Below, piece after piece: positions 1 to 64,000 of a stretch of 64,000 bases of DNA. A program made the position numbers and the translations under genes. Position 1 is the stretch's first letter, and each line of letters starts with the position of its first letter. The notes below the pieces were generated by a model. The model was not told where the DNA came from. It made no database searches and saw only the letters and a program-made list of their open reading frames with translations. This stretch comes from an uncultured Cryomorphaceae bacterium (GTDB lineage: Bacteria > Bacteroidota > Bacteroidia > Flavobacteriales > Schleiferiaceae), in NCBI GenBank assembly GCA_937120475.1, contig CAKZJV010000005.1, positions 1 to 64,000 of the forward strand, in the 5' to 3' direction.

Positions 1-85
1 CCCCGACGCATACCGACTGAGGCTAACGATGGACTGAACGCTGATAAAAGGTTCGAACTTGATACAATAGAGACCACAAAAGAAC

Positions 86-119
86 AAATCCCGATGTGCT
101 TGGCATATCGGGATTTTTT
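86..119 (+). terminator. Rho-independent terminator
   Basis: A perfect 10-bp stem (AAATCCCGAT at 86-95 with ATCGGGATTT at 107-116) closes an 11-base loop and runs into TTTTTT at 114-119. It ends whatever plus-strand transcript enters from the left edge and separates it from the giant surface gene. Confidence 0.85.
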
Positions 120-193
120 GTTTCTAAAAACCTGTGCAGGCTTGCCTGTAAACAGGTGAAATAAAAAAATAGTGCACGAGCAACTGACTTGTT

Positions 194-201
194 TATGTTT
201 G
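194..201 (+). promoter_or_regulatory. candidate -7 promoter element for the giant surface operon
   Basis: TATGTTTG fits the Bacteroidota -7 consensus TAnnTTTG. No clear TTG/TTTG -33 box is seen about 19 bases upstream, so support is partial. If used, it would give a 5' leader of roughly 320 bases in front of the start at 527. Confidence 0.35.
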
Positions 202-236
202 AGTAAGAAGAGCACTCCAAGGGATCATAAAATAAT

Positions 237-508
237 CCCTCCAACGGAAAAGCCCTCCCAATGTGAGAAAGAGACTCCATACATACACCTCAATCGAAAA
301 CCTACTACTCTTACTACTCTAGCTTCTAATTCTATATACTCTCATCTCTTTCCCACCACCCAAACTCCCTTTAAACCAAACACTTATTTCTTCTTCGTAT
401 TTTTAAACCTTAACCCTATCCGAATTAAGTCGGAATGCATAAGCCGTTTATCGCACTAAAAGCCACTCGCATAGCAGGTTTGGAAGACGATTTGCTAAGT
501 TTAGTCTT
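237..508 (+). other. G-poor 5' leader region
   Basis: The plus strand is strikingly poor in G: between about 289 and 427 I count only about four G residues, in runs of C, T and A such as repeated CTACT and CTCTTTCCCACC blocks. This lies directly upstream of the giant T9SS gene and downstream of a candidate promoter. A G-poor RNA would be largely unstructured. It may be a translation-enhancing or protein-bound leader, which is inference. The open frame through it has a composition (Thr, Pro, Ser, Leu) expected from the base bias alone. Confidence 0.5.
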
Positions 509-526
509 TTGGAGCCAGTAGCTGGT

Positions 527-3500
527 ATGAGAAAGTTTTTACTGTCTATTTTTCTTCTTTCATCACTGATAACCTTCGGGCAATCGCCCGGGGGTGTATC
601 CGGTTCCCTGCGCGTTTGGTATAAGGCCAATGAGGGTACCGCCAATACTACGGATAACTCCAACTCAGGAGGATGGAGCGACCAGTCCGGGAACGGTTAC
701 AACGCCTGGATAAACGGCACCCCCCTTTACATGGACAATGCCACGGAAAACATCAACTTCAACCCCACCATTTACCTGAATGGTAGCAGCTACTTTAACC
801 TGAATAACCCGGTCATCCGTAGTGGTGGCCACCAGTTTGGGAACCCCATCCGCGATTATACCATCATCGGGGTAGGTCTCAGGGAAAACGGTGGCTATAA
901 CATTGTTTTTGGCGACAATGCCAACAACGGGGCCGAGCAGGCCCTGGCCTTTGGTTATAAAAACACCAACACCACCGCCACTATAACCCACTGGACCAAT
1001 GACCTTGATCTTACCGGCCTCGATGTTTACAACAGCCCAGCGGAGTCGCCCTTTCTTCTGATGGGAAATTATGACCAGAACAGTGGCCGCGTACTCGAAG
1101 AGATTCGCAACAATGATTTTAACCGCATTTCGGACGGAAATACCACACCCCTGAACGGCTACAGCGGTTTTCACGTAGGAAGGACTGCAGCCGGAGGTTG
1201 GGGCAATTTTACCGGAAGGATAAGTGAAGTGGTTGTTTACCAAACCGCCTTATCAGGACTGGACAAACAAAAGGTATATACTTACCTGGCCCTGAAGTAT
1301 GGTTTAAGCCTCCCGGCTGATGCCGATGGCGATGCCACTCCCAATGAAATCCTGTCGGGTTCTGTAAGGGAAGGTGATTACGTGGCTTCAGACGGTACTA
1401 CCATCATCTGGGATTATGCTGCTCAGGGCAGCGGCTACCATAATGATGTTGGTGGCATTGGCCGGGATGATAATTCCGAGCTGTACCAAAAACAATCCAA
1501 AAGTCAAAACCCCGGAGCACTCCTTACCTTTGGTTTGGGCAGCATTGAAAACACCAACAACGCCAACTCCTCCACCTTTAGCAATGATAAAACCTTTATG
1601 CTGTGGGCCAATAACGGAGGTTCCAATAGCTTCACTACTACCGGTGCCCCTAGCGGACGTGAAATACTGGGTCGCCAGTGGCGCGTACAGGAAACCGGTA
1701 CGGTAGGAACGGTCAAACTCCAGGTTCCGGCCAGTACCAGCAGCCTCAGCGATAAATTACCTGCTGCAGGAACCCTGGAACTTTTGGTGGATGATGACGG
1801 GAACTTCAGCAGCGGGGCCACCTCCTATGGTATGACGCTGAACGGCACCAACTGGGAAATTGATATTAACCTTTCCGATGGCGATTATTTCACCTTTGCC
1901 CCCGGAGGAGCAGAGCTTTCAGCTACGGTAGTGGGTAATGAGAGCGGCCCCGTTAACGTTGAGTTTACCGTAACTCTTCCCAGTGTAAACACCACTGGAA
2001 GTGCCTTCACCTTTGATATTGATGACGAATTCACCGGAACCGCCACTAACGGCACCGACTACGTATCCATCCCGTTGAGTGCTACTATTTCGGTTCCCAA
2101 CGGCAGCCAGACCGGAACCTATTCCATAACGGTGATTGACGATGGCGATGGGGAAGGCATTGAAACTATTGATGTAAGCATCAGCAACCCCTCCGGACCG
2201 GAGTATTTTGTAGCACAAGGTAACGCCACCGGAACCATACTGGATGATGATTCAGGGCCGGGAGGGGTGGGAGGCTCCTTGAACGTATGGCTGCGTGCTG
2301 ATTTTGGCACCTCCACATCTACCAATAATACCGCGCTCACTACCTGGTCTGATCAATCCATACAGGGCAATGATGCCACCTCAACGGGTGACCCTCCCCT
2401 CTTCAAAAACAATATTACCGATAACATCAATTTTAACCCCACCATTGACTTTGACGGCAGCAATGACCGCCTGGCCCTGGACCTTACCGATATAAAAAAC
2501 GGTAATGGTAACGGCAATGGTAAGTACACTCTGATATCGGTAGGACTTCGCGAAGATGGCAACGCCAACTTTATTATCGGCTCACAGAATTACACCTATA
2601 CCGACAAACTTCATTTTGGATACTCTGCCAATGCCAATCTCACTCTTTCCAACGGCCCTAATGTGGATATCAGCACCAACGCCTTTAATAATCCTGCGCT
2701 AACCCCCTTCCTCATCTTTGCCCAGTATAACGGCAGCGGACGCATACTGGAGGAAACGCGTGATGCTGTTTTCAGACGTTCATCCGACAACAATAGTCAG
2801 CCCATCACCAACAACCAGAATAACTACATCGGTGATGTGGAATCCGGGAGTGCCCATTATAACGGCCGTATCAGTGAGCTTATCGTGTATGATAATGATA
2901 TCGGAGATCTAGAGAAGCAACAAGTGTACTCCTACCTGGCCCTTAAGTATGGTCTTCAACTGGGGAACAACAATGATAATGATGCCAGTGTAAACGAGAT
3001 CATTTCCGGATCAGTAAAAGAAGGGGATTACATAGCCTCCGATGGCTCTACCGTAGTATGGACGTACGCCACCCACGGTTCCACTTATTTCAATGATTTA
3101 GCCGGTATTGGCCGGGATGACGGTGGCGCCTTAAACCAAAAACAATCCAAATCTGCCAGCCAGGATGCCCTGATCACCATGGGCCGGGATACTGTAGTTT
3201 CACTGAACAGTGCCCATCCCAACACCTTTGCTTCCGACCTGAGTTTCCTGCTTTGGGGTAACAATAACGGCAGCGTAACTTTTACCACTACCGGGGCCCC
3301 CACCAATCGCGAAATACTGGGCCGCGTGTGGAAAGTACAAAAAACGGGAAGCCCCGGAACGGCCAGGCTCCGGGTTCCCGCCAGTACCAGCAGCCTTAGC
3401 TCCAAGCTTCCGGCAGCCAGCGCACTGGATATACTGGTAGATGATGACGGTGATTTTACCAGTGGTTTCGAAATTGTTTCCTTGCAACTGGTAGGCACCA

Positions 3501-6500
3501 ACTGGGAAGCCGATGTTGATTTTGACAACGGAGACTATTTCACCTTTTCACCCAAAGGTGCCGACCTCAGCGTAAGTGTAAACGGAAATGAAAATGGCCC
3601 GGTAAACATTGAGTTTACCGTTACCCTTGCCAATACCAACACCACCGGCAGTGCCTTTACTTTTGATATAGATGATGCCGGAACGGGAACCGCTACCAGC
3701 GGTTCAGATTATACGGCTATCCCCGGAGCGGCCACCATTTCCGTACCGAACGGAGCCTCTACCGGCACCTATTCCGTAACGGTGCTGGATGATGGGCTGG
3801 CCGAAGGCAATGAAACCGTGAGAGCCACCATCAGCAATCCTTCCGGGCCGGAATTCTTTGTGGGAATTTCTACGGCTACGGCTACCATTTTTGATAATGA
3901 TGCCGGGCCCGGTGGAGTGGGTAATAACCTCAATGTTTGGCTAAAAGCCAATGCGGGAACTTCCACCTCTACCGATAATACCAGCCTCACTTCCTGGACG
4001 GATCAGTCTCCTGACGGGAACAATGCTCTTGAAGATGGCAACCCTCCGCTTTATCGGACTAATAGCGCAGACAATATCAATTACAACCCAAGCATTGAAT
4101 TTGACGGTAGTAATGACCGCCTGGTGCTGGATCTTACCGACATCAAGAACAGCAACTACACCTTACTCGGGGTAGGTATCCGCGAAGACGGTAACGCCAA
4201 TTACCTGCTGGGCTCTGACGGGGGCACCAATAATAACGGTCTTGGTTTTGGTTATACCTCAGCTAATACCACCGCTAGCCTTGGCCATTGGAATAACAAC
4301 CTGAACCTGACCGGGCTTAACGGTTTCAATACGCCAAACCTGACCCCCTTTATACTGTTTGGGGATTACAATGGTTCCGGACGTAGCCTGGAAGAAACGC
4401 GTGATGCCGGCTTTGCCCGTAACACGGATAATAACACTGTTGATTTGGGTGGTACCGAAACCAATTACATAGGAGCCCTGGTCAACAACAATGCCTACTA
4501 CTCCGGGAGAATCGGTGAGATTATAGCCTATAACAGCGATGTGACCGCCCTGGAAAAACAGCAGGTGTACTCCTACCTGGCCCTTAAATACGGGATGACC
4601 CTTACAGATGATTCTGATGGCGATGCCTCTGTAAACGAAGTGATTTCCGGAAGTGTGCGTGAAGGAGATTATGTAGCTTCCGATGGAACCACAATTATCT
4701 GGAGTTACAATACTAACGGCAGCACTTATTTTAACGATTTGGCAGGTATTGGCCGTGATGATGCCAGTCAGCTTAGCCAAAAACAATCCCGTTCCTCCGC
4801 CACCGATGGCCTGGTGATCATGGGGCTCAACAGCATTGCCGCCAGCAATGCAGCCAATACTGGTAGCTTTTCAGTGGATAAGAGCTTTTTGATGTGGGGT
4901 AATAACGATGGCAGTATCACTTTTACCACCACCGGAGCTCCCGCGGGCCGCCAGGTATTGGATCGTAAGTGGAAAGTACAGGAAACGGGTACGGTGGAAA
5001 CGGTACGGATCAGGGTACCGGCCAGCAACAGCAGTGCCACAACCAAAATACCGGCCACGGCAGTATTGGATATCCTGGTGGATGGCGATGGTGATTTTAC
5101 CTCCGGTGCCACCGCCCATGCTATGAGCCTGAACGGTACCAATTGGGAAACCGATTTGAACCTTACCAACGGTAACTTCTTCACCTTCTCTGCCCAGGGA
5201 GTTGTGTTAAGTGTAAGCCAAAATGGTGCGGAAAACGGCCCTACCGCCATTGAGTTTACCGTTACCCTGCCTAAAGTAAACACCTCCGGCAGTGCCATCA
5301 CCTTTGATATTGACGATGCCGCAACCGGAACGGCTACCAGTGGCACCGACTATACCGCCATTCCCGGTGCAGCAACCGTATCGGTAGCCAATGGATCGCA
5401 AAGCGGTACTTACACCGTTACCGTAAACGATGATGCCAACCCGGAAGCCAATGAAACTATGTCTGCGACCATCAGCAACCCTTCGGACCCGGAGTACTTT
5501 ATCGGTACCGCCACGGCTGAAGCCCTGATCCTGGACAATGATGTTGGCCCCGGGGCCGTGGGCAACAACCTGGTTTTGTGGCTAAAGGCTAATTCGGGAA
5601 CTTCCACCTCTACCAACAACACTTCGCTCAACACCTGGCTGGATCAATCACCCGGAGCCAATAATGCGAACAGTGATGGTAGCCCACCCACCTATAAGAG
5701 CAACACCACCGACAATATCAATTACAATCCGGTTATTGACTTTGACGGTATTAATGACCGTTTACTGTTGGATGATTTTGACATAACCGGCAGCAACTAT
5801 ACCTTGATCGGGATTGGCCAGCGGCAGGCCACGGGCTTTAACCCGCTTATCGGTTCCGAGGGTACATCGGATAACCAGGACCTGTATTTTGGTTACCGCG
5901 ACAATACCACGGCTACACTTTCCCAACAACGCTACAGTGGGTTCCTGAACCTAACCGGACTGAACACTTTTGACAATCCTGCAGAAACCCCTTTCTTATT
6001 GTTTGGTGATTACGATGGAAGCAACCGTTCCCTGGAAGAATTACGGGATCAAAGTCTGAGCGATATTACGGCCGCCTATACCACCAACCTTGGTGGCAAC
6101 CGTGACCATTTTATAGGTGACCATGAAACCGAAAACAGTTATAATGGTCTTATCGGGGAGGTGGTGGCCTACAATACAACCCTCACCGGCCTGGAAAAGC
6201 TGCGCATTTATTCCTACCTAGCCCTGAAATACGGCTTTACATTACCGGATAATAATGACAATGATGCCACCGCCAACGAAGTAATTTCCGGCTCCGTGCG
6301 AGAAGGTGATTATGTAGCTTCCGATGGAACCACCCTTATCTGGAATTACGCCAGCCAGGGTGCAACCTATTTTAACGATGTTACCGGAATAGGCCGTGAT
6401 GACGAAAGTAACCTGCTGCAAAAACAATCCAAATCCGAAAACACGGATGGAATGGTGGCTATTGGTTTGAATAGCATAGCCGCTTCCAATACCGCTAATG

Positions 6501-9500
6501 CTGGCTCCTTTAGTGGTGACCTCAGCTTTTTACTATGGGGCAATAACGATGGAAGTATTGCCTTTACAGCCACCGGGGCTCCTACGGGTAAACAGGTATT
6601 GAGCCGGGTCTGGCGGGTGCAGGAAACCGGTACCATTGGCTCAGTAGCCATCCAGGTACCCGCCAATAACAGCACGGCAACTACTAAAATACCTTACGTT
6701 ACTTCCCTTTCCATATTGGTGGATGCGGACGGTGATTTTACCTCCGGTGCCACCGAAACTACCCTCGCCTTAAACGGCAGTAATTGGGAAGGCTCAGTGG
6801 ATTTTGCCAGCGGAAATTACTTTACCTTCCAGAAAAGCGGGGCGGTGATCAGCACCACCACCAACGGTGACGAAGATGGGCCGGTGGATATTGTATTTAC
6901 CGTTACCCTGCCCGGTAACAACACCAGTGGCTCGGCCATTACCTTTGATATTGCCGATGCAGGAACCGGCTCGGCCACCAGCGGCAGCGACTACACTGCT
7001 ATTCCCGGGGGTGCACAGGTAAGCATCGCCAATGGGGCATCCACCGGAACGTACACCCTTCCGGTGATTTATGACGGTGTGCAGGAGGTACAGGAAGACG
7101 TGAACGTAACCATTAGCAACCCTTCCCTGGCCGATATTCACATTGAACAGGCCTCCGCCAATGCCACTATTGAAGACTTTAGCCCAGTTGATCCTTCGCC
7201 CGGTGGGGTGCTGGATAACCTGGTATTCTGGCTCAAAGCCGACACCGGTACCAACACCCAGCTAAATGGCGGCAGCGTAACTGGTTGGACGGATGTTAGC
7301 GGTAATGGCAATTCAGCCAGTAGCAGCGGCACCGCGCCACTCTTTGATGCGGTATTAGCCAACTATCAGCCTGCCATTGACTTTTCCGGTACTTCTGATT
7401 ATATGGGTATCAGTAACTCTGCCGATATTAATACCAGTGCTGCTTCCGCCAAATCGTACACCATAGTGCTAAGAACGGGCAGCGATATTACCACCCGCCA
7501 GCTTATTTACGAAGAAGGCGGTGGCACCCATGGACTCAACATTTACCTGGAAGGTGGCAACCTTCACACCAATATTTGGGTGAGCGGTGGTGATAATGAT
7601 GCTTCCACTCCCATTGCCGTTAATACCGAGTACGTGGTAACTTTTGTTTACGATGGTGGTAACAGTCGTTGGGATACTTACCTTAACGGAAGCCTGGCCA
7701 TGAGTGATGCCACGGTACAAACTTCTTTGCCTTCACATTCAGGCGCTATTGGTATTGCCGCCATCAATAATACCACCCGTTATAATGGCACCAACGTTTC
7801 TTCAGGTGATCCTTTTGGTGGACAAATTATGGAGATGGCCTATTACAACACCAAGGCCCTCACCACCACCGAAAGAAACCAGATTGAATCCTACCTGGCC
7901 GCCAAATACGGTATTTCATTACCGGGCAATTACCTGGCTGCAGATGGCTCCACGGTATTCTGGAACAGTACCACTAACTCCGGCTATACTAATGAGGTAA
8001 GCGGTATTGGTCGCGATGATCTGAGTTCCCTGGATCAAAGGCAGAGTATAGGTGCTTCACCCGACTCGCTTCTCAGCATTGGTTTAGGCGATATTAACGG
8101 CAGTAATGCTGGTAATGCCAATACGTTTTCGAGTGATGAGAACTTTCTTTTTTGGGGACACAACAACGGCAACCTCATCTTTACCAATATCAATGCACCG
8201 GCAGTACGCTCAGTGTTGCAACGTACCTGGCGCTTTCAACATACCGGAAATGTGGGAACTATAAAGATCAGGGTGCCTGATAATGGCAGTGGATACCTAA
8301 CCACCCTGCCCCCGGAGGAAAGCAATGTATATCTGCTTACGGATGCCGATGGGGATTTTTCTTCCGGAGCAAGCGAAACCAGCCTCAGCCTTAATGGCAA
8401 TTATTGGGAAGCGACCCTTACCACACCTTCGCTACCCTACTTTACCATTGCCACAGACCGTATTACCGATGCCAACCTTACCGTTACCGTGAATGGTGAT
8501 GAAACCGGACCGGTAAACATTGAGTTTACCGTGGTGCTTCCGGATACCAACCGTACAGGCGGCCCCATAACTTTCGACATTGATGACCTGGGTACCGGTA
8601 GTGCTACCAGTGGATTCGATTATGTGGCGGTGGGAGCCAGCGATCAGATCAGCGTTGCCGATGGCGATCTTTTTGGGACCTACACCCTAACCGTAGTGGA
8701 CGATAACCTGCGGGAACCGATTGAAGACGTTACCCTGGAGATCAGTAATTCTTCCGACCCGGGCACTACCATTGGGGTTGGAAGTGCTACCGCTACCATT
8801 AGTGATGATGACGTGGCTTACCCGGGTGGGGTTAGCGAGAATCTCATCTTTTGGTTTAAAGCAGACCTGGGTACCAATACCACTACGGACGGAGCAGCAG
8901 TAACCAACTGGACCGATCAGACCAACAGCGGAAGGAATGCCTCTGCCATTAACAGTGGGCCGTTGTATGCAGAAGTACTGAGTAACTACAACCCCGCCAT
9001 TGATTTTTCCGGGGATGGTTTTACCATGGCCGATGACGATGCTATTAATACCGATGGTCCTTACGCGGCTAAATCATATACCATAGTGTTTCGCACCGGT
9101 AGTGATGTGAATACCCGGCAACTCATCTACGAGCAAGGAGGTGGTGGTAATGGCATGAACCTTTACCTCAACGGTGGAAACCTTGAAGGTAACCTTTGGA
9201 ACGGTAGCGTGGATTACCCCGTTACCACCGCTGCCAGTGCCAATACCGTTTATGTGGTCACCTATGTTTTTGACGGAGGCAGCAATACTATTTCGCTCTA
9301 CGTGAACGGCAGTTTAGCTAACAGCAATACTTCCGCTCCCAATACCCTATCCAACCACAGCGGTGATGTAGGCATCGGTGAAATTGATAATGACACCCAG
9401 TTTAACCCAGGCACCGATGTAGGTTCCGGGGAAAATTTACAGGGACACATCATGGAAATCATTTATTTTAATGAGGATGTACTTACTACCACCGAGCGTA

Positions 9501-11776
9501 ACCAAACCGAGTCCTACAGTGCCTTAAAATACGGGGTAAGCCTGGGTACTGATTACATCAGTTCAGATGGCAGCACCGTAATCTGGGACTTTAGTGCCAA
9601 CACCGGCTACAACAATGATATTGCCGGAATCGGGGTAGATGGATTATCAGAATTGATCCAAAAGCAAAGTTCGTCTGAAAACAGTGATGCCCTTGTTACC
9701 ATCGGCCTGGGGAGCATTGCCAGTTCCAATCAAACCAACAACACTGATTTCAGTGCGGACGAGAGTTTTCTGATTTGGGGGAATGATGATGGCAGCCTGG
9801 CCGGAACGGTTTCCAGCGCATCCATCACGGCCGAAACCGGCATTGTGGATCAACTGCAGCGCAAATGGAAAATTGTGGAAAACAATACGGTGGATGCCGT
9901 TCAGGTAGCCATACCTCAAAGTGAACTGGAGAGTTATTTCCCTTACCTCAACGAAGGGGGCAACCTTTACCTCAGAGTAGCAGACAATGCCGCCCTCACT
10001 TCCAACGTGCAGGAGTATGCTCTGAGCACCGCCACGGTAAATTCAGTAGCCAGTTATGTAACGTCCATCGATTTTGACGGCACCCAATATTTTACCGTGG
10101 TTCAAAAAGACATTATCCTCTGGACGGGTACGGAGTGGCGGGGTGGGCTAAGCTCTGTAACTGATCATGCACCCTCTAATGAGGCGGCCGATGCGACTAA
10201 AGCAATGATCATCCTGGCCAGTGATACAGCCCGGTTAACCGAAGCAGTAGAGGTTAATTCAGTAACCGTGAACAGTGGGGCCAGCCTCGCCTTATCTGCA
10301 GCCAATTGCCTGCTGGTCAATTCCACATTCACCAATAATGGGAATTACCTACTGGAAGCCGACAACTCAGGATTCGCTTCCTACAAGGGGCCAGCCGTGG
10401 AAGCCACCTATCAGCAGTACATTGATAACGGGGGCTGGCACCTCATAGGTTCGCCATTTTCCGATGCTACCTTTAATGATTTCAGCTTCCTGAATGATAA
10501 TGGTTTTATTAACCACCCCATAGGAGGTAGCAGCCAGGATTCCTGCATTTATTGCAATTTGTTCTGGTATGACCCCGCTACGGATAATGGTGAGGACATT
10601 GGTTTTGGGGCTTCCACCGCCTACGGCACCTGGCGTTCATCGGTGGACAGTTCCGAAGGCTTTCTACCCACCAGGGGATGGAATATGTTTTTTGATAGCG
10701 CCTCGGGTTTTTCAACTGCACCCTGGACTTTGATCATTGCCGGTACCTTGAACAATGGTAATATCATACAGTCGGTAAACGAAAATAACGGGGGTTGGAA
10801 CTTACTGGCCAATCCCTACCCTTCGGTTTTAGACTGGGACAGTTTTGCAAACGGCCTTTCGGGAGAAATTGCCAGCGCTTACCACATTTGGGATCATGAA
10901 AACAACAATTATGCGGTGTACTCTCCTGGATCGGGAACCCTTGGAGCTACGCGGTATATAGCCCCGTTACAAGGCTTTTTTGTGCAAACGCTAACGGCTG
11001 GTGGACAAGGTTCGGGTAATACGCTTTACAACCTTACATTCGCCAATACCGATCGTCCTGATGCCTGTAAAACGGATTCTTCAGTCTTCTTTAAAACCAC
11101 TGCAAGCAACCGCATCATTTTACAAACCAGGCATCTGAAAAGTGGCAAAATCGATGAGGCTATCCTTAACTTCAGTTCAGCTTATCAGCGTAACTACCAA
11201 CCGGATGAGGATGTAAACAAACTTTTTAGTTCCCGCTATGATGTTTCATCGGTATATACCCGTGCCGGTGAACATTATTTGGCTATTACCGGAATGAGTT
11301 TTCCAACCACGCGCGATAGCAGTATTGTAGGTGTACGGGCTCGCGAGGAAAGGGAAATCAGTATCCAGGTTATCGAATACCCTGCCAACTGGACGGTGTA
11401 CCTGGAAGACCGACTAACGGGAATATGGCATCCTGCTGGTGATCCCTATACATTTACACAGGATAACCGTTTAAAAGACCGTTTCATACTGCATTATAGT
11501 TCAAACGAAATTGAAAAGCGTACCCTTGCGGCAGAGTTGTTAGAACTCTATATAAACAAGGGCGATTTAATGATAAATATTCGTCAGAATGTGGTAGAAG
11601 CCGATTGGCAATTGATCAGTTTAAACGGTGCGGTAGTTCTAAGAGGCCGGGTTGAACCCGGAGGCCCTCATAAACAAAGGGTAAGCATTTCCAACCTGAG
11701 TTCAGGAACTTACCTCTTTCAATTAATTACCGACCGGGAGGTTGAAAACCGAAAGATTCCGATTATCCAAAAATGA
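527..11776 (+). CDS. giant T9SS surface protein with six LamG/DUF8202-like units and five Calx-beta domains
   Basis: The product has 3749 residues and is predicted to be exported and anchored or released by the type IX system. I chose ATG 527 over the upstream TTG at 509 because it begins a clean signal peptide (MRKFLLSIFLL..., cleavage after TFGQ, residue about 19). Six repeat units begin with (S/G/Y)PGxV at residues about 21, 578, 1128, 1675, 2225 and 2766. Each has a LamG/concanavalin-like half, with a W(Y/L/F)KA motif and WxDQS, then a DUF8202-like half with KYG, ASDGTT and GIGRDD motifs. Units 1-5 end in a Calx-beta domain (acidic GTATSGTDY and SNPS motifs, DDD linker). Unit 6 lacks it and leads into a WTG...W domain at about 3195-3560. 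A diverged type A sorting domain ends the protein (ISNLSSGTYLFQL). Units 1-4 share one LamG subtype and units 5-6 another. The gene is ATGA-coupled to the next one. An adhesive or glycan-binding role is inferred. Confidence 0.9.
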   Translation: MRKFLLSIFLLSSLITFGQSPGGVSGSLRVWYKANEGTANTTDNSNSGGWSDQSGNGYNAWINGTPLYMDNATENINFNPTIYLNGSSYFNLNNPVIRSGGHQFGNPIRDYTIIGVGLRENGGYNIVFGDNANNGAEQALAFGYKNTNTTATITHWTNDLDLTGLDVYNSPAESPFLLMGNYDQNSGRVLEEIRNNDFNRISDGNTTPLNGYSGFHVGRTAAGGWGNFTGRISEVVVYQTALSGLDKQKVYTYLALKYGLSLPADADGDATPNEILSGSVREGDYVASDGTTIIWDYAAQGSGYHNDVGGIGRDDNSELYQKQSKSQNPGALLTFGLGSIENTNNANSSTFSNDKTFMLWANNGGSNSFTTTGAPSGREILGRQWRVQETGTVGTVKLQVPASTSSLSDKLPAAGTLELLVDDDGNFSSGATSYGMTLNGTNWEIDINLSDGDYFTFAPGGAELSATVVGNESGPVNVEFTVTLPSVNTTGSAFTFDIDDEFTGTATNGTDYVSIPLSATISVPNGSQTGTYSITVIDDGDGEGIETIDVSISNPSGPEYFVAQGNATGTILDDDSGPGGVGGSLNVWLRADFGTSTSTNNTALTTWSDQSIQGNDATSTGDPPLFKNNITDNINFNPTIDFDGSNDRLALDLTDIKNGNGNGNGKYTLISVGLREDGNANFIIGSQNYTYTDKLHFGYSANANLTLSNGPNVDISTNAFNNPALTPFLIFAQYNGSGRILEETRDAVFRRSSDNNSQPITNNQNNYIGDVESGSAHYNGRISELIVYDNDIGDLEKQQVYSYLALKYGLQLGNNNDNDASVNEIISGSVKEGDYIASDGSTVVWTYATHGSTYFNDLAGIGRDDGGALNQKQSKSASQDALITMGRDTVVSLNSAHPNTFASDLSFLLWGNNNGSVTFTTTGAPTNREILGRVWKVQKTGSPGTARLRVPASTSSLSSKLPAASALDILVDDDGDFTSGFEIVSLQLVGTNWEADVDFDNGDYFTFSPKGADLSVSVNGNENGPVNIEFTVTLANTNTTGSAFTFDIDDAGTGTATSGSDYTAIPGAATISVPNGASTGTYSVTVLDDGLAEGNETVRATISNPSGPEFFVGISTATATIFDNDAGPGGVGNNLNVWLKANAGTSTSTDNTSLTSWTDQSPDGNNALEDGNPPLYRTNSADNINYNPSIEFDGSNDRLVLDLTDIKNSNYTLLGVGIREDGNANYLLGSDGGTNNNGLGFGYTSANTTASLGHWNNNLNLTGLNGFNTPNLTPFILFGDYNGSGRSLEETRDAGFARNTDNNTVDLGGTETNYIGALVNNNAYYSGRIGEIIAYNSDVTALEKQQVYSYLALKYGMTLTDDSDGDASVNEVISGSVREGDYVASDGTTIIWSYNTNGSTYFNDLAGIGRDDASQLSQKQSRSSATDGLVIMGLNSIAASNAANTGSFSVDKSFLMWGNNDGSITFTTTGAPAGRQVLDRKWKVQETGTVETVRIRVPASNSSATTKIPATAVLDILVDGDGDFTSGATAHAMSLNGTNWETDLNLTNGNFFTFSAQGVVLSVSQNGAENGPTAIEFTVTLPKVNTSGSAITFDIDDAATGTATSGTDYTAIPGAATVSVANGSQSGTYTVTVNDDANPEANETMSATISNPSDPEYFIGTATAEALILDNDVGPGAVGNNLVLWLKANSGTSTSTNNTSLNTWLDQSPGANNANSDGSPPTYKSNTTDNINYNPVIDFDGINDRLLLDDFDITGSNYTLIGIGQRQATGFNPLIGSEGTSDNQDLYFGYRDNTTATLSQQRYSGFLNLTGLNTFDNPAETPFLLFGDYDGSNRSLEELRDQSLSDITAAYTTNLGGNRDHFIGDHETENSYNGLIGEVVAYNTTLTGLEKLRIYSYLALKYGFTLPDNNDNDATANEVISGSVREGDYVASDGTTLIWNYASQGATYFNDVTGIGRDDESNLLQKQSKSENTDGMVAIGLNSIAASNTANAGSFSGDLSFLLWGNNDGSIAFTATGAPTGKQVLSRVWRVQETGTIGSVAIQVPANNSTATTKIPYVTSLSILVDADGDFTSGATETTLALNGSNWEGSVDFASGNYFTFQKSGAVISTTTNGDEDGPVDIVFTVTLPGNNTSGSAITFDIADAGTGSATSGSDYTAIPGGAQVSIANGASTGTYTLPVIYDGVQEVQEDVNVTISNPSLADIHIEQASANATIEDFSPVDPSPGGVLDNLVFWLKADTGTNTQLNGGSVTGWTDVSGNGNSASSSGTAPLFDAVLANYQPAIDFSGTSDYMGISNSADINTSAASAKSYTIVLRTGSDITTRQLIYEEGGGTHGLNIYLEGGNLHTNIWVSGGDNDASTPIAVNTEYVVTFVYDGGNSRWDTYLNGSLAMSDATVQTSLPSHSGAIGIAAINNTTRYNGTNVSSGDPFGGQIMEMAYYNTKALTTTERNQIESYLAAKYGISLPGNYLAADGSTVFWNSTTNSGYTNEVSGIGRDDLSSLDQRQSIGASPDSLLSIGLGDINGSNAGNANTFSSDENFLFWGHNNGNLIFTNINAPAVRSVLQRTWRFQHTGNVGTIKIRVPDNGSGYLTTLPPEESNVYLLTDADGDFSSGASETSLSLNGNYWEATLTTPSLPYFTIATDRITDANLTVTVNGDETGPVNIEFTVVLPDTNRTGGPITFDIDDLGTGSATSGFDYVAVGASDQISVADGDLFGTYTLTVVDDNLREPIEDVTLEISNSSDPGTTIGVGSATATISDDDVAYPGGVSENLIFWFKADLGTNTTTDGAAVTNWTDQTNSGRNASAINSGPLYAEVLSNYNPAIDFSGDGFTMADDDAINTDGPYAAKSYTIVFRTGSDVNTRQLIYEQGGGGNGMNLYLNGGNLEGNLWNGSVDYPVTTAASANTVYVVTYVFDGGSNTISLYVNGSLANSNTSAPNTLSNHSGDVGIGEIDNDTQFNPGTDVGSGENLQGHIMEIIYFNEDVLTTTERNQTESYSALKYGVSLGTDYISSDGSTVIWDFSANTGYNNDIAGIGVDGLSELIQKQSSSENSDALVTIGLGSIASSNQTNNTDFSADESFLIWGNDDGSLAGTVSSASITAETGIVDQLQRKWKIVENNTVDAVQVAIPQSELESYFPYLNEGGNLYLRVADNAALTSNVQEYALSTATVNSVASYVTSIDFDGTQYFTVVQKDIILWTGTEWRGGLSSVTDHAPSNEAADATKAMIILASDTARLTEAVEVNSVTVNSGASLALSAANCLLVNSTFTNNGNYLLEADNSGFASYKGPAVEATYQQYIDNGGWHLIGSPFSDATFNDFSFLNDNGFINHPIGGSSQDSCIYCNLFWYDPATDNGEDIGFGASTAYGTWRSSVDSSEGFLPTRGWNMFFDSASGFSTAPWTLIIAGTLNNGNIIQSVNENNGGWNLLANPYPSVLDWDSFANGLSGEIASAYHIWDHENNNYAVYSPGSGTLGATRYIAPLQGFFVQTLTAGGQGSGNTLYNLTFANTDRPDACKTDSSVFFKTTASNRIILQTRHLKSGKIDEAILNFSSAYQRNYQPDEDVNKLFSSRYDVSSVYTRAGEHYLAITGMSFPTTRDSSIVGVRAREEREISIQVIEYPANWTVYLEDRLTGIWHPAGDPYTFTQDNRLKDRFILHYSSNEIEKRTLAAELLELYINKGDLMINIRQNVVEADWQLISLNGAVVLRGRVEPGGPHKQRVSISNLSSGTYLFQLITDREVENRKIPIIQK
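587..10110 (+). repeat. six tandem protein-coding repeat units
   Basis: Unit boundaries, set at the proline codon of the (S/G/Y)PG motif, are 587, 2258, 3908, 5549, 7199 and 8822. Units 1-5 are therefore 1671, 1650, 1641, 1650 and 1623 bases long, all whole numbers of codons. Unit 6 ends near 10110 and lacks the Calx-beta third. The repeats are diverged at the DNA level but keep the same motif order, so they look like old duplications rather than a recently expanding array. Confidence 0.85.
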
Positions 11777-12375
11777 TCAGGTCATGGCCTACATATCATT
11801 GGTTTTTACCCGCATGCTTTATGTGGCTGGGCCAGCCCTGGAGTTTGGATCTATCGGCCCAACCCGGAAACCCGATTTTCGGGCTTACCACTGAAATGGG
11901 TATGGCTGTGGATATGCAACCCATTGCCATCTTTGATATTGAGACCAATACGGGTACAACCGACATTACACTCAATCTAACTTCCCCCGGTGAAGCGGGT
12001 GAGTCGTTGGATACCGCTACTCAAGTGAACAGCAACAACTGGATCAATTATTCCAGTGCGGACCGTGACGTTTCCAGCCGTCATATCGAGGTAAGCGTGG
12101 GTGCCGGAAGCGTTCCGGCCGGTTTGGAGTTGTTGGTCAGCGTGGGAAATTGTGTGGGTGGGGCCGGTTCAAGAGGAAGCCCGGTATCTTCGGAAGTGAG
12201 CATCTCCACCGTTGCTCAGAATATTATTACCGGCATACAAGGTTGTTATACCGGCAATGGTCCGGGCTTTGGCCACCAACTAACCTTCAGGTTGCGTTAC
12301 ATCAATTCGAACTTTGACCAGATTACGGTGCAATCCACGCCCTTAACCATAGTTTATACCATGGTAGATGACTAA
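11773..12375 (+). CDS. exported protein of unknown function, paralogue of the next gene
   Basis: A 200-residue protein that starts at the ATGA overlapping the stop of the giant gene, so it is very probably translated with it. The N-terminus is a long, Trp-rich signal-like segment ending near LSAQPG (residues about 1-30). The mature part is rich in Thr, Ser, Val and Gly and looks all-beta. Its C-terminus ends in alternating strands (LTIVYTMVDD) that resemble the end of the next protein (TTIIFTLYGD). Both also share an internal FR-containing strand and an I(I/A)G(I/Q)G turn. I do not recognise the family. Fold and context suggest a fimbria-like or WxL-like beta-sandwich partner of the giant protein, but this is inference. 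Confidence 0.75.
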   Translation: MIRSWPTYHWFLPACFMWLGQPWSLDLSAQPGNPIFGLTTEMGMAVDMQPIAIFDIETNTGTTDITLNLTSPGEAGESLDTATQVNSNNWINYSSADRDVSSRHIEVSVGAGSVPAGLELLVSVGNCVGGAGSRGSPVSSEVSISTVAQNIITGIQGCYTGNGPGFGHQLTFRLRYINSNFDQITVQSTPLTIVYTMVDD

Positions 12376-12883
12376 GTGGAAATATTCATACCGGCTATTT
12401 TTCCCACTGGTCTTTTACCTGGGCCTGGGCCATTTAGCGAGTGCCCAATTGGTGCGCAGCCAGGTAACGGAATGGACAGAAATACTGGATGCCGGCTCAC
12501 TGGCCACACCCAATGAAGCGGGTTCAGACCTGAACCCTACCCTGGAAACCTCGTCCACCTACAATCAATTGGATGTAAATAACGTGAGAAACACGCAGGA
12601 CTGGCGCATTACCGTAAGTAAGCTGGATGTAAACTGGCCCGCCCAGTTTATTCCCTATGTACAAAGAACCAGTACCGGCATACCCTGTGGTTCCTGCACC
12701 GGGGTAGATGTGGGTAACTCCATAACCGGCTACCTACAGATAACTGACCTGGAACAGGATTTTATTGCGGGACAGGGTGCGGTGAGTAATATTGATCTAC
12801 AGTTCCGGATAAACGGCATTACCCTGGCTTTGAAAGCAGATTATTACCGCACCACCATAATTTTCACCCTTTACGGTGATTAA
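12368..12883 (+). CDS. exported protein of unknown function, second paralogue
   Basis: A 171-residue protein overlapping the preceding gene by 8 bases. It has a signal peptide (hydrophobic core LFFPLVFYLGLGHLASA, cleavage before QLVRS). The mature domain has the same plan as its neighbour: an ITVS strand, a WPA motif, one Cys pair (CGSC), then ITD..QDFIAGQG, LQFRI and a final TTIIFTL strand. No known family is recognised. As last gene of the operon it is convergent with, and overlaps by 4 bases, the barrel gene at 12880-14475. The three-gene order (giant repeat protein, small protein, small protein) suggests structural subunits or anchors for one surface structure. Confidence 0.75.
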   Translation: MTKWKYSYRLFFPLVFYLGLGHLASAQLVRSQVTEWTEILDAGSLATPNEAGSDLNPTLETSSTYNQLDVNNVRNTQDWRITVSKLDVNWPAQFIPYVQRTSTGIPCGSCTGVDVGNSITGYLQITDLEQDFIAGQGAVSNIDLQFRINGITLALKADYYRTTIIFTLYGD

Positions 12884-14475
12884 AAGTTATAGGCCGCTTC
12901 CAAGCTGATTCCCAGTTGATAATACCTTTGCCGGACACCGTCCTGCACCAGGCTGGAGTTGAGCTGCATATTGCCGAAACCGTTTAAACGCAGGCTAATG
13001 CTGCGGCTGAGGTAACAATCCACACCCAAACTAAACAGGGCATTGTATTGTAAAGGGGCAACCAAACCGGAAGTTTCCTCTTCACTAAGGCTAAGGTTTG
13101 ACCCGGCCTGTATATACCGGAAGGAAGTTTGTATTGGGACACCCAGCGAAAAGCCTCCTCTTAACCAGGGCTTTAACCTTCCTTTACCAAAGCGGTATCC
13201 CAGGGTTAGCGGTATTTCAACGTAATTCCATGAGGTTCGGCCATTGTTCTTTTCAAGGGTGGTATCCCGGTAATCGTACACCACGTTATAATTCCAGTAG
13301 CCCTGGAATATGCCGGTAATTACCCGCATAGAATCTACGGAAACCACGTTGTTATAGTCATTAACCGATCCGTAACGACCATCTACAACGGCTGTATCCC
13401 TGCGGTTGAAATTATATTGTAACTCTTCTCCATATTCCGCCCAACGAATACCCAGGCCCAGCGTCCAGTTAGAGTTCAGGAAGTAATCCAGGTTTACACC
13501 GGTAGGAATGGTCCAGATTTCTTTTTCCTCGGCCTTTCGTTTTTCCAGGTACGAGGTATTTTCCGATTCTAATAACTTACCGGTGAATGCATACCCTCCC
13601 CATAATGAAACGGAAAAACGTTCCCGTGAAAAAAGCCCCATTTTATCTTCCTCCCCGGCACTGCTCAGCACGTCAGCTTCCGCGATGTTGGGGAAAGCCA
13701 GGTGTGCCATTCTGAAATTAGTGGTTTTCTCCTCTTCCTCGCTTTCCGGGGTTTCCGTTGTACCCATTTCCGATGGCTGGTTTAGTGTCTCCTCTTTTGG
13801 TTCACCGGGACTCTCTTCCTGGTTTTCCAAAGCCACTGGCTCCTTTTCCTGCTCATTAACTGAAGCAGAAGGACTGGACGGTTCTTTAATATCGCCTTTT
13901 TCTTCAGCAATATCTGCTTCCGCCATAAGCGTGGATTCGTCTGCACTATTTTCTGATTCAGATTCCACGTTAACAGGGTTGGAAGAATTAACCGATGAAC
14001 CGGAAGGTTTTGTACCGGCAGGGGCACTGGATGATTTACGATTGTTAGTGATGCTAGTTGGGGCATAATTTTCAGCTACAACTTCCAAAGGCGAATCCTC
14101 TTCAACATCAACTTTACCACTGCTTGTCGGTATTTCACCTTCTTCATTCTGTGGCTCACCAGAAGTTATTTCTTCACTTTCCTGTTTCAGCAAGTCCGGT
14201 TGCTCCTCATCCGCAATATTAATCTCTGTGGGATTTGGCTGGATGTTCTCATCAGCTGCCTGATTCTCCCGGAAACCCCAATACCAGATAGCCGGAATAA
14301 GCAGCAATACCAGTAAGGCCAAACCTAAAGCCCGCCATAAGCCCGAACCACTTCCGGAAACCGGCATTTCGGCATCCAGCATTTTTTCCATATCCGCCCA
14401 GCCCTTTTTCTTCAGGCTATCGGGGAAATTCTGCTCTCCGAATTCTTCCTTATATTTTTTATCGATCTGACTCAC
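12880..14475 (-). CDS. envelope-spanning anti-sigma candidate: inner-membrane helix, acidic linker, outer-membrane beta-barrel
   Basis: A 531-residue protein with three parts. Residues 1-45 are a short cytoplasmic segment with an FPDSLKKKGWADMEKML core, of the type seen at the N-terminus of Bacteroidota barrel-linked anti-sigma proteins. Residues 46-68 form one transmembrane helix (LALLVLLLIPAIWYW). Residues 70-285 are a disordered Glu/Ser/Pro/Asn-rich linker. Residues about 285-531 look like an outer-membrane beta-barrel (FSVSLWGGYAF, alternating aromatic strands, terminal AAYNF). There is no cleavable signal peptide, so the N-terminus should stay in the cytoplasm. The GTG start overlaps the stop of the ECF sigma gene (GTGA), so the two are translationally coupled. 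This matches the architecture of the dual-membrane-spanning anti-sigma (Dma) proteins of Bacteroides. Sigma binding is inferred from the pairing. Confidence 0.8.
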   Translation of the reverse strand: MSQIDKKYKEEFGEQNFPDSLKKKGWADMEKMLDAEMPVSGSGSGLWRALGLALLVLLLIPAIWYWGFRENQAADENIQPNPTEINIADEEQPDLLKQESEEITSGEPQNEEGEIPTSSGKVDVEEDSPLEVVAENYAPTSITNNRKSSSAPAGTKPSGSSVNSSNPVNVESESENSADESTLMAEADIAEEKGDIKEPSSPSASVNEQEKEPVALENQEESPGEPKEETLNQPSEMGTTETPESEEEEKTTNFRMAHLAFPNIAEADVLSSAGEEDKMGLFSRERFSVSLWGGYAFTGKLLESENTSYLEKRKAEEKEIWTIPTGVNLDYFLNSNWTLGLGIRWAEYGEELQYNFNRRDTAVVDGRYGSVNDYNNVVSVDSMRVITGIFQGYWNYNVVYDYRDTTLEKNNGRTSWNYVEIPLTLGYRFGKGRLKPWLRGGFSLGVPIQTSFRYIQAGSNLSLSEEETSGLVAPLQYNALFSLGVDCYLSRSISLRLNGFGNMQLNSSLVQDGVRQRYYQLGISLEAAYNF

Positions 14476-15044
14476 GCCCTTCTCAATCCTATTTTACCAT
14501 CAGGAAGTTGCTCCTGCAACTTGGTTCTTGCGTTACCCAGGTGTCTTATGGACGAACGCTCGGAAATATCCAATGCTTCGGCAATTTCCTTGTGCGAATA
14601 GCCATCTATTGCGTACAGGTTAAAAACCATTTGCTCCACCTTTTTTAAACTCCCCATTATATATTCCAGGTACTCCTTTTCTATCCACTCGCCACCAGGC
14701 TGCTCATTAATACTTTGATTTTCAAGATTATCAACCCCATTTTCGAACAGGGACATGCGCCTGCATTTCTTGCGATAACTGTCAATGGCCTCATTTACCG
14801 CGATGCGCTTAAACCAGGGGTCAAAAGGAAACTTGGGTTCGTACGTATGCAAACTTTTAAGAACTTTCATAAAAGCAACATTCAAAACTTCCATAGCCAT
14901 ATCTTCTTCCTTTTCATAACGCATACAAATGCTCATCATAGGGTTGAAACAGTAATCATATAACTGAAACTGCGCTCTCCTATCATTATGTAAACACCCT
15001 TGTATAACTTTATCAAGTTCCTTCACGCAAGGCTTTGACTGCAT
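14472..15044 (-). CDS. ECF RNA polymerase sigma factor
   Basis: A sigma-70 family protein of 190 residues when started at the ATG 15044 (MQSKPCVKELDK). An upstream ATG at 15113 would add 23 residues with no family similarity. Region 2 is seen in YDYCFNPMMSICMRY and in the FDPWFKRIAVNEAID segment, and region 4 in YSHKEIAEALDISERSS, the helix-turn-helix that reads the -35 element. Its stop overlaps the start of the coupled barrel protein, the likely anti-sigma. The target genes are unknown. The two PKD proteins upstream on the same strand and the surface operon opposite are natural candidates. Confidence 0.9.
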   Translation of the reverse strand: MQSKPCVKELDKVIQGCLHNDRRAQFQLYDYCFNPMMSICMRYEKEEDMAMEVLNVAFMKVLKSLHTYEPKFPFDPWFKRIAVNEAIDSYRKKCRRMSLFENGVDNLENQSINEQPGGEWIEKEYLEYIMGSLKKVEQMVFNLYAIDGYSHKEIAEALDISERSSIRHLGNARTKLQEQLPDGKIGLRRA

Positions 15045-15130
15045 AATGCAGTCCTTTGGTTGGATCGAAAACCCTTTGAAAAAACGAGACGGAACGAATA
15101 TTTTTGGCTCCACCCCTTTACCTCTCCGGC

Positions 15131-16939
15131 TTAGCGATCAATTTTTATTTTGTGGTGAGAACTATGGCCCTCACTCGTTAAACTTAGCAGGTACAGCCCC
15201 TCCGGCATCCGGGAAAGATCTACCCTCATTACTTCTCCTTCTTCCACCATCAGTCTTTTCTCCAATATCCGCCTACCGCTTATATCCGCTATCTGTAATA
15301 ACCAGTTACCTGCCTCACCGGCCGGAAATTCCACCCACAACTCTTCCCTGGCCGGGTTTGGGTACACATCAATATGAACTTCTGCCCGCTCCGGCAGGCT
15401 AATATTTTCAGGGTTTAGCACAAAAAGGGTAAAACCGGCTCCGCTTTTGTTGATCAAACGGCCTAACGAATCTACCACCAGGGTATCCTGAAAAAAACTT
15501 GTGCAACTATCTCCACTCGAATTTTGCCGGCTCACCAAGGTAAGGTTCAGGTTATAGCTTCCCGGACCGTTATAAACGTGGGTTGGATAAGCCATAGAAG
15601 AGGTAGTTCCATCGCCAAAATCCCAGGTGTAAAAATTATCATAATCAGGATTGTTATTGGTGGGTGTGGAATTATTCCAGATGAACACACTGCCGCTGTA
15701 ACTATTTACAGTATCCACTATGTAAGAGGCACTACAATTAAATCCAGAGGAGTCAGGTTCTATCACAATCAGCTTGCAAATGCTATCGCTGCACAATAAA
15801 TTACCAAGGCTATCTCTCACCAAAAGGTTGAGACAAACCTGGTAAGTTCTGGGAACGGTATCGGTAACATAAGTATGGGTAACCGTGGCCGAGCTATCTT
15901 TACTACCGTCACCAAAATCCCATACAAGTTCCACCTCAGTTCCACCACCTGATGCGGAAATAGAGCTACTATCCTGGAAGGTAACGGTTTGGCTTAGTGA
16001 ATCGAAATTCAGGATTACAAATTCAGCCCGGCAGTTTACCGGAACAGGAACATCAATTAATACATTGTCACAAAATACATCCGAACAAACCGTATCTACG
16101 GTAAGTGAAGCCGTATCTATTGAAAATATTTCCAGGCAAACCTGGTAAAGGCCATTGGCCGAATAAGTATGTGCGGGGTTAAGCTGAGTGGAAAAAGTAC
16201 CGTCCCCAAAACTCCAGCGGTAGCGATCTTCTACCGTTGGTGGTGCTCCTCCCGAGGAAGAATTATTGGTAAAGTTTACCGTAGAGTCATTTACCGAAAA
16301 ACTAAAATTGGCGGTACAGCCCGGATCGAAAACAGTAATTTGTTGTTGCACCGATTGGCTATCCAAAATGAAAGTTGGGAAAATGGAATCACGAATTGTC
16401 ATGGTTAAACTTACCGTGTAAACGCCAGCTGCATTGTAAATGTGAGAAGGGTTTACCTGGGACGAGCCGGTGCCATCACCAAAATTCCATTGGTAGGTAG
16501 TAGCGGACGAAAAAAGATAGGTGGAGACAGAGGTATTGATAAAATCCACTTTAGTGCTGTCACCCATCATTGGGATAAAATCCGGGCTCAAGGAAGGTGT
16601 GGGTGCGATGCAGTTCATGGAAAGGGTGTCGGTAGCGAAAAGCTGCGCAGCACCATAACTGTTATTGCCACTTACGTAAAAGCCGTTACAATCAAAGGTA
16701 AAGAAGGTTACCGTAAAGGCCCCTCCGGGTGGCGCAACGGTATCAATAAAAATGCCATTAGCATTGGTGGTACCCGAAATATACCGGGTATTGTTTCCTT
16801 CCACGGCAATCCAAACCGGTTGGTTAGGCACGCCCTGCACGCCCGCAGAATCTACGTATAAGACCATGACCAGTGATTGAGCACTCGAGCCAAGGCCTAA
16901 CATCAAAAACAAACACAGTATAAAAATCCTTCGGTTCAT
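15131..16939 (-). CDS. PKD-repeat protein with T9SS sorting domain
   Basis: A 602-residue exported protein. The signal peptide is MNRRIFILCLFLMLGLGSSA. An N-terminal domain with GTTNANG and FDCNGF motifs (residues about 22-110) is followed by four PKD-type modules recognised by W(N/S/D)FGDG(T/S) and (H/T)(I/T)Y motifs. The C-terminus is a type A sorting domain: VYPNPA, then GLYLLSL and HKIKID. PKD modules are beta-sandwiches that usually act as spacers or carbohydrate- and protein-binding units at the cell surface; no catalytic domain is visible. It is a diverged paralogue of the next gene and ends close to the start of the ECF sigma gene. Confidence 0.88.
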   Translation of the reverse strand: MNRRIFILCLFLMLGLGSSAQSLVMVLYVDSAGVQGVPNQPVWIAVEGNNTRYISGTTNANGIFIDTVAPPGGAFTVTFFTFDCNGFYVSGNNSYGAAQLFATDTLSMNCIAPTPSLSPDFIPMMGDSTKVDFINTSVSTYLFSSATTYQWNFGDGTGSSQVNPSHIYNAAGVYTVSLTMTIRDSIFPTFILDSQSVQQQITVFDPGCTANFSFSVNDSTVNFTNNSSSGGAPPTVEDRYRWSFGDGTFSTQLNPAHTYSANGLYQVCLEIFSIDTASLTVDTVCSDVFCDNVLIDVPVPVNCRAEFVILNFDSLSQTVTFQDSSSISASGGGTEVELVWDFGDGSKDSSATVTHTYVTDTVPRTYQVCLNLLVRDSLGNLLCSDSICKLIVIEPDSSGFNCSASYIVDTVNSYSGSVFIWNNSTPTNNNPDYDNFYTWDFGDGTTSSMAYPTHVYNGPGSYNLNLTLVSRQNSSGDSCTSFFQDTLVVDSLGRLINKSGAGFTLFVLNPENISLPERAEVHIDVYPNPAREELWVEFPAGEAGNWLLQIADISGRRILEKRLMVEEGEVMRVDLSRMPEGLYLLSLTSEGHSSHHKIKIDR

Positions 16940-17040
16940 AAAAATAAGTCCTTACAAAGGCTTTCAAAGGTAATACGATTCAAAACCCCGGTACATGACA
17001 ATTTGATGTCATAATTTTTACCGCTCCTTAATTAAAAAAT

Positions 17041-17066
17041 AAGGGCAGCCTGTGCAGGCCGCCCTT
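17041..17066 (-). terminator. Rho-independent terminator
   Basis: The stem AAGGGC(A/G)GCCTG pairs across a short loop at 17041-17066. On the minus strand it is followed by a TTTTTT run (17039-17034). It ends the transcript of the PKD gene at 17089-18909 and separates it from its paralogue. Confidence 0.88.
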
Positions 17067-17088
17067 ACTCTAATTCAGGTATCCAAGT

Positions 17089-18909
17089 TTACCTATCTAA
17101 TTTAATCTTAAAGTGGTCAATAATACGGTCATCCTTAACCCGTAGGATATACATTCCCGTGGGGTAAGCCGAAACATCAACCGTAAGGTTTTCATTTCCA
17201 TTGGAACGTGTTGATCCCTGCGCCACCATTGTGCCGCGGATATCAATCAGTTGCCACTGCACCTCACCTTCCAACTGACCTTTTATGGTAATGTAGTCAT
17301 CGGCCGGATTAGGATAGAGTTCCAGGTGAGCAACGGCTTCCTCTTCTACTCCTATGGTAGCCGGGTCCTGAACCACCACCGTAAAGGCATTACCATTCTT
17401 CATTATGATATTACCGGCAGAATCCACGGATAATGTGTCGCAGAAATAATCCGTACAGGGGCCGTTAGGGCCATTGGTTTGCAGGTACAAGCACACTATG
17501 TAAGTACCGGGTGAACTGTAAACATGAGTAGGGAACATGGTGAAAGAAGTATCTCCGTCACCCCAGTACCAGGTTACATTGGTTACCGAGGCGGAGGAAT
17601 CCCAGGTAGAGTTGTTCCACATATATACCGTGCCATTACCGGAGGTAGCTGTATCTATAAAGAAGGAAGCGTTACAGTTTACCGGAGCTATGGTTATGGT
17701 ATCATAATCCGTAGAGGAACAAAGTACCGTTCCGCTGCCGGATGATACCACCTGGTTCAAACTAACCGCGTAGGTTCCGGGTTGCGAATAATAGTGTGAG
17801 GTATTCACATTAGGGAAGGTGATTTTGGTATTTCCATCCCCAAAATTATAGTGATAGCGAACCTGGGCTCCCATAGGTGCGTTTTGAACCGTTGAGCCAC
17901 TGGAGTTTACATTAATGCTATACTGATAATTCGGGTTGATGCTTACATTAAGATTGGCACTACAGTTTACCGAGGCGGAAGGCGCAAAATAAATACTGTC
18001 ACAATCTATACTGCTACAAACTACATTGTTGGAAGCATCGCGTAATTCAACCTTCACGCAAACGGTGTAAGATCCAGGACCAGGGTAAGTATGGCTATGA
18101 GCACCTGATGCCCCGGCAACCGCAGAATCTCCATCGCCATAATAAATAATACGGTTTATGCTACCGCCAGCCGGAATACCATTATGACCAGTCTGATATT
18201 GTATCCAAGCACGGTAGGGGTTTCCAGTTACTGGCGATGCATTAGCATTTAGGGAAGCACTACAAGAATGGTTGGGAGAGGTGGACGAAATAAGCACGGA
18301 ATCACAATAGGTAGCTGTGCATAGTGTGAGATTAAAGTTGGAATCTACGGCAGTGGCCGTCATACACACATAATAGCGGCCAGTTTGGCTATAGGTGTGT
18401 GGAGCATTAGGGTTGGTGCCATTGGTGCCATCACCATAATCAATAGTATAAGATACCTGGGTATTACTGGGCCTGGTAAAGCTGGGGGTAAAGCTTACGA
18501 TATTAGGGTTAATGGAACCGTAGCTACTGGTAAAGCTTAAGTTACAATTGGCGCTGGAAGGACAATTGATTACAATGGTATCATTAAGGCTTAAAGCCCC
18601 ACCGGCACTCAGGGTATCACCAACACCAGCCCAGTTGCCATTACAGCTACGCGTAAATCCATAGGCATAAACGTTTGTAAGCCCACTGGGATATGATAAC
18701 ATTGTATCAACCCTACCATTTACGTTGGTAGTGAGATAATCAGACACATAAAAATTTTGCGATCCATAAGCCTGAATCTGCACCACCCAGTTGGGCACGG
18801 GTTGGTTGTTTTGATCGACTACGTGGACCGTCATTTGTAAATTGTTCTGAGCCTGCGCTCCAAAGCTTAGAGCCAGAGCCAGTAACAGGTAAGCGTACAT
18901 CTTTTTCAT
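17089..18909 (-). CDS. PKD-repeat protein with T9SS sorting domain (second paralogue)
   Basis: A 606-residue exported protein with signal peptide MKKMYAYLLLALALSFGAQA. Like its neighbour it starts with a beta domain carrying NQPVPNW and TNVNGR..T motifs, about residues 22-115. PKD-like modules follow, with IDYGDGT, YYGDGD, YNFGDGN and WYWGDGD at the motif positions and a conserved Cys-rich strand (CTATYCDS, CSSIDCDS). A type A sorting domain closes it: LYPNPADD, then GMYILRV and HFKIKLD. Same length and plan as 15131-16939 show a tandem duplication, now well diverged. Cargo of the type IX system; binding target unknown. Confidence 0.88.
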   Translation of the reverse strand: MKKMYAYLLLALALSFGAQAQNNLQMTVHVVDQNNQPVPNWVVQIQAYGSQNFYVSDYLTTNVNGRVDTMLSYPSGLTNVYAYGFTRSCNGNWAGVGDTLSAGGALSLNDTIVINCPSSANCNLSFTSSYGSINPNIVSFTPSFTRPSNTQVSYTIDYGDGTNGTNPNAPHTYSQTGRYYVCMTATAVDSNFNLTLCTATYCDSVLISSTSPNHSCSASLNANASPVTGNPYRAWIQYQTGHNGIPAGGSINRIIYYGDGDSAVAGASGAHSHTYPGPGSYTVCVKVELRDASNNVVCSSIDCDSIYFAPSASVNCSANLNVSINPNYQYSINVNSSGSTVQNAPMGAQVRYHYNFGDGNTKITFPNVNTSHYYSQPGTYAVSLNQVVSSGSGTVLCSSTDYDTITIAPVNCNASFFIDTATSGNGTVYMWNNSTWDSSASVTNVTWYWGDGDTSFTMFPTHVYSSPGTYIVCLYLQTNGPNGPCTDYFCDTLSVDSAGNIIMKNGNAFTVVVQDPATIGVEEEAVAHLELYPNPADDYITIKGQLEGEVQWQLIDIRGTMVAQGSTRSNGNENLTVDVSAYPTGMYILRVKDDRIIDHFKIKLDR

Positions 18910-19106
18910 AATTTGGGTTTTATAGGGTTATTAAACTTTAATAGCTTCACCCTAAGTACGAATCGGATGACGTGGGTAGGACAAAGCCCCCCGATTTTTT
19001 TTAGAAATATTCGCCCACCTCTTTCTTAATCATTGTTTTACATGTGGTTAAATAAAGAGGACTCGCTAATTCAGTATCTTTAAACCAAATCAAAAACGAG
19101 AACAAG

Positions 19107-19481
19107 ATGACAACACAAGAAGTAGCCAACCGATTGGTTGAACTTTGCCGTAAAGGTGAAAACATGACCGCTTATGACGAGCTTTTCAGCGCAAATGCCG
19201 TGGCAGTTGAGCCGGAAAACATACCTGATAATGTAACCAAAGGACTGGATAACCTGCGGGCTAAAACCAGGAATTGGTTTGAAAGTGTGGAAGAATTGCA
19301 TTCCATGTCCGTTTCTGATCCGGTAGTGGGGGATAACTTTTTTAGCTGTAGTATGAGTATGGATATTACCACCAAGGAACAAGGCCGCTCTGAAATGTCG
19401 GAAGTGTGCCTGTACCAGGTTGAGGATGGTAAAATTGTAAGGGAACAATTCTTTTTCAACGTACCGGATATGCAGGGCTAA
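19107..19481 (+). CDS. SnoaL-like (NTF2 fold) small protein
   Basis: A 124-residue cytoplasmic protein that matches the SnoaL-like/NTF2 fold in length and pattern: an N-terminal helix (EVANRLVELCRKGENMTAYDELFSAN cut short), a GLDNLRAKTRNWF helix, and a C-terminal run of strands ending in VCLYQVEDGKIVREQFFF. Proteins of this kind are often small-molecule isomerases, hydrolases or binding proteins, and the substrate cannot be read from the sequence. It stands alone, convergent with typA across a shared bidirectional terminator. Confidence 0.78.
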   Translation: MTTQEVANRLVELCRKGENMTAYDELFSANAVAVEPENIPDNVTKGLDNLRAKTRNWFESVEELHSMSVSDPVVGDNFFSCSMSMDITTKEQGRSEMSEVCLYQVEDGKIVREQFFFNVPDMQG

Positions 19482-19507
19482 CAACTGGATATTCACACTT
19501 AAAATAG

Positions 19508-19542
19508 AAAAAGGGCCGTATGTTTTGCATACGGCCCTTTTT
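19508..19542. terminator. bidirectional terminator
   Basis: A 15-bp perfect stem (19508-19522 with 19528-19542) closes a TTTTG loop. A and T runs lie on the two flanks, so it can end both the SnoaL-like gene (plus) and typA (minus). Confidence 0.9.
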
Positions 19543-19556
19543 ATTTTACCGGGGTT

Positions 19557-21350
19557 TTACTTACCCGCTCTCTTACGTTCGTGCTCCTTAAGAAGAATCT
19601 TGCGCAGCCTGATTGATTTTGGGGTTACCTCCACATACTCATCGCTTTGAATGTATTCCAGGGCTTCCTCCAGGGAGAAAACTATCGGTGGGGCAATCCT
19701 GGCCTTATCATCCGCTCCGGAGGAGCGCATATTGGTCAGTTTTTTAGTCTTGGTTACATTCACCGTAAGGTCGCCCGCACGGCTATTTTCTCCAATTACC
19801 TGTCCTTCATAAATATCGGCATTGGGTGGAATAAAGAATTTACCACGGTCCTGCAGGTTACTCAACGAATAAGGAATAGAAGTTCCGGTTTCAAGGGCAA
19901 TCAACGACCCATTCTGGCGACCGGGAATTTCTCCCTTATACGACTGGAACTCCTTAAACCGGTGGGCCATTACTGCTTCACCGGCTGTGGCCGTAAGCAG
20001 GTAGTTCCTCAAACCGATGATACCCCTAGAAGGTATTTCAAACTCCAGGTGCATCTGGTCACCTTTGGGTACCATTTGCAGCATCTCCCCTTTGCGCATG
20101 GTTATCGCTTCGATGGCCTTACCGCTTACTTCATCCGGCAGATCGATAGTCAGCTCTTCCACCGGTTCGTGTTTTACACCGTCAATTTCTTTTATAATCA
20201 CCTGGGGCTGGCCGATCTGTAATTCGTAACCTTCTCTTCGCATGGTTTCAATCAAAACCGCCAGGTGCAGTACTCCCCGTCCAAAAACCCGGAACGTATC
20301 AGCCGAATCGGTTTCCTCAACACGTAAAGCCAGGTTCTTTTCCATTTCCTTTTCCAAACGCTCTTTAATATGGCGTGAGGTTACATACTTTCCTTCTTTA
20401 CCAAAAAACGGGGAATCGTTAATAGTAAAGGTCATGCTCATAGTAGGCTCATCAATTTTGATGGTAGGCAATGCCTCAGGGTTTTCCGCATCGGCAATGG
20501 TATCGCCTATTTCAAAACCTTCAATACCCGTTATGGCACAAATTTCACCGCTGCTTACGGCATCTGCCTTTTGTTTATCAAAACCTTCAAATACAAAAAG
20601 TTCTTTAATACGTGCACGCACTTTACGGCCATCACGCTTCACCAGGGTTACCGGTTGCCCGGCTTTTAAAGTACCACGGTGTACACGGCCAATGGCTATA
20701 CGTCCTATAAATGACGAGTAATCGAGACTTGTAATCAATAATTGCGGGGTTCCTTCTCTTTCGTGCGGAGCCGGTATTTCTTCAATGATGGTATCCAGGA
20801 GGTAAGTGATGTCATCGGTCGGATTTTTCCAGTCCGGCCCCATCCAGCCATGCTTGGCACTGCCATAAACCGTTTGGAATTCCAATTGCTCTTCGGTAGC
20901 GTCCAGGTTGAACATCAGCTCAAACACCATTTCATGCACCTCATCGGGCGTACAATTGGGTTTATCCACTTTATTGATAACCACCACCGGCTTCAAGCCC
21001 AGTTCAATGGCCTTTGACAATACAAAACGGGTTTGAGGCATGGGCCCTTCAAAGGCATCTACCAACAAAACCACACCATCAGCCATGTTCAATACACGCT
21101 CCACTTCACCTCCGAAGTCACTGTGACCGGGTGTATCCAGGATATTGATCTTATGATCTTTATAACGTACTGATACGTTTTTGGCCAGAATGGTAATTCC
21201 TCTTTCCCGCTCCAGGTCGTTGGAATCCATAATGAGCTCACCCGGGTTTTCATGGTCTTCGAAAAGCTGACCGGCCAGCAGCATTTTATCCACCAGGGTG
21301 GTTTTCCCGTGGTCAACGTGAGCGATAATGGCAATGTTCCTCAAATTCAT
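19557..21350 (-). CDS. typA: ribosome-associated GTPase TypA/BipA
   Basis: A translational GTPase of 597 residues, the usual length. G1 is AHVDHGKTT at residues 10-18, the switch I region has RGITI, G3 is DTPGHSDF from residue 72, and G4 is NKVDK at 126-130. The domains of an EF-G-like factor follow (GRVHRG, RGVLHL, PSRGIIGLR) and the TypA-specific C-terminus has ENSRAGDL. TypA binds the ribosome and supports 50S assembly and growth under stress or cold. It is transcribed alone from a -7 element 26 bases upstream and ends at the bidirectional terminator. Confidence 0.98.
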   Translation of the reverse strand: MNLRNIAIIAHVDHGKTTLVDKMLLAGQLFEDHENPGELIMDSNDLERERGITILAKNVSVRYKDHKINILDTPGHSDFGGEVERVLNMADGVVLLVDAFEGPMPQTRFVLSKAIELGLKPVVVINKVDKPNCTPDEVHEMVFELMFNLDATEEQLEFQTVYGSAKHGWMGPDWKNPTDDITYLLDTIIEEIPAPHEREGTPQLLITSLDYSSFIGRIAIGRVHRGTLKAGQPVTLVKRDGRKVRARIKELFVFEGFDKQKADAVSSGEICAITGIEGFEIGDTIADAENPEALPTIKIDEPTMSMTFTINDSPFFGKEGKYVTSRHIKERLEKEMEKNLALRVEETDSADTFRVFGRGVLHLAVLIETMRREGYELQIGQPQVIIKEIDGVKHEPVEELTIDLPDEVSGKAIEAITMRKGEMLQMVPKGDQMHLEFEIPSRGIIGLRNYLLTATAGEAVMAHRFKEFQSYKGEIPGRQNGSLIALETGTSIPYSLSNLQDRGKFFIPPNADIYEGQVIGENSRAGDLTVNVTKTKKLTNMRSSGADDKARIAPPIVFSLEEALEYIQSDEYVEVTPKSIRLRKILLKEHERKRAGK

Positions 21351-21375
21351 AAAAAAGGTCTTCTAAAAATGGCGG

Positions 21376-21383
21376 CAAAGGTA
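21376..21383 (-). promoter_or_regulatory. candidate -7 promoter element of typA
   Basis: On the minus strand this reads TACCTTTG, a full match to TAnnTTTG, 26 bases before the typA ATG. No clear -33 TTG is present at the expected distance. Confidence 0.45.
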
Positions 21384-21432
21384 GCCTTTATTAAGGCAGG
21401 GAGGTTTAATAGAAGTAAAGTTTTGGTAAAAT

Positions 21433-21456
21433 AAAAAAGCCCGGGAAAGCCCGGGC
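21433..21456 (-). terminator. Rho-independent terminator
   Basis: On the minus strand GCCCGGG, loop CTTT, CCCGGGC is followed by TTTTTT (21438-21433). It ends the transcript of the thioredoxin-like T9SS gene and insulates the typA promoter. Confidence 0.9.
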
Positions 21457-21476
21457 CACAACCAAGTCAAATCAAA

Positions 21477-22214
21477 TTATTGTACGGTGAACTTTTTCAC
21501 TTTTTCAAAACGGCCACTACCCTTTACTTTAACCAGGTATAGTCCACTTTTAAAGTTGGTGATTGATACACGCATTATGTCCCCGTTGACGCTTACTTTT
21601 TGCGACTTCACCACCTTACCGGTGAGGTCAAAAATCTGTACATCCACGGGCTCCGAAGGCAAGTTGTGGAGTTGTAAATAACCATCGGACTGACTTATAA
21701 AAAAAGTCTTCTGAGAAATTTTAACTTCTTGGATCCCGATGCTGGGATTGCTGAGGTTTTGAGCAGTAGTACGGGCCGTACTTTCTGAAAACCCCTGGTA
21801 TGCCAAGGTAGAATCGGCCGGATCATATACAAAGTATTGCGGGGTACCGGCTCCATACCAGGTACGGTTCGCATCCACGAAGGTGAATATGTCGTTCCAG
21901 CCGTAGCTGCTTTTCCAGCTATTTACATTGGAACAATTAGGGGTGTTACTATTGTAGGTATAGGTCATGGCACCCCAAACTTCTATGGAGAGTTTATGAC
22001 TGGCCGCCCAACTCTGGAGCCCGGGGGCTTTACTTTTACAGATGGAGCAGTCAAAGCCCTTAGAGGCTACAACCAGTACCTTACCGGTGGTCAACACAGA
22101 ATACATGTCTTTGGTGAGACTATTACAATCCGTAACAGTTTGATTTTGAACCTGAGCCAGGCTCGAAGTGGTTAATAGAAAGAAACTAAAAAGAGTTATG
22201 TAAAGTTTTTTCAT
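21477..22214 (-). CDS. exported thioredoxin-like CxxC protein with T9SS sorting domain
   Basis: A 245-residue protein. Its signal peptide ends at SSLAQ (residue about 20). Residues about 25-155 look like a thioredoxin fold: KVLVVASKGFDCSICKSKAP places a CxxC (CSIC) after a hydrophobic strand, and GAGTPQYFVYDP supplies the family's cis-Pro-like TP. A type A sorting domain of about 80 residues follows (LPSEPVDVQIFDLTGKVV, GLYLVKV, KKFTVQ) but without a strict YPNP start. A thiol-disulphide role outside the cell is inferred; a purely structural role is possible. It is transcribed alone. Confidence 0.78.
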   Translation of the reverse strand: MKKLYITLFSFFLLTTSSLAQVQNQTVTDCNSLTKDMYSVLTTGKVLVVASKGFDCSICKSKAPGLQSWAASHKLSIEVWGAMTYTYNSNTPNCSNVNSWKSSYGWNDIFTFVDANRTWYGAGTPQYFVYDPADSTLAYQGFSESTARTTAQNLSNPSIGIQEVKISQKTFFISQSDGYLQLHNLPSEPVDVQIFDLTGKVVKSQKVSVNGDIMRVSITNFKSGLYLVKVKGSGRFEKVKKFTVQ

Positions 22215-22316
22215 GCTTAAGTGTTTTCGCTTTCATCAGCAAATTTGACACCAAATTATGAACCAGGTTGTCTGCCAGCTTACAGAAGTGGAAAAATTTA
22301 TCGCAACCCGCTTATC

Positions 22317-23048
22317 TTATTCTATGAAAGTCTTGACTATTAAGATCAGGCCGCTGATAACCATAAACGCAATGGCCCATTGGCGAAAGGATTTTTCGGT
22401 AATCCGGGCCAGCAGCTTTTTACCGAAAAAATTACCCAGGCCAATACCTGCTCCCAGGGCCAGGCCCCAAAGCCAGAGCTGACCGTAGAGTGCCCCAAAA
22501 AAGGTATAACTCCCGATCTGTACAATACCGGCCGCGAAGGAGTTGAAGGTTTTGGTAGCAATAAGCTCCTCTTTGCTCATTTCGTAGTTTAACAAAAACG
22601 GATTGAGCAAAGGCCCTAAGGCACCGGTAACCGTTGAAATAAACGGTATGAGCAAACCCAGTGGAAAGAAATACCAGAGCCTCATTTCAAAACTCCTTTT
22701 CTTTTTGCCAAAGCGGTATTGAAAAATAGTGGAAACCAGGAAAAGACCTATGAGTACCTGGAGGGCTTCACTTTGAAAGGAGCTCAATAGCCAGGCCCCC
22801 AGGAAAGCCCCCAATAAAGAAGCCGGGAGGTAATACCATACAATTTCCCAACGTATATATTTCCAGAACAGGAACAACCTTACCGGCCGGCCTACAAAAT
22901 TGCCAAGGTTCAGAACCGGGGGCACGTTTACAGCACCGATCATAAAACTTAGGACCGGAAGCAGCATGAGAGCTCCTCCTCCGGCCGTAAGCGTACTCAG
23001 CGTAAAGGCCAGCGCTCCGGCCCAAAAAAGCAGAAAGTAAATCCACAT
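22317..23048 (-). CDS. TSUP-family permease (TauE/SafE)
   Basis: An integral membrane protein of 243 residues from ATG 23048; an upstream GTG at 23057 would add three residues. It has about eight hydrophobic segments in two halves. The first half carries the family pattern (STLTAGGGALMLLPVL, then LNLGNFVGRPVRL) and the second half repeats it (STVTGALGPLL, then TKTFNSFAAGIVQ). TSUP proteins move organosulphonates, sulphite or other small anions across the inner membrane. The substrate is not evident here, since no sulphur gene is adjacent. Confidence 0.85.
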   Translation of the reverse strand: MWIYFLLFWAGALAFTLSTLTAGGGALMLLPVLSFMIGAVNVPPVLNLGNFVGRPVRLFLFWKYIRWEIVWYYLPASLLGAFLGAWLLSSFQSEALQVLIGLFLVSTIFQYRFGKKKRSFEMRLWYFFPLGLLIPFISTVTGALGPLLNPFLLNYEMSKEELIATKTFNSFAAGIVQIGSYTFFGALYGQLWLWGLALGAGIGLGNFFGKKLLARITEKSFRQWAIAFMVISGLILIVKTFIE

Positions 23049-23080
23049 GCCAGGCACTTTTAAAAGTTCGCTTTAAACAT

Positions 23081-23116
23081 AAAAAAAACTCCGGTGAGCT
23101 CGGCCCACCGGAGTTT
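23081..23116 (-). terminator. Rho-independent terminator
   Basis: An 11-bp stem (AAACTCCGGTG at 23086-23096 with CACCGGAGTTT at 23106-23116) closes a 9-base loop. On the minus strand it is followed by eight T. It ends the lipoprotein gene at 23139-24077. Confidence 0.9.
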
Positions 23117-23138
23117 AAACTCTATCTCGAAAATATTT

Positions 23139-24077
23139 CTACTGCACTCTTGCAAATGCACCTACCGTAAGGTAAGTAGTCAGGTCAACGGTGCTAATAG
23201 GCTGCAAGGGATCATGTACCACGAAGAAGGCATCGTAATTATTTACAATTTCATCGTAAGACAAGTTAGCCATTTGCCCAACAGTTATGGTACCACCATT
23301 ACCCGTAGCCATTTGTACTAATACATCTCCGTTAGGAGTTTCAATATAGGGTGTTCCGTTAGGCGTTGTAGCCGGATCAGCAGCATCATGTGAATGTATT
23401 CTGTAAGTCTCACCAGCTACCGTATTGTAAAGAGTTACTTGCACCATAGATGAACTGGCATCTCTTTCAATAATTCTCAGGTCCGCCCTAAAATCGGATG
23501 AGTGATTACCGGAATACTGTCCGCTAAAGTTATAGGTGAAAGTCATTGCCTTTAAATCGGGTTGAGTACGGCCAAACGCACCTACAGTCAGATAGGTAGT
23601 TAAATCGGTAGTACTTATCGGTTGCAACGGATCGTGAACTACAAAGAAGGCATCGTAGGATGTGGTTAATTCGGCAAACGACTTGTTAGCGGTTTGTGAA
23701 ACAGTAACCGTACCTCCGTTACCAGTAGCCATTCGTACCAATACATCTCCGTTAGGAGTCTCATCATAAGGTGTATTATTAGGAGTAGTGGCAGGATCAG
23801 CCGCATCATGAGCGTGAATCATATACGTTTGCCCATTCACCGTATTGTAAAGGGTTACTTCTACCGTAGCTGAATTAGCATCAATTTCAGTGATCTTCAA
23901 ATCAGCTCTGAAATCTGTTTCGTGCGAGCCCTTATACATACCACTAAAATCATAAGTATAGGTGGCCGAAGCTTTCGGGGTATCCATATCGTCATCATCC
24001 TTATCACAAGAAGTGAAAGCAAAAGCCGAGGCTAATAATGCGATGGAAAATAATTTGGAAAATTTTAAAAATTTCAT
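23139..24077 (-). CDS. lipoprotein with two tandem CHRD-like domains
   Basis: A 312-residue lipoprotein. The lipobox is FTSC at residue about 24, followed by an acidic DKDDDDMD stretch; acidic residues after the lipid Cys are part of the surface-export signal known in flavobacteria, so surface exposure is likely. The rest is a duplication: residues about 38-172 and 175-312 share (F/Y)SG.Y.G.H..DFRADL, VTLYNTV.G.TY.IH.HDAADPATTP, ETPNGDVLV.MATGNGG and YDAFFVVHDPLQPIST. The IHxHDAAD core recalls CHRD domains, but I am not certain of that assignment. Each copy has several His and Asp that could bind metal, which is inference. The gene is monocistronic. Confidence 0.8.
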   Translation of the reverse strand: MKFLKFSKLFSIALLASAFAFTSCDKDDDDMDTPKASATYTYDFSGMYKGSHETDFRADLKITEIDANSATVEVTLYNTVNGQTYMIHAHDAADPATTPNNTPYDETPNGDVLVRMATGNGGTVTVSQTANKSFAELTTSYDAFFVVHDPLQPISTTDLTTYLTVGAFGRTQPDLKAMTFTYNFSGQYSGNHSSDFRADLRIIERDASSSMVQVTLYNTVAGETYRIHSHDAADPATTPNGTPYIETPNGDVLVQMATGNGGTITVGQMANLSYDEIVNNYDAFFVVHDPLQPISTVDLTTYLTVGAFARVQ

Positions 24078-24300
24078 GTCGGAACTTTTTTAATTAGTAA
24101 TTAATAAAATCCAATCTCTTTTTTTTGATTGGTGAGGATTTAAAGCGCCTTATTATCAAATGCATGATTTTTTAGTGCCTTGTGTACCCTATATACGAAT
24201 ACAGGCATGAAATGGTTCAGATAGAACTTAAGAATACTGCTGCATTCAGTCTCCTGAATTCACAAAGCACTGTTTTTGAGTTATTTGACCCTATCAGAAA

Positions 24301-25311
24301 TTATTCTTCAGCCCATTGTGCAACCAATCGGCACCAGTCTTCCTGATCATTGAGGCACGGAACAAGCGTAAACTCCTCACCTCCGGCCTCCATAAATATC
24401 TCACGACCCTCCTCACCTATCTCTTCGATGGTTTCTAGGCAGTCTGATACAAAGGCGGGACAAAGTACAATCAGCTTTTTGATTCCACGTGCGGGAAAAG
24501 CGGCCAGCTCCTTATCGGTAAAGGGCCGTAGCCATTTATCATCCAGTCGGCTTTGGAAGCTATTGCTGTATTTCCCGGTGGGAAGGTTCAACTCCTCCAC
24601 TAACCTTTGTGTGGTGGTAAGCACCTGGTGCCGGTAACAAAAAGCATGAGCGGGCGAGTCCACCGCACAACAATTATCCATGCTCAAACAATGGCTGCCG
24701 GTAATATCAGATTTGCGGATGTGCCGCTCGGGAATACCGTGGTAGCTGAATAAAATATGATCGTAATCCTTTTGTAAATGCGGGCTAAGTGTTTTACCCA
24801 ATGCCGATATATAGTCCGGATGCTGGTAAAAAGGCTCCTGAACAAAAAGCCTCAAGCCTTTAAAGTGCCGTTGTATTACTTCTTCCGCCTTCACCACTAC
24901 CGTTTCAAAACTGCTCATGGCGTAATGCGGATAAAGCGGAACCAGTTTCACCTCTTCCAGGTCAGGGTTGTTTCGAGCCAACTCCCTCAAGCCATCCTCT
25001 ATAGAGGGGTTACCATAGCGCATTCCCAGAGCCACCGGTACTTCAGCATACTTTTGAACCTCAGTGTGCAGCTTGCGGCTGAGTACAATAAGAGGAGAGC
25101 CTTCATCCCACCAAATACTTTTATAGGCCTCGGCCGATTTAGCGGGACGTGTATTCAGGATGATTCCCTCGATGAGTAAAAACCGAAACAACCACGGGTA
25201 ATCAATTACCCTTTTATCCATTAAAAATTCGCGTAAGTATTTTTTAACATCCGGTACCTCGTAGGAATCAGGTGAACCCAGGTTCACCAATAGGGCAGCA
25301 CGTTTAGCCAT
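24301..25311 (-). CDS. hemH: ferrochelatase
   Basis: A 336-residue enzyme that inserts ferrous iron into protoporphyrin IX, the last step of protoheme synthesis. It shows the N-terminal LLVNLGSPDS motif, the catalytic His in FSYHGIPERH, and the acidic helix CLETIEEIGEEG that lines the metal path. Several Cys (CLSMDNCC, then AFCYRH) lie after the His motif. The gene overlaps the upstream AraC-type regulator by 8 bases (25304-25311), so the two are one transcript, divergent from hemA. Confidence 0.97.
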   Translation of the reverse strand: MAKRAALLVNLGSPDSYEVPDVKKYLREFLMDKRVIDYPWLFRFLLIEGIILNTRPAKSAEAYKSIWWDEGSPLIVLSRKLHTEVQKYAEVPVALGMRYGNPSIEDGLRELARNNPDLEEVKLVPLYPHYAMSSFETVVVKAEEVIQRHFKGLRLFVQEPFYQHPDYISALGKTLSPHLQKDYDHILFSYHGIPERHIRKSDITGSHCLSMDNCCAVDSPAHAFCYRHQVLTTTQRLVEELNLPTGKYSNSFQSRLDDKWLRPFTDKELAAFPARGIKKLIVLCPAFVSDCLETIEEIGEEGREIFMEAGGEEFTLVPCLNDQEDWCRLVAQWAEE

Positions 25312-26227
25312 GTGTAGGAAAAGTTTTTCCGGTTAGATATTTTTTGGGAGTTACCCCGAATTTTTTTCGAAAGGCCGCGATAAAGTGGCTGGGATTGGTG
25401 TAGCCGATGTGATAAGCGGCATCGTTTACCTTGAATTTTCCCGATTCCAGTACCTGCCGCGCTTTATCCAGGCGATAATCATTCAGGAACTGAAAAACCG
25501 TTTTCCCGTAAATGTTCTTGAACCCTTCTTTCAAGCGGTATTCGTTTAAGCCCACTTCCCGGGAAAGTTCTTTAAGGGTGGGTGGGTGGGTCATCCGATC
25601 GATAAGAATGAGCTTAGCCTGACGGATACGCTGCACGTTATCCTCATCATTTAAGAAGGGGCATTGCTCCGCATCGGTACCCTCCTCCTTATTAAAGAAT
25701 AGGGCCAGTATCTCGTAAGCTTTAGCCCGTTCAAATAGATCACGGGCCGCGCCCTGGATATTGCTTTGAAAGAGCTGGTTAATTGTCAGGACCAAGAGTG
25801 GATTGAGCGGGTGGTCGGCATAATATTTTTTATCGATATTTTCCTGGTTCAGAAAAGCAATTTCCTCTGAACCGCTAACAAAAAGCTGATGCAGCTTTTC
25901 AACGGTAATGTATAGAAACACCAATTTAGAAGAGGGCTGCACCTTTATATTCAAAGGCAAAGCCATTAAAGGATTGTAAAAGAGTAAGCTCTTTTCTTTT
26001 TCCAGGTTCAACTTATAACGACCCTCGTTGAAAAGGAAGTCTGCACCTCCTTCTATGGCAAAGTAAAATTGTATCAGGCTTTGGTCTATCTCACGTTTCA
26101 TGCGAAAAGCCTCTTCTGATTCACTTTCCACCCGAACCATAAATACATCTTCACTGATTCGGGTATTTTTAATTTCACCTTTAAAGGTATTTTTGGCTAC
26201 TTCATCAATTTCAAAATGTAATTCCAT
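25304..26227 (-). CDS. AraC-family regulator, PchR-like, of the heme locus
   Basis: A 307-residue protein with an N-terminal sensing part (residues 1 to about 195) and a C-terminal AraC DNA-binding domain. That domain contains LKELSREVGLNEYRLKEGFK and DAAYHIGYTNPSHFIAAFRK, the two helix-turn-helix motifs, then FGVTPKKY. The LKEGFK..YGKTVFQFLN form is typical of the PchR group, whose founder senses ferri-pyochelin. It is translationally coupled to hemH and divergent from the heme operon. Control of heme genes by a porphyrin, heme or iron ligand is a reasonable inference, not shown by the sequence. Confidence 0.9.
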   Translation of the reverse strand: MELHFEIDEVAKNTFKGEIKNTRISEDVFMVRVESESEEAFRMKREIDQSLIQFYFAIEGGADFLFNEGRYKLNLEKEKSLLFYNPLMALPLNIKVQPSSKLVFLYITVEKLHQLFVSGSEEIAFLNQENIDKKYYADHPLNPLLVLTINQLFQSNIQGAARDLFERAKAYEILALFFNKEEGTDAEQCPFLNDEDNVQRIRQAKLILIDRMTHPPTLKELSREVGLNEYRLKEGFKNIYGKTVFQFLNDYRLDKARQVLESGKFKVNDAAYHIGYTNPSHFIAAFRKKFGVTPKKYLTGKTFPTHG

Positions 26228-26291
26228 GAGGTATTTTTCAGAAGAGTTTGAGCCTTGTTTCTTGAAAACCCGCTACAGGCTTTGCGTTCAG

Positions 26292-26321
26292 CAAAGGTAA
26301 AATTTAGCTTAATTAGAACAA
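26292..26321 (-). promoter_or_regulatory. promoter of the araC-hemH transcript
   Basis: On the minus strand a TTG (26321-26319) is followed after exactly 19 bases by TACCTTTG (26299-26292). This fits the Bacteroidota TTTG/TAnnTTTG arrangement. It lies 64 bases before the regulator's ATG. Confidence 0.6.
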
Positions 26322-26395
26322 CTCTAAATAGCCGTTTTCTTTTTTTTGGGATATTTTTTATTCGTCAAGGGGTATTTAAAAACTTCGTAACGGGA

Positions 26396-26403
26396 TATTT
26401 TTG
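26396..26403 (+). promoter_or_regulatory. candidate -7 promoter element of the heme operon
   Basis: TATTTTTG matches TAnnTTTG. It ends 10 bases before the chosen hemA ATG, which would make the leader only a few bases long. No -33 TTG is seen at the usual distance, so a regulator-dependent promoter or another start site is possible. Confidence 0.35.
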
Positions 26404-26413
26404 CCGCAACATT

Positions 26414-27658
26414 ATGAAAACTTACCAGGTAAGCCAATTTTCCAATTTCTTCCTCGTGGGCATTGACCATCTGAAGGCCGAAATTGAAATACGAGAAAAA
26501 TTTAGCTTAAGTGAAGCTAAGGTATGCCACCTCATCTATGACTATAAAAGTATGGGTGGGGACGCTATCTTCGTAGTTTCCACCTGTAATCGCACGGAAA
26601 TTTACGGCTTTGGCAACTGTCCCCGCGACATTATTAGCCTTTTCTGCAAGCATAGTAACAATTCACCTGAATTGTTTTACCGCTATCAGAGTATCAAGCA
26701 AAACCGGGAAGCCATTGAGCACTTATTAAGGGTGAGCTGTGGCCTTGAATCCAAAATACTGGGTGATTTCGAAATTGTCGGGCAGGTAAAAAAATCATTT
26801 CGCCTGGCTAAAGAGCAGGGTTCCCACAATGCCTTTTTGGAAAGGTTGGTGAATACTGCGGCCCAAGCCTCCAAAAGGGTGAAAAATGAAACACAGCTTT
26901 CCAGCGGGGCTGCCTCGGTAGCTTTTGCAGCCGTTCAACAAATTAAGGAATATCTATCCGCTACCGATAATCCAAAAGTGATGTTGGTAGGAACCGGCAA
27001 GATCGGAAGAACCGCCTGCGAAAACCTGATCAATCAAACCAATATACGCGACATTACCCTCACCAACCGCACTTACGAAAATGCCCGTGAATTAGCAGCC
27101 CGCTACAATATTGGGTTTTTGGAATATTCGCGCATTGAGGAGGGTTTGGATGAAGCAGATGTAGTCATTGTAGCCACCGGGTCCAGCGAACCCACGGTAA
27201 AGGCAAGCCAGTTTAAAACTTCCAAAAAACGTTTGGTGCTGGATTTGAGCGTACCACGCAATGCCGATGAGGCCATGTATCAAAATCCGGATTTCGAAGT
27301 GATTGATGTGGATCACCTTTCCAACCGCACCAGTGAAAGCCTGCAACGCAGGAAAGAAGAAATCCCCAAGGCTGAAGCCATTATAAACGAAGTAATTGAT
27401 GAGTTTTACCAGTGGTTGGAAAGTCGTAAAATGGCACCTACCCTACAGGCATTACGCGAAAAAATGGACCAATGGAAAAGTCGCGAAATAAATAGCTTTC
27501 TGAAAAAATTCCCTGAGCTCAACTCTGAGCATGCCGATATTCTGGCCAGCCAGATAATGAATCGTTTTACCAGTCAATTGGCCAGACAGTTGCGAAGTGG
27601 CAATGATATTAGTGGCGATCTTCGTACCATTCAGCATATCTTTGAGCTCGAAAATTGA
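26414..27658 (+). CDS. hemA: glutamyl-tRNA reductase
   Basis: First committed enzyme of the C5 heme pathway: it reduces glutamyl-tRNA to glutamate-1-semialdehyde with NADPH. I use ATG 26414 (MKTYQVSQFSNF), giving 414 residues. The longer frame from 26255 would run through the regulatory region. The catalytic Cys is C58 in STCNRTEIYG. The NADPH domain begins at VMLVGTGKIGRTACENL (residue about 192), and the C-terminal dimerisation helices follow. It is the first gene of the hem operon, and its stop codon overlaps the start of hemC. Confidence 0.97.
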   Translation: MKTYQVSQFSNFFLVGIDHLKAEIEIREKFSLSEAKVCHLIYDYKSMGGDAIFVVSTCNRTEIYGFGNCPRDIISLFCKHSNNSPELFYRYQSIKQNREAIEHLLRVSCGLESKILGDFEIVGQVKKSFRLAKEQGSHNAFLERLVNTAAQASKRVKNETQLSSGAASVAFAAVQQIKEYLSATDNPKVMLVGTGKIGRTACENLINQTNIRDITLTNRTYENARELAARYNIGFLEYSRIEEGLDEADVVIVATGSSEPTVKASQFKTSKKRLVLDLSVPRNADEAMYQNPDFEVIDVDHLSNRTSESLQRRKEEIPKAEAIINEVIDEFYQWLESRKMAPTLQALREKMDQWKSREINSFLKKFPELNSEHADILASQIMNRFTSQLARQLRSGNDISGDLRTIQHIFELEN

Positions 27659-28572
27659 GGTCTTTGGCAGATACCCTTCGAATTGGAACACGCGATAGTA
27701 AGCTGGCCGTTTGGCAAGCCTCACAGGTAAAGGATAAGCTCGAACAACTGGGCTACGCCTGTACCCTTGTTTTTGTAAAATCTCCGGCCGACCGTGACCT
27801 CACTACACCCCTGTATCAATTCGGAGGCACCGGCATTTTCACCAAGGTACTGGATGATGCCCTGCTTCAAAATGAGGTGGATCTTGCCGTACACTCTCTG
27901 AAGGATTACCCCACGCTTGCCCCGGAAGGCATAATCATGGCAGCTGTTATGGAAAGAGGGCCTCACGAGGATGTTTTGGTGTTTAAAGACCGGCCGACCC
28001 TCAAGGATAAGCAACAAACCATTGCCACTGGAAGTATCCGGAGAACAGCCCAATGGAAAAACCGCTATCCAAACCATACCATCACCGGTTTGCGGGGCAA
28101 CGTACAAACCCGGCTTCAAAAGCTGGAAGACAATAACTGGCACGGGGCCATTTTTGCCAGGGCAGGGCTCTTCAGGGTAAATTTATTACCGGAAAATCAC
28201 CAGGTTTTAGACTGGATGATCCCCGCACCGGCTCAGGGGGTTATTGGCATAGCCTGCCGCCAGGACCATGAACTTTTGAAACAAGTTTTAACTCAGCTGA
28301 ATCATAAAACCACCGAGCTTACCTCTCTTGTTGAACGGTCTTTTCTCAGAACCCTCGAAGGCGGTTGCTCCGCGCCCATAGGTGCCCTGGCATGGGTTGA
28401 AGGGTCCACCTTGTATTTTAAAGGAGGTTTGTTTGCTCCGGACGGTTCGCAACGTATTTTGGTGGACAAGAAAGTGAACATTTCGGAGGCTTCCGGCATT
28501 GGAATAGCAGCGGCTCACGAGGTATTGGAACGTGGTGGGTCCGAAATCATGCAAAACATCAAAAATGCCTGA
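27655..28572 (+). CDS. hemC: porphobilinogen deaminase (hydroxymethylbilane synthase)
   Basis: A 305-residue enzyme that joins four porphobilinogen molecules into hydroxymethylbilane. It shows IGTRDSKLAVWQA, the substrate-binding DRDLTTPLYQFGGTGIFTK region with VDLAVHSLKDYPT, and the dipyrromethane-carrying Cys in LEGGCSAPIGA. Only TTG codons are available as starts: TTG 27655 overlaps the hemA stop (TTGA) and TTG 27664 is the alternative. Either start implies translational coupling to hemA. Confidence 0.97.
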   Translation: MRSLADTLRIGTRDSKLAVWQASQVKDKLEQLGYACTLVFVKSPADRDLTTPLYQFGGTGIFTKVLDDALLQNEVDLAVHSLKDYPTLAPEGIIMAAVMERGPHEDVLVFKDRPTLKDKQQTIATGSIRRTAQWKNRYPNHTITGLRGNVQTRLQKLEDNNWHGAIFARAGLFRVNLLPENHQVLDWMIPAPAQGVIGIACRQDHELLKQVLTQLNHKTTELTSLVERSFLRTLEGGCSAPIGALAWVEGSTLYFKGGLFAPDGSQRILVDKKVNISEASGIGIAAAHEVLERGGSEIMQNIKNA

Positions 28573-29287
28573 ACCACAATATAAAGCCTTTGTGTACAGC
28601 ACCCGGAGCCTGGGTTCAGAGCTTACGGAAAAAATAATATCTGCCGGGGTGAACCTGGAGCAGGCAGATTATATTGATATTGATTACGAATTTAACGAGG
28701 AAAGTTTTTTTCACCGCCTTAACAACCCCGCCAGTCAGGCGCGTATATTCACCAGTAAAAACGCCCTTTTCAGCCTTCAGAAATTAGCACAGTCCAGGAG
28801 TATCGAGCTCAATTCCAAACGTAACTTTACGGTTGGGGTACGCACTACTGAACTACTGGAAGATTTCGGCATCAGAGCCGATGCCCGGGCTGGTAATGCC
28901 ATCAGCCTGGCACAGATTATAGCCCGTAATAAGGATGTAAAATCCGTTGACTTTTTTTGCGGTGACCAATCCCTGGACGACCTGCCCGAGTACCTGGAAA
29001 GTAAAGGCATAAACGTACACCGTGAGATTGTTTATAAAACCCAACTGGTGCAACATAAAGTGGATACCGCCCTATTTGACGGTATCATATTTTTATCACC
29101 CACCGCTGTTTTCAGCTTTTTCAAAAACAATAAACTAAAGCCCGAAACTCCTTGTTTCTGTATTGGAGCTACTACCTCTGAGGCAGTACATTTACGCTGC
29201 AATAACCGCAGGATATTGGCCTATGAACCTTCAATGGAATCCGTAGCCGACCGGGTAATCGACTATTTTATTCATGACAAAACTTAA
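28565..29287 (+). CDS. hemD: uroporphyrinogen-III synthase
   Basis: A 240-residue protein that cyclises hydroxymethylbilane to uroporphyrinogen III. The family is poorly conserved, so the call rests on size, the two-lobed pattern and position. N-terminal AFVYSTRSL, a middle [10 protein letters not shown] and C-terminal [14 protein letters not shown] and [12 protein letters not shown] are typical. ATG 28565 overlaps hemC by 8 bases, and an upstream GTG (28532) would overlap more. The 3' end overlaps hemE by 14 bases. Confidence 0.93.
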
Positions 29288-30302
29288 GAACGACCTTTTA
29301 CTCCGTGCCCTCAAGGGTGAAAAAACCGAACGGCCTCCCGTATGGATGATGCGCCAGGCCGGGCGCTACCTGCCGGATTATATGAAGCTTCGTGAGAAAT
29401 ACAGTTTTTTCGAACGGGTGGAAACCCCGGAGCTGGCCGCTGAAATTACCGTGATGCCGGTACACCAGGTAGGCGTGGACGCTGCTATTCTGTTTTCCGA
29501 TATCCTGGTTATTCCTCAGGCCCTTGATGTTGAAGTACAGATGATTCCCGGTACCGGTCCGGTTATTCCTCAACCTATTCGCAGTATGGAGCAGGTGCAG
29601 GCTATTCCCGAAATTGACGTAAAAGACCGCCTTCATTATGTTTTTGCTGCACTACAGGAAACGCAAAAGCAACTGGATGGCAGCGTACCCCTGATCGGTT
29701 TTGCCGGAAGCCCCTGGACCGTATTCTGCTACATGGTTGAAGGTAAAGGCAGCAAAACCTTTGATAAAGCCAAGGCTTTTTGCTACACCCAACCGGAGGC
29801 CGCTCACCTGTTACTGGAAAAAATCACCCGTGCCACCATTGCCTACCTGAAGGAAAAAAGCAAGAACGGTGCGGATGTGGTACAGATATTCGACTCCTGG
29901 GGCGGACTGCTTTCTCCGCTGGATTACGAAACATTTTCTTTGCATTACATCCGCGAAATGGTGAATGCCTTACAAGGTGATGTTCCGGTAGTGGTATTTG
30001 CCAAAGGCTGCTGGTTTGCCCTGGAGGAAATGTGTAAAATGCCGGTGGCCGCTTTAGGTGTGGACTGGACCATCACACCACACATGGCGAGGGAATTCAC
30101 CCAGTATCAAACCACGCTACAAGGTAACTTTGACCCTTCACGCTTGCTATCACCAGTTTCTGAAATTAAAAAGCTGGCCCGGCAAATGGTGGACGATTTT
30201 GGCCCCTACCGTTACATTGCCAACCTGGGTCACGGCATACTACCCAACATTCCGGTTGACCATGCGCGCGCTTTTGTAGATACCATTAAAAATTACTCCT
30301 GA
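29274..30302 (+). CDS. hemE: uroporphyrinogen decarboxylase
   Basis: A 342-residue enzyme that removes four carboxyl groups from uroporphyrinogen III to give coproporphyrinogen III. The signature [17 protein letters not shown] lies near residue 21 and the second one, [16 protein letters not shown], in the middle. [12 protein letters not shown] carries the catalytic Asp region, and NLGHGILP comes near the C-terminus. It overlaps hemD and is 12 bases from hemF. Confidence 0.98.
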
Positions 30303-30314
30303 TTCCCGTAAGTT

Positions 30315-31223
30315 ATGGTCACCAAAGATCATTTTACTCAATTTATACACTCCCTGCAGGATGAAATTTGCCAGGCCCTGGAAGAATTGGACGGTGGAGC
30401 GCAGTTTGTGGAGGATCTGTGGGAGAGACCTGGCGGTGGTGGCGGACGTTCGCGCGTAATCAGCAAGGGGAATATTTTTGAGAAAGGCGGAGTAAGCACC
30501 TCCGTGGTACACGGCCCTATGCCCGATACGCTTAAAAAGAGTATGAATGTTATGGGCCACAGTTTTTTTGCCTGTGGTATTTCCCTGGTATTACATCCCG
30601 AAAATCCATTTATACCTACCGTGCACGCCAATTACCGCTACTTTGAAATGTATAATGGTGATGGAGAGCGCATTGACGCCTGGTTTGGCGGTGGTTCGGA
30701 TCTTACCCCCTATTATCTCTTTAAAGAGGATGCCGTACATTTTCATAAAACACAGAAAAAAGCGGCCGATAGCCACGGAAAAGAACTGTACCCCCGCTTT
30801 AAAAAACAATGTGACGATTACTTCAGGAATCATCACCGTGAAGAGGCCCGCGGCATTGGCGGTACCTTTTTCGATTATCTGAAAACTGATGAAAAACGTG
30901 ACCTGGAAGATTGGATGCGTTTTGATATGGATATGGCCGGTGCCTTTTTGCCTTCTTACCTGCCTCTTGTAAAAAAGCGCATGAAAACCTCCTGGAACGA
31001 AGAGCATCGCTACTGGCAGGAATTAAGAAGGGGACGTTATGTGGAATTTAACCTGGTACATGACCGGGGCACCCTATTCGGCCTTAAAACCAACGGCCGC
31101 ACCGAAAGTATTTTGATGAGCCTGCCTCCCCGTGTTCGTTGGGATTATAATTCAGAACCTGAACCCGGCAGCGAAGAAGCTAAACTGCTGGCCGTGCTGA
31201 AAAACCCCAAGGACTGGGTGTAA
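30315..31223 (+). CDS. hemF: oxygen-dependent coproporphyrinogen-III oxidase
   Basis: A 302-residue enzyme that turns coproporphyrinogen III into protoporphyrinogen IX using molecular oxygen. Motifs seen are GRSRVI, the FEKGGV loop, PFIPTVHANYRYFE, the signature WFGGGSDLTPYY and EEARGIGGTFFDY. The presence of hemF, and of no hemN in the window, points to aerobic heme synthesis. It is followed by a 99-base gap before hemB. Confidence 0.98.
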   Translation: MVTKDHFTQFIHSLQDEICQALEELDGGAQFVEDLWERPGGGGGRSRVISKGNIFEKGGVSTSVVHGPMPDTLKKSMNVMGHSFFACGISLVLHPENPFIPTVHANYRYFEMYNGDGERIDAWFGGGSDLTPYYLFKEDAVHFHKTQKKAADSHGKELYPRFKKQCDDYFRNHHREEARGIGGTFFDYLKTDEKRDLEDWMRFDMDMAGAFLPSYLPLVKKRMKTSWNEEHRYWQELRRGRYVEFNLVHDRGTLFGLKTNGRTESILMSLPPRVRWDYNSEPEPGSEEAKLLAVLKNPKDWV

Positions 31224-31322
31224 ATCCAAAACTTTAAATTCGAGATATTAAAGCGAAGTACTTAGAATTAGAAATAATCAATCAGAGAACTTCGGATTCA
31301 GGACTTAATAGTTTAAGAAGAT

Positions 31323-32309
31323 ATGTTGCACCGACCGCGAAGATTAAGACAACATCGCTCCATCCGTGAAATGGTGGCTGAAACCCGTTTACACCCATCG
31401 GATTTTATAGCTCCTTTATTTGCAATGGAGGGAAAAAATACCCGGGAAGAAATCGCTTCCATGCCTGGCTATTACCGCTATTCGCTGGATTTGCTGGCCA
31501 AAGAAGTACAGGAACTGTGGCAATTAGGATGCCGCTCCGCCCTTTTATTTGTGAAGGTAAGTGATGATTTAAAGGATAATGAAGGAAAGGAAGCCTTGAA
31601 TCCCGATGGTTTAATGCAAAGAGTCATCCGTAAAGTCAAAGCTGTTGCGCCTGAAATGTGCTTAATGACCGATGTAGCCCTGGACCCCTATTCTGAGTTT
31701 GGACATGACGGTATAGTGGAAGATGGTCAGGTACTGAACGATGAAACCATAGGTGTTTTAGTAGATATGGCCATCAGCCACGCCCAGGCCGGTGCCGATT
31801 TTGTAGCCCCCAGCGATATGATGGATGGCAGGATCGGAGCTATAAGGATTGGTTTGGATACCGCAGGTTTTACCAATACCGGCATTATGGCGTACAGTGC
31901 AAAGTATGCTTCCTGTTTTTATGGCCCCTTTCGCGATGCTTTGGATTCAGCCCCGGTGGATGTACCGGACGTTCCCAAGGATAAGAAAACCTATCAGATG
32001 AATCCCGCTAATGGAAAAGAGGCCTTACGCGAAGCAGGGTTGGATATAGAAGAAGGGGCCGACATCCTGATGATCAAACCAGCCGTGGCTTATCTGGACA
32101 TCATTCATAACATCAAAAAAACCTCAACAGTACCCGTAAGTGCTTACCACGTAAGCGGGGAATACGCCATGATAAAGGCTGCCGCTGCCCAGGGCTGGCT
32201 CAATGAAAAAGAAGCCGTGGTAGAGGTTTTAACCTCCATTAAAAGGGCGGGAGCGGATTTGATAGCCACCTATTTTGTGAAGGACATTCTTAAGTTATTA
32301 AAAATATAA
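31323..32309 (+). CDS. hemB: delta-aminolevulinic acid dehydratase (porphobilinogen synthase)
   Basis: A 328-residue enzyme that condenses two 5-aminolevulinate molecules into porphobilinogen. The Schiff-base lysines lie in AYSAKYASCFYGPFRDA and in ILMIKPAVAYLDII. The metal region reads TDVALDPYSEFGHDGI, with Asp in place of the Cys cluster of zinc enzymes, so this is the Mg-dependent or zinc-independent type. The C-terminal VSGEYAMIK motif is present. A 99-base gap from hemF may hold its own promoter, but none is clear. Confidence 0.98.
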   Translation: MLHRPRRLRQHRSIREMVAETRLHPSDFIAPLFAMEGKNTREEIASMPGYYRYSLDLLAKEVQELWQLGCRSALLFVKVSDDLKDNEGKEALNPDGLMQRVIRKVKAVAPEMCLMTDVALDPYSEFGHDGIVEDGQVLNDETIGVLVDMAISHAQAGADFVAPSDMMDGRIGAIRIGLDTAGFTNTGIMAYSAKYASCFYGPFRDALDSAPVDVPDVPKDKKTYQMNPANGKEALREAGLDIEEGADILMIKPAVAYLDIIHNIKKTSTVPVSAYHVSGEYAMIKAAAAQGWLNEKEAVVEVLTSIKRAGADLIATYFVKDILKLLKI

Positions 32310-32329
32310 GTACCCAATTACTTGCGCAT

Positions 32330-32372
32330 AACCCTCAACCACTCACTCTAAAAGCATTGAGAGTTAAGGGTT
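32330..32372 (+). repeat. imperfect inverted repeat upstream of hemL
   Basis: AACCCTCAAC (32330-32339) can pair with GTTAAGGGTT (32363-32372) with one mismatch. An inner ACTCT/AGAGT pair lies between them. No T run follows directly, so it is not a standard terminator. It sits in the 92-base gap between hemB and hemL and could be a regulatory hairpin or a dispersed repeat. Confidence 0.45.
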
Positions 32373-32401
32373 AGGGGTTATCGGGATTTACCTTTAAAAA
32401 C

Positions 32402-33694
32402 ATGAAAAACACCAACAGTCAATCCCTCTTTAAAACCGCTTCCCAATATATTCCCGGAGGGGTAAACTCTCCCGTAAGGGCATTCAAGTCCGTGGGGGGC
32501 GATCCTATTTTCATCAAAAAAGCCAAAGGTGCTTACATGTACGATGAAGACGGTAATCGCTATATCGACTACATCGCCTCCTGGGGGCCCATGATTATGG
32601 GACACGCTTTTGAGCCGGTGGTACAAGCCATCCAGGAAAAAGTAAAGGATTCTACTTCCTTTGGCGCACCCACTGAATTAGAGATTCAATTGGCCCAACT
32701 CATCTGCGAAAGTATTCCCAACGTGGACCGGGTACGGATGGTGAATTCCGGCACGGAAGCTACTATGAGTGCCATCCGCCTGGCGCGCGGTTTTACGGGT
32801 AAGGATAAGGTGATCAAATTTGCCGGGTGTTACCATGGCCACGGTGATTCCTTTTTGATTAAGGCCGGCAGCGGAGCCGTTACCCTGGGTCATCCCAGCA
32901 GTCCGGGGGTTACCAAAGGTACTGCCAAAGATACCTTGCTGGCGGAGTACAACGACTTAAGCGGGGTACAACAACTGGTGGAGGCTAACCGTGGCGAAAT
33001 TGCTGCCCTCATCATTGAGCCCATTCCTGGAAACATGGGTTGCATACTTCCGGAAGAAGGCTTTTTAGAAGGTTTACGGGAGATTTGTACGAATGAAAAC
33101 ATCATTCTCATTTTTGACGAGGTAATGACCGGCTTTCGCCTTGGTTTTGGTGGGGCACAGGAAACCTTAGGTATTGAAGCCGACCTGGTTACTTATGGTA
33201 AAGTTATCGGGGCAGGAATGCCCGTAGGAGCCTATGCAGGCCGCGCAGATATTATGGAGTTTGTAGCTCCCAACGGACCGGTGTACCAGGCTGGAACCTT
33301 GTCCGGTAACCCCATTGCTATGGTGGCCGGGCTTACTTTATTGCAGTTCCTGAAGGACAATCCACAGGTTTATTCTGAATTGGACGGCAAGTGCCAAACC
33401 ATCCATAATGGATTAGAAAATATTCTTCCTGAAACCGGGCTACCGTGGACCATCAATCGTAAGGGCTCTATGATCAGCCTACACTTTACCGACCAAAAAG
33501 TACGCGATTTCGACTCGGCCGGTACCGGGGCTAACGATTACTTTAAGAAGTTTTTCCACGGCATGCTGCAAAGAGGCATTTACCTTCCTCCTTCGGCTTA
33601 CGAAAGCTGGTTTTTGAGTCATGCGCTAAGCGATTCAGATATTCAGCAAACCCTGGAAGCAGCCCGTGAAACGTTGCACTCTATGACCACATAA
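32402..33694 (+). CDS. hemL: glutamate-1-semialdehyde 2,1-aminomutase
   Basis: A 430-residue PLP enzyme that turns glutamate-1-semialdehyde into 5-aminolevulinate, the second step of the C5 route. The N-terminal [32 protein letters not shown], the [10 protein letters not shown] motif and the PLP lysine in [15 protein letters not shown] are all present. It is the last heme gene of the operon, placed after hemB although it acts directly after HemA. Confidence 0.98.
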
Positions 33695-33750
33695 ATAATC
33701 CCCTTCCCCGTCCGTTCGCCTATTTGCTACCTTTACTTAAAAGCAAACGT

Positions 33751-34401
33751 ATGGCTCGCAAAATTGGAATATTAGGCTCGGGAATGGTAGCCAAGGCCCT
33801 GGGTAACGGTTTTCTAAAAAACGGTGACTCGGTAATGCTCAGTTCGCGTACTCCTGAAAAGCTTGCAGAATGGAAAGCCGAGGCCGGAGAGAAGGCTCAT
33901 ACCGGTACTTTTGCCGAAGCGGCAGGCTTCGGAGAAATACTGGTGCTGGCGGTGAAAGGACTCATTGCCACCCAAGTTCTGGAGATGAGTGGCCCCACCA
34001 ATCTGGATGGCAAGATCATTATAGACGCCACCAATCCCAGAGGCACTGAAAGTCCTGAAAACGGGGTGCTGAAATTTTTCACTAATCTGGACGAATCCTT
34101 AATGGAACGTTTACAAAAGGCCGTTCCATCGGCTCACTTTGTAAAAGCTTTCAATAGTGTCGGCAGCGCCCACATGATAAATCCCTCTTTTAAAGAAGGG
34201 CGTCCTTCCATGTTCATATGCGGTAATAATGACCAGGCCCGTAAAAGGGTAAGTGAAATACTGGATGATTTTGGATGGGATGTAGAAGATATGGGGAAAG
34301 CAGAAGCAGCCCGCGCCATTGAGCCGCTTTGCATACTTTGGTGTATCCCCGGTTTTCGCAATAATCAATGGAATCACGCCTTTAAACTCTTAAAGGGCTG
34401 A
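33751..34401 (+). CDS. NAD(P)-binding oxidoreductase, F420-dependent NADP reductase-like
   Basis: A 216-residue protein from ATG 33751 (MARKIGILGSGMVAKALG); an upstream start at 33724 would add nine residues without similarity. The GxGxVA nucleotide-binding motif is followed by SSRTPEKL, IIDATNP and FVKAFNSVGSAHM, a pattern of the F420_oxidored/NAD_binding family. The cofactor F420 is not expected in Bacteroidota, so the name describes only the fold. It lies 56 bases after hemL and could be read through from that operon; no link to heme is evident. Confidence 0.85.
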   Translation: MARKIGILGSGMVAKALGNGFLKNGDSVMLSSRTPEKLAEWKAEAGEKAHTGTFAEAAGFGEILVLAVKGLIATQVLEMSGPTNLDGKIIIDATNPRGTESPENGVLKFFTNLDESLMERLQKAVPSAHFVKAFNSVGSAHMINPSFKEGRPSMFICGNNDQARKRVSEILDDFGWDVEDMGKAEAARAIEPLCILWCIPGFRNNQWNHAFKLLKG

Positions 34402-34507
34402 TATTCATTTTTAATCGCCTGGTGCATCAATAGGAGTATTTCAATACGGGTTTTGTTCTTATGGCCGTTGGTTTGCGCCTAAGCCGAGCCGCATAGGTAC
34501 TAAATTC

Positions 34508-35761
34508 CTAATTTCCAGTTTGGTAAAGCTGTAATTTAGAACTGGAAACGGAGCGGGTGGTTTCAACCTCTATCAGGTACATACCATTGGGAAACTCTCC
34601 TATGGAGTATTGCTCCTGCAGCGCATTCCAGGTTTTTAACCGGCTACCGCCCATGTTGAATAAGCTTACGGAAAGTACATTATCATTTTCGGGTATTTGC
34701 AGCTTAAAGTAATCCGTAGCCGGGTTTGGAAACAACTCAAACTCCGGTTTTGAGCGGAAGTCGGAAAAACCGATTCCACCATTCAATGTTTTGAGCAACT
34801 TATTACCCATTATTGCGTACCCCAACTGTGCATTTGCCATTTCAAGTGAATTAACCCGTCCGATGTCTGCCGGTGGTGTTCGGTACTGTTCCTGCCAGGT
34901 AAGACCACCATCAGTAGTCTTATAAATACGGCCATTCATGCCAAAGCTATTGATTTCAGCCGCGCCCAGGTAGCCCGTTTGGGCATCTACAAAATGAATA
35001 TCCACACCATACATACTATTCACTTTGCTTATCCAGTTCCAGTTATCCCCACCATCCATTGATTTAAACATATCCCCCTGATAGGTAAGCATATAACCCA
35101 CTTGACCATTTGAAGTAAAAGAGAAGCTTTTTTCATAGCCTACCGACAAGGTAGTATCCAGGTTGGTTTTTACCCAGTCCTGACCCCCGTTTAAGGTTTT
35201 AAAAATATCCTTTCCCATAAGCACCAGGCCTACGTTAGCGTTCAAAAAATAAAGATCGTGGGCGTTACCCAGGCCATTGGCAATAGTGTCCACCGTAAAA
35301 GAATTACCTCCATCGGTGGTTTTCACTACGTATCCACCACCGGCAAAAAAGCCGGTTTGCTCATCTAAAAAATAAACCTGCTCCAGTTCGTATCCAAAGC
35401 GGTTAGTTACCAGGGTATCCCAGCTTACACCACCATCGGTGGTTTTAAGTATGGGGCTGGCATACTGGCCAAAAGCGGTTCCTCCGCAGGCATACCCTAC
35501 TGTTGCTGAAGGAAAATCTATATCCAGCAACCACGAATAGCTGATGCTGCTAATAGCCAGGGAGTCAAAATTTTGTCCTCCGTCAATACTGCGGTATATC
35601 ACCGGATATTGACTACCGGAAGCCCCTACGAAAACCGTATCTTCATTAAGCGTGTGCAAAAAATTTTGATGAAATGGGCCTGAAAACGAGTGCGCTACAC
35701 TCCATTGAGCACTCAGGTTTAAAAAAGAACAGAAGCTTATGAGGGTTAGTAGTAGTCTCAT
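34508..35761 (-). CDS. Ycf48/BNR-like repeat protein with T9SS sorting domain
   Basis: A 417-residue exported protein with signal peptide MRLLLTLISFCSFLNLSAQ. It is a seven-bladed-propeller candidate: repeated TTDGG(V/N/L)(S/T) and SxDGGDNW motifs alternate with (T)G(Y/F) strands such as ATVGYACGG, QTGFFAGGG and AQLGYAIMG, as in Ycf48-like photosystem II assembly factors. In non-photosynthetic Bacteroidota such proteins are generic surface propellers. A type A sorting domain follows, with FPNPATDYF, then GMYLIEV. Confidence 0.87.
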   Translation of the reverse strand: MRLLLTLISFCSFLNLSAQWSVAHSFSGPFHQNFLHTLNEDTVFVGASGSQYPVIYRSIDGGQNFDSLAISSISYSWLLDIDFPSATVGYACGGTAFGQYASPILKTTDGGVSWDTLVTNRFGYELEQVYFLDEQTGFFAGGGYVVKTTDGGNSFTVDTIANGLGNAHDLYFLNANVGLVLMGKDIFKTLNGGQDWVKTNLDTTLSVGYEKSFSFTSNGQVGYMLTYQGDMFKSMDGGDNWNWISKVNSMYGVDIHFVDAQTGYLGAAEINSFGMNGRIYKTTDGGLTWQEQYRTPPADIGRVNSLEMANAQLGYAIMGNKLLKTLNGGIGFSDFRSKPEFELFPNPATDYFKLQIPENDNVLSVSLFNMGGSRLKTWNALQEQYSIGEFPNGMYLIEVETTRSVSSSKLQLYQTGN

Positions 35762-35843
35762 CTTTATGTTTTTTTGATTGGAAGCTAAATTAGCCCTAAC
35801 CCGGTCAAAGCAGCAGTACTATTTCACCGGATAACCGTACAAT

Positions 35844-36680
35844 CTAACCCGGTCGATTGGTTTTTACGAATTCGGAGGCCGTTTGACCGCTATGCTTCTT
35901 AAATACTTTACCAAAGTAATCCGGGTCTTCATATCCCAGGTGATAGGTAATTTCCTTTAAGCCCCATTCGGTATGGATCAGCAGGCGTTTGGCCTCCAGT
36001 ATTCTGCGTTCAGTGATGCTGGCCTGGGCCGATGAAAAGCTGGACTGTGCTAAAGCTTTATTGAGGTGATTGAGGCTACAGCCCAATTCCCTGGCGTAGT
36101 CGGAAGCACTGCGATTGGTATTGAAATGCAGTTCCAGCTTCTCCGTAAAACGCTCTACCAAACTGTGTGGTTTGTCTCTGGGCTCCGGGGCCTGGCGGTA
36201 CAGCAGTATCAACACCATGTGCAGAAGGGAAGCCATCACCTTGTAGCGGCCACTTCTTTCTTTTTGCAACTCGTCCTTTATCTGCCTCAGGCACATTTGC
36301 ACAAAATCACTCTCCTCCTGCAACAGGGCAAAAACCGCCTTTTGCTGCCAAAGTTGTTGGTGGCGGGAGGGTGTAAAATCTACCAGCGAATACAAAAACG
36401 AGCGGGTAAACAACAATACGTAACCACTGGAATCCTGGCTACGTTGTACTAAGTGTAAACTACCTGGCAGCACCAGGTGAATGGAGGGAGCCCTAATTCC
36501 ATACTCCTTAAAATCGATAGTATGGCTGCCCCCGGCACGGGTAAAGTAAAACAGCTCAAAGTAATTGTGCCGGTGGAATTCCGTGGTGGCATAACCAAAG
36601 TTTTGCTCCAGGGGCATAAGCCGTATCTCTTCGGTAAGCCGATCCGCTTCAGGAAAGTTGTATTCGGTAACTTCGTTCAT
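35844..36680 (-). CDS. AraC-family regulator with cupin-like sensor
   Basis: A 278-residue protein. The N-terminal half is an AraC_binding/cupin-like domain (EFHRHNYFELFYFT, then the IHLVLPGSLHLV strand). The C-terminal half has two helix-turn-helix motifs: SASDYARELGCSLNHLNKAL, then LKEITYHLGYEDPDYFGKVF with the closing GQTASEF. This is the sugar- or small-ligand-sensing layout. The gene stands alone and its targets are unknown. The convergent or divergent neighbours are both T9SS surface proteins. Confidence 0.9.
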   Translation of the reverse strand: MNEVTEYNFPEADRLTEEIRLMPLEQNFGYATTEFHRHNYFELFYFTRAGGSHTIDFKEYGIRAPSIHLVLPGSLHLVQRSQDSSGYVLLFTRSFLYSLVDFTPSRHQQLWQQKAVFALLQEESDFVQMCLRQIKDELQKERSGRYKVMASLLHMVLILLYRQAPEPRDKPHSLVERFTEKLELHFNTNRSASDYARELGCSLNHLNKALAQSSFSSAQASITERRILEAKRLLIHTEWGLKEITYHLGYEDPDYFGKVFKKHSGQTASEFVKTNRPG

Positions 36681-36767
36681 AGGGATAGTACTTCAAAAAT
36701 AGAATTTCTGGCTCCAAATTATAAGCACCTTGTTTACCCGGCTATAACCATCAAAGCATTTTATGCC

Positions 36768-36960
36768 CTAACTACTCTCCACCCTCATTTTTAGTTCCTC
36801 ATTCATTTGTTGGAAACGCCCCGGCATCTTTTTCAGCATACCCGGAAGCCGGCTAACCAGTAAACCTGAAAACTTTTCACCGTGTACAAAACGGGTTTCA
36901 TGCTCGTTAAGCGGTTCCAAAATAAAGTAATGTTCACCGTCAAAAATTCCTTTTACCCGC
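36768..36960 (-). pseudogene. remnant of an SRPBCC-domain protein gene (3' end only)
   Basis: The minus strand is open from about 37013 to a TAG at 36768-36770. It encodes a C-terminal part typical of SRPBCC (Bet v 1-like) proteins: VKGIFDGEHYF, then FVHGEKFSGLLV and MLKKM..F..MNEEL. Upstream of VKGIFDG the match is lost and an in-frame TAA occurs at 37014-37016. No start codon with family similarity is present. So this looks like the last 60 or so codons of a decayed gene. The rest of the 435-base gap (36681-37115) holds nothing else I can support. Confidence 0.6.
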
Positions 36961-37115
36961 TGTGGTTTTATATTTCTCCCCGAAAAGATTGCTGATAGTT
37001 GTAACGCTTCAGATTATCGTTTTTAATTCTCCCTTTACTTTTTTTTAAAGCGGCTTTAACACAGAAGCTATGGTCACCCATTTGCTTTGCAGGTATAAAT
37101 CCAAAAAACAGCTTC

Positions 37116-38891
37116 ATGAAAAATTTTTACTTTCTAATTATCGCCTTATTGAGCGCCCCGGCTTTTGGCCAAACGCTCAATTTTGTGAAAGCCGGTACTT
37201 ATGCCACTGGTGTTTTTGACGATGGTGGTACAGAAATCGCCAGCTATGACCCCACCAGCCAACGCTTGTTTTCTACCAACGGTAGTGAAACCAAACTGGA
37301 TATTATTGATATCTCCGATATCTACAACCCTACCTTGATCACACAGGTGGATCTTACCACCTATATGGGTGGTGTGAATAGCGTTGCCGTTTACAACAAT
37401 ATGGTAGCCGTTGTAGGTGAAGCCACTACCAGCGCACAAAATCCCGGGGTATTACTTTTACTGGATACAGCCGGTGCTTTTGTTAAGCAACTTACCATGG
37501 GTGCGTTGCCCGATATGGTAACCTTTACGCCCAATGGCAGTATGTTGGTGGTAGCTAATGAGGGCGAACCCAGCGATGATTATACCAACGACCCCGAGGG
37601 TTCCATAAGCATTGTAGATGTTAGCGCAGGTGCCGCTAACCTCAGTCAATCGGATGTTACTCATATTAGCTTTGCCAGCCTCAACGGAACCAATATCGAT
37701 CCGTTGATCAATATTTATGGCAACAACAGGCAACAAACCATAGCGCAGGACCTGGAGCCAGAATACATTGCAGTGAATAGTAACTCTTCCAAGGCCTACG
37801 TTAGCTTACAGGAAAATAATGCTCTGATGATTATAGACCTCGCCAGTAAAGCGATTGATACCGTGCTTGGCCTGGGTTATGTAGATCGTAGTCAGGTTGG
37901 CCTGGACGCTTCCAATACGGCTTCTGGCATTAACATTACCACTTACAGCAACTTGTTTGGAATGTACCAACCCGATGCCATAGATGCTTATGAAACAGGT
38001 GGGAGTACCTACATCGTTAGCGCCAACGAAGGCGATGCCCGTGATTACAGTGGCTATTCCGAAGAGGACCGGGTAAAAGACCTCAACCTGGATGCCTCCA
38101 ATTTTCCCAATGCGGCAACCTTGCAAACCAATGATGTATTGGGCCGGTTGAACATCACCACCTCCCTAGGCGATAACGATGGGGATGGTAATTACGATTC
38201 CTTGTTTCATTACGGCAGCCGCTCCTTCAGCATTTGGGATGCCAGCGGACAGTTAGTCTGGGATAGTGGTGATGAGTTTGAGCAATACCTGTCCTCCGCC
38301 TACCCTAACGAGTTTAATTCTAATAATGACGATAACAGTTCCTTCAAAAGCCGGAGTGATGACAAAGGACCGGAACCCGAAGCAATTGTTGTGGGTGATG
38401 TAGCCGGTAACAAGCTGGCCTTTATTGGCCTTGAGAGAATGGGCGGTATTATGGTTTATGATGTTACCAACCCCATGAGCCCCTCCTTTGTAATGTACGA
38501 ATTGAACCGCGATTTCACCCAGGCCGCCAATACTGCTGCAGCCGGTGACCTGGGACCTGAAGGGCTTGTTTTTGTGCCAGGTGCCTCAAGTCCGAGTGGG
38601 AAAAACCTGGTGGTTGTTTCCAACGAAGTAAGTGGTACAATAACCATTTATGAGGTGTACTATTCTATTGGTATAGAAGAAAAAGCCACCACACCTTTAC
38701 ATGCCTACCCCAATCCTACCACTGGTTTGGTAAACTTACCGGCAACAGGGCAGTATGAAGTATTTAACCTGGAAGGCCAGAAAGTACAATCTTTAGAAAA
38801 CAAAAATCAGGCGGACCTTACTAAGCTACCCGAAGGAGTTTACCTGATCAGGGATCAGAAAGGCAACCTTAGCCGTATCCTGAAGAAATAA
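37116..38891 (+). CDS. choice-of-anchor I family protein with T9SS sorting domain
   Basis: A 591-residue exported protein with signal peptide MKNFYFLIIALLSAPAFG. Residues about 20-515 match the choice-of-anchor I propeller family: GGTEIASYDP near the start, VANEGEPSDDY, ISANEGDARDY-like SANEGDARDY, FHYGSRSFSIWD, DDKGPEPEAI and GDLGPEGLVFV. The C-terminus is a short type A sorting domain (YPNPTTGLV, GVYLIRD). Relatives of this family occur next to phosphatases or as esterase-like proteins, and the activity is not evident. It ends at a terminator that lies inside the convergent rrf2-type gene. Confidence 0.88.
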   Translation: MKNFYFLIIALLSAPAFGQTLNFVKAGTYATGVFDDGGTEIASYDPTSQRLFSTNGSETKLDIIDISDIYNPTLITQVDLTTYMGGVNSVAVYNNMVAVVGEATTSAQNPGVLLLLDTAGAFVKQLTMGALPDMVTFTPNGSMLVVANEGEPSDDYTNDPEGSISIVDVSAGAANLSQSDVTHISFASLNGTNIDPLINIYGNNRQQTIAQDLEPEYIAVNSNSSKAYVSLQENNALMIIDLASKAIDTVLGLGYVDRSQVGLDASNTASGINITTYSNLFGMYQPDAIDAYETGGSTYIVSANEGDARDYSGYSEEDRVKDLNLDASNFPNAATLQTNDVLGRLNITTSLGDNDGDGNYDSLFHYGSRSFSIWDASGQLVWDSGDEFEQYLSSAYPNEFNSNNDDNSSFKSRSDDKGPEPEAIVVGDVAGNKLAFIGLERMGGIMVYDVTNPMSPSFVMYELNRDFTQAANTAAAGDLGPEGLVFVPGASSPSGKNLVVVSNEVSGTITIYEVYYSIGIEEKATTPLHAYPNPTTGLVNLPATGQYEVFNLEGQKVQSLENKNQADLTKLPEGVYLIRDQKGNLSRILKK

Positions 38892-38916
38892 CCTGCAGCA
38901 GTTTATCCATAAGCCA

Positions 38917-39396
38917 TTACCGGCTCTCTGGCAGGTCAGAGGGCCGGTTTTTATTTTGGCTGTTCTGGATTTCTTCGTGTTCAATAATAGTCTGCAAATT
39001 TTTTGATTTTAAGATACTAACCGTTTGGTTTCGTACCTCCATTACTGCCGCCCTTATGCCACAAACATCCTCGTCACGACACTCTTCACACTTTTCATAA
39101 TACTGGTAGGTAACGCAGGGCAGCAAACCAATGGCTCCGTCAAAAATGCGGTGTACCTCCGCAAGGTTTACTTCTTCCGGTTGCTTACGCAGGTAGTAGC
39201 CCCCGCCCCGGCCCATTTTACTCCCCAGTATACCATTGTTTTTAAGCGAAAGCAATATCGTTTCCAGGAACTTCTTTGGAATATTCTGTTTTTCAGATAT
39301 TTCTGAAATTTGAATTTTCTCCTTAGGGTCTCGCTGATACTTGCGGGCCAGATATACTAAAGCATTAATGGCGTATTTGGATTTTTTAGAAAGCAT
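38917..39396 (-). CDS. Rrf2-family transcriptional regulator
   Basis: A 159-residue protein from ATG 39396 (MLSKKSKYAINALVYLAR); an upstream ATG would add five residues. The winged-helix motif QISEISEKQNIPKKFLETIL and the wing KMGRGGGYYL are clear. A Cys set follows (CVTYQYYEKCEECRDEDVCGI), similar to Rrf2 proteins thought to hold a [2Fe-2S] cluster or to respond to cysteine status. No target operon is adjacent. An inverted repeat just upstream may be its own operator. The last codons are formed by a terminator for the convergent gene. Confidence 0.92.
   Translation of the reverse strand: MLSKKSKYAINALVYLARKYQRDPKEKIQISEISEKQNIPKKFLETILLSLKNNGILGSKMGRGGGYYLRKQPEEVNLAEVHRIFDGAIGLLPCVTYQYYEKCEECRDEDVCGIRAAVMEVRNQTVSILKSKNLQTIIEHEEIQNSQNKNRPSDLPESR
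38919..38952 (+). terminator. Rho-independent terminator inside the end of the rrf2-type gene
   Basis: ACCGGCTCTCTG (38919-38930) pairs with CAGAGGGCCGGT (38937-38948) with one G-T pair, and TTTTT follows. It ends the choice-of-anchor I gene, yet it also encodes the last residues of the Rrf2 protein on the other strand. Confidence 0.85.
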
Positions 39397-39448
39397 ATCC
39401 AAAAGTAGCAAAATACGCTACCCGCCCTACAGGCCGGGGTTCTGTATG

Positions 39449-39471
39449 TATAGTTCGTATCCGAGACTATA
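39449..39471. promoter_or_regulatory. inverted repeat, candidate Rrf2 operator
   Basis: TATAGT (39449-39454) and ACTATA (39466-39471) flank an 11-base spacer, 53 bases before the regulator's ATG. Rrf2 proteins bind inverted repeats of this kind and often control themselves. The assignment is by position only. Confidence 0.35.
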
Positions 39472-39693
39472 ACCTTGCATTTCAGTCCGGCTTCAAACCT
39501 GAGTATTTTGATTTACAACTCACTATTATTTTAAGTTCCCAGCACCGAATATTTATTCAAAAATAATTCTTCTCGCCCACTAATTTTATGTTTTTTATGG
39601 CTTTTGGTACATCTCTAACTTTACGAAAAGCACAGTTTGCACCTTTAAACACTAAGTCGCTTTTGCCGTAACTTCCGCTTTTATACGCCAGTT

Positions 39694-40773
39694 ATGATTC
39701 CACCCGAGTACATACGCAAGATCATCCATGTGGATATGGATGCTTTTTACGCCTCGGTTGAACAAAGAGATAATCCTGAGTTGAAAGGCAAGCCTGTGGC
39801 GGTAGGAGGTTCGCGCCAACGTGGAGTGGTAGCCGCTGCCAGTTATGAAGCACGTAAGTTCGGGGTTAAATCCGCCATGCCCTCCTCACTGGCGTACCGC
39901 AAATGCCCGGATATCATATTTGTAAAGTCGGATTTTGAAAAATACCGGGAAGTCTCCCGGCAAATACGGTCAATCTTTCTCGAATACACCGATCTGGTGG
40001 AACCCCTGTCTTTGGATGAAGCCTATCTCGATGTTACCAGCAATAAAAAGGGCATTGAAACCGCTACGCGTATTGCCCGTGAAATACGGCAACGAATATT
40101 CGAAAAAACACAACTCACCGCCTCGGCCGGTATTTCCATTAATAAGTTCCTGGCTAAAGTAGCCTCGGATATCAATAAGCCCAACGGACAAAAAACCATT
40201 ATGCCGGAGCAGGCCCTGTCATTTTTAGAAACGCTTCCAATACAGAAGTTTTACGGTATCGGTTCTAAAACCGCTGAAAAAATGAAACGCCTGGGTATTC
40301 ACTATGGTAAAGACCTCAAAAAATGGGAGCTTCCATTGTTGGTTCGCGAATTCGGAAAATCGGGTAAGCACTATTATGACATCGTGCGGGGTTTGCAAAA
40401 AAGTCAAGTTAAGCCGGACCGGGTTCGGAAATCTATTGGTGCTGAGCGTACCTTTTCAAGTGATTTAAGAGCCCCGGAAGAAATGCGTGAGGCCCTGGGC
40501 CAGATTATGGCCAAACTTAATGACCGCATTCAAAACGCGGAAGCCTCGGGAAAAACCATTACGCTTAAATTAAAATATTACGATTTTGAAAAGCACACCC
40601 GCAGCTTTACCTGGGATCACCCTACCCGCTCTTCAGAACTAATACTGCAAAAATCGCTGGAGTTGTTGCATGATCCTTTTCCTGAAAAACCGATTCGCTT
40701 GCTGGGGATCAGCCTTTCCAATCTCCACGGTGGCATGGAAAATAAGCCGGTACAATTAACTTTATCCTTCTAA
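39694..40773 (+). CDS. dinB: DNA polymerase IV
   Basis: A 359-residue Y-family polymerase for translesion synthesis. The catalytic acidic residues lie in HVDMDAFYASVEQ and SLDEAYLDVT. The steric YEAR motif is in AAASYEARKFGVKS. Helix-hairpin-helix FYGIGSKTAEKMKRLG and the little-finger domain follow. The extreme C-terminus, QLTLSF, fits a beta-clamp-binding motif. The 297-base region upstream holds no gene and no LexA box that I can recognise; an AT-rich promoter is likely. Confidence 0.97.
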   Translation: MIPPEYIRKIIHVDMDAFYASVEQRDNPELKGKPVAVGGSRQRGVVAAASYEARKFGVKSAMPSSLAYRKCPDIIFVKSDFEKYREVSRQIRSIFLEYTDLVEPLSLDEAYLDVTSNKKGIETATRIAREIRQRIFEKTQLTASAGISINKFLAKVASDINKPNGQKTIMPEQALSFLETLPIQKFYGIGSKTAEKMKRLGIHYGKDLKKWELPLLVREFGKSGKHYYDIVRGLQKSQVKPDRVRKSIGAERTFSSDLRAPEEMREALGQIMAKLNDRIQNAEASGKTITLKLKYYDFEKHTRSFTWDHPTRSSELILQKSLELLHDPFPEKPIRLLGISLSNLHGGMENKPVQLTLSF

Positions 40774-40832
40774 GACTAATTTATAAGTTTGGTACGGAAA
40801 TGGATTTTCACTCAACCCTAAAACGGAAAAAA

Positions 40833-41681
40833 ATGCGCAAACTTCTTTTATTACCCATACTGACCTTCGGGTTACTTTTTTCTTCCTGTGAAGATTCTCT
40901 TGACGATTTTATCGGTAATACCGGCTTAACGGATGAAGAAATTAAGGAAGGGCTCAAGGAAGCACTGAAGGTAGGTACCGATACCTCGGTAAGCATTCTT
41001 TCAGCGGTGGACGGTTACCTTAAAGATGAAGCCGTAAAAATCCTTTTACCGGACCAGGTACAAAACAACATTGCCACTTTTAAGGGTAAGTCTTTTACAG
41101 TTTTAGGAATTACTGTTACCGGCCAAATGCTGTATGAGGGGTATAGCAATAACCTGCTGGGTATTAATATAGCAGGCCTTAAAGGAAAAGAGAACGAAGT
41201 GATTACCGGTATCAACCGGGCGGCTGAACAAGCAGCCAGCACGGCCGGGCCCATATTTGTGGAGGCCATAACCGATATTACCATACAAGATGCCAATAAC
41301 ATCCTTTTTGGGGGTAATGACCGGGCTGCCACGGAATACCTGCAATCTAAAACTACCTTATCCCTTTTTAATGAATACGAACCGCGAATTGACAATGCCC
41401 TGAACAGTGTAAAAGTGGGTAACGCCAGTGTGGTAACTTCTTATGAAAACTTTGTAAGCGATTACAATGACATCCTTAGCACTAACATTCCCGGGGCGGG
41501 TACTATCGGTACTTTAATGAATATGGAATTGATTGCCGCTACGGATATTTCTGTACATGCCACCAACAAAGGCCTTGATGGCTTATTCCTTAAAGTTGCA
41601 GATGAGGAAGAAGATATTCGCAAAGATCCATTAGCCCGGGTAAATGCTATACTGCAAAAGGTGTTTGGGGAATTGGATTAA
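40833..41681 (+). CDS. DUF4197 lipoprotein
   Basis: A 282-residue protein from ATG 40833 (MRKLLLLPILTFGLLFSSCED); a longer frame from 40800 would spoil the signal peptide. The lipobox is FSSC. The mature part has the DUF4197 features: LTDEEIKEGLKEALKVG near the N-terminus, LLPDQVQ, INRAAEQAA, ITIQDANNILFGG.DRAATEYL and a C-terminal GLDGLFLKVADEE..IR. The function of the family is unknown. It lies 59 bases after dinB on the same strand. Confidence 0.92.
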   Translation: MRKLLLLPILTFGLLFSSCEDSLDDFIGNTGLTDEEIKEGLKEALKVGTDTSVSILSAVDGYLKDEAVKILLPDQVQNNIATFKGKSFTVLGITVTGQMLYEGYSNNLLGINIAGLKGKENEVITGINRAAEQAASTAGPIFVEAITDITIQDANNILFGGNDRAATEYLQSKTTLSLFNEYEPRIDNALNSVKVGNASVVTSYENFVSDYNDILSTNIPGAGTIGTLMNMELIAATDISVHATNKGLDGLFLKVADEEEDIRKDPLARVNAILQKVFGELD

Positions 41682-41756
41682 TAGCTCCCGTAATTTGCCT
41701 GCTGCCCTTTTATTACTTATAATGGCCGGTAAAACTGCAAAAGAAAAACTAGTGCA

Positions 41757-42224
41757 ATGAGATATTTCACAAATTTCCTGGCAGCTACCCTTTTATTATC
41801 CACCACCTTCACCCTTGCGGTGGCCCAGGACAGTAATCCCGGTTCAACAAATGAGCAGGCGGCTTTTGACGACAATACCCTTAAAGTTTTTGCGGATCTA
41901 CACCCCAGGGTTTTATCTACTCAGCGAAAATTCCGCCAGGAAATGCTGAACTCCGTTAAGGAGGTGGGACTTTCGCCCAATAAATTTGCTAAAATGCTGG
42001 ATCAACGGCAGGATATTACGGCCGATGACAGCGACTACTCCGATGAAGAAAAAAAAGCTTTTTTACAGGCCATGACCAATATTGTAGAAATACAGGAGGA
42101 GTTGAATAATGAAATACGTATGCTGTTGCAAAATGCGGGCCTTAGCTTTTCACAATACCAAAGGATGGCCGCAGAGTACTCCACCTCCAAAGAGATGAGG
42201 AAAAAAGTAAAACAATTCAACTAA
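41757..42224 (+). CDS. DUF4168-like exported protein
   Basis: A 155-residue protein with signal peptide ending at TLAVAQ (residue about 24). The mature part is helical. FADLHPRVLSTQRKF and YSDEEKKAFLQAMTNIVEIQ, then LLQNAGLSFSQYQRMA and a final MRKKVKQ fit the DUF4168 pattern, in which a GL(S/T)...YN/Q motif recurs. Here the motif occurs twice (GLSPNKFAKML, GLSFSQYQRM), so two half-domains may be present. The role is unknown. The gene stands between the DUF4197 gene and ddl. Confidence 0.75.
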   Translation: MRYFTNFLAATLLLSTTFTLAVAQDSNPGSTNEQAAFDDNTLKVFADLHPRVLSTQRKFRQEMLNSVKEVGLSPNKFAKMLDQRQDITADDSDYSDEEKKAFLQAMTNIVEIQEELNNEIRMLLQNAGLSFSQYQRMAAEYSTSKEMRKKVKQFN

Positions 42225-42302
42225 GCCCGAACGGGATCTATCCCTCTTCTTCCAGTGCCTGGAATAGCTTTTTAAGGTAATGCCGAAACTGCGTAAAAAA
42301 AT

Positions 42303-42310
42303 TAAATTTG
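42303..42310 (+). promoter_or_regulatory. candidate -7 promoter element of ddl-coaD
   Basis: TAAATTTG matches TAnnTTTG, 19 bases before the ddl ATG. The -33 element is not clear. Confidence 0.4.
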
Positions 42311-42329
42311 CGAAGCTTCTGCTATATCT

Positions 42330-43313
42330 ATGAAACACAACATTGCGGTAGTCATGGGCGGTTTCTCTTCCGAATATGACGTTTCCATCCAATCTGGTCA
42401 GGTGGTTTTCGACAACCTGAGTAAAATAAGGTTCAACCCCTACCGGGTACTTATCAAAAAAGATAACTGGCTATTGCTGCATGAAGGCAAGGAATACCCG
42501 GTTGACAAGAATGATTTTTCGGCCACTACTGAAAACGGCCAAATTCACTTCGATGCGGTTTTCAACGCCATACACGGTAGCCCCGGTGAAGATGGACCCT
42601 TAAGTGGTTATTTTGAACTAATCGGCATCCCACAAACTGCCTCGGGGCAATTTGAAAGTGCCCTTACCTTTAACAAGGCGCAATGCAGCATGTTACTTAA
42701 GGGTTTAGGTGTTAATATAGCTGAGGCTTACTACCTGGCGCGAAACGAGGACTACTCTCCCCAGGAAATTATTGACCTGGTTGGCCTGCCCTGTTTTGTA
42801 AAACCCAATCGCAGCGGAAGCAGTATTGGCGTGTCCAAGGTAAAGTCGGTGGACGACCTGGAGGCGGCTATCGAAGGTGCTTTTGAGGTGGATAGCCAGG
42901 TGATCATAGAGGCTATGGTAAAGGGTACGGAAGTGGCCTGTGGTGTAAGTAATCATTCCGGCTTTGTAAAATCATTAGCAGCCACGGATATTGTTCCGAA
43001 AAACGAATTTTTCGATTACGAAAGTAAATACAGCGGTCTTTCGGAAGAGGTAACCCCGGCCCGCATTCCCGAAGGTACTTATGCCCAAATTATGGAGGAG
43101 AGCGAGTTTATTTATGAAAGCCTGAACTTAAACGGAATAGCCCGTGTGGATTATATAGTTACCGAAAATGGCGTACCTTTTTTGATCGAAGTAAATACTA
43201 TCCCGGGCCTTAGCAAGGAAAGCATTTTACCCAAGCAAGCTGTTTATTCGGGAATTTCACTGGGCGAGCTTTTCGATAAAACCGTTGAAAACGCCCTAAA
43301 CTCTAAAATATGA
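42330..43313 (+). CDS. ddl: D-alanine--D-alanine ligase
   Basis: A 327-residue ATP-grasp enzyme that makes the D-Ala-D-Ala dipeptide of peptidoglycan. AVVMGGFSSEYDVS at the N-terminus, HGSPGEDGPLSGYFEL, the ATP-binding CFVKPNRSGSSIGVSKV and the C-terminal FLIEVNTIPGLSKESILPKQ are all diagnostic. The last four bases overlap the coaD start (ATGA). Confidence 0.97.
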   Translation: MKHNIAVVMGGFSSEYDVSIQSGQVVFDNLSKIRFNPYRVLIKKDNWLLLHEGKEYPVDKNDFSATTENGQIHFDAVFNAIHGSPGEDGPLSGYFELIGIPQTASGQFESALTFNKAQCSMLLKGLGVNIAEAYYLARNEDYSPQEIIDLVGLPCFVKPNRSGSSIGVSKVKSVDDLEAAIEGAFEVDSQVIIEAMVKGTEVACGVSNHSGFVKSLAATDIVPKNEFFDYESKYSGLSEEVTPARIPEGTYAQIMEESEFIYESLNLNGIARVDYIVTENGVPFLIEVNTIPGLSKESILPKQAVYSGISLGELFDKTVENALNSKI

Positions 43314-43771
43314 AAATTGCCGTTTTTCCTGGCTCCTTCGATCCTATAACTTTAGGCCATCACGATATTGTAAGCCGCGCCCTGCCCTTATTCGACAAAA
43401 TAATTGTAGCGGTTGGAAAAAATGCCAATAAAAACTATATGTTTCCCCTCGAACAGCGGTTGGAGTGGATTAGTGCCACTTTTGAAGGCGAACCTAAAAT
43501 TGAAGTGGACGCCTATTCGGGGCTTACGGTAAATTATTGCCGCGAAAAAGGTGCGCACTTCATTTTAAGGGGATTGCGAAATCCCGGTGACTTTGAGTTT
43601 GAAAAGGCCGTTGCCCAAACCAATCGAAAATTGAGCCATGAGCTGGAAACGGTTTTTCTGCTTACCGCCTCCGGTTTGTCCTCCATAAGTTCCAGCATTG
43701 TTCGCGATGTAATCCGTCACGGTGGTGACTATTCGCAGTTTGTGCCTAAGGCCGTTCGCATAAAATCCTAA
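43310..43771 (+). CDS. coaD: phosphopantetheine adenylyltransferase
   Basis: A 153-residue nucleotidyltransferase that makes dephospho-CoA from phosphopantetheine and ATP. The nucleotide motif FPGSFDPITLGH and the late ISSSIVRDV motif are present, as is ILRGLRNPGDFEFE, the substrate loop. It is translationally coupled to ddl and overlaps the 3' end of the convergent NUDIX gene by 4 bases. Confidence 0.97.
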   Translation: MKIAVFPGSFDPITLGHHDIVSRALPLFDKIIVAVGKNANKNYMFPLEQRLEWISATFEGEPKIEVDAYSGLTVNYCREKGAHFILRGLRNPGDFEFEKAVAQTNRKLSHELETVFLLTASGLSSISSSIVRDVIRHGGDYSQFVPKAVRIKS

Positions 43772-44373
43772 AAACCGGCTTGTTTCATCATCCAACGGAT
43801 GCTGGCATAGGTATCTTGAACACGTTGGGGTAGATCCTCCTCAGCTACCCACTCGGCCCGGTTAATATCTTCTTCATGCTGTGGCACCAAATCAGAATTA
43901 TCGTCCGTGAACATTTGATACCAATAAGTCCGCTTTAAAATACGCTGGCCCTTCAACAAATAGGTGTGGTAGGTGCTGGGTAGCTCTGCCCGTATTTCGA
44001 GGTTGCCAACCCCACATTCTTCTTCCACTTCTCTTTTTCCTCCTTCTTGCGGATTTTCACCATCTTCCAGCTTGCCTTTAGGTAAATCCCATTTTTCCAA
44101 GCGGTAGATCATCAACACTTTACCCTCGGTATTTTTCACCACCCCTCCGGCCGCTTCAATAAACGTGTACAAACTTTTAAATTGTTCCCAACAACTCTCT
44201 ACATCATCACAATCCAACCGGTAATGAAGCGGTTCTTCACTATTCTCCAGCATCTTAACCAGTTTTAGCCATTCTTTCGGACTGCTGGGAGCTATGCCTT
44301 CTGAACTTTCACTGCCCTTTGGGAACAGCTCCAGAGAGGAATCGTTGATGAAAACTTTATACATTTGGGACAT
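43768..44373 (-). CDS. NUDIX hydrolase
   Basis: A 201-residue protein. The N-terminal 65 residues are a separate segment (MYKVFINDSSLELFPKG). The NUDIX fold starts near AAGGVV, and the Nudix box GKLEDGENPQEGGKREVEEE with CGV fits Gx5Ex7REUxEExGU. The substrate cannot be told; WDLPKGK recalls MutT or diadenosine polyphosphate type enzymes. Two starts are possible: ATG 44373, which overlaps the pyrE ATG at 44372 head to head, or ATG 44364 three codons later. Either way its promoter must lie inside pyrE. Confidence 0.9.
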   Translation of the reverse strand: MSQMYKVFINDSSLELFPKGSESSEGIAPSSPKEWLKLVKMLENSEEPLHYRLDCDDVESCWEQFKSLYTFIEAAGGVVKNTEGKVLMIYRLEKWDLPKGKLEDGENPQEGGKREVEEECGVGNLEIRAELPSTYHTYLLKGQRILKRTYWYQMFTDDNSDLVPQHEEDINRAEWVAEEDLPQRVQDTYASIRWMMKQAGF

Positions 44374-45013
44374 GATTTTTAATACCCAATTAGCCCGTCA
44401 AACGGCTGAGCAACTCCTGCAAATTAAGGCAATTAAGTTGCAACCTGAAGAGCCCTTTACGTGGGCCAGTGGCTGGAAATCCCCTATTTATTGCGACAAC
44501 CGCATTACCCTGAGTTATCCTAAGGTGCGTAATTTTCTAAGGGAGAATATGGTTAAAGCCATTCGTGAGGAATATGGTTCGCCCAACGCCATTGCCGGAG
44601 TGGCTACCGGGGCCATTGCCATGGGTGCTTTGGTAGCCCAGGAAATGGGTTTACCCTTCCTGTACGTGAGGCCCGAGCCTAAAAGTCATGGCCGCCAAAA
44701 CCAGATTGAAGGGCAACTGGAAAAAGGGCAAAGCATAGTGGTGGTTGAAGACCTGGTAAGCACAGGCGGAAGCAGCCTGAAAGCGGTGGAAGCCTTGCGG
44801 GAAGGTGGAGCCAAGGTTTTGGGTATGGCCGCATTTTTTACTTATGGTTTCCCGGTTTCCGAAGAAAACTTTGAGAAAGCGCAATGCCGCCTTTTAACAC
44901 TTAGCGACTACGATCACCTTTTAGAGCAAGTGCGGTCGCAGGGCTATATTAATGAAGAAACTTTAGAGACACTCCGAAAGTGGCGCAAAGATCCGGCCTC
45001 ATGGCAGGCCTGA
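44372..45013 (+). CDS. pyrE: orotate phosphoribosyltransferase
   Basis: A 213-residue enzyme that joins orotate and PRPP to give orotidine 5'-phosphate in pyrimidine synthesis. I use ATG 44372 (MIFNTQLARQTAEQLL); the open frame upstream is antisense to the NUDIX gene. FTWASGWKSPIYCDNR and the PRPP motif VVVEDLVSTGGSSLKAV are diagnostic. The start codon shares the CATG with the divergent NUDIX start. The SRPBCC gene follows 46 bases downstream. Confidence 0.97.
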   Translation: MIFNTQLARQTAEQLLQIKAIKLQPEEPFTWASGWKSPIYCDNRITLSYPKVRNFLRENMVKAIREEYGSPNAIAGVATGAIAMGALVAQEMGLPFLYVRPEPKSHGRQNQIEGQLEKGQSIVVVEDLVSTGGSSLKAVEALREGGAKVLGMAAFFTYGFPVSEENFEKAQCRLLTLSDYDHLLEQVRSQGYINEETLETLRKWRKDPASWQA

Positions 45014-45059
45014 AACTTAGTTGTCTTTTTTTTGTTCTCATCCAAACCTATTATCACTC

Positions 45060-45452
45060 ATGCTACACCTCGAATCCAAAAAAGTTACGGCTAATAAATC
45101 AGCAGAAGCCCTGTACGATCAGTTAAGAGATTTTAAAAACTTCAGTCAACTGATGCCGGATTCGGTGCAAAAGTTTGAAGCCGATGATCAATCCTTCATG
45201 TTTCAAATGAAGGGTTTACCGGAAGTGCGCGTAATGGTGGATGAAGAAAAACGCCCGGAATTTATCAGGTTAAGGTCGGCCAGCTCAAAGCTCAATTTTA
45301 CCATGACCTGTTTTATTAGTGAACTCACTGAAAATACCAGTGAAGCTTATTTTGAATTTGACGGGGACTTTAACATGATGATGCGAATGATGGTGGAAAA
45401 ACCCCTGAAGAATTTCCTGGAAAATCTCGCTGATAAGCTTTCGGAAATTTAA
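45060..45452 (+). CDS. SRPBCC-family protein
   Basis: A 130-residue protein from ATG 45060 (MLHLESKKVTANKSAEALY); an upstream TTG frame adds 13 residues without support. It has the START/Bet v 1-like pattern: an ESKKVTANKSAEALYDQL helix-strand start, LMPD..., an FMFQMKGLPEVRVM strand, then a C-terminal helix with MMVEKPLKNFLENLADKL. These proteins bind lipophilic ligands. The role is unknown. It is probably cotranscribed with pyrE and its stop overlaps the stop of birA, which is convergent. Confidence 0.85.
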   Translation: MLHLESKKVTANKSAEALYDQLRDFKNFSQLMPDSVQKFEADDQSFMFQMKGLPEVRVMVDEEKRPEFIRLRSASSKLNFTMTCFISELTENTSEAYFEFDGDFNMMMRMMVEKPLKNFLENLADKLSEI

Positions 45453-46195
45453 TCCAGTATAAACTGCAATTCCTTAAAGCGGAATCGTACCGTTTTCCCC
45501 TGGTGCAGGGCCAGCAATTCGCCACCCGGCTCCACCGCCAGTGGTTTTATAGTGGTTAGTGTTCCACCTATTTTCACCGGCAACTCCTTTTCTCTGCCGA
45601 ACATTACGGAATAATAATCCCTGAACAAACCCGAGGTATTCCCTGCCTTGAGCTTAAGGTAACGCATTTCCAGTTTCTGCAACACCTTTTGCATCAGGTA
45701 CTCTGTTTCAACGGAATGTCCAAGTATATTCTTGATGGAAATACTTTTGCGATTCTGTTCAAAATCGGTTTGGTTTACGTTAATACCAATGCCCACTACA
45801 GTATGGTCCAGAATATCGGAACTCATGGAACCTTCAATCAGTATTCCTGCAACTTTCTTTTGGTTGTACAAAATATCGTTAGGCCACTTGATCAGGAAAC
45901 CGGGGCATACCTCATTCATACTATCCACCACTGCAAGACAAACTGACATATTGAGCAAAAACTGGCGTGAGGGATTTAAAAAACGAGGCTTTAGTAACAC
46001 ACTGAATAACAGGTTTTTCCCTTTTTCCGCCTCCCAGCTATTGCCAAACTGACCACGGCCTGATGTTTGATAATCCGTTACCACTATGAATCCCTCCTGG
46101 GGATTCCCGGTTTTAAGAATCTCTTTAAGGTAGGAATTGGTGGACTCCAATACGGCAAACTTTAATTTTTCCTGACCTATAAAAAGTGTTTCCAT
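45449..46195 (-). CDS. birA: biotin--[acetyl-CoA-carboxylase] ligase
   Basis: A 248-residue enzyme that attaches biotin to the acetyl-CoA carboxylase carrier protein. TDYQTSGRGQFGNSWEA is the biotinyl-AMP loop, IKWPNDILYNQKKVAGIL follows, then a VGIGINVN motif and the small C-terminal SH3-like domain. There is no N-terminal helix-turn-helix, so it is a ligase only and not a biotin-sensing repressor. It is divergent from rsfS, with 89 bases between the starts. Confidence 0.96.
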   Translation of the reverse strand: METLFIGQEKLKFAVLESTNSYLKEILKTGNPQEGFIVVTDYQTSGRGQFGNSWEAEKGKNLLFSVLLKPRFLNPSRQFLLNMSVCLAVVDSMNEVCPGFLIKWPNDILYNQKKVAGILIEGSMSSDILDHTVVGIGINVNQTDFEQNRKSISIKNILGHSVETEYLMQKVLQKLEMRYLKLKAGNTSGLFRDYYSVMFGREKELPVKIGGTLTTIKPLAVEPGGELLALHQGKTVRFRFKELQFILD

Positions 46196-46255
46196 AAAAT
46201 AGAATAACGCGTGGAAGCCTGAAACCGACTTATAAGCAAAGGCACTTTTATTACG

Positions 46256-46263
46256 TAATTTTG
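46256..46263 (+). promoter_or_regulatory. candidate -7 promoter element of the rsfS-ftsH run
   Basis: TAATTTTG fits TAnnTTTG, 21 bases before the rsfS ATG. The -33 element is not evident. Confidence 0.4.
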
Positions 46264-46284
46264 CCCCAAAATTAAACGCATTAC

Positions 46285-46662
46285 ATGAAGTTAGATAAAA
46301 GCGAAGTAAAATTTTCTGAACTCACCGACACCATAGTAGAAGGAATGGGAGAAGTAAAAGGACAACACATTACTGTTTTAGACCTTCGCGAAATTGAAAA
46401 CTCTGTATGCGACTTCTTTGTTATCTGTGACGGAACCTCCAATACCCAGGTAAGAGCACTGGGTAATTCAGTGGAAAAAACCGTTCGGGAGAAGTTAGGT
46501 GACAAGCCCTGGCACGTGGAAGGACGTGACAACTCGGAATGGATCCTGCTGGATTATGTAAACGTGGTCGCACATATTTTTCAAAAGGAAGTCAGGGAAT
46601 TTTATGACCTTGACAGCCTTTGGAGCGATGCAGAGGTTACTGTGCTGGAGGACAAGTACTAG
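46285..46662 (+). CDS. rsfS: ribosomal silencing factor RsfS
   Basis: A 125-residue protein that binds uL14 on the large subunit and stops subunit joining when nutrients are low. The family pattern is clear: VLDLREIE, then CDFFVICDGTSNTQVRAL, the HVEGRDNSEWILLDYVNVVAHIF signature (split here for length) and FYDLDSLWSDA at the end. It is the first gene of the run leading to ftsH, 16 bases downstream. Confidence 0.97.
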   Translation: MKLDKSEVKFSELTDTIVEGMGEVKGQHITVLDLREIENSVCDFFVICDGTSNTQVRALGNSVEKTVREKLGDKPWHVEGRDNSEWILLDYVNVVAHIFQKEVREFYDLDSLWSDAEVTVLEDKY

Positions 46663-46678
46663 AATTTAAACACCCAAA

Positions 46679-48796
46679 GTGAAAAAGGACAAGAACCAAC
46701 TCAATAAATTGAAAGAACAATTTTCAAAAGGGAATCAACCTAATAACCCCAACAACGGAGGAAAAAAACCGGGTAACGGGCCCGGGCGTAAATTTAATTT
46801 CTACTGGATATACGCCATCATATTCCTCATTTTCATCGCTATCCAGGTATTTGGAAGCTTAGGTAACTCTACCGAGAATACCAACTTCCAGGAGTTTACC
46901 AGTATGGTAAAAGATGGTGATGTAGAAAAGGTAAAGGTGATCAATGAAAAGGATGTTCAGATATACCTGAAGCCTTCTGCCCTTAAGGATAAAGAAGAAT
47001 ACAAGGACCTTAGGGAGCGTAGCTTTGGAGGAGGCCTCAATCCCGGCCCTCACTTTGTCTTTGAAATGCCCCAGGAAATTTTTCACGATAACCTGAATGA
47101 ATTTTACGATAAGAATTCGGAGGTTAACAGTGAAGCAGTGATTGTTACTTACGAAACCCGCAAGGATTATTGGGGGGACATCATAGCCTGGACTTTCCCG
47201 TTTATCCTCATGATTGCCATTTGGATATTTATAATGCGCAGAATGAGTTCCGGAGGTAGCGGTGCCGGTGCCCAGATCTTCAACATCGGAAAATCCAAGG
47301 CACAGCTCTTCGATAAAAACACCAACGTTAAAGTTACCTTTAAGGATGTAGCTGGGTTGGAAGGTGCCAAGGAGGAGGTTCAGGAAATTGTATCCTTCCT
47401 TAAAGACCCGGACAAATACACCGCCCTGGGAGGCAAAATTCCCAAAGGAGCCTTACTGGTAGGCCCTCCCGGAACCGGTAAAACCCTCCTTGCCAAAGCC
47501 GTTGCAGGTGAGGCAAGGGTACCCTTTTACTCTCTTTCCGGATCAGACTTTGTAGAAATGTTTGTTGGGGTAGGTGCTTCGAGGGTGCGCGACCTGTTTA
47601 AGCAAGCCAAAGAGAAATCTCCGGCCATTATCTTCATAGATGAAATAGACGCTATAGGCCGTGCTCGCGGAAAGAACACCTTTAGCGGTGGTAATGACGA
47701 GAGAGAAAATACCCTGAACCAGCTCTTAACCGAAATGGATGGTTTTGCCACCAATGAACACGTTATCGTTATTGCCGCCACCAACCGTGCTGATGTTCTG
47801 GATCGTGCCTTAATGCGTGCCGGGCGTTTTGACCGTCAGATTTATGTGGACCTTCCGGACCTCAACGAACGGAGACAGATTTTCAAAGTGCACCTGAAGC
47901 CTTTAAAACTGTCGAAATCCGTGGATACAGAGTTTTTGGCCAAGCAAACACCTGGATTTTCCGGTGCTGATATCGCCAACGTTTGTAATGAAGCCGCTTT
48001 GATTGCCGCCCGTAAAGAGAAGAGTGCCATTGACCAACAGGATTTCCTGGATGCCGTGGATAGAATTATTGGTGGTTTAGAGAAAAAGAACAAAATCATT
48101 ACCAAAGAGGAGAAAAAAGTGATTGCCTACCATGAGGCGGGCCATGCAACCATAAGTTGGATGCTGGAACATGCTGCCCCCCTGGTTAAGGTTACCATTG
48201 TACCACGGGGCCGCTCTTTAGGAGCCGCCTGGTATTTGCCGGAAGAAAGGCAAATTACCAATACCGAACAGATTACCGATGAAATGTGCGCGGCACTGGG
48301 TGGCCGTGCGGCCGAAGAAATCGTTTTCGGAAAAATATCCACCGGGGCTTTGAGCGACCTTGAAAAGGTAACCAAACAGGCCAGGGCTATGGTTACCATT
48401 TACGGGCTCAATGATAAGATTGGAAATATTACCTATTACGACAGTCAAAACGGTAATGAATACAACTTTAGCAAACCCTACAGTGAGCGCACTGCGCAGG
48501 TTATTGACGAAGAAATCAGCAAGATAGTTGAAAGCCAGTATGTTAGGGCCAAAGAATTATTAACAACCCATAAGGAAAAACTATCCAAACTGGCTGATTT
48601 GCTCTTGGAGAAAGAGGTTATTTTTAAGGAGAATCTGGAAGAAATATTTGGTAAGCGCCCGTGGCAGAAGGAAGACGAGTCCAACCGGACCGAAGAAGTG
48701 GAAACCATAGAGGGTAAAACCGAATACAATAATGGAAGTGATATTTCCAAGCAACCAGAAGAAAAAGAGGAAGCAACCGATAGCCGAAAAAATTAG
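46679..48796 (+). CDS. ftsH: ATP-dependent zinc metalloprotease FtsH
   Basis: A 705-residue inner-membrane protease with GTG start at 46679. The N-terminal 40 residues are Asn/Gly/Pro-rich. Transmembrane helices lie at about 41-60 and 167-187, with a periplasmic domain between. The AAA module has GPPGTGKT at about 262-269, [11 protein letters not shown] and the SRH motif. The zinc site HEAGH lies at about 485. A Glu-rich tail (about 665-705) closes it. FtsH degrades unstable membrane proteins and, in E. coli, sets the balance of lipid A and phospholipid synthesis; lipid genes follow here. Confidence 0.98.
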
Positions 48797-48830
48797 CATT
48801 AAAGCTTCCTCCAAAATACTGAATTAGCGA

Positions 48831-49472
48831 ATGGAGGAATCCGGGAAAAAGAAAAAAGGTTTTTTGGGAAAAGTGTTTTCCGTTTTGAGCGGAAAGCCGG
48901 ATGGTGATGCCAAATCTTCTCCCGATTCCCGTGGCAAGTTTGCTCCTCGCCAGAAAGAGCCGGTTGATCTTACCTTCGTAAAGAATTTTACGGCCTCGGG
49001 AGGCAAGTTTCTATACTGTGAAGATGAAAAGGACACCTACGAGTTTTTAAGAAATATATCCAAGGAATCAGGCACCAGCCTGATTTTTTGTAAAGATCCC
49101 AATCTGCAATCCATACTCAGCCAGGCCGGTTTAGAAGTTACCGATAAAAACCTGGGAGAAGCCGATGCCTTTTGTGCCGGTTGTGAGTTCCTTATCTCAT
49201 TCAATGGCGGTATTATGATTTCCGAAAACCAAACAGGCTCCAAAAAGCTGAGTGAATTACCGGAAACTTTTATCACCATTGCCCGAGCCAGTCAAATTGT
49301 GGAGAACCTCCGCTCAGGCCTAACCGGCATACGGAAACGTTACCACGGTGCCATTCCCTCGCAGATTACCACAATAAAAGGTCCGGTTGACGAGACTGAT
49401 CTTGACCAAAATGCAGGGCCTAAAACCTGTACCAAGGATATTTATCTACTCTTGCTGGAAGACCAACTTTGA
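48831..49472 (+). CDS. LUD-domain protein (LutC/YkgG-like)
   Basis: A 213-residue protein. Residues 1-45 are basic and disordered (KKKKGFLGKVF). The remainder is the LUD fold with GGKFLYCEDEKDT, ADAFCAGCEFLISFNGGIM, then SENQTGSKKLSELPETFI and a TIKGPVDETDLDQ-like end. LUD proteins take part in lactate oxidation, but the lutA and lutB partners are absent here. Its place between ftsH and cdsA suggests another role. The stop overlaps the cdsA start (TGATG). Confidence 0.87.
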   Translation: MEESGKKKKGFLGKVFSVLSGKPDGDAKSSPDSRGKFAPRQKEPVDLTFVKNFTASGGKFLYCEDEKDTYEFLRNISKESGTSLIFCKDPNLQSILSQAGLEVTDKNLGEADAFCAGCEFLISFNGGIMISENQTGSKKLSELPETFITIARASQIVENLRSGLTGIRKRYHGAIPSQITTIKGPVDETDLDQNAGPKTCTKDIYLLLLEDQL

Positions 49473-50296
49473 TGCAAAACCTGTTAGTACGAAGCTTAAG
49501 CGGATTGATTTATACCACCCTGGTATTATTTTCCTGTTTCAGTGGTGCCTACGGCTGTCTTTTTTTAGCCGGCTTCCTGGGTGCATCGGCAATAATTGAA
49601 TGGATGCAGTTCCGGAAAGAGAAACATATAAGCCTGCCCTCAGCTTTAATGATTGGCTTGTTATTTCTCTTGCTCTACTGTTATTCCATCGCTTTCGATA
49701 TCAGTGACCAGCAAGAAGGTATGCTTCATTTTCTGATCGTTTTCCTCTTTCTGATTTTAATGGCCAGCCAGGTTTTTATGCGGAAATCCGTGGTGCCCGG
49801 ACAACTCTTTCACGTGATATTCGGGCTGGTTTACATTGGTTTCCCACTGTTCCTTTTACCCAAGGTTCCGCAGGCTCTGGGTGGCGATAATCCCTGGTTG
49901 CTGGCCTCCATCTTTATCCTCATCTGGACTTCAGATACTTTTGCCTACCTCACCGGACGGCTTTTTGGCAAAAGAAAACTGCTGGAACGCATTTCTCCCA
50001 ACAAAACCTGGGAGGGCTTTATAGGAGGTGTTCTTTTCACCCTGTTGGCCGCCTATATACTGTTCAGGAGTGTGGAAGTATTGCCCTTGTACGGTTGGCT
50101 TATATTAGCCGCATTAGTTATTACCTTTGGTACTACCGGTGACCTTTTTGAATCGGCCATAAAACGCAGTTTTAAAATGAAGGATTCCGGGCGTTTTTTA
50201 CCGGGACATGGCGGAATACTGGACCGAATTGACAGCTTGCTTTTCGCCATACCGGTTGCCTATTTTTATCTTCGCATATTAGAAATCACGCTATGA
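49472..50296 (+). CDS. cdsA: phosphatidate cytidylyltransferase
   Basis: A 274-residue membrane enzyme that makes CDP-diacylglycerol from phosphatidate and CTP. About seven transmembrane helices are seen. The family motifs WTSDTFAYLTGRLFG, the ISPNKTWEGFIGG segment and GDLFESAIKRSFKMKDSG with PGHGGILDRIDS are intact. ATG 49472 is used rather than the TTG one codon earlier. It is coupled to both neighbours: TGATG with the LUD gene and ATGA with psd. Confidence 0.97.
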   Translation: MQNLLVRSLSGLIYTTLVLFSCFSGAYGCLFLAGFLGASAIIEWMQFRKEKHISLPSALMIGLLFLLLYCYSIAFDISDQQEGMLHFLIVFLFLILMASQVFMRKSVVPGQLFHVIFGLVYIGFPLFLLPKVPQALGGDNPWLLASIFILIWTSDTFAYLTGRLFGKRKLLERISPNKTWEGFIGGVLFTLLAAYILFRSVEVLPLYGWLILAALVITFGTTGDLFESAIKRSFKMKDSGRFLPGHGGILDRIDSLLFAIPVAYFYLRILEITL

Positions 50297-50952
50297 TCCG
50301 TATCCATACCGAGGGCCGAAAAATACTGTTTGGGTTTTTGATAGCCCTGGCATTGATCAACATTGTAGTTTTCACTACGGTTGAAAATGAGCTGGTGCAA
50401 AATATCGTACTCATTGCTTCGATTGTTATTTACCTGTTAGTACTGCAGTTTTTCCGTAACCCTAAGCGTTTTACGCAAATAGATGAAAACGCGGTAATAG
50501 CACCGGCCGATGGCCGTATCGTAGCCATTGAAGAAATTGAGGAACCGGAGTTTTTCAAAGACAAGCGCTTACAGATCAGTATTTTTATGTCACCGGTAAA
50601 CGTTCATGTGAACCGCTATCCTGTTTCAGGCGAAATAAAGTACGCCAAATATCATCCCGGTGCTTACCTGGTGGCCTGGCATCCCAAATCGAGCACACTC
50701 AATGAACGAACTACCGTGGTGGTTGAAACAAAATCGGGTACATCGGTTATGTATAAACAGATTGCCGGTTTGGTTGCCCGTAAAATTGTGATGTACGCCA
50801 AAGCCGGCATGCAGGCCATACAGGGCAAAGACAGTGGTTTCATCAAGTTTGGCTCACGTGTGGATGTAGTTTTACCGCTTGATGCAAACGTGTTAGTAAA
50901 AGTAGGAGATAAAGCCCGTGGAGGTGAACAGGTTTTAGCCGAACTGAAGTAA
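50293..50952 (+). CDS. psd: phosphatidylserine decarboxylase, short type
   Basis: A 219-residue proenzyme that makes phosphatidylethanolamine from phosphatidylserine. A membrane segment lies at about 10-50, and APADGRIV, FMSPVNVHVNRYPVSG and the HP...TLNERTTVV region follow. The self-cleavage site that yields the pyruvoyl group is the Gly-Ser in FIKFGSRVDV. No phosphatidylserine synthase is visible in the window. The start overlaps cdsA by four bases. Confidence 0.96.
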   Translation: MIRIHTEGRKILFGFLIALALINIVVFTTVENELVQNIVLIASIVIYLLVLQFFRNPKRFTQIDENAVIAPADGRIVAIEEIEEPEFFKDKRLQISIFMSPVNVHVNRYPVSGEIKYAKYHPGAYLVAWHPKSSTLNERTTVVVETKSGTSVMYKQIAGLVARKIVMYAKAGMQAIQGKDSGFIKFGSRVDVVLPLDANVLVKVGDKARGGEQVLAELK

Positions 50953-50985
50953 ATTTGAACGGACGATGTATCTACCTTATTGAAT

Positions 50986-51303
50986 ATGGGTAATAAAACA
51001 GATAATCGGGAAGAAGTTTTTTGGAAGTATGTGGACATTGCCAATAATATGCCTCCGCAAACGGCAGACAATATGCTTATTGCCTACGCCTACTTCAAAC
51101 AAGCTACCGAAGGAGATAATGAATCCGACCGCCCGCAGGAATCTTCCAACGTAATACAAACCTTTAAGCACGATGCCTGGAAGAGGCTCGAAGGTATGCC
51201 CAAGGATGAGGCCCGTGAGAAATACATTGCTACCATTAAGGAGTTATTGAAACTTACCCAGGAAGAAGACCGGCTTCCCAAAAATCTTAAGCTCCCTGAA
51301 TAA
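50986..51303 (+). CDS. acyl-CoA-binding protein
   Basis: A 105-residue protein from ATG 50986. It carries the whole four-helix ACB domain: NNMPPQTADNMLIAYAYFKQ, ATEGDN..DRP, a W after FKHDA, EGMPKDEAREKYI. Such proteins hold long-chain acyl-CoA in the cytoplasm. They are common in eukaryotes but patchy in bacteria. It sits 33 bases after psd, so it belongs to a phospholipid cluster, and its 3' end overlaps the cmk stop by 17 bases. Confidence 0.92.
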   Translation: MGNKTDNREEVFWKYVDIANNMPPQTADNMLIAYAYFKQATEGDNESDRPQESSNVIQTFKHDAWKRLEGMPKDEAREKYIATIKELLKLTQEEDRLPKNLKLPE

Positions 51304-51979
51304 TTTCTTTAGCCCAGTTCAAGGCTAATGCCAATTGCTCTTCAGCACTCATATTCGAATTATCCAGTAAACGAGCATCTTCCGACTGAATTAAGGGACT
51401 ATCTTCACGGCTACTATCCTGTAGGTCGCGTTGGCGCAGATTGGCCTGCACCTCTTCACGGCTGACCTCCACCCCCTTACTCCGTAGCTCATCTAATCTG
51501 CGTTTTACGCGAACGGACTGGGAGGCGGTCATAAAAATCTTGAGCTCGGCATTCGGGAAGACCACCGTACCGATATCGCGGCCATCCATAACTACTCCCC
51601 CTTTTGCTCCCATCTTCTGTTGTTCGGCTACCAGTTTTTGCCGCACTTCCGATAGGGCGGCTACATCGCTTACCCGGTTGGAAATATCCATTCCCCGGAT
51701 ATCGCCCTCTACATTTTCACCGTTCAAAAAAATTTCGGAACGTTGAGTTTCAGGATTGGGTTCAAAGTGTAACTGAATGTTTTGCAATGCCGAAATAAGC
51801 GCCTTTTCATTCAAAGAGTTCTCGAAAAAACCGTGGCGCAGGGCATAGAGTGTAACCGCACGGTACATCGCTCCCGTATCCACATAATTATACCCTAATT
51901 CGCGGGCCATTTGCCGGGCCATGGTACTTTTTCCGGTTGAAGAATAACCATCTATGGCAATGGTGATCTTAGGGTTCAT
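51287..51979 (-). CDS. cmk: cytidylate kinase
   Basis: A 230-residue kinase for CMP and dCMP from ATG 51979 (MNPKITIAIDGYSSTGKS). The P-loop GYSSTGKST, YVDTGAMYRA, the DGRDIGTVVFP motif and KRRLDEL are clear. The start lies 11 bases inside the end of porQ, which suggests coupling of the two, a neighbourhood often kept in Bacteroidota. Confidence 0.96.
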   Translation of the reverse strand: MNPKITIAIDGYSSTGKSTMARQMARELGYNYVDTGAMYRAVTLYALRHGFFENSLNEKALISALQNIQLHFEPNPETQRSEIFLNGENVEGDIRGMDISNRVSDVAALSEVRQKLVAEQQKMGAKGGVVMDGRDIGTVVFPNAELKIFMTASQSVRVKRRLDELRSKGVEVSREEVQANLRQRDLQDSSREDSPLIQSEDARLLDNSNMSAEEQLALALNWAKEIIQGA

Positions 51980-53012
51980 CCTTGACTTTTTTACGCTTGA
52001 AATCACCAAAGTCGGTGATCAGTGAAAAGTGATTGGCACTTCCGGCAACGTGGTACATATTGCGACTGTAGTTAATCCGGAATTTAGAAATTTTTATACC
52101 CAACCCGAATGAGAAGCCCGCTGAAGTTCTGCGGGTATCCAGGTTTAACTCCTGCCGCTTTCTGAAGTTATAGCCAAACTGCAGGTTAAAGCTGCGGGTG
52201 GGAGAAAACTCTATACCCAAAACCATGTGCCGGAGCAGGTTATTCCAAATAGATGGGAAATTATCTTCTACCTCACCGGTAAACTGGTTCACGGTTACCT
52301 TGGTAGGGTCTTCATAGCGCAAATCCCATTTTTCCAGTTGTTCAAAAGTAATTTGCCAGCGCAGGGGCAGGTGTTCAAAACGGTTCGAAAAGCCTAATTG
52401 AAGCTCAAAGGGCAGGTTTTCGCGTTCATCATTATAAGGCTGGAATTGATACCCAATGTTTTTGGCCACCAGGGCTATCACTATCCTTTTGGCAGGTATC
52501 TGGTAGGTAGCACTCAGGTCCGTGGACATTCCATAGGAATTGTAAGTATCGTAAATGGAGTTGATAAACTTCAGGTTCGCTCCAAAACTCCAGTTGCTAT
52601 CAAGCTTATAACCATAACCCGCTGTAAAGGCATAGTCCTGTGCCGTAAAACTCCCCTGTTTAACACCAATAACATTGGTGCGATCAAATTCCCCGTAATC
52701 TACGTAGCGGGTACCTAAATAAAAGGTTCCGATATTATCCCAGTGATACGCATAATTCACATCCCCTATCAATATCCCGCCAACATGATCAATCATATTA
52801 AAGGTAAATTGCCCGGACATTTCTTCGTTGAGCAAAGAGGGATTATAAAGAGCAAAATTGAGGTCGGCTTCGGGATTGGCAATAGCATTACTACCCTGGC
52901 CCGAAACCCTGGCCGAAGGAACTAAATTCAGGAATTGGTAGGTTGAGGTTCCCCCTACCTGGGCTTTTACACTGAAAACAGGAATAAGGAAGAGAATAAG
53001 GAATTTCTTCAT
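51969..53012 (-). CDS. porQ: type IX secretion system protein PorQ
   Basis: A 347-residue outer-membrane beta-barrel protein from ATG 53012 (MKKFLILFLIPVFSVKAQ, a signal peptide). The mature N-terminus GGTSTYQFLNLVPSARVSGQ is typical of PorQ, and the strands run to the end. PorQ works with PorU, PorV and PorZ in the attachment complex that trims sorting domains and anchors cargo. This is the only T9SS machinery gene in the window, while six likely cargo proteins are encoded around it. It is coupled with cmk. Confidence 0.93.
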   Translation of the reverse strand: MKKFLILFLIPVFSVKAQVGGTSTYQFLNLVPSARVSGQGSNAIANPEADLNFALYNPSLLNEEMSGQFTFNMIDHVGGILIGDVNYAYHWDNIGTFYLGTRYVDYGEFDRTNVIGVKQGSFTAQDYAFTAGYGYKLDSNWSFGANLKFINSIYDTYNSYGMSTDLSATYQIPAKRIVIALVAKNIGYQFQPYNDERENLPFELQLGFSNRFEHLPLRWQITFEQLEKWDLRYEDPTKVTVNQFTGEVEDNFPSIWNNLLRHMVLGIEFSPTRSFNLQFGYNFRKRQELNLDTRRTSAGFSFGLGIKISKFRINYSRNMYHVAGSANHFSLITDFGDFKRKKVKDEP

Positions 53013-53083
53013 TGAGTGCGAAAATATCATATAGAACGGACATAATCGCGATTAATTACAAAGCCTCTTCCAATATCCGAAGA

Positions 53084-55549
53084 TCAGGCCTTATCGCTCA
53101 CCTTGATGGCTTTCTTAACCCGTTGGGAAGTCAAAGCCAGCTGAATCACCTCCATCATGGTGTCAACATAATGAAAGCTTAACCCCTTCAGGTAGTCTTC
53201 CCGTATCTCCTCAATATCTTTATGATTTTCAGAACAAAGTATAATTTCCTTGATTCCTGCCCTTTTAGCAGCCAGGATTTTCTCCTTGATCCCTCCTACC
53301 GGTAATACCTTACCCCTAAGGGTGATCTCACCCGTCATAGCAATGTTCTTTTTCACCTTGCGCTGGGTGAACAGGGAGGCCAGCGAGGTAAGGATGGTGA
53401 TTCCTGCGGACGGACCATCCTTGGGGGTAGCTCCTTCAGGAAAGTGAATGTGTACATCCCATTTATCAAAAGCCTCGTGCCTGATTTCGAATTCATCCGA
53501 GTGAGCCTTAAGGTAGGCCATGGCAATAACCGCTGACTCCTTCATAACATCTCCCAGGTTACCGGTTACCGTTAGCTTGCCTTTTCCGGGGCTCAGTGAT
53601 GATTCTATAAAAAGTATATCGCCACCTACGGGTGTCCAGGCCAGGCCGGTTACCACCCCGGCAATGTCATTGCCCTGGTATTTATCTTTATTAAAGCGTT
53701 TGGGGCCTAAAACCGATTCAACTTCTTTGGTGTTTGGCTTTAAACTGTATTCATCTTCCATGGCCACGCTCTTGGCTGCATGGCGCGCTAATTTGGCGAT
53801 TACTTTATCCAGTCCGCGCACCCCGGACTCACGGGTATAGTTATCTACCACAAACTCCATCGTTCTTTTATCGATGCTCAAACCGCCTTTTTTGAGCCCG
53901 TGTTCCTTAAGTTGCTTGGGTAAAAGGTGCCTGCGGGCAATCTCCACTTTCTCCTCTACGGTATATCCGTTGATTTCAATGATCTCCATACGGTCGCGTA
54001 AAGCGGGGTGAATGGTGCGCAGGTTATTGGCAGTAGCGATAAACATCACCCGGCTCAGGTCATAGCCCAACTCCAGGTAGTTATCATAAAAATCATTGTT
54101 CTGCTCCGGGTCCAACACTTCCAGCATGGCCGAGGATGGGTCACCGTGACCATCACTCACCAGCTTATCAATCTCATCCAGTACAAAAACCGGGTTCGAG
54201 GTTCCGGCCTTTTTAATGTTTTGCACCACCCGCCCGGGCATGGCACCGATATAGGTTTTACGGTGCCCGCGAATTTCCGCTTCGTCACGTAAACCGCCCA
54301 AAGACATGCGTATGTACTTTCTTCCCAATGCCTCTGCTATGGATTTACCCAGGCTGGTTTTACCTACCCCGGGTGGTCCGTACAGGCAAAGTATGGGTGA
54401 TTTCATATCGCCTTTCAGCTTGAGTACTGCCAGGTGCTCAATAATGCGCTCCTTAACCTTCTCCAGGCCATAGTGATCGCGATCCAGTATTTTTTCGGCC
54501 TTCTTCAAATCGAAAGAATCCTTGGAATATTCATCCCAGGGCAAATCGAGCATAAACTCCAGGTAGTTTCTTTGGATACTGAATTCGGGCACTTGCGGAT
54601 TGATGCGTTGTAACTTCTTCAGTTCCTTATCAAAGGTTTCCCTGATCTCTTTGGACCACTTTTTCTTTTCGCCCTTTTTGCGCATTTCCTCTATCTCCGA
54701 TTCGGAAGACGAGCCGCCCAGTTCTTCCTGTATCTGCTTCATCTGCTGATGCAGAAAATATTCGCGCTGCTGTTGTTCAAATTCGGATTTAACCTTACTC
54801 TGTATCTCGTTCTTCATCTCCAGCATCTGGAGTTCCGAATTAAGGTGGCTGAGAATTTTCCGCGCTCTTTCCGTCATATCGTTCATTTCCAGCAGTTCCT
54901 GTTTTTTAGGAACATCCAGGGTCATATTGCTGGATATAAAGTTGAGCAGGAAATTATCGCTCTCAATATTGTTTAGTGCGAAAGCCGCCTCACTGGGAAT
55001 ATTGGGTGATTCCTTTATAATCTTAAGGGCCAGGTCTTTGATGGAATCGATTAATGCCTTGGACTGGGCCGTTTCTTTTTTACGGTTCTTATCTTCCAAT
55101 AACCGCACGCGGGCACGCATAAAGGGTTGCTCCTCGATGATCTCCTCCAGTTGAAAGCGTTTTTTACCCTGTATAATTACGGTGGTGTTACCATCGGGCA
55201 TTTTAAACATCCTTACAATACGGGCCACGGTACCGGTTTTATGAAGGTCTTCCTTACCGGGGTCTTCATTTTCAGCATCCAGTTGGCTTACCACACCAAT
55301 GGTCTTATCTCCTTTGTTAGCCTGTTGCAATAACTGAATGGACTTATCCCTACCGGCTGTGATCGGTATTACCACCCCCGGGAATAAAACCGTGTTGCGC
55401 AAAGGCAACAGCGGCAGGCTCTCAGGGGTCGGTTCACGATCCATATTCTCCTCATCCTCATTGGTCATCAAAGGGATGAATTCGGCATCTTCGTAAATCA
55501 CATTATCAAATGACAGGCTGTCTATATCGAGAAAATCTTTGCTCTTCAT
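53084..55549 (-). CDS. lon: ATP-dependent protease Lon
   Basis: An 821-residue cytoplasmic protease from ATG 55549 ([12 protein letters not shown]). An N-terminal substrate domain begins at [17 protein letters not shown] coiled coil and the AAA module follow, with [19 protein letters not shown] at about 388. The Ser-Lys dyad is in [11 protein letters not shown] (Ser about 712) and [14 protein letters not shown] (Lys about 754). It degrades misfolded and regulatory proteins. Transcribed alone; no terminator was recognised downstream. Confidence 0.98.
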
Positions 55550-55642
55550 GTATGTTTTTTTGAGCCATAATGACACCTAAAAGGGGTATCCAAGGCAGGG
55601 GCCTATAAAAAGTCAATTGCTATGCCAAAGGGCTGTTGTAGC

Positions 55643-56809
55643 TTAATTTTGGCGGAACGAGGCGGTTTCTTCAAAAATATGTGCCAATATGGATCTTTCG
55701 GTTTCATCAAGCTCAATACCTCTGCGTTCCATTACCAAAGCCGCGGTTTTAAGGGCTTTTTCAAGATTGTAGGTGGTAAAGCCCGAGGCCCCGCCCCAAC
55801 TGTAGGAAGGGATAAAATTACGTGGAAAACCAGCCCCAAAGATATTGGCACTAACGCCTACTACGGTGCCGGTGTTAAACATGGTATTGATACCACATTT
55901 GGAATGGTCTCCCATTATTAAACCGCAAAACTGCAGGCCGGTACGGGCAAAGCCCTGGCGGGCGTAACTCCAGAGCTTTACCTCATCGTAGTTGTTCTTG
56001 AGGTTGGAATTGTTGGAATCGGCACCTATGTTACACCACTCCCCCAATACCGAGTTTCCCAGGAAACCATCATGACCTTTATTGGAGTAACCGGTAATTA
56101 CCGAGTTATTGACCTCACCACCTACCTTTGAGTGTGGCCCCACGGTGGTGGCCCCGTATATTTTGGTACTGAGTTTCAGCTGAGCATGTTCACAAAGTGC
56201 CAGTGCTCCTCTAACCACCGAGCCTTCCATAACCACCGAATCTCGGCCCAGGTAAACAGGTCCGGAATGGGTGTTGAAAATGGCGCACTCTGCTTCCGCA
56301 CCTTCTTCCATAAAAATGCGGTCGCCCAAAACGGTATTGGTTGAACTTAAAGGAGCACTTTCCCGTCCCCGTGTGATCCATTCAAAGTCTTCCTCCAGTT
56401 GTACCGCGTTTTGATGGAATATTTTCCAGGGCCGGTCAATCAGGGTGAATTCTTCACCCAGGTGAACCACCTTCAAACCTTGCCTGAAACCTTCGGAAGC
56501 ATCTCCTCGCTGGGCCAGTATAGTTTCACCGGCTTGTAAACTCTCACCTTCCTTTAAATTTTCCAGGGCTTTCAATACCGCATCATTAGGGCACAGTCCT
56601 CCGTGTACCAGAAGTACTTGTCCGCTTAAAGTGTTACCATATTTAGCAGTCAGGTAGTTTTGGGTACGATAGCCTATTTCAGCATGAGTGCGTTGCTCCC
56701 ACTTTTCTTTTATGGTTAGTATTCCCACCCTGATCTCGCTCACGGGACGGGTAAAGGTTAAGGGGAGCAGGTGAATACGGTCGGGAGTATCCAGCAGTAC
56801 AATTTTCAT
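55643..56809 (-). CDS. GlmU-like sugar nucleotidyltransferase/acyltransferase family protein (Bacteroidota type)
   Basis: A 388-residue protein from ATG 56809 (MKIVLLDTPDRIHLLPLTF); the longer frame adds 26 unsupported residues. The N-terminal half resembles a degenerate nucleotidyltransferase, with TRPVSEIRVGILTI. The C-terminal half is a left-handed beta-helix (hexapeptide-like VVMEGSVVRGALAL, GATTVGPHSKVGGEV, GEWCNIGADSNNSNLKNNYD). This fits the TIGR03991-like family of Bacteroidota. An envelope sugar step is the usual guess; the real substrate is unknown. It shares a terminator region with rpmE. Confidence 0.85.
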   Translation of the reverse strand: MKIVLLDTPDRIHLLPLTFTRPVSEIRVGILTIKEKWEQRTHAEIGYRTQNYLTAKYGNTLSGQVLLVHGGLCPNDAVLKALENLKEGESLQAGETILAQRGDASEGFRQGLKVVHLGEEFTLIDRPWKIFHQNAVQLEEDFEWITRGRESAPLSSTNTVLGDRIFMEEGAEAECAIFNTHSGPVYLGRDSVVMEGSVVRGALALCEHAQLKLSTKIYGATTVGPHSKVGGEVNNSVITGYSNKGHDGFLGNSVLGEWCNIGADSNNSNLKNNYDEVKLWSYARQGFARTGLQFCGLIMGDHSKCGINTMFNTGTVVGVSANIFGAGFPRNFIPSYSWGGASGFTTYNLEKALKTAALVMERRGIELDETERSILAHIFEETASFRQN

Positions 56810-56865
56810 GGAAAAGAGTTTGGGACGAAAGTACGGGCTTTCCTCAAAACGATTTCTTTTTCCAT

Positions 56866-56896
56866 AAAAAAACCCTTGCAATGGCAAGGGTTTTTA
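56866..56896. terminator. bidirectional terminator after rpmE
   Basis: The stem AAAAACCCTTGC (56868-56879) pairs with GCAAGGGTTTTT (56884-56895) around AATG. The A run on the left gives seven T on the minus strand, so rpmE (minus) ends here, just before the GlmU-like gene starts. Confidence 0.9.
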
Positions 56897-56914
56897 CAAG
56901 GAACTTTAAAGTTC

Positions 56915-57166
56915 TTATTTTTTGAACTTGGCGTAACGGTTGCGGAATTTGTCCACACGACCAGCCGTATCTACCAGCTTCATCTTACCGGTATAAAAAG
57001 GGTGTGAAGTAGCCGAAATTTCCATTTTTACCAAGGGATATTCCACTCCATCAATCACTTCAGTTTCACGGCTCTCAGCACAGGAACGGGTAAGGATGGT
57101 TTCTCCGTTACTCATATCGCGAAAAGCCACCGTACGGTAATTATCGGGATGAATGTCTTTCTTCAT
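56915..57166 (-). CDS. rpmE2: ribosomal protein bL31, type B
   Basis: An 83-residue ribosomal protein from ATG 57166 ([19 protein letters not shown]). The open frame extends upstream but adds an unrelated, hydrophobic stretch. It lacks the CxxC zinc motif of type A L31 (only one Cys in TRSCAES), and has HPFYTGK and [14 protein letters not shown], so it is the zinc-free type B. The zinc-free form is often used when zinc is low, but here it may be the only copy; this cannot be judged from the window. Confidence 0.95.
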
Positions 57167-57309
57167 AGTAAATAGTTCTTTAGCGTTAGGATTTAGCCCA
57201 ACTTTTAAAAGGGCTGCAAAGATATAATAATCCAGTACTTTTGGCAAGCATTTTAAAAAATAGATGTAGCGCCTCAAAATTTAAAGATGGCCCCTTCGTT
57301 ACTTAGCTT

Positions 57310-58800
57310 ATGAAGAATATACTGCTCATTGGTGTTTTGCTGGGTTTGATTACCCTTGTTTCCTGCCGCAAAGATAACATCGTTCGCAGCGATGGCGTAG
57401 AACTGCGCTTTTCAGCGGATACGGTTTTTTTGGATACGGTATTCAATACCGTTGGATCCAGTACCTACCAATTAAAAGTGTATAACCCGGCCCGTGAAAA
57501 GGTTATCATTGACAATATACGTCTTGAAAACCCGGCCAGTTGTTATCGCCTGAACATCAATGGCAAAGCCGGTAATAATCGCAGCAACATCGAAATTCTT
57601 CCTGAAGATAGTGTCTATATTTTTATAGAAATCACTCCCGGTGCCTGTTCGTCACCGGAAATGGTTTTTGAAGACCGTATTTTATTTGAGAATAAGGGTA
57701 CCCGCCAAAATGTGCATGTGGTAAGCCTGGTTTGGGATGCTATATTTCATTTCCCCAATAAATTCCTGGTAGCCGGTTCGGGTCAAAATTCTGTGGTAAT
57801 TCCTTATTCAGTAATTGATTGCAATACCATCTGGCAAAGCGGTGAACGCCATGTTATTTACGGCTATGCCGTGGTGAACGATGGTTGTGAATTGAATATT
57901 CAGCCCGGTGCTGAAGTTTACTTTCACCAAAACAGTGGCTTATGGGTTTTTAACGGAGGTAGCCTCAAGGTAGCGGAAGGCTTTCAACCGGGCAATGGCG
58001 ACTCGGTAACTTTTATGGGTGACCGGCTGGAGCCATCCTACGAAAATATTCCCGGCCAATGGGGTGGCGTACTGGGCGGGATATTTATTGATGATAGTGC
58101 CCGCTGCGTGATCAATAATGCTGTAATTAAGAACGCGGAAAACGCCATTCGGCTGGACAGTGCCCAGTTCAACGACCAGCTGGTGATTACCAATTCCTAT
58201 ATTCTGAATACCTCCCGAACGGCCTTATTCGGTGGTTTTGGCAATGTAAAAGCCGAAAACCTGGTTATCGCCAATTCGGGCTTTTACGGGCTGTTTTGTT
58301 ACGGGGGTAATTATGAATTCCGCCATTGCACTTTTGCCAATTACTGGACCCAATCCACCCGGACGGTACCGGCTGTTTATCTCACCAACTATTTTGATTT
58401 CAATAATGCAGATGGCAGTAGCTTTAGAGTAGTCCGGCCCCTGCAAAAAGCCTATTTCGGCAACTGTATTGTTTATGGAAATAACCGCCAGGAACTGCAA
58501 ATTGCAGAAGACCCGAGTGATCAGATGAATTATGAGTTCAACCACTCCCTGCTCAAGCTTGACCGGGATTTGGACGACCGTGGATTTAATATTGATGACC
58601 CGGAGTTTGTTGCTCCTTTAGTGAACCTGGACCCTGGATTTGTAGATACTGATAAGAATAGCTACGACCTGGAAAGCAACTCTCAGGCGATAGACCAGGG
58701 AAATGATCCGGATGCTTTACGGGTTAACCTCGATATAAGAGGCCGAATTCGGAATATAGATGGCGACCCCGATCTGGGTGCGTTTGAATTTCAGAAATAA
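57310..58800 (+). CDS. lipoprotein with right-handed beta-helix, choice-of-anchor Q-like
   Basis: A 496-residue lipoprotein. The lipobox is LVSC at residue about 19. An N-terminal beta-sandwich (about 25-145, FSADTVFLDTVFNTVGSSTYQ split as FSADTVFLDTVF and NTVGSSTY) is followed by a parallel beta-helix with VINNAVIKNAENAIRLD, VITNSYILNTSRTALFGG and FRHCTFANYW coils. The C-terminus has NSQAIDQGND and DIRGRIR..DGDPDLGAFEF, the choice-of-anchor Q motif. No catalytic residues are visible. It is convergent with the DUF6089-like gene, 9 bases apart. Confidence 0.85.
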   Translation: MKNILLIGVLLGLITLVSCRKDNIVRSDGVELRFSADTVFLDTVFNTVGSSTYQLKVYNPAREKVIIDNIRLENPASCYRLNINGKAGNNRSNIEILPEDSVYIFIEITPGACSSPEMVFEDRILFENKGTRQNVHVVSLVWDAIFHFPNKFLVAGSGQNSVVIPYSVIDCNTIWQSGERHVIYGYAVVNDGCELNIQPGAEVYFHQNSGLWVFNGGSLKVAEGFQPGNGDSVTFMGDRLEPSYENIPGQWGGVLGGIFIDDSARCVINNAVIKNAENAIRLDSAQFNDQLVITNSYILNTSRTALFGGFGNVKAENLVIANSGFYGLFCYGGNYEFRHCTFANYWTQSTRTVPAVYLTNYFDFNNADGSSFRVVRPLQKAYFGNCIVYGNNRQELQIAEDPSDQMNYEFNHSLLKLDRDLDDRGFNIDDPEFVAPLVNLDPGFVDTDKNSYDLESNSQAIDQGNDPDALRVNLDIRGRIRNIDGDPDLGAFEFQK

Positions 58801-58809
58801 AATTATTCT

Positions 58810-59481
58810 TTAAAATACGGCCAGGCTATAAGCAATACGAATACCTCCGTAGGTATCGTTCTCTGTTTCTCCGGCTCCCATTCGTTCAAAGCCATCCATG
58901 TGATCGGAACCGGTGGAATGGAAAGTGGTTTCCACCCTTAAAATACTTTTGAAGCCTACCCGGAATTTAAAACCAAGACCTCCGAAGAAGTTGGTGCCCG
59001 AATAGGAATTAGGGTATAAAATAATATCCTCGGGCAAAAGATTGGCGACTGTAAGAGTGGGATTATAGGCCAGGAAACCTCCTCCAGCCTTAAGGTAAAG
59101 GCCGAACTTCCGGTCATAATGATACTTGCCGAAACGGATAAGGTTTGCTTCCATAAAAGCATTGATCTGGGTAACTGTGGTACTAACCTGTAGTCCGCGG
59201 TTGGGTGAACCATGGTTTACATCGTTGGCGTAAAACCAGCCATAGTGCACCTCTGCTCCCATTGCAAACCAATCATTAAAATTGCGTAGTGCATAAACAC
59301 CAAAGTCCGGTCGCACCTCGTTGGCCAAGGCCGCCACACCATTATCCGTGGCAATATCACCGGAATAATTCAGGGTTCCTACGGCTATGCCGTACTCGGA
59401 ATAAGCCATTTTATTTTGTGCGTACAAGGCACTGCTTAATGTTACCAGTACTGTGGTTATAATTGCAATTCTGCCAACCAT
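58810..59481 (-). CDS. outer-membrane beta-barrel protein, DUF6089/PorG-like
   Basis: A 223-residue barrel protein from ATG 59481 (MVGRIAIITTVLVTLSSALYAQ, a signal peptide). Starting at 59568 instead would overlap yaaA by 68 bases and hide the signal. The mature start SEYGIAVGTLNYSGDI, GVYALRNFNDWFAMGAEV, then GLYLKAGGGFLAYNP and FFGGLGFKFRVGF resemble DUF6089 and PorG. PorG itself is a T9SS part, but the match is not strong enough to name it so. It lies 19 bases after yaaA. Confidence 0.8.
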   Translation of the reverse strand: MVGRIAIITTVLVTLSSALYAQNKMAYSEYGIAVGTLNYSGDIATDNGVAALANEVRPDFGVYALRNFNDWFAMGAEVHYGWFYANDVNHGSPNRGLQVSTTVTQINAFMEANLIRFGKYHYDRKFGLYLKAGGGFLAYNPTLTVANLLPEDIILYPNSYSGTNFFGGLGFKFRVGFKSILRVETTFHSTGSDHMDGFERMGAGETENDTYGGIRIAYSLAVF

Positions 59482-59500
59482 TCCAAAAGTTTTAAATCCC

Positions 59501-60262
59501 CTAATCGCGTAAAAATACATAATGCATCTGAGTACTTTCTTTATCGTCAAAGTAATATCCTTCTTCATCGAACATCTTCATCTTTTCCGGTTCGGTTAAA
59601 CGATGGCGTATTATAAAGTTTGCCATTAAACCCCGGGCCTTTTTGGCAAAAAAGCTAACCACTTTGTAATCTCCTTTCGAATAATCCTTAAAGGTAACCT
59701 CAACCACCGGGTTAGGTACTCCGGCTGTTTCCACCGCTTTAAAATATTCCTGGCTAGCCAGGTTTACAACGGGGGTACCGGGATCTATATTTTCCTTGAA
59801 ATAACTTTTAAGCTTGTCTCCCCAAAAGGAATAAAGGTTTTCCCTGCGGCCTACCTTCAGCCGGGTGCCCATTTCCAGCCGATAGGGTTGTACCAGATCG
59901 GTAGGGCGTAAAACACCGTATAGCCCGGATAATATGCGAAGGTGTTCATTGGCAAATGCTGCATCCTCCCCACTCCACTCTGTTGCTTGCAGGCCCTGGT
60001 ACACATCACCGGTAAAAGCCAGCATTGCCTGCCGCGCATTTTCGGTGTTGTGCGCGGTGGACCATTCCTGGTTACGATGATAATTCAATTCGGCCAGTTG
60101 CTGACTAATACCCTGCAGTTCACGTAAAGCTTTGCGGCTTTTTTTTCGCAAGCTGCGATTTACCTTTTCCGATTCGCTGAGGAAATGCGGAAGTTGCGAC
60201 TTCCCGATGGAATAATCCGACTCAAAATCCAGGCTTTTGGCCGGAGAAATAAATAGGAGCAT
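59501..60262 (-). CDS. yaaA: peroxide stress protein YaaA
   Basis: A 253-residue protein from ATG 60262 (MLLFISPAKSLDFES), the family's normal start. The earlier ATG at 60304 would read the terminator of the upstream gene. LSGLYGVLRPTDLVQPYRLEMGT, NLYSFWG and the C-terminal FFAKKARGLMANFIIRHR are diagnostic. YaaA limits iron-driven DNA damage under peroxide stress and binds DNA. A terminator ends only 12 bases before the ATG, so how it is transcribed is unclear. Confidence 0.95.
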   Translation of the reverse strand: MLLFISPAKSLDFESDYSIGKSQLPHFLSESEKVNRSLRKKSRKALRELQGISQQLAELNYHRNQEWSTAHNTENARQAMLAFTGDVYQGLQATEWSGEDAAFANEHLRILSGLYGVLRPTDLVQPYRLEMGTRLKVGRRENLYSFWGDKLKSYFKENIDPGTPVVNLASQEYFKAVETAGVPNPVVEVTFKDYSKGDYKVVSFFAKKARGLMANFIIRHRLTEPEKMKMFDEEGYYFDDKESTQMHYVFLRD

Positions 60263-60274
60263 AGTGATTAAAAT

Positions 60275-60299
60275 AAAAAAAGCGGCCCTCACGAGCCGC
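60275..60299 (-). terminator. Rho-independent terminator
   Basis: On the minus strand GCGGCTC, loop GTGA, GGGCCGC (one G-T pair) is followed by seven T (60281-60275). It ends the MORN gene and lies directly in front of yaaA. Confidence 0.85.
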
Positions 60300-60330
60300 C
60301 TCAAAAATACTTAATCCTGGTAGGACCTTG

Positions 60331-60702
60331 TTAATTTTCAGCAAGCATATTGCGTTGCTCTAAGCTCCACTTTTGAACGTTAACCAATTTATTGTCTGCA
60401 TAAGTGATCTCGTACATCGTTTGTCCTTCATTTTCCCAACGAAACCAACGACCTTCTTTTTCACCGTTTTCAAAATAAGCTTGAAAACTTATGCTTCCGT
60501 CTGGGTTGTATTGTACCCAGTCACCATTTAACTGACCTTTGGAATCATAAGTACCGGTCTCTTTGATTAGTCCGTTTTCATAAAAATGAGTAACTCTGGT
60601 TCCACGGCCTTCTTTTTCATAAACAGGCTTTTGCTGAGCCATTAAAATCACCGTAGTAATAATCAGCAAGTAGCCCGTACACATCCACTTCAAATTTTTC
60701 AT
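60331..60702 (-). CDS. exported MORN-repeat protein
   Basis: A 123-residue protein with a signal peptide (LLIITTVILMAQQ). Three MORN-like repeats follow: HFYENGLIKETGTYDSKGQL, GDWVQYNPDGSISFQAYFEN, GRWFRWENEGQTMYEITY. In Bacteroidota such repeats often occur in exported antitoxin-like or surface proteins, with no fixed function. It is transcribed alone between its own promoter and terminator. Confidence 0.82.
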   Translation of the reverse strand: MKNLKWMCTGYLLIITTVILMAQQKPVYEKEGRGTRVTHFYENGLIKETGTYDSKGQLNGDWVQYNPDGSISFQAYFENGEKEGRWFRWENEGQTMYEITYADNKLVNVQKWSLEQRNMLAEN

Positions 60703-60734
60703 GGCTACATGTTTTTTAATTAATATTAACTTTA

Positions 60735-60767
60735 CAAAGATACGGATTAGTTTAATATAAATTAAAC
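60735..60767 (-). promoter_or_regulatory. promoter and palindromic operator candidate of the MORN gene
   Basis: On the minus strand TATCTTTG (60742-60735) fits TAnnTTTG. Directly upstream lies a perfect inverted repeat, GTTTAAT with ATTAAAC around a 4-base spacer (60750-60767), which covers the -33 area. This looks like a repressor site. The regulator is unknown. Confidence 0.45.
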
Positions 60768-60877
60768 TTTAGTTAACATTAAATTAACATAAGCACACAA
60801 AAAACTGTTCTTCAGAACTTTAAATACAGGAACCTACTAAATACGACTTAACATCTCCTCAATTTGGGGTTATTTAT

Positions 60878-60903
60878 AAAAAAAGAGGCCGAAGCCTCTT
60901 TTT
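60878..60903. terminator. terminator after pruA
   Basis: GAGGC (60885-60889) and GCCTC (60894-60898) close a CGAA tetraloop, with A and T runs extending the stem on both sides. It ends pruA on the minus strand. Confidence 0.85.
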
Positions 60904-60915
60904 CTGATTTTTCAA

Positions 60916-62550
60916 CTATTTATCCTCTTCCATAAAGGGGTAGCGGTAATCGGTAGGGGTAACAAAGGTTTCCTTGATGGTTCTTGGGCTAATCCATCGC
61001 AAAAGGTTCAGTTTTGAACCGGCCTTGTCATTGGTTCCGGAAGCACGGCCCCCACCAAAAGGCTGCTGACCTACTACGGCACCGGTAGGTTTATCATTAA
61101 TATAGAAGTTACCGGCAGCATGGCGCAAGCGTTCCGCTCCCTTTTGAGCCACGTAACGATCTCCTGAAAACAGCGAACCGGTAAGGCCGTATTCCGAGGT
61201 GGAATCCACCAGGTCAAGAGTTTTTTCAAATTCACCGGCCGGGTAAACATAAATCGTCAGTACGGGGCCGAAAAGCTCTGTTTCCATGGTGGTATAGTGC
61301 GGATCGGTAGTCACTATCACGGTAGGTTCCACAAAGTACCCTTTGGACTTGTCGCAATTACCACCCACTATAACTTCGGCATTGCTATCAGACTTTGCCT
61401 GATCGATATATTTCTTCAGTTTATCGAAGGAGCCTTCGTGAATAACCGCATTTATAAAATTGGTGAAGTCACGGGGTGAACCCATTTTAAAGCTCTTGAT
61501 ATCCTCTACCAGGTATTTCTTTACATCATCCCACAAATTATCGGGTATATAGGCACGTGAAGCGGCACTACATTTTTGACCCTGGAATTCAAACGCTCCG
61601 CGGCTCAAGGCGGTGGCTACCTGTTTGGCGTTAGCTGATTTATGGGCCACCACAAAATCCTTACCCCCGGTTTCTCCTACTATCCTGGGGTAGGTTTTGT
61701 AGTTATGGATGTTATTTCCTATGGTTTGCCAGATGTTCCTGAAAACCTCAGTAGAGCCGGTATAGTGTAATCCGGCAAATTCGGGATGCCCGAATACGAT
61801 ATCCGAGGTTTCCTGGGGGTCGGTAAAAATCATATTGATCACACCGGGTGGCACACCTGCTTCTTCAAATACCTCCATAAGTACCTGGGCAGAGTATATT
61901 TGGCTTAGTGACGGTTTCCAAACCACCGTATTGCCCATTAGGGCCATGGAAGCAGGCAGGTTACCGGCAATGGCCGTAAAATTAAAGGGGGTTATGGCAA
62001 AAGTAAAACCTTCCAATGGACGGTAATCCAGGCGGTTCCAAACTCCTTCCGATGATTCAGGCTGCTCTTCGTATATCTCGGTCATGTACTGCACATTGAA
62101 CCGCAGGAAATCCACAATTTCACAAGCTGAATCAATTTCGGCCTGGAAAGCATTTTTTCCTTGTCCTATCATGGTTGAGGCGTTCAGGCGATCACGATAA
62201 GGACCAGCCATCAGATCAGCGGCCTTCAGGAAGATTGAAGCCCGGTGCTCCCAGGTCATACCCTCCCATTTTTCCTTGGCTTCTAAAGCAGCTTGTATAG
62301 CATCTTTTACATGTTGAGTTGTTCCAAAATGAAAAGAGCCTACATCGTGTTGGTGGTCATGGGGAGGGAGGACTCTTTTAAGGTTACCGGTTGTTATTTT
62401 TTGGCCTCCGATGATCATGGGAATATCCTTTTTGGAATTCCACATTTCATCGTAGGTTTTTTGAAGGCTTGCACGTTCAGGACTCCCAGCAGCATAGCTT
62501 AATACGGGCTCGTTGATGGGATAGGGAACGTTGTAAAATCCTTTGATCAT
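60916..62550 (-). CDS. pruA: L-glutamate gamma-semialdehyde dehydrogenase (1-pyrroline-5-carboxylate dehydrogenase)
   Basis: A 544-residue NAD-dependent enzyme that oxidises glutamate-gamma-semialdehyde to glutamate, the second step of proline use. The N-terminal NEPVLSYAAGSPERASL, TPFNFTAIAGNLPA, the catalytic Glu in GETGGKDFV and the Cys in FQGQKCSAASRAY are typical of the monofunctional type. The proline dehydrogenase partner is not in the window. It is monocistronic. Confidence 0.97.
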   Translation of the reverse strand: MIKGFYNVPYPINEPVLSYAAGSPERASLQKTYDEMWNSKKDIPMIIGGQKITTGNLKRVLPPHDHQHDVGSFHFGTTQHVKDAIQAALEAKEKWEGMTWEHRASIFLKAADLMAGPYRDRLNASTMIGQGKNAFQAEIDSACEIVDFLRFNVQYMTEIYEEQPESSEGVWNRLDYRPLEGFTFAITPFNFTAIAGNLPASMALMGNTVVWKPSLSQIYSAQVLMEVFEEAGVPPGVINMIFTDPQETSDIVFGHPEFAGLHYTGSTEVFRNIWQTIGNNIHNYKTYPRIVGETGGKDFVVAHKSANAKQVATALSRGAFEFQGQKCSAASRAYIPDNLWDDVKKYLVEDIKSFKMGSPRDFTNFINAVIHEGSFDKLKKYIDQAKSDSNAEVIVGGNCDKSKGYFVEPTVIVTTDPHYTTMETELFGPVLTIYVYPAGEFEKTLDLVDSTSEYGLTGSLFSGDRYVAQKGAERLRHAAGNFYINDKPTGAVVGQQPFGGGRASGTNDKAGSKLNLLRWISPRTIKETFVTPTDYRYPFMEEDK

Positions 62551-62922
62551 TTGCTCTGCTATTTTTTGAGGTGAAGCACAAAATTATAATAATAAAAGAG
62601 ACTGCCCGAAAAGCTGAAAACCCCCTTTAAAAAGCGGACCTTTTGAAACCGGTTCAATTGAGAACTTCAGGAACAGGCCTGCCTTAACGGCCGAAGATTA
62701 CAAAGCCGAATCCCGGGTTTATACCTTTTGGGGGTTTGGTTGTAAAACCGAAGAGTTTGCCTTAGCCGGTAGCAGGATAGCAATTGTAACGGGTATTCCA
62801 TTCTTGGAAATACACATCACGGGAGCAGTTCGTGTAATGGAGCCATGCCAACCTAGTCTTCATTTTTGGCGTTATTTATGTTATCGGACCACAAACAAAA
62901 ACCGACTAAATATCCATCGATT
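62551..62922. other. intergenic region without a recognised gene
   Basis: This 372-base stretch separates pruA from the small exported protein. It holds the pruA promoter candidate: TAATTTTG on the minus strand at 62586-62579, 29 bases before the ATG. A 33-codon minus-strand frame (ATG near 62854, peptide including DVYFQEWNTRYNCYP) is open but has no support. The sequence has a higher G+C stretch at about 62640-62850 that does not look like a promoter spacer, so a decayed gene is possible. Confidence 0.5.
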
Positions 62923-63279
62923 ATGAAAAATGTACTGCTGGGCGCGGTAATCACCGCGGCCGTTTTATTAGGGATTAACGCCAGCGTTAATCAAACCCAG
63001 GTTGAGGAGTATGCCATTGTGAACGTTATCGAAAAATCCACACGGCTGATCATCAGAACTACGGTTAACGGTGAAGAAACCAAAGTGGATAACTTAAAAC
63101 TGGATTACCTGGATGACGAGGACCTGGTGGAATTCAAACCGGTGGTTCAGGAGTTAGCCCGGCTTAACGCTGCCGGTTTTCAACTGGTGAATGGCTCCAC
63201 CACCTCCATGGTGTACGGTTCTTCTAAATTTAACAGCAACCGCCCCTACCACACTTTTGTGTTGAAGAGAATGAAATAG
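62923..63279 (+). CDS. small exported or membrane-anchored protein of unknown function
   Basis: A 118-residue protein from ATG 62923 (MKNVLLGAVITAAVLLGINA). The upstream start at 62866 adds 19 residues in front of the hydrophobic segment and is less likely. The mature part has EEYAIVNVIEKSTRLIIRTT, LDYLDDEDLVEF and LARLNAAGFQLVNGS, then FNSNRPYHTFVLKR. This matches a common but unnamed Bacteroidota protein pattern (an 'N.LN..G(W/F).L' motif and a final F.L.R). Function unknown. It ends at a strong terminator. Confidence 0.75.
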   Translation: MKNVLLGAVITAAVLLGINASVNQTQVEEYAIVNVIEKSTRLIIRTTVNGEETKVDNLKLDYLDDEDLVEFKPVVQELARLNAAGFQLVNGSTTSMVYGSSKFNSNRPYHTFVLKRMK

Positions 63280-63294
63280 GCAAAACTATTTACC

Positions 63295-63327
63295 AAAAAA
63301 AAGGCCCCGCTAAGCGGGGCCTTTTTT
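63295..63327. terminator. bidirectional terminator
   Basis: GGCCCCGC (63303-63310) and GCGGGGCC (63314-63321) enclose TAA, with eight A before and six T after. It serves the small exported protein (plus) and the DUF3575-like gene (minus). Confidence 0.9.
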
Positions 63328-63350
63328 ATAAATATTATATATACTGCCGA

Positions 63351-63941
63351 TTAACGACCGAATCTCCAACCTACAGTAGCTCCTAAACGGATGTCCCAAG
63401 CTGGAAGATCATCAGTTGCATTATCAAAATCATTGGGCTCGTAATCGTCACCATAAGTTTCAGATACAAACAGGTAACGGCCAAAACCTACCCAAGTTTC
63501 GAACATAAAACCAGAACGGGTTACCCACTTACGACCGGTAGTGATACCAAGAGCTACACCGTTGGTAGTCTGCTTAACCAATCTAAAGCTACCAAAACCA
63601 GTGGTGTCGATTCCAGGATACTCATCAGTGGTTGTATTTCTATACTTCAAATAACCACCTACAAAGTAACCATCCGCATCTTCGTCCGGGTTAAAATAAT
63701 ACCTGAACTCAGGCGTGAAAGAGATAGCCTGATAATCATAAGAAAAAGAGGAGGGAGGGGTAAAATAAGCCAAAGAACCTACTATACCCATATTGTCATC
63801 CAATACGTATTCGTAAGTTAGACCAAATTGATTGAAAATAAGACCTAATACGTTAGTCTTTACTTCGTGTTGCGCACTTGAACGCAGGCTCACCAAACTG
63901 AATGCTACCAACAGGAGAGCGGTAAATCTAAAATTTCTCAT
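63351..63941 (-). CDS. DUF3575-like outer-membrane beta-barrel protein
   Basis: A 196-residue protein with signal peptide ending at RSSAQ (residue about 24). The mature part begins HEVKTNVLGLIFNQFGLTYE, the usual DUF3575 opening. Further strands are AISFTPEFRYYF, YFVGGYLKYR, NGVALGITTGRKW, then FMFETWVGFGRYL and a final TVGWRFGR. It is a small outer-membrane barrel of unknown function. The gene lies wholly inside the window, and 59 bases of its upstream region are visible without a clear -7 element. Confidence 0.85.
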   Translation of the reverse strand: MRNFRFTALLLVAFSLVSLRSSAQHEVKTNVLGLIFNQFGLTYEYVLDDNMGIVGSLAYFTPPSSFSYDYQAISFTPEFRYYFNPDEDADGYFVGGYLKYRNTTTDEYPGIDTTGFGSFRLVKQTTNGVALGITTGRKWVTRSGFMFETWVGFGRYLFVSETYGDDYEPNDFDNATDDLPAWDIRLGATVGWRFGR

Positions 63942-64000
63942 AGTAGTGTTAAGATTTGCAATATGCCTACTCTATAAGCTTTTCGGCTTCCGCGATGCAA

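Follow-up and report, generated by a model that had tools for sequence, protein, structure and literature searches.

In the FecI/FecR and RseA pathways, the state of the outer membrane reaches an ECF sigma factor through separate outer-membrane, TonB or protease partners. The recently described Dma proteins of Bacteroides thetaiotaomicron (Dma1/Das1, Dma2/Das2 and Dma3) combine an N-terminal anti-sigma domain, one helix, a long disordered tether and a C-terminal barrel; Dma1 and Dma2 have an adjacent ECF sigma gene, while Dma3 carries its own sigma domain (PMC13088901, in its accessible text). Vesicle phenotypes are reported for the B. thetaiotaomicron proteins; the accessible literature on Dma proteins proposes outer-membrane stress as the stimulus, with no direct signal established. 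In EcfO-Reo of Bacteroides fragilis and Phocaeicola vulgatus, the sigma gene lies upstream of a long barrel anti-sigma, and surface proteins (NigD) are made when the sigma factor is free (PMC9308784, PMC13114119, as far as their available parts describe it). Here we analyse a locus of the same layout, with an ECF sigma gene adjacent to and upstream of a long candidate barrel anti-sigma that has the plan of the Dma proteins but, unlike Dma3, no sigma domain of its own. It lies in a 64-kb stretch of DNA from a marine bacterium, the whole of which is called the window below.

Results

The sigma/anti-sigma pair and its predicted architecture

The features of the locus are collected in Table 1. The first-pass annotation had read an ECF sigma gene overlapping its partner in GTGA, with the sigma start at 15044. 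The ORF coordinates confirm the overlap between the GTG start of the anti-sigma gene and the sigma stop (14472-14475), and the sigma protein matches Sigma70_r2 (E 4.3e-10) and Sigma70_r4_2 (E 9.1e-11) in Pfam and the sigma70-ECF superfamily in NCBIfam (E 7.1e-21). The ATG at 15044 is likewise favoured, being preferred by relatives in an alignment of 14 sigma factors over the full ORF, 14472-15113(-).

Table 1. Features of the locus, with coordinates in the window
Feature	Coordinates	Strand	Basis
Dma-type anti-sigma candidate, 531 aa	12880..14475	(-)	sequence, Pfam, AlphaFold2 model
C-terminal predicted outer-membrane barrel, residues 284-531	12883..13626	(-)	Pfam PF13568, models, PDB comparison
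Loop signature RVITGIFQGYW, residues 384-394, inside long loop ~354-410	13294..13326	(-)	found in PKD-linked Dma proteins
Acidic disordered linker, residues 74-283	13627..14256	(-)	composition; pLDDT <50 over 66-283
Transmembrane helix, residues 46-73 of model	14257..14340	(-)	hydrophobicity and AlphaFold2 model
N-terminal domain, residues 1-45, candidate sigma-binding part	14341..14475	(-)	N-terminal profile A6 common to paralogs, phylum-wide pairs and nigD-linked pairs
ECF sigma factor gene	14472..15044	(-)	Pfam, NCBIfam, alignment of 14 sigma factors, tree; ORF open back to 15113
PKD-domain protein, type IX secretion tail, 602 aa, adjoining sigma upstream	15131..16939	(-)	PKD_4 E 3.2e-44, Por_Secre_tail E 2.1e-11
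Predicted ECF-like promoter TGTCATG-N16-CGTATTA before 602-aa gene	16971..17000	(-)	sequence pattern
PKD-domain protein, type IX secretion tail, 606 aa	17089..18909	(-)	PKD_4 E 1.9e-31, Por_Secre_tail E 1.6e-13
Predicted ECF-like promoter TGTCCTA-N16-CGTACTT before 606-aa gene	18954..18983	(-)	sequence pattern

The plan proposed earlier for the partner, a 45-residue N-terminus, one transmembrane helix, an acidic linker and a C-terminal barrel, was borne out by a hydrophobic segment (residues 45-63), composition, Pfam and AlphaFold2. The linker of about 210 residues contains 25% D+E and 44% S/T/P/G/N/Q, has a net charge of -40, and is poorly conserved in sequence among relatives. Pfam places OMP_b-brl_2 on residues 323-489 at E 2.8e-8, a match that passes the database's own cut-off. 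The AlphaFold2 model, which was built from 4 sequences (mean pLDDT 52.8, pTM 0.41) and is of low confidence in its loops, places helices at residues 3-11, 19-36 and 46-73; after residue 283 it continues as strands up to the C-terminal Phe, with ten-residue blocks mostly at pLDDT 75-92 outside loops. As read from this model, the barrel would have eight strands. Structure prediction of the C-terminal part, suggested with the original proposal, thus gives a predicted barrel closest to OmpA: the best solved matches of the model are OmpA (Z 17.4, 167 residues aligned, 2.8 A) and NspA (Z 16.7), and the barrel taken alone gives OmpA at Z 17.9. Sequence comparison with solved structures yielded a chance-like match only (ATP synthase b, E 0.006). 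A Pfam scan of the anti-sigma up to E 1 found only two barrel families, with neither a FecR nor a zinc anti-sigma domain, in contrast to the FecI/FecR and RseA pathways, where separate partners carry the signal.

Relationship to the Dma/Reo proteins

The first-pass annotation had also proposed a flavobacterial version of the Dma proteins. The N-terminal profile, the barrel profile match and the sigma tree support placing the window anti-sigma as a flavobacterial relative of the Bacteroidales Dma/Reo dual membrane-spanning anti-sigmas, a homology judged via nigD-linked anti-sigmas, the named Bacteroides proteins being known here by description. Profile A6 matches four nigD-linked anti-sigmas with E-values, counting only each locus's ORFs, of 5.1e-7, 3.1e-8, 6.5e-3 and 1.9e-8, and all four carry a Pfam barrel. 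Profile-profile comparison of the barrels with those of the nigD-linked proteins gave 97.8% (E 7e-13), and 57% (E 1e-4) from the 5 closest window orthologs only; a shared barrel fold could add to this match. Several PKD-linked relatives (L050, L110, L113, L180) have no Pfam barrel hit. In the sigma tree, which has long branches and left out 7 of 23 own-genome hits lacking a usable sigma region, the sigma factors of long, short and nigD-linked pairs split from nine other own-genome sigmas on a branch of 88/87, below the 95/80 mark. As regards group ECF21, the one expected for sigma factors of Dma/Reo pairs, this grouping with the nigD-linked sigmas is the relevant observation.

Whole-protein search as the sole census was abandoned because it misses distant members, and an N-terminal profile was therefore also used. 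Of 198 genomes sampled across the phylum, 54 matched a profile of the N-terminal ~79 residues, the "barrel" members being sorted by length and not by Pfam. An ECF sigma ORF lies directly upstream in 30 of the 30 loci retrieved from the matches listed, one of them the window itself. In the window's own genome, a long candidate of the same plan follows five other sigma genes, and a short, barrel-less partner follows one more. Because the plan is so widespread, the pair alone is not novel.

A conserved unit with PKD genes

The earlier reading of the pair stands as to family and plan but was incomplete, since the pair is part of a conserved unit with PKD genes whose products bear type IX secretion tails. 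In the window and related loci, one to three such genes lie just upstream of sigma. A same-strand gene of this kind directly precedes sigma at seven of eight window-type loci (at the eighth, G031, the contig ends where the gene would be) and at all seven sister-type loci from the protein search, plus one found by its promoter; the PKD-sigma-Dma operon occurs in at least nine genera of one family. Hairpins between the PKD and sigma genes are frequent among relatives (gap folding covered 20 of 22 operons, G256 and G026 being left out), but the window shows no such tendency (z 0.0). In G005, a PKD-like gene lies downstream of the anti-sigma (L047:6063-7319).

A candidate promoter before the PKD genes

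The pattern TGTC-N19-CGTA matches exactly twice in the window, each time before a PKD gene; the giant Calx-beta/LamG protein (509-11776), considered as a target, was rejected on this account. Across 14 operons the pattern precedes 22 of 25 PKD genes, 0 of 14 sigma genes (no copy within 130 nt) and 0 of 285 other ORFs, the G005 gene standing outside both the PKD and the control set. The regular expression alone gave 20 of 25, and L048 and L115 were added after allowing for a too-early ORF start. The exact site is lacking in G019, where the spacing is one base less, and at two inner genes of three tandem PKD genes in G029. A looser pattern found 21 of 25 PKD regions, but 4 of 285 controls too. 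Sister-pair loci have nearly the same site as the window type; common descent of related PKD genes may partly explain the sharing.

The pattern was first recognised by visual inspection of those 25 regions; independent evidence comes from the later scans only. These gave 48 rows in the first and 42 in the second, and every row was inspected. The second scan covered 13 genomes selected because none gave a strong match to the window-type protein; other paralogs were matched weakly in G010, G018 and G020. After removal of sixteen of the 48, which had served to derive the pattern or repeated such a site, 32 + 42 = 74 out-of-sample rows remain. In seventeen (7 + 10) a type IX or PKD gene follows within 150 nt; these include L232, PKD-like by BLAST only, and L183, whose second gene is split. 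Chance would yield 0.2, a rough estimate based on the 140 type IX tails that the window's genome encodes. Eight of the 17 open further PKD-sigma-Dma operons, seven of these in genomes previously without a known window-type protein. At L187 the site precedes the gene of a 952-residue protein bearing a CHU_C type IX signal, but at just over 150 nt it was left uncounted. Genome-wide, the pattern is not enriched, the reversed control giving more rows (55 vs 48 and 65 vs 42); the case for a promoter is one of position only.

With a spacer one base longer, the pattern gave 12 rows, of which none was a PKD promoter and one lay before a paralogous sigma gene. No copy at the same spacing precedes the four nigD genes examined or the seven small exported genes examined at other Dma pairs; a looser, wider-spaced pattern had chance-like matches before two of those seven.

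A loop signature in the PKD-linked proteins

A regular expression for the loop signature of Table 1, drawn up from the aligned PKD-linked proteins, matches 21 of 23 PKD-linked Dma proteins, the remaining two being off by one residue, and none of 29 other Dma-type proteins.

Discussion

We propose, with a probability of roughly two-thirds, that the locus encodes a transmembrane switch of the Dma type, its output being PKD surface proteins exported by type IX secretion. Homology and gene pairing suggest that the N-terminus holds the ECF sigma factor at the inner membrane, with one helix and a disordered tether predicted to link it to the outer-membrane barrel. The long conserved loop would probably be what detects a change at the surface or in the outer membrane. 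Such a change would release sigma by pull, conformational change or cleavage, and the free factor would then transcribe the PKD genes from the predicted TGTC-N19-CGTA promoters. Since the 130 nt ahead of the sigma genes hold no such site and a PKD gene lies before them, sigma and anti-sigma would probably be raised by read-through, giving positive feedback. More tentatively, and with the odds well against it, the PKD protein could be both output and ligand: the barrel loop (W/R-V-I-D-x4-G-H-W type) would read surface delivery of PKD cargo by type IX secretion, and absent or mislocated cargo would free sigma to make more. If true, one protein would by itself carry a feedback loop from cargo at the surface to the gene.

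Other explanations have to be weighed. Outer-membrane barrels are normally Sec-exported with a cleaved signal, and the helix could be such a signal, leaving a plain barrel and linker after export. We think this very improbable: as the first-pass annotation held, no cleavable signal peptide is evident on inspection, the helix comes after 45 charged residues, the whole protein has one Cys, and the N-terminus is the very part common to sigma-linked proteins across the phylum. Regulated proteolysis is a stronger contender, if somewhat short of even odds. Single-helix membrane anti-sigmas are its usual substrates, and the linker is long, predicted to be disordered and poorly conserved; as happens in RseA-type pathways, a cut within the linker or the helix would free sigma, the barrel acting only as a sensor that exposes the cleavage site. 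Against it, the conserved neighbours include no obvious protease, although most were judged without Pfam annotation and a protease may be encoded at a distance.

The barrel might instead report on assembly, failed BAM insertion leaving the protein in the periplasm and freeing sigma, with the PKD proteins as stress output. BAM substrates as a rule end in Phe, which the terminal Phe of the anti-sigma suits. The related EcfO-Reo system is induced by envelope-disturbing toxins and has been proposed as an outer-membrane stress sensor (PMC9308784, PMC13114119, in the parts available). The loop signature, needless for plain assembly sensing, is nevertheless confined to PKD-linked members; common descent could explain this, and we consider the assembly reading rather unlikely. 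It is improbable that TGTC-N19-CGTA serves a different regulator of type IX cargo, the sigma-Dma pair merely travelling with the PKD genes. Some sites do precede type IX genes with no pair in the stretch examined (L175, L182, L189, L227, L233), but the scan of 13 genomes without a known window-type protein led to seven new PKD-sigma-Dma operons, the neighbours of the same genome's other pairs have no site at this spacing, and two short blocks at a fixed spacing are in the style of ECF sigma promoters.

The proposed switch suggests that a recently described kind of gut-bacterial regulator extends to a new output, neighbouring secreted surface proteins; in the open-licence literature we found no report that connects a Dma protein with PKD proteins or type IX cargo. 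A whole Dma branch comes with a conserved surface loop, a shared candidate promoter and a defined set of secreted proteins as candidate targets. Two questions thereby become directly testable: which stimulus a dual-spanning anti-sigma responds to, and by what means Flavobacteriales control single cargo proteins of type IX secretion.

The predicted output sets the locus apart from its closest relatives. Genes linked to or regulated by Dma1-3 include NigD and DUF proteins (PMC13088901, accessible text), whereas the window pair accompanies type IX-secreted PKD proteins. EcfO-Reo, as described in the available parts of PMC9308784 and PMC13114119, is a Bacteroidales system with NigD output; the window's candidate targets are likewise predicted surface proteins, but they are type IX cargo, and a search of the window's genome for NigD_N (PF12667) at E 1e-6 found nothing. 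SigP of Porphyromonas gingivalis is, like the window's factor, an ECF sigma tied to type IX secretion; the accessible portions of PMC4800418 and PMC8265659 connect it with the two-component system PorX/PorY and with secretion-machine genes, whereas the window joins its sigma factor to a barrel anti-sigma and to genes for the cargo.

The sigma factor and its anti-sigma candidate

The open reading frames of the pair agree with their description in the first-pass annotation. Pfam and NCBIfam both identify the window sigma as an ordinary ECF factor. The anti-sigma candidate begins with 45 charged residues, followed by a hydrophobic helix, a linker of ~210 residues with a net charge of -40, and a C-terminal barrel domain exceeding the Pfam cut-off. 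AlphaFold2 placed helices at residues 3-11, 19-36 and 46-73, gave residues 66-283 a pLDDT <50, and modeled strands from residue 286 to the C-terminal Phe. The closest solved structures were the OmpA transmembrane domain, NspA and OmpW (Z ~16 to 18). Structure prediction supports the C-terminal barrel initially proposed, with strands and OmpA-type matches in the model. Owing to the linker and loops, mean pLDDT was low for the whole protein (52.8); the barrel-only model reached 68.0.

Three genes converge on the anti-sigma gene (Table). At another locus (L050), a 1542-residue relative is convergent on the anti-sigma ortholog.

Table. Genes convergent on the anti-sigma gene of the window
Product	Coordinates	Strand	Remark
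Repeat protein of 3755 residues (with Calx-beta and laminin-G-like domains and a weak type IX tail)	509-11776	+	
Small protein without Pfam match	11773-12375	+	
Small protein without Pfam match	12368-12883	+	4-base overlap with anti-sigma stop

A PKD-sigma-Dma operon in the family

Two PKD genes with type IX secretion tails lie upstream of the window sigma on the same strand. Among 88 genomes of the family, 8 carry a window-type pair (14 have any match at E 1e-8), and in seven of the eight a PKD/type IX gene immediately precedes sigma. In the eighth, G031, the contig ends upstream of sigma; its two PKD genes are on another contig, adjoining, as in the window, a gene that we take to be typA-like. 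The closest ortholog among named records is in a MAG of Owenweeksia, a member of the Flavobacteriales, and the genome G002 is classed in the same genus as the window.

A sister pair, present in the window's own genome near C7:1,471,000, showed the same layout at all seven loci from the protein search and at an eighth found via its promoter. Since the window-type and sister-type sigmas are sisters in the tree (94/73), the PKD link may be one ancient association kept through duplication, rather than many events. Counting the split operon of G031, the PKD-sigma-Dma operon is found in 20 genomes from 9 genera, all within the window's family.

A predicted promoter before the PKD genes

Reading the regions upstream of 25 PKD genes, which belong to 14 operons, yielded a two-block element, TG[T/G]C-N-Y-N, 16 bases, CGTA. 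A regular expression found it in 20 of the 25 regions, and in 22 after two ORF-start corrections; it was present before none of the 14 sigma genes and none of 285 other ORFs of the same loci. Looser spacing and letters gave 21/25 PKD regions versus 4/285 other ORFs. In the 64-kb window the element occurs in exactly two places, each before a PKD gene, and the scan found no copy at the three genes tabulated here. Although block constancy in the 22 sites is partly imposed by the pattern itself, letters outside it also agree: T follows the first block in 20, and CGTA-N is followed by T in 17 and A in 14. The spacer is mostly variable.

The gap between PKD and sigma genes folds at z <= -3 in 15 of 20 cases, compared with 9 of 65 control gaps; that of the window has no such fold (z 0.0). 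This folding, together with the lack of a site before the sigma genes, suggests that PKD expression would be high and sigma expression low, by read-through.

We scanned a stricter pattern in 13 genomes with pairs (48 matches) and in 13 family genomes where the window-type protein had not been found beforehand (42 matches). Most matches lay inside genes and a reversed control pattern gave more (55 and 65), so their position is informative and their number is not. Outside the derivation set, 17 of 74 preceded a type IX or PKD gene by <=150 nt, against a chance expectation of ~0.2, roughly estimated from the count of 140 type IX tails for the window's genome. Of these 17 genes, eight have a sigma gene and then a Dma gene behind them: one is in G005, and the other seven are in G006, G010, G011, G020, G024, G026 and G034. 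In those seven genomes the PKD/type IX genes carry both domains above Pfam cut-offs. The N-terminal profile matches the seven Dma proteins with E-values from 1.7e-5 to 5.1e-15; their barrel matches are weak, with one of seven above cut-off. Further sites lie before type IX genes that have no sigma-Dma pair within the stretch fetched, and the regulon may thus extend past the operon.

Elsewhere in the window's genome, at a distance from the pair, several proteins with type IX tails are clustered (L175, C9, about 141000-147000); two of them have the predicted promoter with nearly identical spacers. A TGTC...CGTA element with a spacer one base longer (G000:C7:2472284) precedes the sigma gene of a paralogous Dma-linked pair (L057) by ~90-120 nt. 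Another possible ECF-like element, CAACC-N15/16-ATCT, was seen by eye in five of seven regions upstream of a small exported protein preceding a different Dma pair (L074, L076, L077, L080, L092). If it is true, Dma operons would generally drive an adjacent surface protein via a pair-specific promoter.

Related pairs and kinship with Dma/Reo

The window's genome has 23 Sigma70_r4_2 matches. Besides the window pair, a long candidate comes directly after five of these sigma genes (414-488 residues; Pfam barrel matches in four, two above cut-off, and none in the fifth), and a 242-residue candidate without a barrel domain after one. The N-terminal profile matched 54 of 198 genomes sampled across the phylum. 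An ECF sigma gene lay directly upstream in all 30 loci retrieved from among the matches listed, window included; partners in the remaining 29 were of barrel length in 17 (381-516 residues) and short in 12 (225-283).

The short, barrel-less proteins (L064, L066, L067, L069, L073, L079, L082, L085-L089; in the own genome, L056:7405-8133) share a similar N-terminus and a sigma partner, and 12 of their 13 sigmas cluster in the tree with low support. Two further Dma-like pairs of the family are divergent from a type IX-tailed gene, DUF4397 or Rax2-like where scanned, in 2-3 genomes per pair (L054, L055, L112, L116, L117).

EcfO-Reo and Dma1 are reported to pair a sigma with a long, barrel-bearing anti-sigma and to have NigD targets (PMC9308784, PMC13114119, PMC13088901). 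Among 295 genomes of the class we found nine NigD loci in eight genomes. At four of these loci a sigma gene is accompanied by an anti-sigma that matches our profile at its N-terminus, and each of the four anti-sigmas contains a Pfam barrel. In a comparison of barrel profiles, these nigD-linked proteins matched at 97.8% when 19 PKD-linked members were used, and at 57% when the profile was limited to the five closest. In the sigma tree, long-, short- and nigD-linked sigmas stand opposite nine other own-genome sigmas across an 88/87 branch. These sequence comparisons lead us to file the window anti-sigma candidate with Dma/Reo as a protein predicted to bind its sigma and to span both membranes; as regards kinship, they support the earlier proposal of a flavobacterial version.

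When 19 PKD-linked Dma proteins were aligned, the long loop showed a W/R-V-I-D-x4-G-H-W-like block in which one Gly is invariant. The signature is present in 21 of 23 PKD-linked proteins, the other two differing by one residue, and is absent from all 29 of the other long proteins that share this plan. The block is a natural candidate place for ligand contact; common descent of the PKD-linked branch would explain the signature too.

Discussion

We propose that the N-terminus of the Dma candidate would hold sigma and that the barrel with its loop would report the state of the surface or membrane. Sigma, released by pull, refolding or proteolysis, would then make the PKD surface proteins. This proposed output parallels that of EcfO-Reo in Bacteroidales, where release of EcfO reportedly leads to production of NigD surface lipoproteins (PMC13114119).
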